Below, piece by piece: positions 1 through 20,424 of a stretch of 20,424 nt of DNA. Numbering within the stretch: position 1 is the first letter of the stretch; each line of letters opens with the position of its first letter. Source of the DNA: a virus; the IMG/VR virus record IMGVR_UViG_3300040811_000332, positions 1 to 20,424 of that record. The stretch is one strand, 5' to 3'. Position numbers and translations under genes: made by a program. The notes under the pieces were generated by a model. That model saw only the letters and a program-made list of their open reading frames with translations, ran no database searches and had not been told where the DNA came from.

Positions 1-147
1 TTCTGAGGTTACATCTCCTAACAAAGTCTTATCATCTGAGATAAAACTTACTTTCATTTGAGAATCGGTTGATTCAATCTTTACCGATTCTACTTCACCA
101 CCGAGATTATATCGGTTAATGAAACTCTCAATACTACTTTTCTTCAT
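1..147 (-). CDS. N-terminal part of an unidentified phage protein, possibly the sliding clamp (gp45-like)
   Basis: This is an open frame that starts at ATG 147 and runs off the left edge, giving 49 residues. It was read directly from the sequence. The fragment begins MKKSSIESFINRYNLGG and contains SFISDDKTLLGDV, an amphipathic start followed by alternating beta-like segments. It has its own promoter (179-210), with about 25 nt of leader, and lies just downstream of the family-B DNA polymerase gene. In T4-type phages the clamp gene belongs to the same replication group, and the beta-rich pattern would fit a clamp domain. That identification is an inference from context and fold impression only, because no diagnostic motif is visible in 49 residues. 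Confidence 0.5.
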   Translation of the reverse strand, partial: MKKSSIESFINRYNLGGEVESVKIESTDSQMKVSFISDDKTLLGDVTSE

Positions 148-178
148 ACTTTTAAATTATTATTGTTTACTAATGATA

Positions 179-210
179 CAAATATACAAAAACTTTTTGA
201 ACTTTCCAAA
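179..210 (-). promoter_or_regulatory. Bacteroidota-type promoter for the left-edge gene
   Basis: On the minus strand TTTG (207-210) is followed by exactly 20 nt and then TATATTTG (179-186), matching the known Bacteroidota -33/-7 consensus (TTTG / TAnnTTTG). It directly follows the gp43 stop codon. The spacer can form a 7-of-8 base-paired 8-4-8 hairpin, a weaker version of the stem-loops seen in other promoters of this window. Confidence 0.82.
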
Positions 211-2730
211 TTAAAATCCAAAAAACTTTGATGCTGCTGCCATATTAGGATTTGGCTTCTCCCAAACCATTGCTTTGTAGAAATCATCTAACTTATTTTC
301 TAACTCTTTTTTCCAAATCAAATCATAATCGATGTGTTGTTCTACCAAATCTAATATTTCTTTTGGGTCATTATACCCAGTCAATCCAACTGAATCTAAC
401 CCTAATGGATTTCTCTTTAAATACACCCACTTAATCTTATCACCATCTTTCATTGGTTCATATTTGTAAGGTGCATTATAATACTTTAGTAATTGGTTAT
501 ATGTAAGTGCTGCCTTAACGTGAGCGGGTGTTCCCTTCATAAACTCACCAATCGCCTGATTCTTAAACTGATACTTACTCATATCCTTAACTGCTGAGTT
601 CTTAGCGATATCAATGAAGTTTGTTGTTTTCATCTCATCCTTCTTTCTAAGAATGTAATCATCAATCTTACCCTTATCCTCATCTTTAAGAATATCCATC
701 AATACAGTTTCCATCACTTCTTTGAAATAAGTTGGGAATGAACTTCGTTTTACATCTAATCCTTTAACATCTAACTTATCACAATTTACAGTATTATCAT
801 TGATAATCCATTGAGCGTATCTCTTCTTTGATACCCAAAACCCACCTTTAGCGATAGTTTCCTGCTTAATATCAAATCGGTGGTTATCCACATTAAACAT
901 CTTTTTTGACATTGTATCATACACTTTGTTGATGTGTTGTTCAACTTCTTGTGCTACTGATAGAATCGCTGGAATCATTTCTTCATCCGAATCCATATTG
1001 ATGTTTGGGTTTCTGGCCTTAACCAATGGGCCTGCTTGATAGAATACTGAATCAGTATCGGTGTACACATTATAATCTGCTTCTTTACCAATGTTCTTTA
1101 TGTAATATTGGTTAGCAATCATCTCAGTAGTTTTAATTACTGTCTGACCTGTAAGAGTAACTGCTTCTGCGTTATCAACATCATAGAATCGGAATGCTGG
1201 TAATCCTAATACACCATATAGTGAGTTCAACATAATCTTTTGAACTAATTGGCGTTGAGAGTAGAACTTATAGAGTTCATCATTACCTTCCTTACCAAAT
1301 TTCTTCATAAGGTCTTTGTACTCTACCCTCTTATCGAACCATACATTCAGAATCTCAGGTATTACACCCACCTTTTCTTGCGTATAAATTACACCATTTG
1401 ATGCTACTGAGAAATTCATCTTTGTAATGAAATCCATAAACTTCTCTTTATCCATTGGTGGATATTGTTTACCATTTGTATCAGTAATTAGATATTCAGA
1501 TAACGTACCCTTCATATGAGCTTCTGCTGAGTATCCTTCAATCTTACCCAACTTAGTTTCGGGTGAGATATTGATAGTCATAATGATGGATGGATATAGT
1601 GATGTTAAATCTAAATCGTATACCCATTTATAAAGACCAGGTTTTGGTTCTTTCACATAAGCACCAGTAAACTTCTCTTCACCATCAGAACCATCTTCTT
1701 TACGATTCCTTCTCAAAGGTCTATCAGGTGCAACCCTTCCACTTCTTCGCAGGAATGTTAGAATCGCACCTTCTAACCACTTTGATGAGAATAAGAAATC
1801 TTCATAGAAAACGTGTCCAGCATGACATATTGCTCGTGCCAAATCAATAAACTGAAGTTTCTTATCCATATCAACAACCAACTCCACATCCACTAAGTTA
1901 TACTCAATGAACTTCTCAATATCATCTCTGAATAATTGGTCTAGGTTACCTTCGTACTCAACCTTACCTCTACCCAATTCCAACTGAGCGATTGTATCCA
2001 ATCGATAGTTTGGTTGTTGAGTATATGTAAAATTCTTATAAAGTGCAATATAATCTAAAGCAGATACACCAGCAATGATATACCTACTACGATATTGATT
2101 CCAAGTAACTTTTTTGATTGGTGATAATCGATTTGCAGTTGATGTACCAAAAACTCTTTTTAATCTATTGTATAGATAAGTAACATCAAAGAAATCAATA
2201 TTCCAACCAGTTACAATTGTAGGAGAAATCTCTTCCCAACTTGTTAAGAATGCCATCAACATATCTTCTTCAGTTCTGAATGAACGAACCTTAGCCCCTT
2301 TGATGGTTTTATTTATTTCTTCACCCTCATTTACAACATACACATAGTAATCGTTTGTAACTGAATCGTGAAATGCTACTGAAGTCATTGCGTTATTAGC
2401 CTCAGTTGTATCAGGCAGACCTGAATTCATTTCTACCTCAATATCGAATGTTAGAATAACGTGTCCATTTGATACCTCATCTGAATCACCATATTCATCA
2501 ATTAGAAAACGAGTTACCTCATTTACATCAGATTCATATAGTTTTAGATTATCTTCTTTTTTCCAAAAGTTGATTTTCTTTAACCTCTCACCATAGATTG
2601 ATTCATAAGAACCATTACCATCTCTAACATAAGCATAGTTTCTATACTTCTTTGTAAAGTAACCTTTCTTATCATCCCAACAATGAACGATTCCACCTTC
2701 TTTTTCCCAATATACATTTTGATATGCCAT
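211..2730 (-). CDS. 43: Family-B replicative DNA polymerase (T4 gp43-like)
   Basis: This is the replicative DNA polymerase with a 3'-5' proofreading exonuclease, 839 aa, close to the usual gp43 length (about 900). Exonuclease motifs: Exo I has D96-I-E98, Exo II is GWNIDFFD (175-182) and Exo III is Y277-xxx-D281. Polymerase motifs: motif A is DLDLTSLYPSI (372-382) with catalytic D374, motif B is K498-xxx-NSLYG (to 506), and motif C is YTDTDS (556-561) with D558 and D560. All catalytic acids are present. The last residues, SKFFGF, look like a C-terminal clamp-binding peptide, as in T4/RB69 gp43. The gene is second in an operon behind the glycosyltransferase, 15 nt after its stop codon, and no clear Shine-Dalgarno sequence is visible. 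Only the symbol is borrowed from T4. Confidence 0.96.
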   Translation of the reverse strand: MAYQNVYWEKEGGIVHCWDDKKGYFTKKYRNYAYVRDGNGSYESIYGERLKKINFWKKEDNLKLYESDVNEVTRFLIDEYGDSDEVSNGHVILTFDIEVEMNSGLPDTTEANNAMTSVAFHDSVTNDYYVYVVNEGEEINKTIKGAKVRSFRTEEDMLMAFLTSWEEISPTIVTGWNIDFFDVTYLYNRLKRVFGTSTANRLSPIKKVTWNQYRSRYIIAGVSALDYIALYKNFTYTQQPNYRLDTIAQLELGRGKVEYEGNLDQLFRDDIEKFIEYNLVDVELVVDMDKKLQFIDLARAICHAGHVFYEDFLFSSKWLEGAILTFLRRSGRVAPDRPLRRNRKEDGSDGEEKFTGAYVKEPKPGLYKWVYDLDLTSLYPSIIMTINISPETKLGKIEGYSAEAHMKGTLSEYLITDTNGKQYPPMDKEKFMDFITKMNFSVASNGVIYTQEKVGVIPEILNVWFDKRVEYKDLMKKFGKEGNDELYKFYSQRQLVQKIMLNSLYGVLGLPAFRFYDVDNAEAVTLTGQTVIKTTEMIANQYYIKNIGKEADYNVYTDTDSVFYQAGPLVKARNPNINMDSDEEMIPAILSVAQEVEQHINKVYDTMSKKMFNVDNHRFDIKQETIAKGGFWVSKKRYAQWIINDNTVNCDKLDVKGLDVKRSSFPTYFKEVMETVLMDILKDEDKGKIDDYILRKKDEMKTTNFIDIAKNSAVKDMSKYQFKNQAIGEFMKGTPAHVKAALTYNQLLKYYNAPYKYEPMKDGDKIKWVYLKRNPLGLDSVGLTGYNDPKEILDLVEQHIDYDLIWKKELENKLDDFYKAMVWEKPNPNMAAASKFFGF

Positions 2731-2745
2731 TAACTTTTTTTATTT

Positions 2746-4089
2746 TTAATCAACCCACTCATAACCAGATTTAGTCAATCTGATATTAGGATGTGTTCTT
2801 AATCTATTTCGGTAAATATTAAATGGAATACCCTTCCCCCAATTCAAATAAGCTACTAAATTAGTTTTAGAAACACTTTTTACCTTTTTTATATATTCTA
2901 CAATTTTTTTATAACCTTCAGCATCTTCACCAACCATTTTTAATTTAGATTCTGCTTCAACAAAGTTTGGTGCATAATGTTTTTTAACGATAGCTTCATA
3001 GGAGTTTTCTTCACCCAATATTCTACATTTCTCTGAATATTCGTTTCTGAAAGATGTATCATCTAATACTTTGTTAATCATAGTTTGAAATTCAGCATCA
3101 GTTTTGAAGTATAAACCAGCATCTTTACTATATAGTGAGTAGTAATCAGCATCATAGAAAACATATGGAACACCAACTGCCATACCATCTGCTGCTGAGT
3201 TAGCCCAACCTGTATGATGTGATTGACCACAAACACCTACCCAACATTTTGATAGTTCAGTAAAATAACCCTGTCTATCAAATTTATCATTGTAAATATA
3301 TTCTTTATCTTCTGTATCTGCCAACGGCACCCATACCTTAAAATCTTTACGTGTCTCCCAAAGTTTATCCATCTGAAGTAAGAACCAATCATAACTTTTA
3401 TATGAGTTAGCTCTATGATTGAAAACTATAATCTTTGGGTCAGTTTGTGGTTCTTTTCTTGGACCGGGTACATTATCCCACCCACGCGGCATTGCTCGTA
3501 CAATATCTTTAAGTTTCTCAATATCAGAATCAGGTAAACACAATTTAGCATTTTCAATAATCGCATCTTTAACTGCTTCTGAAGTTACTCCACAAGTGTT
3601 CATAGATAACAACCCAGCATAATGATGTCTTAACAAACTAGCATCATATTTTGTTGTTTTTGGAATTTCAATATATGGACTATATCCAAAGAACACAGGT
3701 CTCTGATTTGTTGTATTGTAAAAGTGATTCTCTAAAAGTAGAGTATGTTCAGGTAAGTAACTATATACAAAATCCCAATCGTTTGTTTTATAATCAGTTA
3801 CCTTTTTTATAGCAAATGTATCAAAGTGTTGACGCATTTCATTTGGATATGTAGGCCATTTAAACAAAACCTGTTCAACACTATCATATTGAAAACCAGG
3901 CATTATTTCTGGAGTCAAAATAGTAAAGTGTATATCAGGTCTAAGTTTTGTCAAATGTTTTAGAATATTTGACATAATGATGTAAAAACTATCCTTATAA
4001 AAATCTTTTTGAAATGTGATATTCGGATATATCAAACATCTATATTTGTATTCTTTAGATGCTGCTGGGTCTGTAAAAAACTTATTCAT
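2746..4089 (-). CDS. GT-B-fold glycosyltransferase, candidate DNA-base modifier
   Basis: This 447-aa protein is predicted to move a sugar from a nucleotide-sugar donor to an unknown acceptor. The C-terminal Rossmann half starts near residue 218 (PKIIVFNHRANSYKSY). It carries a donor-site-like segment at about 294-317 with DGMAVGVPYVFYDADYY, which matches the GT4/GT-B pattern of a Gly/Pro turn after an acidic helix. The N-terminal half (15-200) fits the acceptor domain. Residues 405-447 (with YLNWGKGIPF and RNRLRTHPNI) form an extra small basic module that could bind nucleic acid. The gene opens an operon whose second gene is gp43, and it lies just downstream of two Mom-like genes. Location therefore suggests DNA as acceptor, as with T4 glucosyltransferases. 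A role in host-envelope or virion glycosylation is the main alternative. The family call is fairly secure; the substrate is inferred. Confidence 0.75.
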   Translation of the reverse strand: MNKFFTDPAASKEYKYRCLIYPNITFQKDFYKDSFYIIMSNILKHLTKLRPDIHFTILTPEIMPGFQYDSVEQVLFKWPTYPNEMRQHFDTFAIKKVTDYKTNDWDFVYSYLPEHTLLLENHFYNTTNQRPVFFGYSPYIEIPKTTKYDASLLRHHYAGLLSMNTCGVTSEAVKDAIIENAKLCLPDSDIEKLKDIVRAMPRGWDNVPGPRKEPQTDPKIIVFNHRANSYKSYDWFLLQMDKLWETRKDFKVWVPLADTEDKEYIYNDKFDRQGYFTELSKCWVGVCGQSHHTGWANSAADGMAVGVPYVFYDADYYSLYSKDAGLYFKTDAEFQTMINKVLDDTSFRNEYSEKCRILGEENSYEAIVKKHYAPNFVEAESKLKMVGEDAEGYKKIVEYIKKVKSVSKTNLVAYLNWGKGIPFNIYRNRLRTHPNIRLTKSGYEWVD

Positions 4090-4112
4090 ATTTTATTATG
4101 TTTAATATTGTA

Positions 4113-4144
4113 CAAATATACAAAATATTTTTGAAACTACCAAA
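4113..4144 (-). promoter_or_regulatory. Bacteroidota-type promoter for the glycosyltransferase-gp43 operon
   Basis: On the minus strand TTTG (4141-4144) lies 20 nt ahead of TATATTTG (4113-4120), a perfect match to the -33/-7 pattern. The -33 box falls inside the last codons of the upstream Mom-like gene. The predicted leader is about 20 nt. The spacer pairs poorly here, so this copy does not form the stem-loop seen elsewhere. Confidence 0.82.
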
Positions 4145-4940
4145 AGTTTATTTCATTACTTTCTTCTGGTGGATATGTATCGTGTCTGATAACATCCGTA
4201 TTGTAATCTCTTGTTGATTTGGGATATGATTGAATCTCATGCTTCAACCTTTTCATCAAATCTTTTTTCTCTTTTTTGTTTTGTGGTAATAATTGAATAT
4301 ATCTATGCTTTGGTGGTTCTTCTCTTCTCCAAAACTCTTTGTACCCATCCTTACCGATTTCTCTTTTTAAGTGTTCTAAGTTACCACTACCCCAATTGTT
4401 AAATACAGTTCTACTATGTATCCAATTATGTGGGTCTTTTGTTAGTGAGATACCCCAGTTTGGCATCAATGCGATATCAGTATTCAACCCTTGATATATC
4501 CAGTTGGTTGCCTGATAGATACCACCTAAATGTTCTTGCCCATTATCAGCATATGAAAGTAGAACTTTGATGTTCTTATCATTTTCTTTAATCCACTTAA
4601 ATGTTTTAGATAATGCGTTTGATTCGATATTAGAACCATACCCATCATCAACATACAATCTAGTCAACTCTAAGATATTATCTTTGGTTAATCCTTCACA
4701 TACTGAAGTAGGTGCTTTTGCTCCGACTGGGAATCCGTAGATAGCACATCCAATAAGTTGTTGTTGATTACCGAATACATCTTTTTCATCATTACGATAA
4801 TAGATACCCAATGCGTATCTACAAGATGTCCATGCGTGAGTATAGTGTTTCTTTACGATAATATCCTTAGCAATAGATTTTGCTATGGGAGCAACACTAA
4901 CTCTACTTACATCACAATATTCTTTACCTTCTACTTTCAA
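4137..4940 (-). CDS. Mom-like DNA modification protein, copy A (GNAT-type)
   Basis: This 267-aa protein resembles the Mom family, of which the phage Mu member converts adenine in DNA to N6-carbamoylmethyladenine. Supporting signals are the early KKHYTHAW block (about 30-37), LIGCAIYGFPVG, the ELTRLYVDDGYGSNIES core, LLSYADNGQEHLGGIYQATNWIYQG (read in two parts), and a shared C-terminal KHRY segment. The start is TTG at 4940. It aligns exactly with the ATG of the neighbouring paralog (KVEGKEYCD against KEVGKNYCD), which supports this rare start. The frame overlaps the end of copy B by 17 nt, so the two are probably translationally coupled. No Com-like activator is visible. Membership in the Mom-like group is a motif judgement; the exact base modification is unknown. 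Confidence 0.78.
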   Translation of the reverse strand: MKVEGKEYCDVSRVSVAPIAKSIAKDIIVKKHYTHAWTSCRYALGIYYRNDEKDVFGNQQQLIGCAIYGFPVGAKAPTSVCEGLTKDNILELTRLYVDDGYGSNIESNALSKTFKWIKENDKNIKVLLSYADNGQEHLGGIYQATNWIYQGLNTDIALMPNWGISLTKDPHNWIHSRTVFNNWGSGNLEHLKREIGKDGYKEFWRREEPPKHRYIQLLPQNKKEKKDLMKRLKHEIQSYPKSTRDYNTDVIRHDTYPPEESNEINFW

Positions 4941-5682
4941 TTGGTTCTAATTTTCTAATTTCTAATTCTACTTCGTTTTCTGATTTTGGGTATGGTAAGA
5001 TGGGGTGTTTCAAAGTTTTAAGTAACTTCCTTCTCTCACCACCTTTAGAAAGAATGTAAACATATCGGTGTTTACGTGGTTCTTTACGAATCCAAAATGG
5101 TTTATCAATTTGTTCTTGGATTTTCTTTGGGTCGTTTGTTCCATAATATGGAAATATTGTTCTCCCATGTTGCCACTCACCATCTTCACTAAACTTAAAA
5201 CTCCAACTATCATTATATCGTAATGAATCACCTTGATACAGCCAATTTGTTGCTTGGTAAATAGTTCCGTTGTGTCCCTCTTTAGGGTCTGAGTATGATA
5301 TCAGTGCTTTGATATGTGGAGCGTTCTCCCTTAACCATTCAAAAGTCTTACCTAAGAACCAACTCTCTATGTTTGAACCATACCCATCAAATACAAATAC
5401 TCTAACTAATTCTAAAACTTCCGTTCTATCTAACATATCAGTTATGGATTGTCCACTCAATCTTCCGATTGGGTCTCCATAACACGCAACACCAATAAGC
5501 TTTTCTGAAGTATTAAAGAATTGATGTGAATCATCTTCAACATATAAACCAATAGCGTAAGATACCTTAGTCCATAAATGAGAATAATGATTCTTTATCA
5601 CTATATCTTTTGCTACGGATTTAGAAATCTTTCTTATTGATATTTTTGATGTATCACAATAATTCTTTCCTACTTCCTTCAT
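4924..5682 (-). CDS. Mom-like DNA modification protein, copy B (GNAT-type)
   Basis: This 252-aa protein is a clear paralog of the next gene downstream. Shared blocks in the same order include YCD near the N-terminus, IKNHYSHLW, LIGVACYGDPIG, LELVRVFVFDGYGSNIES, LISYSDPKEGHNGTIYQATNW, and KHRYVYIL followed by LKTLKHPI. Where copy A has SYAD, this one has SYSD, and the segment between about 145 and 190 is strongly diverged, so the substrates may differ. The start ATG overlaps the stop of the upstream HTH gene as TAATG, which suggests coupled translation. The expected role is transfer of a small acyl-derived group to a DNA base, by analogy with phage Mu Mom. This is inferred from motifs and not demonstrated. 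Confidence 0.78.
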   Translation of the reverse strand: MKEVGKNYCDTSKISIRKISKSVAKDIVIKNHYSHLWTKVSYAIGLYVEDDSHQFFNTSEKLIGVACYGDPIGRLSGQSITDMLDRTEVLELVRVFVFDGYGSNIESWFLGKTFEWLRENAPHIKALISYSDPKEGHNGTIYQATNWLYQGDSLRYNDSWSFKFSEDGEWQHGRTIFPYYGTNDPKKIQEQIDKPFWIRKEPRKHRYVYILSKGGERRKLLKTLKHPILPYPKSENEVELEIRKLEPIESRR

Positions 5683-5900
5683 TACTGATATTTATCGAAA
5701 TCACCTATTAACAAATGTGTCCAAGTTTCATTCCTAACAATTCTACGAATATTAGCAGGAGAAACACCATTGTTCCTAGCCAACACTCTTATATTTCTAT
5801 GGCCTACTTTCCATAGTTTTCTTATGGCGTTCACCTGCTCTTCAGTCAGTTTATGTGCTGGATGTGATTCCCCTCTTAATGCCATCCTATATCTCTTCAT
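5682..5900 (-). CDS. Small HTH protein related to the C-terminal module of HNH homing endonucleases
   Basis: This 72-aa protein has the pattern RGESHPAHKLTEEQVNAI, then a helix-turn-helix around LARNNGVSPANIRRIVRN and a final ETWTHL. This is the arrangement typical of the DNA-binding tail of phage HNH/NUMOD homing endonucleases. No nuclease domain is present, so it is either a standalone DNA-binding protein or a relic of an endonuclease. ATG 5900 overlaps the upstream MazG-like gene by 14 nt. An internal ATG at 5885 (MALRGE...) sits one base past that gene's stop codon and could be the real start, giving 67 aa. Its place ahead of two Mom-like genes would suit a local regulator, but nothing in the sequence proves this. 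Confidence 0.65.
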   Translation of the reverse strand: MKRYRMALRGESHPAHKLTEEQVNAIRKLWKVGHRNIRVLARNNGVSPANIRRIVRNETWTHLLIGDFDKYQ

Positions 5901-6306
5901 CTAATGGAATTTGTAATTGACCATTATCTGATAGATATTTGGATACATTTGGTGGTGAGTAGTTAGGGCCTTTGAGTACCTTACCATCTTCACGATATAA
6001 GGGTTTACCATCTGGGCCCAGTTTACTCATATTCGAACGATGTACCTCATCAAAGATATCTTCGATTACATCCTGCATTCCATGTGATATCATAGTACCC
6101 AATAGGATATATAATTGGTCTGCGAGTGCATCTGCTACTTCGACAAGGTTTCCATCTTTACACGCATCAAAATACTCTATCAATTCTTCTTTACCTAACT
6201 TATACCTCAGTACATAATCATCTTCTGAGATTAAGGTAGGTTTAAAGTTTCTTGTTGAGTTATATGCTGTTTGAAAATCTAATAACTGTTTTAATTGTTC
6301 TTTCAT
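5887..6306 (-). CDS. MazG/HisE-like nucleoside triphosphate pyrophosphohydrolase
   Basis: This 139-aa all-alpha protein probably hydrolyses NTPs or dNTPs to the monophosphate and pyrophosphate, acting in nucleotide-pool control. The metal-binding pattern is visible as E40-E41-xx-E44 in one helix and E56-xx-D59-xxx-D63 in the next (EVADALAD). It is followed by IEDIFDEVHRSNMSKLG, as in phage MazG-superfamily proteins, then a loop with KPLYREDGKVLKGPNYSPP. It is the first gene of an operon with the HTH and two Mom-like genes, so it may clear or prepare nucleotides for the modification pathway (inference). The -7 box ends only 5 nt before the ATG, which suggests a leaderless or nearly leaderless mRNA. 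Confidence 0.78.
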   Translation of the reverse strand: MKEQLKQLLDFQTAYNSTRNFKPTLISEDDYVLRYKLGKEELIEYFDACKDGNLVEVADALADQLYILLGTMISHGMQDVIEDIFDEVHRSNMSKLGPDGKPLYREDGKVLKGPNYSPPNVSKYLSDNGQLQIPLDEEI

Positions 6307-6311
6307 AACTA

Positions 6312-6343
6312 CTAATATACGAATAATTTTTTAATTATCCAAA
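6312..6343 (-). promoter_or_regulatory. Promoter for the MazG-Mom operon, with stem-loop spacer
   Basis: On the minus strand TTTG (6340-6343) is followed by 20 nt and TATATTAG (6312-6319), one mismatch from TAnnTTTG. The spacer consists of GGATAATT, AAAA and AATTATTC, which can pair along the full 8 bp with one G-U. The -7 box is 5 nt from the ATG at 6306. Confidence 0.65.
6321..6340 (-). terminator. Candidate terminator hairpin overlapping the MazG-operon promoter
   Basis: An 8-bp stem with an AAAA loop begins 5 nt after the thioredoxin stop codon. It is followed by G and the U-rich UAUAUUAG, so the -7 box could double as a weak U-tract. The structure is visible; the terminator role is inferred. 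Confidence 0.35.
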
Positions 6344-6344
6344 T

Positions 6345-6584
6345 TTATTTTACTGCGTTTATATAGGTATCTTTCGGTTGTACTCCTACAAATCGCTTTA
6401 CTTCAGAATCACCATTTACCAACACAACTGTTGGAATATTTCGTACATTAAACTTTTGTGCTAACTCATACTCAGAATCCACATCTACTTTCTGAACAGG
6501 AACTTCTGATGATACCTGGTTCATAATCGGGCCTAGCGTTCTACACGGACCACACCAACTTGCTGAAAAATACAAATACTTCAT
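6345..6584 (-). CDS. Thioredoxin-like redox protein
   Basis: This is a short (79 aa) thioredoxin-fold protein with the classical active site W10-C11-G12-P13-C14 and the cis-proline context NIPTV at P51. It most likely supplies electrons to the phage class I ribonucleotide reductase, whose two subunits are encoded just upstream in the same operon. It is shorter than a cellular thioredoxin (about 105 aa) and lacks the first beta-alpha unit, as is common in phage versions. The ATG overlaps the stop of the preceding 36-aa zinc-ribbon ORF as ATGA, indicating coupled translation. A glutaredoxin function is less likely because of the CGPC motif. Confidence 0.9.
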   Translation of the reverse strand: MKYLYFSASWCGPCRTLGPIMNQVSSEVPVQKVDVDSEYELAQKFNVRNIPTVVLVNGDSEVKRFVGVQPKDTYINAVK

Positions 6585-6691
6585 TTTTTACCTTTTGTTA
6601 AACATTTTACACATATTTTAGATAGTGTTAAACCTAATGGTATTTCATCACCACATAGTTTACACTTTTTACAAAACTTTTTTTTATCCAT
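6581..6691 (-). CDS. 36-aa zinc-ribbon-like small protein
   Basis: This short frame was found by reading the gap between nrdA and thioredoxin. It encodes MDKKKFCKKCKLCGDEIPLG followed by LTLSKICVKCLTKGKK. Cysteines at 7, 10, 13, 27 and 30 give two CxxC knuckles plus one extra Cys, as in a small zinc ribbon. The ATG (6691) overlaps the last 8 nt of nrdA, and the TGA overlaps the thioredoxin ATG as ATGA. The frame therefore fills the gap exactly and links both neighbours, which is strong evidence that it is translated. The function is unknown; a structural or regulatory zinc protein, or a partner in reductase redox chemistry, are possibilities. Confidence 0.72.
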   Translation of the reverse strand: MDKKKFCKKCKLCGDEIPLGLTLSKICVKCLTKGKK

Positions 6692-8456
6692 CACAACTAA
6701 TACAATCCGGGTCCATTGCCTGTTGTGCAATATCACCCCTTAGTACTGATTCAGTTCTTGTATAATATAAAGTTTTTACACCCTGTTTCCAAGCTTCCAT
6801 ATGGACTTGGTTTAACCACTTAGGTGATGCAACAGATGGGAACGCAAGATTAAGGGATACCGATTGGTCGATATATTGTTGTCTTACACCCGCCTGTCTT
6901 ACTAATTCTAACTGATTGATTTCTTTGAATGTTTTAAATACATCTTTTACTTTATCAACCTCTTTACCTTCTGCACAATCAGATACATTTATAATTCTAC
7001 CATCACAATATACCCAATTATCTAATTCATCAATACCCTGAATAGAACCACCATCAGATAAAATCTTATCCCACGTATCTTTATTATTGATACCTACTTT
7101 TCTAAGTACCTTCTCTAATTCTTTATTCTTACGAATGAATGTACCCTTTGCAGTTTGTTCTGTAAATACGTTTGCTGCCCAAGGTTCAATACCTGGTGAT
7201 ACATTACCTGCCAACTTAGAATTAGAAACCGTAGGTGCAACTGCTCTTAGGTGAGTATTTCTCATACCTGTGCCGACACACCATAGTGGTTCACCAAATT
7301 CTTGTGCCATATCTCTACTAGCTCTTTCTGATTCAATTTTTAACTGAGAGAATATCTTTCTGGTTTCAAACTGAGCTGGGAGTGAATCAAATGGAATACC
7401 TTTTTGTTGTAGATATGTATGCCACCCTAATACACCCAATCCTAATGCTCTACCTTTTTCAGCAGAACGAACCGAATTCTCAAATCCTCTCATATTCTTA
7501 GCTCTTTGGAGAAACTCTTCTAATACTCCATCCAAAAACCAAGTTGCGGTATAAATCAAATCAGTATGTTTCCACTCATCGTACTTAGATAAATTCAATG
7601 ATGATAAACAACAAACAAATGAGTGAGATTCATCAGTATGTAGGGTAATTTCACTACAAATGTTAGTCATAAAAACTTTTAGTGAATTTTGTTTGTATGC
7701 TTCGGGATTTGCTTTGTTTACGTTACCCTTATACATAATATAAGGTTCACCAGTTGCTTTTCTCTTCTGAAGTACCTTACCCCATCTTCTACGTGCTTCA
7801 TCATTACCATCTTCCAACTTTCTCATAAACTTATCACCTACCACCACACATTGGTGTAGATTAAGACACTGTCGGTTTACATCACCTTTAGGTTCTCTGA
7901 TTTCAATCCACTCATCGAAATCATCATGTTCAATGTTTAAGTTTACTGATGCTGCCCCTCTTCGTACACTACCTTGATTTGTTGCAAGAATTGTTGAATC
8001 ATAAATCTTAGTAAATGGAACTACACCATCGGATGTTCCATTTTGAGTAATTTTACTTCCCGCTGGTCTGATTTGGTTGATACCAATACCGACCCCACCA
8101 CCATGTTTGGCAAGTAGCATCATCTCAAGGTTTTTTGTACCAATATCTTGAATGGAATCTGCTACATCGATTCCAAAACAACTAATGGGTAATCCTCTAT
8201 CAGTACCAGTATTTGATAATACAGGTGTTGCTAGATTTAACCAACCTCTCCAAATGTAATCAAAGAATTTTGATGCCATTTGTGGTTTACCTAATCTACG
8301 AGCAACTGATGTTGATACTCTCCAATATGCATCCTTTGGAGTTTCACCTGCCAATAGATAACCTTTTGAGATTGTTTTTACATATATTTCCGTATTGGCC
8401 CAATCAGGAAAATCTACTCCCAATTCCCAGCCTAATTCTTCTCCAAAATTTTTCAT
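6684..8456 (-). CDS. nrdA: Class I ribonucleotide reductase, large (catalytic) subunit NrdA
   Basis: This subunit reduces ribonucleoside diphosphates to deoxy forms for phage DNA synthesis, with radicals delivered by NrdB. At 590 aa it is shorter than E. coli NrdA (761 aa). Its N-terminus starts directly in the catalytic core, so the allosteric ATP-cone appears to be missing. Active-site residues are visible: C93 (PISCFG), N265-x-C267-x-E269 (the radical Cys and Glu pair), C282/C283 (FVCCLSSLNLS), the radical-transfer pair Y564-Y565, and the C-terminal redox pair C585-xx-C588 that thioredoxin regenerates. The start lies 6 nt after the nrdB stop, and no clear Shine-Dalgarno is present. Loss of the ATP-cone would remove dATP shut-off, a known feature of some reductases. 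Confidence 0.95.
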   Translation of the reverse strand: MKNFGEELGWELGVDFPDWANTEIYVKTISKGYLLAGETPKDAYWRVSTSVARRLGKPQMASKFFDYIWRGWLNLATPVLSNTGTDRGLPISCFGIDVADSIQDIGTKNLEMMLLAKHGGGVGIGINQIRPAGSKITQNGTSDGVVPFTKIYDSTILATNQGSVRRGAASVNLNIEHDDFDEWIEIREPKGDVNRQCLNLHQCVVVGDKFMRKLEDGNDEARRRWGKVLQKRKATGEPYIMYKGNVNKANPEAYKQNSLKVFMTNICSEITLHTDESHSFVCCLSSLNLSKYDEWKHTDLIYTATWFLDGVLEEFLQRAKNMRGFENSVRSAEKGRALGLGVLGWHTYLQQKGIPFDSLPAQFETRKIFSQLKIESERASRDMAQEFGEPLWCVGTGMRNTHLRAVAPTVSNSKLAGNVSPGIEPWAANVFTEQTAKGTFIRKNKELEKVLRKVGINNKDTWDKILSDGGSIQGIDELDNWVYCDGRIINVSDCAEGKEVDKVKDVFKTFKEINQLELVRQAGVRQQYIDQSVSLNLAFPSVASPKWLNQVHMEAWKQGVKTLYYTRTESVLRGDIAQQAMDPDCISCDG

Positions 8457-8462
8457 AACTTT

Positions 8463-9473
8463 TTACCAAATATCGTTAAAATCTTCACCTTCATTCGCTT
8501 TAGAGTAATCCGTTGGTCTTACTGCAAAGAAATCGGTATGTGTTGTTCCTCCTGTTAAGTGATAGAACCAATCTAAATTAGATGCCTTCTTATCATTGTA
8601 TTCAAAGTGAAAATCTCCACCTGAGATTGCATTATATCCCAGCTCACCCAACTTTTCATTACCCCTCTTTGAGATAAACTCTTTTAGGTCTTTTGATTTT
8701 AGATTTTCTAAATCACCCATCTCAAACATCTTATCAATAAAGTTATGTTCCATCTCTACCATATATTGAGCTGCTTTGATAACATCATCCTTTACTTCTT
8801 CTAATAATTCAGGATATTCATCACACATATGTCTGAATAACTGACATCCCATCTTAGAATGTAGTGATTCATCTCTTACACTCCATTTCATTTGTTGTCC
8901 GATGCCTTTCAATAAGTTTCTCATTTGGAATGAGTAAAGAACTGCAAATGATGAATACAATGATACTCCCTCTGCAAATGCTGAGAAGATTGCAAGTGAG
9001 CGAGCTACTTCTTTTCGTGCGATTGGATTGGATTCTAAATCCTCATATGTCCAATCCGCGGATGTTGAAGTTAGGAACTCAAACTTTTCTGCGATTGCAG
9101 GTTCATGTAAGAACGCTTCGAAATCTTCTAAACCCAATGTTTCGTTAAGATAAGAATATGCGGTTGCGTGGATTGTTTCTTGAGAACCGAACATCATAGC
9201 CATTTGTTTAATTTCGTGCTTTGGAAACCACTTAGTTACCATAGTTGTCCAATAATCAGATACAGCACATTCAGTTTGAGCAAATCCTAATAGGATATTA
9301 CCAACTAAGTTTTTTTCTGATTCGTTTAGATTCTCATTCCAATCCTTTACATCTCCTTGCATTGGAATCTCAGTATGTAACCAAAAGGCTTGTGCTTGTT
9401 TGAGCCAACCTTCAGTATAATATACTGGATATTCGAATGGTTTGAAGGGTATTCTTTCCGCAAATATTCCCAT
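8463..9473 (-). CDS. nrdB: Class I ribonucleotide reductase, radical-generating subunit NrdB
   Basis: This is the di-metal carboxylate subunit that makes the radical for NrdA, 336 aa (E. coli 376). Metal ligands in order are E68, E99, H102, E168, E202 and H205, with the radical tyrosine at Y106, four residues after H102 (ETIHATAY) as in E. coli Y122. The first ligand aligns with E. coli D84 but is glutamate here (FAQTECAV). Glu at this position is known from class Ic enzymes, which however lack the tyrosine. The C-terminus EDFNDIW is the expected NrdA-docking tail. A possible Shine-Dalgarno (AAGGAAA) lies about 8 nt before the ATG. The gene sits between helicase and nrdA in one operon. Confidence 0.95.
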   Translation of the reverse strand: MGIFAERIPFKPFEYPVYYTEGWLKQAQAFWLHTEIPMQGDVKDWNENLNESEKNLVGNILLGFAQTECAVSDYWTTMVTKWFPKHEIKQMAMMFGSQETIHATAYSYLNETLGLEDFEAFLHEPAIAEKFEFLTSTSADWTYEDLESNPIARKEVARSLAIFSAFAEGVSLYSSFAVLYSFQMRNLLKGIGQQMKWSVRDESLHSKMGCQLFRHMCDEYPELLEEVKDDVIKAAQYMVEMEHNFIDKMFEMGDLENLKSKDLKEFISKRGNEKLGELGYNAISGGDFHFEYNDKKASNLDWFYHLTGGTTHTDFFAVRPTDYSKANEGEDFNDIW

Positions 9474-9528
9474 TATATTTTTCCTTAATTATTTCGTTAA
9501 ACTTTAATTGAGTGATTATAAATACTGA

Positions 9529-10887
9529 CTAAACATCAATATCACCCTTCATTTCATTATATTTTTGTAACAAATTCTTTCTTACTAAACTCTCCCCCTT
9601 TGACATATCATTTGTGGTCTTTTTACCATCAATGGAATCATCGGAATATATGTTAATTCTACCATTACTCATATTCGCCTTAGATGGTAGAGTCATCCCA
9701 TCTGGTCCAAATCTATTTTTGATAACGTGCCAACGACCAGTTCCTGCAAGTTTATCTTCAATTTTTCTACTTAGAGAAACCACAAAATCTGCTGTCATTA
9801 ATTTAGAGAATGAACCTGCGATAGAAGTACCAGTAATCACATCATCATTTGCACCACTACGATTGATTTGGGATGCTGTGTATAGTGGACATTCATATTC
9901 ACCAGCAATACCCCTCAAACCCTCTACAATCTCTTCTAACTCTTCGTGTCGTTCTTTTCTACTATTACCCTTTAACAAATCAGCGTAATCCACAATAATC
10001 ACATCAGGATTCTTACCTTGTAACTTTAATTTATCTAAGGATGCTCTCATTGCGTTTAATCCTGCAGATTTAGTAGGCCAATATTTCAAAATAAGTTCAC
10101 CTTTTAGGTTATTAACTTGATTTGAAACATCTTCTATATTGTATTTTAGATTTGGAACTGCAGTACCTGTTAGAACTGCATCATATCTTTGACCAACATA
10201 ACCTTCATTCAACTCCAATGTATAGTGAACTACCGTCTTACCTAATTTAGCAGCTACCATACCCACATTTACTAATGCCCAAGATTTACCAATTCCTGGA
10301 GGTGCTGCAAACATTATCAACTCACCTTTACCAAAACCACCATCTGCTAATTCATCAATTACATCCCATCCAGTTGGAATCACATCTCTAATAGTAGATT
10401 CATATCGTTCTTTAATCTGTAATTTGTATTCGTGTCCAATATCAGTATCCTGTCCGGCTTTCATTGCATCATCAATTTTTGATTTAATGATATCAAACTT
10501 ACCTTCTTCTAATAATCCAACTGATTCTAATATTGCGTTTTTAAAGGTTTGGTTTTTACAGAACTCTAAAGTTTTTTCTTTTACATAATCCAAATCATCA
10601 GATTCTAACCCATTCCAAACCTGCTTTAGATTATCTACAATGGATTGTTTGAGAACATCTCTCTCAATCTTAGATACCTCTACTTTAAATACATCTAATG
10701 TTGGTAACTCACCATAACCATCAAAGTGGGAAAGAATCTTCTTTACAATCCACTCATTTGATTCAGAATCAAAATATTCCGGTTTGATAATATCATACAC
10801 CATCTGAAGAAATATTCTATCAGAGATTAGCGCTGAAATTATCTTAATCTGAAATGATGTTCCAAACTTATTTCCAAACTTATCCAT
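9529..10887 (-). CDS. 41: Replicative DnaB-type helicase (T4 gp41-like)
   Basis: This is a hexameric ATP-driven 5'-3' DNA helicase of the replication fork, 452 aa from the chosen start. Walker A is APPGIGKSW (near residues 195-203), Walker B is VIIVDYADLL, and later come the ASQINRSG and KNRFGPDG segments of the RecA-like core. The N-terminal 150 residues are the helical collar region. The frame extends upstream to a TTG at 10896, but that codon lies inside the -7 promoter box. I therefore choose ATG 10887 (MDKFGNKFG), only 6 nt after the box, which implies a leaderless or nearly leaderless message. The gene heads the operon with nrdB, nrdA, zinc ribbon and thioredoxin. Confidence 0.92.
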   Translation of the reverse strand: MDKFGNKFGTSFQIKIISALISDRIFLQMVYDIIKPEYFDSESNEWIVKKILSHFDGYGELPTLDVFKVEVSKIERDVLKQSIVDNLKQVWNGLESDDLDYVKEKTLEFCKNQTFKNAILESVGLLEEGKFDIIKSKIDDAMKAGQDTDIGHEYKLQIKERYESTIRDVIPTGWDVIDELADGGFGKGELIMFAAPPGIGKSWALVNVGMVAAKLGKTVVHYTLELNEGYVGQRYDAVLTGTAVPNLKYNIEDVSNQVNNLKGELILKYWPTKSAGLNAMRASLDKLKLQGKNPDVIIVDYADLLKGNSRKERHEELEEIVEGLRGIAGEYECPLYTASQINRSGANDDVITGTSIAGSFSKLMTADFVVSLSRKIEDKLAGTGRWHVIKNRFGPDGMTLPSKANMSNGRINIYSDDSIDGKKTTNDMSKGESLVRKNLLQKYNEMKGDIDV

Positions 10888-10893
10888 AGGATA

Positions 10894-10925
10894 CAAATAT
10901 ACAAATAAAATCTTAAATAAACAAA
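10894..10925 (-). promoter_or_regulatory. Bacteroidota-type promoter for the helicase-nrd operon
   Basis: On the minus strand TTTG (10922-10925) is followed by 20 nt and TATATTTG (10894-10901), a perfect match. The -33 box lies directly after the stop of the 5' nuclease gene. The -7 box ends 6 nt before the helicase ATG and overlaps the alternative TTG start. Confidence 0.82.
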
Positions 10926-10926
10926 C

Positions 10927-11970
10927 TTATTTTTTAGTTTGTTTCGAATACTTATCTAAATCACTCCAAGTGTTCACCAACCACGTTTCTACATTCTTAA
11001 ATGCGGTGTACAACTTATCAATCATAAACTCTTTTTTAAATTGAAATGAATTCAATCCGTTTATAGGGGAATCTATGATATTTCTTACGTTAGATGTGAT
11101 TGCAGAACCCATAATTGGATTAGATAACTGCATTAAATCATAATTTAACTGAAGAACATCTTTATTTTCTAAAATTTTGTTCTTTAGTTTTTCATCATCC
11201 ATTTGTGATACCTTTTCAAATAAGGTATCTAATGTTAAATCATCTGATTGTAAAAAATCTAATTTATTAATCAACGTTTTAGGACCTATACCTTTTACGC
11301 CAGGAATATTATCAGATTTATCACCATCGAATATACGATAGTATACTAAGTTATGTGATGGTACACCATATAACTCCTTTACATCATCTTTGTTCATCAT
11401 CTTCTTTTTAGTTGGTAGATATACTGAAATTCTATCATCTACCAATTGTAGAAAATCTTTATCAGATGATACTATCAAAACTTCTTTCTTAAAGATGTGT
11501 CTGGCAGCATAAGCCATAACATCATCAGCTTCAATGTGGTCTATATAACATAAATCAACAGGTAAGAAATCTAAATACTTTATTAAAGTGTTAAAGTTAC
11601 GTTTCATAGATTCCGCCTGGTCCTCTAAATCTTCGTAACCAACCAATCTATTCACTTTAGTAAGACCCGTTCTACCCTCTTTATACCCTTTCCACATTTT
11701 CTTTCTACGATGAGAACCACCCTTACCATCAAACACTACCAAAACTCTCGTTGGTTTGTTATTTCGGATAAGAGCGCCGAGGGATAACAGGAATCCTGTT
11801 ACCCCACCAACGTGCTCTCCATCATCATTCAAAGTAGGAACTGCTCCAAACACTCTGATGAACATATTCAATCCATCTACAATCATAACTTTATCGTTTA
11901 CATCACCTTTCGATGCATTAGATAAGTTAGTTAACATTTCTTTGTAATTAGATTTCGTGCGTATCATCAA
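10927..11970 (-). CDS. rnh: 5'-3' nuclease of the FEN/RNase H family (T4 Rnh-like)
   Basis: This enzyme removes RNA primers and 5' flaps during lagging-strand synthesis; 347 aa against 305 in T4 RNase H. The PIN-like acidic site is visible as D32 (IVDGLNMF), D81 (VFDGKGG), E147-x-D149-D150 (IEADDV), D170-x-D172 (SSDKDF) and D217-xx-D220 (DGDKSDNIPG). It is followed by the helix-hairpin-helix-like GVKGIGPKT (224-232) that grips the duplex. The gene overlaps the end of uvsX by 23 nt and is the last gene of the gp32-uvsX operon. Two adjacent ATGs (MM) leave the exact start uncertain by one codon. Confidence 0.92.
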   Translation of the reverse strand: MMIRTKSNYKEMLTNLSNASKGDVNDKVMIVDGLNMFIRVFGAVPTLNDDGEHVGGVTGFLLSLGALIRNNKPTRVLVVFDGKGGSHRRKKMWKGYKEGRTGLTKVNRLVGYEDLEDQAESMKRNFNTLIKYLDFLPVDLCYIDHIEADDVMAYAARHIFKKEVLIVSSDKDFLQLVDDRISVYLPTKKKMMNKDDVKELYGVPSHNLVYYRIFDGDKSDNIPGVKGIGPKTLINKLDFLQSDDLTLDTLFEKVSQMDDEKLKNKILENKDVLQLNYDLMQLSNPIMGSAITSNVRNIIDSPINGLNSFQFKKEFMIDKLYTAFKNVETWLVNTWSDLDKYSKQTKK

Positions 11971-13072
11971 ATTCGGTTGTATCTGTGTTTGCTGATTCGG
12001 ATGCTTCTTTATATCCTAAAATATATGCATCACAGATTTGTTTATACATTTGTTCTTTTATTTCAGGTCGTTCTTCCAATATATCGGCAAACCCTTTTGC
12101 TTGAAACTTAATAACTTCACCAGTTTGTTCATCAGTCCATGTGTACCATGCACCACTTACAGTTACCAACTTATATGTTTTCATAGTGTTTAACCACGAA
12201 CCATATCTATCGATACCTCTATCAAAGTAAATTTCAAAATCAACTGCTCTAAGTGGTGGTCCCATTCGGTTCTTAATGACCTGAACTCTAGTCTTAATAC
12301 CAACAGTCTGGTCAACACCCCCAACTTTAGAATTGAGTTTACCCATTTGTTTCATTCTCAATCTACACGACGCGTGGAAACCTAATGCTTTTCCACCTGA
12401 TGTAGTGTAGGGGTCACCAAACGATACACCCATTCTAACTCTAAGTTGATTTGTAAATACCACCAAAATACGTTCTCTACCAATCATATTAGTAATCTTT
12501 CTCATTGCTTTTGAGATAATGATTGCTTTTTGAGTAGCGTAGCCCGCTTGGTCGTAATCTGCTGCCAATTCAACCTTTGTGGTTGCAGCTGCTACTGAAT
12601 CAACTACGATAGTTACCAATCTATCCTTATCAGATTTTCTAATAGATTCGATAATTGAATCCATAGCATCAAAGATATCTTCTACTGATTCTAAAGGTAC
12701 ATAAAGTAACTTTTGAGTATCTACCCCCAATGCTTCTAAGAACTCCTGATTGATTGCGTTCTCCGTATCAATATACACAGCCAATCCACCCTTCTTTTGA
12801 GTGTTTGCTAATGTATGTGCTGATAGGAGTGATTTTCCACTCGCTTCAAGACCCGTAACTTCAACAATTCTTCCAACAGGAAACCCACCATTTGGTCGGT
12901 TTGAAATCGCTAAATCTAACATATCATCTCCGGTGGACACCCACTCAGTAAGGTCGGTGGGTGTCTGTTCGGAGCCATCTAAGAAATATGCGACTTTTGA
13001 TTGTCCTTTGAACTTCTTATTAAGGTTATCGGCCAGAAGTGAAGATAATTCATCTCTATTTGTTTTAGCCAT
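11948..13072 (-). CDS. uvsX: RecA/UvsX-type recombinase
   Basis: This is an ATP-dependent strand-exchange protein that forms filaments on ssDNA and drives recombination-dependent replication; 374 aa. Walker A is GLEASGKS (74-81). YIDTENAI holds E104, equivalent to the catalytic Glu of RecA (FIDAEHAL). Walker B is VTIVVDSVAA with D158. VFTNQLRVRMG and FGDPYTTSGGKALGFHAS match the L1/L2 DNA-binding region. The sequence looks closer to cellular RecA than to T4 UvsX in these motifs. The C-terminal tail (NTDTTEFDDTHEI) is acidic, as in RecA. A likely ribosome site (AAGG) lies 5 nt before the ATG. The gene follows gp32 by 12 nt, its functional partner in presynaptic filament assembly. Confidence 0.94.
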   Translation of the reverse strand: MAKTNRDELSSLLADNLNKKFKGQSKVAYFLDGSEQTPTDLTEWVSTGDDMLDLAISNRPNGGFPVGRIVEVTGLEASGKSLLSAHTLANTQKKGGLAVYIDTENAINQEFLEALGVDTQKLLYVPLESVEDIFDAMDSIIESIRKSDKDRLVTIVVDSVAAATTKVELAADYDQAGYATQKAIIISKAMRKITNMIGRERILVVFTNQLRVRMGVSFGDPYTTSGGKALGFHASCRLRMKQMGKLNSKVGGVDQTVGIKTRVQVIKNRMGPPLRAVDFEIYFDRGIDRYGSWLNTMKTYKLVTVSGAWYTWTDEQTGEVIKFQAKGFADILEERPEIKEQMYKQICDAYILGYKEASESANTDTTEFDDTHEI

Positions 13073-13084
13073 TATACCTTAATT

Positions 13085-13882
13085 TTAGTTGTTAAATAAA
13101 TCGTCAAATGCGTCTTTTACGTTAGCAGTGGTTGCATTAGATACTGCTTGTGGTTCATCATCTTTGAAAGGTGATTCAGTTGATTGTGATTGAGTTGGTT
13201 GAGTTTCCTCTTCCTCAGAATCACCTACCTGTCCAGTTTCCATCCAAGTTTCTAACAATGATTTCATATCATCATAAGTGTACTTTTTGAACATACCTGG
13301 TAGTTCAATCTGGTCTTTCAACTGAGATAATACATTACTATCTTCAGTAATTGGTGTTTGGTTAGGTTTTACTCTGATGTAAGTTTCAGGGTAGTTCTTA
13401 CCTAACTCTTTTGCTGTTTTGAACTCAACAGTGATATCTCTACCATTTGTTGGGTCAGTTAAATCCCCATAGTCTGGGTCTGCGAAGAAAGCAAGTAGTT
13501 CTTGGTACACAGTTTTTCCAAATCCCCAAAACTTAACTCCCTCTGATTCTTCACCACGAACCAATACAGGAACGTAAGTACGCATCTTTGGTGTTAATTG
13601 TTTTGATAGATTCCAATCATTTCTATCACCAGTTGCTTTTAACTGCTCAGCGAACTCCACTAATGGGTCAGCCTCACCATGTGTTTGTGGTGAAAGAATG
13701 TTCTTACCACCAAAGTTGTAGTGGAAAAACAGTTCAATGAAAGGGTTTGATGGGTTGTGAACGTAAGGAACTATCCTTACTTGTTGTTTGCCGGGTTTCG
13801 GCTTCCAAAGGTTGTCTGTTTTCGTTACCTTTGTTTGTAGACTGTCTAGTCTGTTTCGGATTGCATTCAAATCGATTGCCAT
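13085..13882 (-). CDS. 32: Single-stranded DNA-binding protein (T4 gp32-like)
   Basis: This protein coats ssDNA at the fork and organises replication and recombination proteins; 265 aa against 301 in T4. The N-terminal basic patch is followed by KPKPGKQQVRIVPY and an aromatic-rich OB-like core (FFHYNFGG, KFWGFGKTVYQEL). The C-terminal region is a Ser/Gln/Glu-rich acidic linker ending in DAFDDLFNN, the kind of tail that recruits partners. The core and tail pattern fits gp32. There is no cysteine in the whole protein, so the T4 zinc site (three Cys and one His) is absent. Translation has a good Shine-Dalgarno (GGAG, 6 nt before the ATG). Two promoters in tandem sit upstream, which suggests high expression. 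Confidence 0.88.
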   Translation of the reverse strand: MAIDLNAIRNRLDSLQTKVTKTDNLWKPKPGKQQVRIVPYVHNPSNPFIELFFHYNFGGKNILSPQTHGEADPLVEFAEQLKATGDRNDWNLSKQLTPKMRTYVPVLVRGEESEGVKFWGFGKTVYQELLAFFADPDYGDLTDPTNGRDITVEFKTAKELGKNYPETYIRVKPNQTPITEDSNVLSQLKDQIELPGMFKKYTYDDMKSLLETWMETGQVGDSEEEETQPTQSQSTESPFKDDEPQAVSNATTANVKDAFDDLFNN

Positions 13883-13920
13883 AATTACTCCATTTTTTAA
13901 TTGTTAAACTTATATTGATT

Positions 13921-13952
13921 CAAATATACGAATAATTTTTCAATTATCCAAA
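13921..13952 (-). promoter_or_regulatory. Proximal gp32 promoter with stem-loop spacer
   Basis: On the minus strand TTTG (13949-13952), a 20-nt spacer and TATATTTG (13921-13928) match the consensus fully. The spacer holds GGATAATT, GAAA and AATTATTC, an uninterrupted 8-bp stem (one G-U) with a GNRA-type loop. The leader from here is about 33 nt. Confidence 0.85.
13930..13949 (-). terminator. Hairpin inside the proximal gp32 promoter
   Basis: The transcript would fold as GGAUAAUU-GAAA-AAUUAUUC, followed by G and UAUAUUUG. It lies on RNA started at the distal gp32 promoter, so it could attenuate that transcript or act as a DNA-level operator. The structure is seen; the role is inferred. Confidence 0.35.
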
Positions 13953-13959
13953 TTATATT

Positions 13960-13983
13960 TCACTTTTTATTCTCAACACGCAT
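13960..13983 (-). other. Possible 7-codon leader ORF ahead of gp32
   Basis: On RNA from the distal promoter, GGGAG is followed 4 nt later by ATG and the short frame MRVENKK with TGA stop. The ATG lies in the loop of the 13973-14000 inverted repeat. It could be a leader peptide, or it could be chance, since such tiny frames are common. Confidence 0.25.
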
Positions 13984-14000
13984 TTACTCCCATGTGTTGA
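13973..14000 (-). promoter_or_regulatory. Leader inverted repeat between the two gp32 promoters
   Basis: A perfect 7-bp inverted repeat (TCAACAC/GTGTTGA) encloses a 14-nt loop that contains ATGGGAGTAAATG. This loop closely resembles the gp32 ribosome site (ATGGAGTAATTATG). In T4 the gp32 mRNA leader holds a structure that gp32 itself binds for autogenous repression, so this is a candidate for the same kind of control. Pairing and similarity are seen; function is inferred. Confidence 0.4.
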
Positions 14001-14008
14001 TATGGTTA

Positions 14009-14040
14009 CAAATATACGAAAGTTTTTTCAAACTTCCAAG
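14009..14040 (-). promoter_or_regulatory. Distal gp32 promoter with stem-loop spacer
   Basis: On the minus strand CTTG (14037-14040, one mismatch in the -33 box), a 20-nt spacer and TATATTTG (14009-14016). The spacer is GGAAGTTT, GAAA and AAACTTTC, again a full 8-bp stem but with a different sequence from the proximal copy. Confidence 0.75.
14018..14037 (-). terminator. Hairpin inside the distal gp32 promoter, 3' of the 129-aa gene
   Basis: GGAAGUUU-GAAA-AAACUUUC pairs over all 8 positions and starts about 21 nt after the stop of the 129-aa gene. UAUAUUUG follows it. It may end or protect the upstream operon's transcript (inference). Confidence 0.38.
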
Positions 14041-14058
14041 TATAAATATCAAAATAAT

Positions 14059-14448
14059 TTAATTAACATCAATTATTCTGAACAAATTCGTTTTCATAAT
14101 CTTATACCCATCTCCATCAGTTAGAATCATTGAATTACGATAATCACCCCATTCAATCTGATATGATTTATCTAATGTACCACCATTTAAGCTCTCTATT
14201 AACTTATTAAGTGCGTTGATAGTGTACATCGTATTTGATTCTTTTTTTCTATGAACCATAATGGTTGATGGTAAAAATCTGGTATCTCTATTTGGTATGA
14301 TATTATAACTTATTACCAACTCTTTGGATGGTTCTAATTTAAGTATGAATATCTTCCTACTGAATAGTTCGTAGGAATCAAATATATTTTTAAGTAGACC
14401 TTCGAACAGTGCTTCTGTTGTAAAGGTACATAGTAATTGCGTTCTCAC
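14059..14448 (-). CDS. Conserved-looking phage protein of unknown function (129 aa)
   Basis: I do not recognise this protein with certainty. It has an alpha-beta look: an N-terminal LLCTFTTEALFEGLL, a strand-rich middle (KIFILKLEPS, ELVISYNII), then VHRKKESNTMYTINALNKLIE and a C-terminal YRNSMILTDG segment. The pattern recalls small conserved proteins of marine T4-like phages, but this is memory only. The start is GTG at 14448. The nearby ATG at 14452 is out of frame and closes after about 20 codons, so GTG with GGAG some 8 nt upstream is preferred. It starts 15 nt after the stop of the 703-aa gene and is the last gene before the gp32 promoters. Confidence 0.7.
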   Translation of the reverse strand: MRTQLLCTFTTEALFEGLLKNIFDSYELFSRKIFILKLEPSKELVISYNIIPNRDTRFLPSTIMVHRKKESNTMYTINALNKLIESLNGGTLDKSYQIEWGDYRNSMILTDGDGYKIMKTNLFRIIDVN

Positions 14449-14463
14449 CCATTCTCTCCGTAT

Positions 14464-16575
14464 TTATTTATCACCATAAACATCTGCTTGCGCTTGTTCA
14501 AGTCTTTTTGCAAATGATTTTTGATTTAGTGTCATTTCAAACTTGAACTGCCCACCATACCCTCTACCATCTTCTCTAACTTTAATATCTGCAACTGCAA
14601 ATACTTCACCAGATGCTTCAATCTTATAACCAATGAATGGGTTAGACATTTTAGGTTCACCATTTTTATCAAATACTGGTTTACCATCTTTACCAATTAG
14701 TTGTCTTGGAGGCTCTGCAACTAAGTTTTCTTTTAATTTTTCGTAATCACTCGTTCCAAATATCTTTTCCATTGTTTTCTTATCCAATGAATTTGGTCCG
14801 ATAGCCATTGTTTCTTCACCATCTGATACTGCTTTTAGTGGGAACTCATTTCTAATGTCCTTTAACATTCCGGCTTTCATCTTTGGGTTATCTACAATCG
14901 CTTCTACTGATTTTTTACAGAATTCGTTATGATTCTTATCATCAGTATCTTTGATTGCTTGTGCCTCTTTGTTACCATTCTTGGCCATCTCTTTAATAGA
15001 TGAATATAATATATTTTGTTTATCTCTTGAATTACCCTCTAAAGCTTCCTCAAAATTAACACCTTTAGATTCCATTAACTTTCTGATTGGTGCACCCTTA
15101 TCGGATTTTATAAAATCTTCTACTTGCTTTCTATTGTTTTTTACAAAATCAATATTTCTAGCTCTAGCTTTACTTTTATATACATTCTGATTTATTTCAT
15201 CAGGTAAATTTTCATCCCACTTTTCAAAAGAACCAGCACCTGAGTTTAAGAAGTTTACTTTAGTAGATTTTTTCAATGAAACCTCATCCATTACTTCAGT
15301 ACCATCCGGCTTTCTAACCTTCATATACATATCAGTTGAAAATCCTTTGTTTTTTTCGTAATCTGATAATCCCATTGCCTCTACATCTGATTTAGTATCC
15401 CACGCAGTAGCTATTACCTCAGTACCCTCACCATATTGGTCTGTAATTCTATCTCTAATTGCTTTTCTACTTTGCTTAGTAGCTTCAACCCAACTTTTAG
15501 TGATAATTCTATTACCTTCTTTTTTCATAGAAGGATTCTTTTCAATCAATGCCTTTTCGTGCTCCAATAAACTATTTGAGAATGATTCAAATTCTTTATC
15601 ACTCATTGATGCACCCATCATTGTCATAAGTTCACCAGCTTGAGCACTAACTTGCCCAGCTCCACCGGGAATATCACTAAAATGTTGCCACTTAGTAGCA
15701 TTACCTTTAGGTTGTGTATTAGCCATTCGTTCCAACGCCGTTAAATACTTTTTTGGAAACTTAGGGTTCTTAACTATATCTTCAGGTAATTTATATGGTT
15801 CTGGTGGAATTGGATTTGCAAACTTTTTATTTCTATCTGCAAACTCTTTATCATCTGGCGGTAATTCTCTTTGATATTCTTCAGTTTTTGAAGGGTCACC
15901 TTGCTTTAAACTTTTATCTTTATCACCTACATACCCATTCGCCTGTGGTTCTTTTTTATTATCTGAATCTGATTGTTTTTCAATCTCATCATCTGATACA
16001 CCCTTATCACCTAAAAAGTTTTTACCTACCTTATATGCAGCAGGGTCTGATTTCTTTTTACCTAATAATGTTGATACTTGGTTTTTGTTACCTGTGGTTG
16101 GGTTTGTAAGTTTGGTTTTCAGCAATTTATCATCAATTGCCTCTTTCTTTAACTTATCTTTTTCTAATGAAGTTAGTGCGTTTTTTTGAATATCTTTTTC
16201 AGCTTTATCTTTATCATCGCCAGAATCAGGCCTATCACCATCTTTCTTTTCATCTTCTTCATCTTCTTCAGCTAAATCAATTGTTTGGTATATATCACCC
16301 TCTTCTTCTTCCCAATTAGGATGTAATTGTGCAGATACTGCTGTTTGTTTACTACCAACATCAATACCTGAAGATTTCCCAACCTTTAAAGAAAAATTAG
16401 AAGGTCTATTTGCAATACTTTCAATTATATATGTAATAACATCGTTATCAAGCTCTAAATCTTCTCTCAAAACTTTCTTTAGACCTTTGATAGATGCTTC
16501 GGATGTAGGATTTTTCAGCTCAACACCTACTTCAATCCACCATAACCTTGTTATATCATCAAGAAAATTACTCAT
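14464..16575 (-). CDS. Large acidic protein with a PD-(D/E)XK-like nuclease motif, function unknown
   Basis: This 703-aa protein has three parts. Residues 1-80 are an ordered start. Residues 85-265 are highly charged and low-complexity (for example LAEEDEEDEKKDGDRPDSGDD), probably disordered. Residues 270-703 form an ordered region. In the last part, FSTDMYMKVRKPDG (D415) is followed by DEVSLKKSTKVNF (E431, K435). This resembles the D...(D/E)xxxK layout of PD-(D/E)XK-type nucleases with an ISLK-like strand. The final third includes an acidic helical stretch and a beta-rich end (GYKIEASGEVFAVADIKV). It follows the family-A polymerase by 3 nt, with AGGA about 8 nt before the ATG. It could be a nuclease working on DNA ends, a virion-carried enzyme, or a structural protein with a chance motif. 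Confidence 0.72.
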   Translation of the reverse strand: MSNFLDDITRLWWIEVGVELKNPTSEASIKGLKKVLREDLELDNDVITYIIESIANRPSNFSLKVGKSSGIDVGSKQTAVSAQLHPNWEEEEGDIYQTIDLAEEDEEDEKKDGDRPDSGDDKDKAEKDIQKNALTSLEKDKLKKEAIDDKLLKTKLTNPTTGNKNQVSTLLGKKKSDPAAYKVGKNFLGDKGVSDDEIEKQSDSDNKKEPQANGYVGDKDKSLKQGDPSKTEEYQRELPPDDKEFADRNKKFANPIPPEPYKLPEDIVKNPKFPKKYLTALERMANTQPKGNATKWQHFSDIPGGAGQVSAQAGELMTMMGASMSDKEFESFSNSLLEHEKALIEKNPSMKKEGNRIITKSWVEATKQSRKAIRDRITDQYGEGTEVIATAWDTKSDVEAMGLSDYEKNKGFSTDMYMKVRKPDGTEVMDEVSLKKSTKVNFLNSGAGSFEKWDENLPDEINQNVYKSKARARNIDFVKNNRKQVEDFIKSDKGAPIRKLMESKGVNFEEALEGNSRDKQNILYSSIKEMAKNGNKEAQAIKDTDDKNHNEFCKKSVEAIVDNPKMKAGMLKDIRNEFPLKAVSDGEETMAIGPNSLDKKTMEKIFGTSDYEKLKENLVAEPPRQLIGKDGKPVFDKNGEPKMSNPFIGYKIEASGEVFAVADIKVREDGRGYGGQFKFEMTLNQKSFAKRLEQAQADVYGDK

Positions 16576-16578
16576 CTT

Positions 16579-17838
16579 TTATTCCTGTATGTTTTCTATA
16601 TTTACCGATTTCATTTCTGAATATCTATCACCAATTTCTATCTTAGTAGGGAATCCATTCCCATCTATAAGTATCTTTAAATCATTTAATACACTAAGTT
16701 CATCAGGATGTATATCTAATAAATATGAATCGTAAGTATATAACACCATTTTAGATTGTTTATCTTCCAAAAAATCCACCACTTTTGAAAGTATCATCAT
16801 ATTCAACTCAGTTTCCGTTGCTTGTAGAAGATAATTGAATAGTTTGTTAGCATTCATATCCCTTAGATTAGATTTAGATAACTTTCTACCCATTGGAGTT
16901 TGAATGTATCCATTACGATTAAACTCCATCCACAACTTATCAATTTTGTGTGATACCTTTTTGAAAAGTGGTATGTGTAAGTACTCCGATTGAACTCCAC
17001 CATATAATTGACGGAATGTGATTCCTTTTGATTCTTCATATGATACCCCATACATATCGGCTAAGGCTTGGTGAGCGGATACATCCATTGGTATAGGTTC
17101 TCCTACCATTCTACTAATGATACGTGGATGATATCCATCATAATCAAATTGAACTAACTTACCCCCATCGAACCTACTAATAAATCTATCTCTACTACCA
17201 TCATCTTTATTAAGTGCGGCATAGTTCACTCCCCCAAATCTATTTGAAGGACGTGATGTTAATGTATATGGGTAATACTCACTCCACTCCATTCCACTCT
17301 CTGTCCAAAGTCCACTCTTTTCTACTTTGTGTAACGGCTTTATATAGAAATTTTCAAATTTCTTCACACCTTCGGTGATTCCCCCACCCAAATCGTAATA
17401 CTGAAGGAATTCATCTCTTATATCTCTGATAGATTCAATATGTTTAGATATAGGTATGAGATTGTTTACCCACTTTAGATTGTGGAACTTTCTATGAAAA
17501 TGATGATGGGTCGGAGTCTGGTCTCGTTTTAATATATCGTTCACTTGTAGGTATTTTACCACATCAGCATCGTATGTGTTTGGAAGGTCGACCAGATTTA
17601 AGAACGATTTTTTACCCAATATATACCCTTCCTTAAAATTAAGAGAAATACTTTCCAATGATGAACTATGGAAATCGAAATTACCGATGTTTACTACAAG
17701 CTCCGTACCCTCATCAATATCATAGATATATAGTAATGATAATTTGTTCTGAGATGCATGTAAGTGTATATCCGCCCATATTGGGTGGATATACATCTTC
17801 TCCATACTGATATTTCCCTCAGTTACAAAATTAATCAT
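16579..17838 (-). CDS. Short divergent family-A DNA polymerase (Pol I-type polymerase domain)
   Basis: This 419-aa protein shows the Pol I polymerase core in order. TSRPSNRFGGVNY (195-207) corresponds to TGRLSS..PNLQNIP with R196. Motif A is LVQFDYDGYHPRI (228-240) with catalytic D232. HQALADMYGV matches the IHTATAAEVFGV region. The O-helix is SKGITFRQLYGG with K271, F275, Y279 and G280. Motif C is LYTYDSYLLDI with D370. The end PTKIEIGDRYSEM matches the Pol I C-terminal strand. Departures from E. coli Pol I: the steric-gate Glu710 position is His, R754 is Tyr, and HDE of motif C is YDS. Residues 20-105 may be a degenerate exonuclease domain without its acids. No 5' nuclease is fused. The -7 box ends 4 nt before the ATG, suggesting a leaderless message. 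Confidence 0.82.
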   Translation of the reverse strand: MINFVTEGNISMEKMYIHPIWADIHLHASQNKLSLLYIYDIDEGTELVVNIGNFDFHSSSLESISLNFKEGYILGKKSFLNLVDLPNTYDADVVKYLQVNDILKRDQTPTHHHFHRKFHNLKWVNNLIPISKHIESIRDIRDEFLQYYDLGGGITEGVKKFENFYIKPLHKVEKSGLWTESGMEWSEYYPYTLTSRPSNRFGGVNYAALNKDDGSRDRFISRFDGGKLVQFDYDGYHPRIISRMVGEPIPMDVSAHQALADMYGVSYEESKGITFRQLYGGVQSEYLHIPLFKKVSHKIDKLWMEFNRNGYIQTPMGRKLSKSNLRDMNANKLFNYLLQATETELNMMILSKVVDFLEDKQSKMVLYTYDSYLLDIHPDELSVLNDLKILIDGNGFPTKIEIGDRYSEMKSVNIENIQE

Positions 17839-17842
17839 CTAA

Positions 17843-17850
17843 CAAATATA
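17843..17850 (-). promoter_or_regulatory. Perfect -7 box for the family-A polymerase operon
   Basis: TATATTTG on the minus strand, followed by TTAG and ATG. At the expected -33 position (17871-17874) there is ACGT rather than TTTG, and that area lies in the 3' end of the upstream gene. The site may need an activator or be a weak promoter. Confidence 0.55.
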
Positions 17851-17855
17851 CGAAA

Positions 17856-19910
17856 TTATTTTTTGTTTTTACGTTTATTTTCAAAGTATTCAATAATATC
17901 TTGCAATTTAAACTCAATCTGCAATCGTTCTCTTTCGGATTTATACTTTTTAATAACCTTTGGGGATGATTGTTGCTTCAATATGTATTCATAATACCCA
18001 ACTTCCGTATCAAATACTTTAGTTTTAGCACCATCTGCTGAGTTTGTTTCGTTTGCTCTGATAGCACCATATGTTTGAATTGGATTTTGAATGTGTTCCC
18101 AAGAAACATTTTCCTTTTTATTACCATCATATCCACAATAAACAGTTTTCCCACTCTCAGTATCTTCCCACCAACCAAATTTAGTAAGATTAGTAATTCT
18201 TTTTAGTTCTTCAATATGTTTATCAACTCTCTCTTCATTTGTTCCTTGATAATCTTCGTAGTTCTGATATGACTTTTTGTAATCATCTAATTTTGAGCTA
18301 GTGAAATATTTACCTCTACCTTTATGTGTCGCAGAATATCCATCTGAATCGGTATCTGTTAGTAATTTTAGGAACTCGGAATCTTTAATAGTATATGTAC
18401 TATTCAACTCATCAACAACAAATACATTATCACCAAAGAATGTTTCTAAAAATAGGCTAATAGCTTTTTCAACATTATCATCTGAGTTTTTAATAGTTTT
18501 TCCATCTCCCGCAAATAATAAAGTTAATATAACATATGAATTATAACTAAACGCAGGATTGACTAATCTATCTATCTTTGATGGAGAAAGTGTTTTCAAT
18601 TCATCACTTTGATTTTTAATATTCCTACCTTTTAATTTCTTTAAAACGTTTCTAAGTCCTTTTAGTTTTTTCTTATATTCCTCCCATATTTCCAATGATG
18701 ACTCGGTAAAACATGGGTTAATTAAATCATACTTAAATTGAGGTAACTCTTTTAATTTAGCATTACCTTTTTCATCAACCATAGTATAATTGGAAAGTGC
18801 TTCAAGAGTTTTACCTTCCATCAAATCAGCAAGATTTTTGAAATTCTCTAACCTCTCATCATTTGATTCTTTAAAATCACTCTTTGAAAAACTATCTAAC
18901 GCCATCACTGGCACTAATGAGTATTCAGGTGCTGTATCAATTAAGTATTTGAAGTACTTTCTGGTTTCGGTATAGTCATCATTTACTAACGATAATTTAG
19001 CTTCATTTGTAAATGCTATCTCAGTTTTGTATAATATTTCCTGAAATAAATAGTTAATGTTAACCCAGCTATTATTTTTATTATTTATACTTTCTAATTC
19101 TCCAGAAATGATTTCATGAGGTCCAATTAGAATGTGAACCGATTCCCACTTATTAATGATATTATCCACACCATCTTTACCAATACAATCAATAATATTG
19201 TAAGTAGTAGATGCCGCATCATCTTTAATCTCTTCTAGCAATTCATCTATTCTTACTGGATAGTGTTTAGGGTATTTTTCTTTAATCTGATTACATACTA
19301 TCGATAAATCTTTCTTACTTAATTTATCATAACCAATATGCGTTAATTCAGAAATATTAGAATAATTTTTATTAAAGTGTGTATGTAAGTTTATAGTACA
19401 AAACTCCATTAGATTACTTCTATCATAAGCTTCAATTTTATTGGATATTGTATCCGATTTTACACCAAATGGGAAGAAGTTTGCACTAGCACAATTGAAA
19501 GCTCGAAGTAAAGAATATCTAAAGTTATCCATTATCTTGGCTAAGCCAGCGTTTCTGATTCGTTGTTCGTTATATTTAGAAAAATATGTTTTTGAGTTGG
19601 TGTAAATCACACCGGCTTCAAGTAATGTATCAGATTCATAATGATTCAAAATAGTTTCAAACTTAATGTGAGTTTTTATATTAACAGGTATTTGAACGTC
19701 ATTTCTCAAACAAAACTCTTTAATTAGAAGTACATCTTTATGTAGTTTCTTCATATCGGATTCATAAACTTTCCCTACGATGAAATCACTCTTATTGAGG
19801 TGTTCAACTAAACTTAGTTTTTCTTTTAACTTGTCAAATCCATCTTTTTTACTAAGATGAACCCATGGTTGTCTTTTAGGTTTACTTTTTGGTGTGTTTG
19901 GATTTATCAT
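17856..19910 (-). CDS. Large orphan phage protein (684 aa), weak HNH-like C-terminal motif
   Basis: I do not recognise a family. The protein is lysine-rich and mostly helical, with no signal peptide or membrane segment. Features worth noting are a basic N-terminus (NTPKSKPKRQPW), LRAFNCASANFFPFG (135-149), a charged helical segment at 405-430, a hydrophobic SYVILTLLFAGDGK (458-471) and TDTDSDGYSATHKGRGKYF (518-536). Near the C-terminus TVYCGYDGNKKENVSWEHIQNP (589-610, read in two parts) resembles the C..G....(D/E)HIxP core of HNH nucleases, but the second Cys and the final His are missing, so the match is weak. It ends in a lysine-rich helix. The gene is transcribed alone from its own promoter, ahead of the family-A polymerase. 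The long single frame supports that it is real. Confidence 0.75.
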   Translation of the reverse strand: MINPNTPKSKPKRQPWVHLSKKDGFDKLKEKLSLVEHLNKSDFIVGKVYESDMKKLHKDVLLIKEFCLRNDVQIPVNIKTHIKFETILNHYESDTLLEAGVIYTNSKTYFSKYNEQRIRNAGLAKIMDNFRYSLLRAFNCASANFFPFGVKSDTISNKIEAYDRSNLMEFCTINLHTHFNKNYSNISELTHIGYDKLSKKDLSIVCNQIKEKYPKHYPVRIDELLEEIKDDAASTTYNIIDCIGKDGVDNIINKWESVHILIGPHEIISGELESINNKNNSWVNINYLFQEILYKTEIAFTNEAKLSLVNDDYTETRKYFKYLIDTAPEYSLVPVMALDSFSKSDFKESNDERLENFKNLADLMEGKTLEALSNYTMVDEKGNAKLKELPQFKYDLINPCFTESSLEIWEEYKKKLKGLRNVLKKLKGRNIKNQSDELKTLSPSKIDRLVNPAFSYNSYVILTLLFAGDGKTIKNSDDNVEKAISLFLETFFGDNVFVVDELNSTYTIKDSEFLKLLTDTDSDGYSATHKGRGKYFTSSKLDDYKKSYQNYEDYQGTNEERVDKHIEELKRITNLTKFGWWEDTESGKTVYCGYDGNKKENVSWEHIQNPIQTYGAIRANETNSADGAKTKVFDTEVGYYEYILKQQSSPKVIKKYKSERERLQIEFKLQDIIEYFENKRKNKK

Positions 19911-19931
19911 ATTTTAATTTTTAATGTTGTA

Positions 19932-19963
19932 GAAATATACGAAATTATTCTGATAATTCCAAA
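19932..19963 (-). promoter_or_regulatory. Promoter for the 684-aa gene with stem-loop spacer
   Basis: On the minus strand TTTG (19960-19963), 20-nt spacer and TATATTTC (19932-19939; last base differs from the consensus G). The spacer is GGAATTAT, CAGA and ATAATTTC, a full 8-bp stem with one G-U. The leader is about 17 nt. Confidence 0.62.
19941..19960 (-). terminator. Hairpin inside the 684-aa gene promoter
   Basis: GGAAUUAU-CAGA-AUAAUUUC pairs over all 8 positions. The stop codon of the 25-aa ORF lies inside the stem, so a ribosome finishing that ORF would open it. UAUAUUUC follows. Terminator or operator roles are both possible. Confidence 0.33.
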
Positions 19964-20022
19964 AGTAATTCCTGTAATTCTTCGTACTTATCTGCTTCTA
20001 CTTCTAATTGATACCAACTCAT
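19945..20022 (-). CDS. 25-aa acidic small ORF coupled to the SWIM gene
   Basis: This short frame encodes MSWYQLEVEADKYEELQELL and LELSE, a Glu/Leu-rich sequence likely to form one amphipathic helix. Its ATG overlaps the SWIM gene's TGA as ATGA, the same coupling seen elsewhere in this window. That overlap is the main reason to regard it as translated. Its stop codon falls in the promoter stem-loop of the next gene. The function is unknown; it might pair with the SWIM protein. Confidence 0.5.
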   Translation of the reverse strand: MSWYQLEVEADKYEELQELLLELSE

Positions 20023-20204
20023 ATGGATAAATGTGATAATTTTTGATGTAATCGTTTCATATGTTTACATGGAGTGTATCTACGAAACTCTCTTGCAGGA
20101 CACTCACAATCGGTAATCTTATAATCAGTTACAGTTACGTTATAGTAGGATAACTTTCCAGTCTTTTTATTCCTACTACCCATTTCTCTATACTGCCACT
20201 TCAT
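20019..20204 (-). CDS. SWIM-type zinc-finger miniprotein (61 aa)
   Basis: This 61-aa protein contains the SWIM signature CxCx(n)CxH: C33-E-C35, then 10 residues, then C46-K-H48 (DCECPAREF...TPCKHMKRL). SWIM fingers bind one zinc and are known as DNA- or protein-binding modules, usually inside larger proteins. Here the finger makes up most of the protein, preceded by a basic beta-like stretch (RNKKTGKLSYYNVTVTDYKI). The ATG lies inside the end of the upstream gene, which overlaps it by 17 nt, and the TGA overlaps the next small ORF. Function is not established; a DNA-binding or adaptor role is the natural inference. Confidence 0.78.
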   Translation of the reverse strand: MKWQYREMGSRNKKTGKLSYYNVTVTDYKITDCECPAREFRRYTPCKHMKRLHQKLSHLSI

Positions 20205-20424
20205 CTTCTTTTCGAATTAGTTTGTACAAAGATTCCGTACTCAGAACCGATGGTTCACTCCATTTAAGTTCGTGACTAACATACTCAAACTTCTCAACAA
20301 TAGTTGATTCTGCCTCAACCAACTTTGTTAGATGTTGTTCTAACTTATTAGAATACATCACCACATCCGAATCTACTTTGATTTCGAACTCATGTCCACC
20401 TTTCGGTTTCCAATAGGGAACTTC
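20188..20424 (-). CDS. C-terminal part of an unidentified protein
   Basis: An open frame enters from the right edge and ends at TAG 20188, giving 78 residues (EVPYWKPKGGHEFEIKV... ending RKEDEVAV). The middle is helical and acidic (NKLEQHLTKLVEAESTIVEK). The overlap of 17 nt with the SWIM gene, in the same direction, indicates a shared operon. No family is recognised from this fragment. Confidence 0.6.
   Translation of the reverse strand, partial: EVPYWKPKGGHEFEIKVDSDVVMYSNKLEQHLTKLVEAESTIVEKFEYVSHELKWSEPSVLSTESLYKLIRKEDEVAV

Follow-up and report, generated by a model that had tools for sequence, protein, structure and literature searches.

A stand-alone SWIM-motif protein of uncultured phages that is strongly conserved and mobile in position, and the acidic 25-aa ORF that follows it at some loci

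The SWIM zinc finger (Pfam PF04434), reportedly first described by Makarova and colleagues in 2002, has strands leading into a CxC pair and a helix around a CxH pair. Catalogues already contain small viral SWIM proteins, among them a 55-aa one from an uncultured marine virus (UniProt A0A0F7L8L1). Bacillus phage SP-15 encodes a SWIM protein of 161 aa (SP15_125, UniProt A0A127AWG3) and Listeria phage LIS04 encodes one of 150 aa, annotated as 'SWIM zinc finger domain-containing protein'; in both, the finger lies near the N-terminus and is followed by a C-terminal extension. In gp285 of Bacillus phage G (233 aa) SWIM is confined to the C-terminal part, at residues 195-228 behind a long N-terminal region, where it scores 24 bits, above the Pfam cut-off. 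The Shu2/SWS1 SWIM proteins carry the motif CxC...CxHxxA and act with RAD51 paralogs, according to PMC6316741. Our literature search, which covered mainly openly accessible journals, returned no paper describing a SWIM miniprotein that stands alone in a tailed phage. What makes the family described here interesting is how conserved and mobile it is.

We analysed a stretch of 20,424 nucleotides (IMG/VR virus record IMGVR_UViG_3300040811_000332, positions 1 to 20,424), referred to hereafter as the window. The features that concern us lie towards its end:

16579 to 17838, minus strand: family-A DNA polymerase-like gene, 419 aa (Pfam DNA_pol_A, E 4.6e-5, 23 bits)
17856 to 19910, minus strand: gene for a 684-aa protein with no assigned family, between the mini-ORF and the polA-like gene
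19933 to 19963, minus strand: predicted Bacteroidota-like promoter, TTTG-N20-TATATTT, resembling TTTG-N20-TATATTTG
19945 to 20022, minus strand: acidic mini-ORF of 25 aa (MSWYQLEVEADKYEELQELLLELSE), ATG start, read from 20022 to 19945
20019 to 20022, minus strand: ATGA stop/start overlap of the SWIM ORF and the 25-aa ORF, seen in the sequence
20019 to 20204, minus strand: SWIM ORF, a stand-alone zinc-finger protein of 61 aa, ATG start, read from 20204 to 20019
20188 to 20424, minus strand: upstream ORF, incomplete at the window end (78 codons), sharing 17 nt with the start of the SWIM ORF

The initial annotation had described a stand-alone SWIM miniprotein joined by ATGA to an acidic partner. 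Both ORFs were found where it had placed them, on the minus strand, with ATG starts and the shared ATGA. In the 61-aa protein the motif reads C33-x-C35-x10-C46-x-H48. IMG/VR encodes 94 relatives; each of the best 80 of these 94, which were kept (identity 71-100%), has CxC...CxH in a short frame of its own (63-124 codons from stop to stop). The claim of a stand-alone, basic miniprotein was upheld, and the protein proved strongly conserved. The opposition of charge was real as well, the computed values at pH 7 being +8.7 for the SWIM protein (pI 9.8) and -7.5 for the 25-aa ORF (pI 4.1).

An alignment of the window protein with 59 distinct relatives (60 sequences) had a mean column identity of 83%. 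The putative zinc ligands C33, C35, C46 and H48 did not vary; E7, G9, S10, R11, K13, K14, Y21 and K47 were likewise invariant, and R51 was present in at least 90% of the alignment. The relatives were picked by similarity to SWIM, which inflates this conservation and misses diverged or fused forms. Pooled over 61 distinct DNA sequences, pS was 0.71 and pN 0.135 (pN/pS 0.19), so that synonymous change is close to saturated, whereas the protein has been held. Judged from these sequences, the SWIM ORF is a genuine, short and strongly constrained gene. Some of the proteins (L030, L035 and L044) have an N-terminal extension that begins MSWY, as the mini-ORF does, which is probably a coincidence.

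By its motif the 61-aa protein belongs to SWIM; by profile, from a single sequence, it is so assigned only weakly, and it is the conservation that lifts the call above chance. Pfam SWIM matched the window protein at E 0.22 and 11.6 bits, short of the 19.6-bit cut-off, and gave E ≤ 1 for 12 of 31 aligned members (best E 0.012). The SP-15 and LIS04 proteins, which are ranked or named as SWIM, likewise fall under this cut-off. The AlphaFold2 model built from the 60 sequences has strands at residues 2-11, 18-26 and 29-33 and helices at 37-40 and 47-55; mean pLDDT was 83.1 for the best of five models and 70-77 for the other four, and an earlier model from 31 sequences had reached 71. Searched against BFVD, the model matched, in order, the SP-15 SWIM protein, an unnamed 70-aa protein, phage G gp285 and the 55-aa marine-virus SWIM protein, all of them weakly (E 0.04-0.19, every value at least 0.039); with the first AlphaFold2 model SP-15, gp285 and the 55-aa protein took ranks 1-3. 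No fold match to the SWIM model at E ≤ 0.001 was found in BFVD or the PDB. The PDB fold search stayed at noise level (best Z 3.0), which is not to be taken as a sign of a new fold. Gamma-crystallin, the sole PDB sequence-profile match (E 0.23 or worse), was taken as chance. In PHROGs the SWIM protein matched only at E 0.068 and 0.21 and the mini-ORF had no match; NCBIfam and PADLOC returned nothing for the SWIM protein, and a plasmid search with it gave only two Haloarcula matches (E 0.2-0.7).

Set against PF04434, the window protein shares the CxC-x10-CxH spacing, the 'PCKH' sequence and the helix after it. It differs in consisting of almost only the finger, in scoring under the Pfam cut-off and in having an invariant basic stretch, E-x-G-S-R-x-K-K, ahead of the finger. 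The SP-15 protein is the best-ranked fold match (probability 0.99, 39% identity over 49 columns). Its finger and that of the LIS04 protein lie near the N-terminus as in the window protein, which, unlike them, has no C-terminal extension; by tblastn the link to the window protein reached only E 0.9. The marine-virus protein has the same size as the window protein, with 22% identity and a weak fold match (E 0.19), and was compared by that match alone. Gp285, with its long N-terminal region, is unlike the window protein. Com of phage Mu, the translational activator of mom, is a four-cysteine zinc ribbon; the window protein does not fit this type, having three cysteines (C33, C35 and C46).

The genes around SWIM change from locus to locus. 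Upstream neighbours belong to 19 families in 86 loci, the two commonest accounting for 27 and 23 loci (the family of the window's own upstream ORF precedes SWIM in 23 of the 86), and downstream neighbours belong to 20 families in the 81 loci that have a gene there. No shared function was seen among the immediate neighbours, and the gene is found amid series of small genes that belong to no known family. In each of 26 larger contigs SWIM matched once. The SWIM gene is thus single-copy in each contig tested, mobile in position and found beside many different genes. Its carriers are judged to be large, tailed and T4-like, with Bacteroidota as possible hosts. The host assignment is uncertain, for the window's UvsX and polA-like proteins both have their best match in Microcystis phage Mel-JY01, the closest isolate by UvsX (53% identity), and the one genome-contig match of SWIM is in a Methylophilaceae MAG. 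A search of the whole Mel-JY01 genome for SWIM gave no match (best E 0.51).

Some further observations belong to this setting. Two tandem Mom-family genes lie in the window at 4137-5682 on the minus strand (Pfam Mom, E 1e-44 and 2e-45), and a 72-aa ORF with weak helix-turn-helix matches (5682-5900) precedes the first of them, with a shared start/stop. SWIM was considered as a marker of Mom-carrying phages and this was dropped: Mom was found in 9 of the 26 SWIM contigs, which are fragments (two copies in six of the nine), so no tie between the two genes was seen. The sole genome-contig match of SWIM lies in a Methylophilaceae MAG (L106, 4915-5260), where the ORF is inside what by eye appears to be a yqeY-dnaG stretch; its DNA is about 93% identical to phage locus L045 over 199 bp. 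A chimeric assembly or an insertion may explain its position there. In 16 contigs picked because they carry relatives of UvsX or of the polA-like protein, SWIM was found once, in the window-like positive control; the remaining 15 contigs are fragmentary (14-63 kb).

The reading we favour, to which we would give about an even chance of being right, is that SWIM is an exchangeable stand-alone cassette of T4-like phages encoding a putative adaptor, and that the mini-ORF is a separate, promoter-linked element whose coupling to SWIM is incidental. The 61-aa protein would fold around one zinc ion as a beta-sheet with a C-terminal helix. Its invariant basic loop (E7, G9-S10-R11, K13-K14) and the helix may grip an invariant partner during infection, most likely nucleic acid and otherwise a conserved host protein. 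SWIM would then serve as a zinc-stabilised nucleic-acid or protein adaptor. For the 25-aa ORF, we suppose that the promoter of the next gene has its upstream half in the 3' end of this ORF, because of which the mini-ORF would move and be conserved with that promoter, and that its translational coupling to SWIM is incidental.

Promoters of the Bacteroidota type have a TTG element at -33. At the window locus a TTTGG half lies at 19963-19959, inside the mini-ORF, and TTTCGTATATTT follows at 19944-19933, right after the mini-ORF stop codon. The pattern TTTG-N20-TATATTTG fits the Flavobacterium -7 box TAnnTTTG as given in PMC9723704, and we treat it as a predicted promoter; the window copy reads TATATTTC, one base off that box. 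Directly after the mini-ORF stop, TTTCGTATATT is present in nine of nine SWIM-linked variants, and beyond it the sequence diverges with the downstream gene. Among four SWIM-less sequence types inspected, both TTTCGTATATT after the stop and the TTTGG half within the mini-ORF are found in three (L083, L085 and L097), not in L095.

The element recurs well beyond the mini-ORF. Across the 80 loci there are 91 TTTCGTATATT sites on the plus strand and none on the minus strand, and five shuffles gave none. The sites fall in 62 of the 80 SWIM loci and in 67 distinct contexts, 47 of which have a TTTGG-like element 18-19 nt upstream. In 63 of the 67 an ATG lies no more than 49 nt downstream, a test that is weak alone because random positions already give 76%. 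In the window, the coding strand has four copies of CGTATATTT, where 0.08 are expected, and the other strand has none; TTTCGTATATT with TTTGG upstream stands before several genes. Minus-strand sites lie at 19944-19933, 17855-17844 and 14021-14010, and two more, given by the first base of CGTATATT, are at 13930 and 6321. In many relatives a palindrome such as TTTACatagTAAAT comes after the TTTCGTATATT element, and in L005 the TTTGG half is carried by the 3' end of SWIM itself.

Since half of the predicted promoter lies inside the mini-ORF, conservation of the mini-ORF DNA is at least partly promoter conservation. The mini-ORF might then be a mere by-product, with no functional peptide. We consider this unlikely, though with a real chance of being correct. 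The promoter half lies in the 3' third of the ORF in most variants, and synonymous divergence is lower in the mini-ORF than in SWIM of the same phages (pS 0.00 as against 0.32 between L001 and L004). Against this, the peptide sequence WYQ-[LIV]-E-[VI]-EADK-[WY]-EE is held, with synonymous changes, in five contexts that include the promoter-less L095, so promoter overlap cannot account for all of the conservation; this argument from residues is partly circular because the scan pattern itself requires many of them. An unbiased set of nine related variants gave a pN/pS of 0.29.

The genes beyond the mini-ORF vary too. In 12 of 38 polA-like loci with the gene start in view the mini-ORF lies upstream of the polA-like gene, and in six of the 38 it ends 17 nt before it, one of these six (L277) being SWIM-less. 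In the window the 684-aa gene occupies this gap, with a copy of AATAATTTCGTATATTT on either side; this direct repeat, 17 nt long, includes the promoter element. The relative L004 has a single copy of AATAATTTCGTATATTT and lacks the 684-aa gene. The 684-aa protein has no family above threshold in Pfam, PHROGs or PADLOC and only E 0.053 in NCBIfam. The polA-like protein itself stays under the Pfam DNA_pol_A cut-off (23 bits against 34.3) and by eye has YDS, not HDE, in the motif C region. The same phage carries an 839-aa ORF (211-2730, minus strand) that by eye resembles a family-B polymerase.

We return to the SWIM protein, proposed above to be an adaptor, and to how it compares with UvsX, the phage RecA homologue. 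UvsX was found in 15 of the 26 larger SWIM contigs. Identity to the window across these 15 contigs was 78-90% for SWIM and 26-94% for UvsX, and SWIM was the more similar of the two in 12, although its narrow range is partly due to selection by SWIM similarity. The two identities correlate (Spearman 0.56, p 0.03). A sequence that stays nearly constant while UvsX diverges, in a protein that is small, single-copy, mobile and surrounded by small family-less genes, might mark a factor for host takeover or counter-defence whose binding target is a conserved protein of the host. The initial annotation had raised an anti-host role, for which PADLOC gave no match, although PADLOC holds defence and not counter-defence proteins. 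We hold this role to be unlikely, though not remote.

A role as recombination mediator of the phage RecA-like protein, as Shu2/SWS1 has with RAD51 paralogs, is very unlikely in our estimate. In the window about 7 kb separate UvsX from SWIM, which lies in a cluster for replication and nucleotide metabolism, and in PMC6316741 the accessory-factor role belongs to Shu2/SWS1, with which the window protein has SWIM in common. This linkage is not kept, however. The distance ranges from about 4 to about 77 kb, the two genes being some 50 kb apart in each of G005, G009 and G014 and some 77 kb apart in G013, so that where Shu2/SWS1 has a partnership with RAD51 paralogs the window SWIM has no stable linkage to the RecA homologue. 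In G023 UvsX is only 26% identical and SWIM is still 82% identical. Where PMC6316741 gives the motif as CxHxxA, the window protein reads C46-K-H48-M-K-R51.

How often SWIM and the mini-ORF occur together bears on the claim that they form a pair. The mini-ORF follows SWIM in 15 of 80 loci, always by the ATGA overlap, and is missing there in the other 65. By pattern scan the mini-ORF was located in 23 contigs, with SWIM directly upstream in 15 and not in eight; in none of these eight, which are short (10-27 kb), was SWIM found elsewhere. A looser DNA pattern, which diverged copies could escape, was present in two of the 26 larger SWIM contigs and nowhere in the other 24. ATGA coupling proved unspecific as the mark of a pair: an ORF starts in the SWIM stop codon in 31 of 80 loci, 15 times the mini-ORF and 16 times a member of three other families, namely glycosyltransferase-like (5), 115-aa-type (8) and 71-aa (3). 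That the acidic peptide is a modulator bound to the basic SWIM protein, the two resembling a miniature protein-inhibitor pair, is therefore highly improbable despite the opposite charges, the ATGA overlap and the 15 mini-ORF contigs in which SWIM is directly upstream and the overlap is constant, for the co-occurrence of a two-gene protein/modulator system is not what was found (15/80 SWIM loci, 15/23 mini-ORF contigs, 2/26 larger contigs). The idea of a dedicated modulator thus failed in other phages, where the mini-ORF is conserved when present and absent from most SWIM loci; the pair fails on this, and the ORF itself does not. On sequence comparison the 25-aa ORF looks like a separate, genuine micro-ORF that can be swapped and is no dedicated partner of SWIM.

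A bolder version of the favoured reading, which we think quite doubtful, would stress that SWIM is better conserved than the RecA homologue, bounded by promoters and, as a cassette, shuffled among many large phages. SWIM would then be an invariant module for host takeover or for gripping nucleic acid, with a target that is near-universal in its hosts, and the 25-aa ORF would be a promoter cassette that codes for a peptide and moves between genes.

These results show that phages can keep a minimal SWIM finger as a protein in its own right and under strong constraint, which offers a small and tractable test case for the action of a SWIM domain alone. They also illustrate that two proteins may look like a pair, through an ATGA overlap and opposite charge, when comparison of relatives gives the pairing no support. 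In these uncultured phages the predicted promoter that recurs where genes meet may serve as a marker of the host and may also be where cassettes are exchanged.
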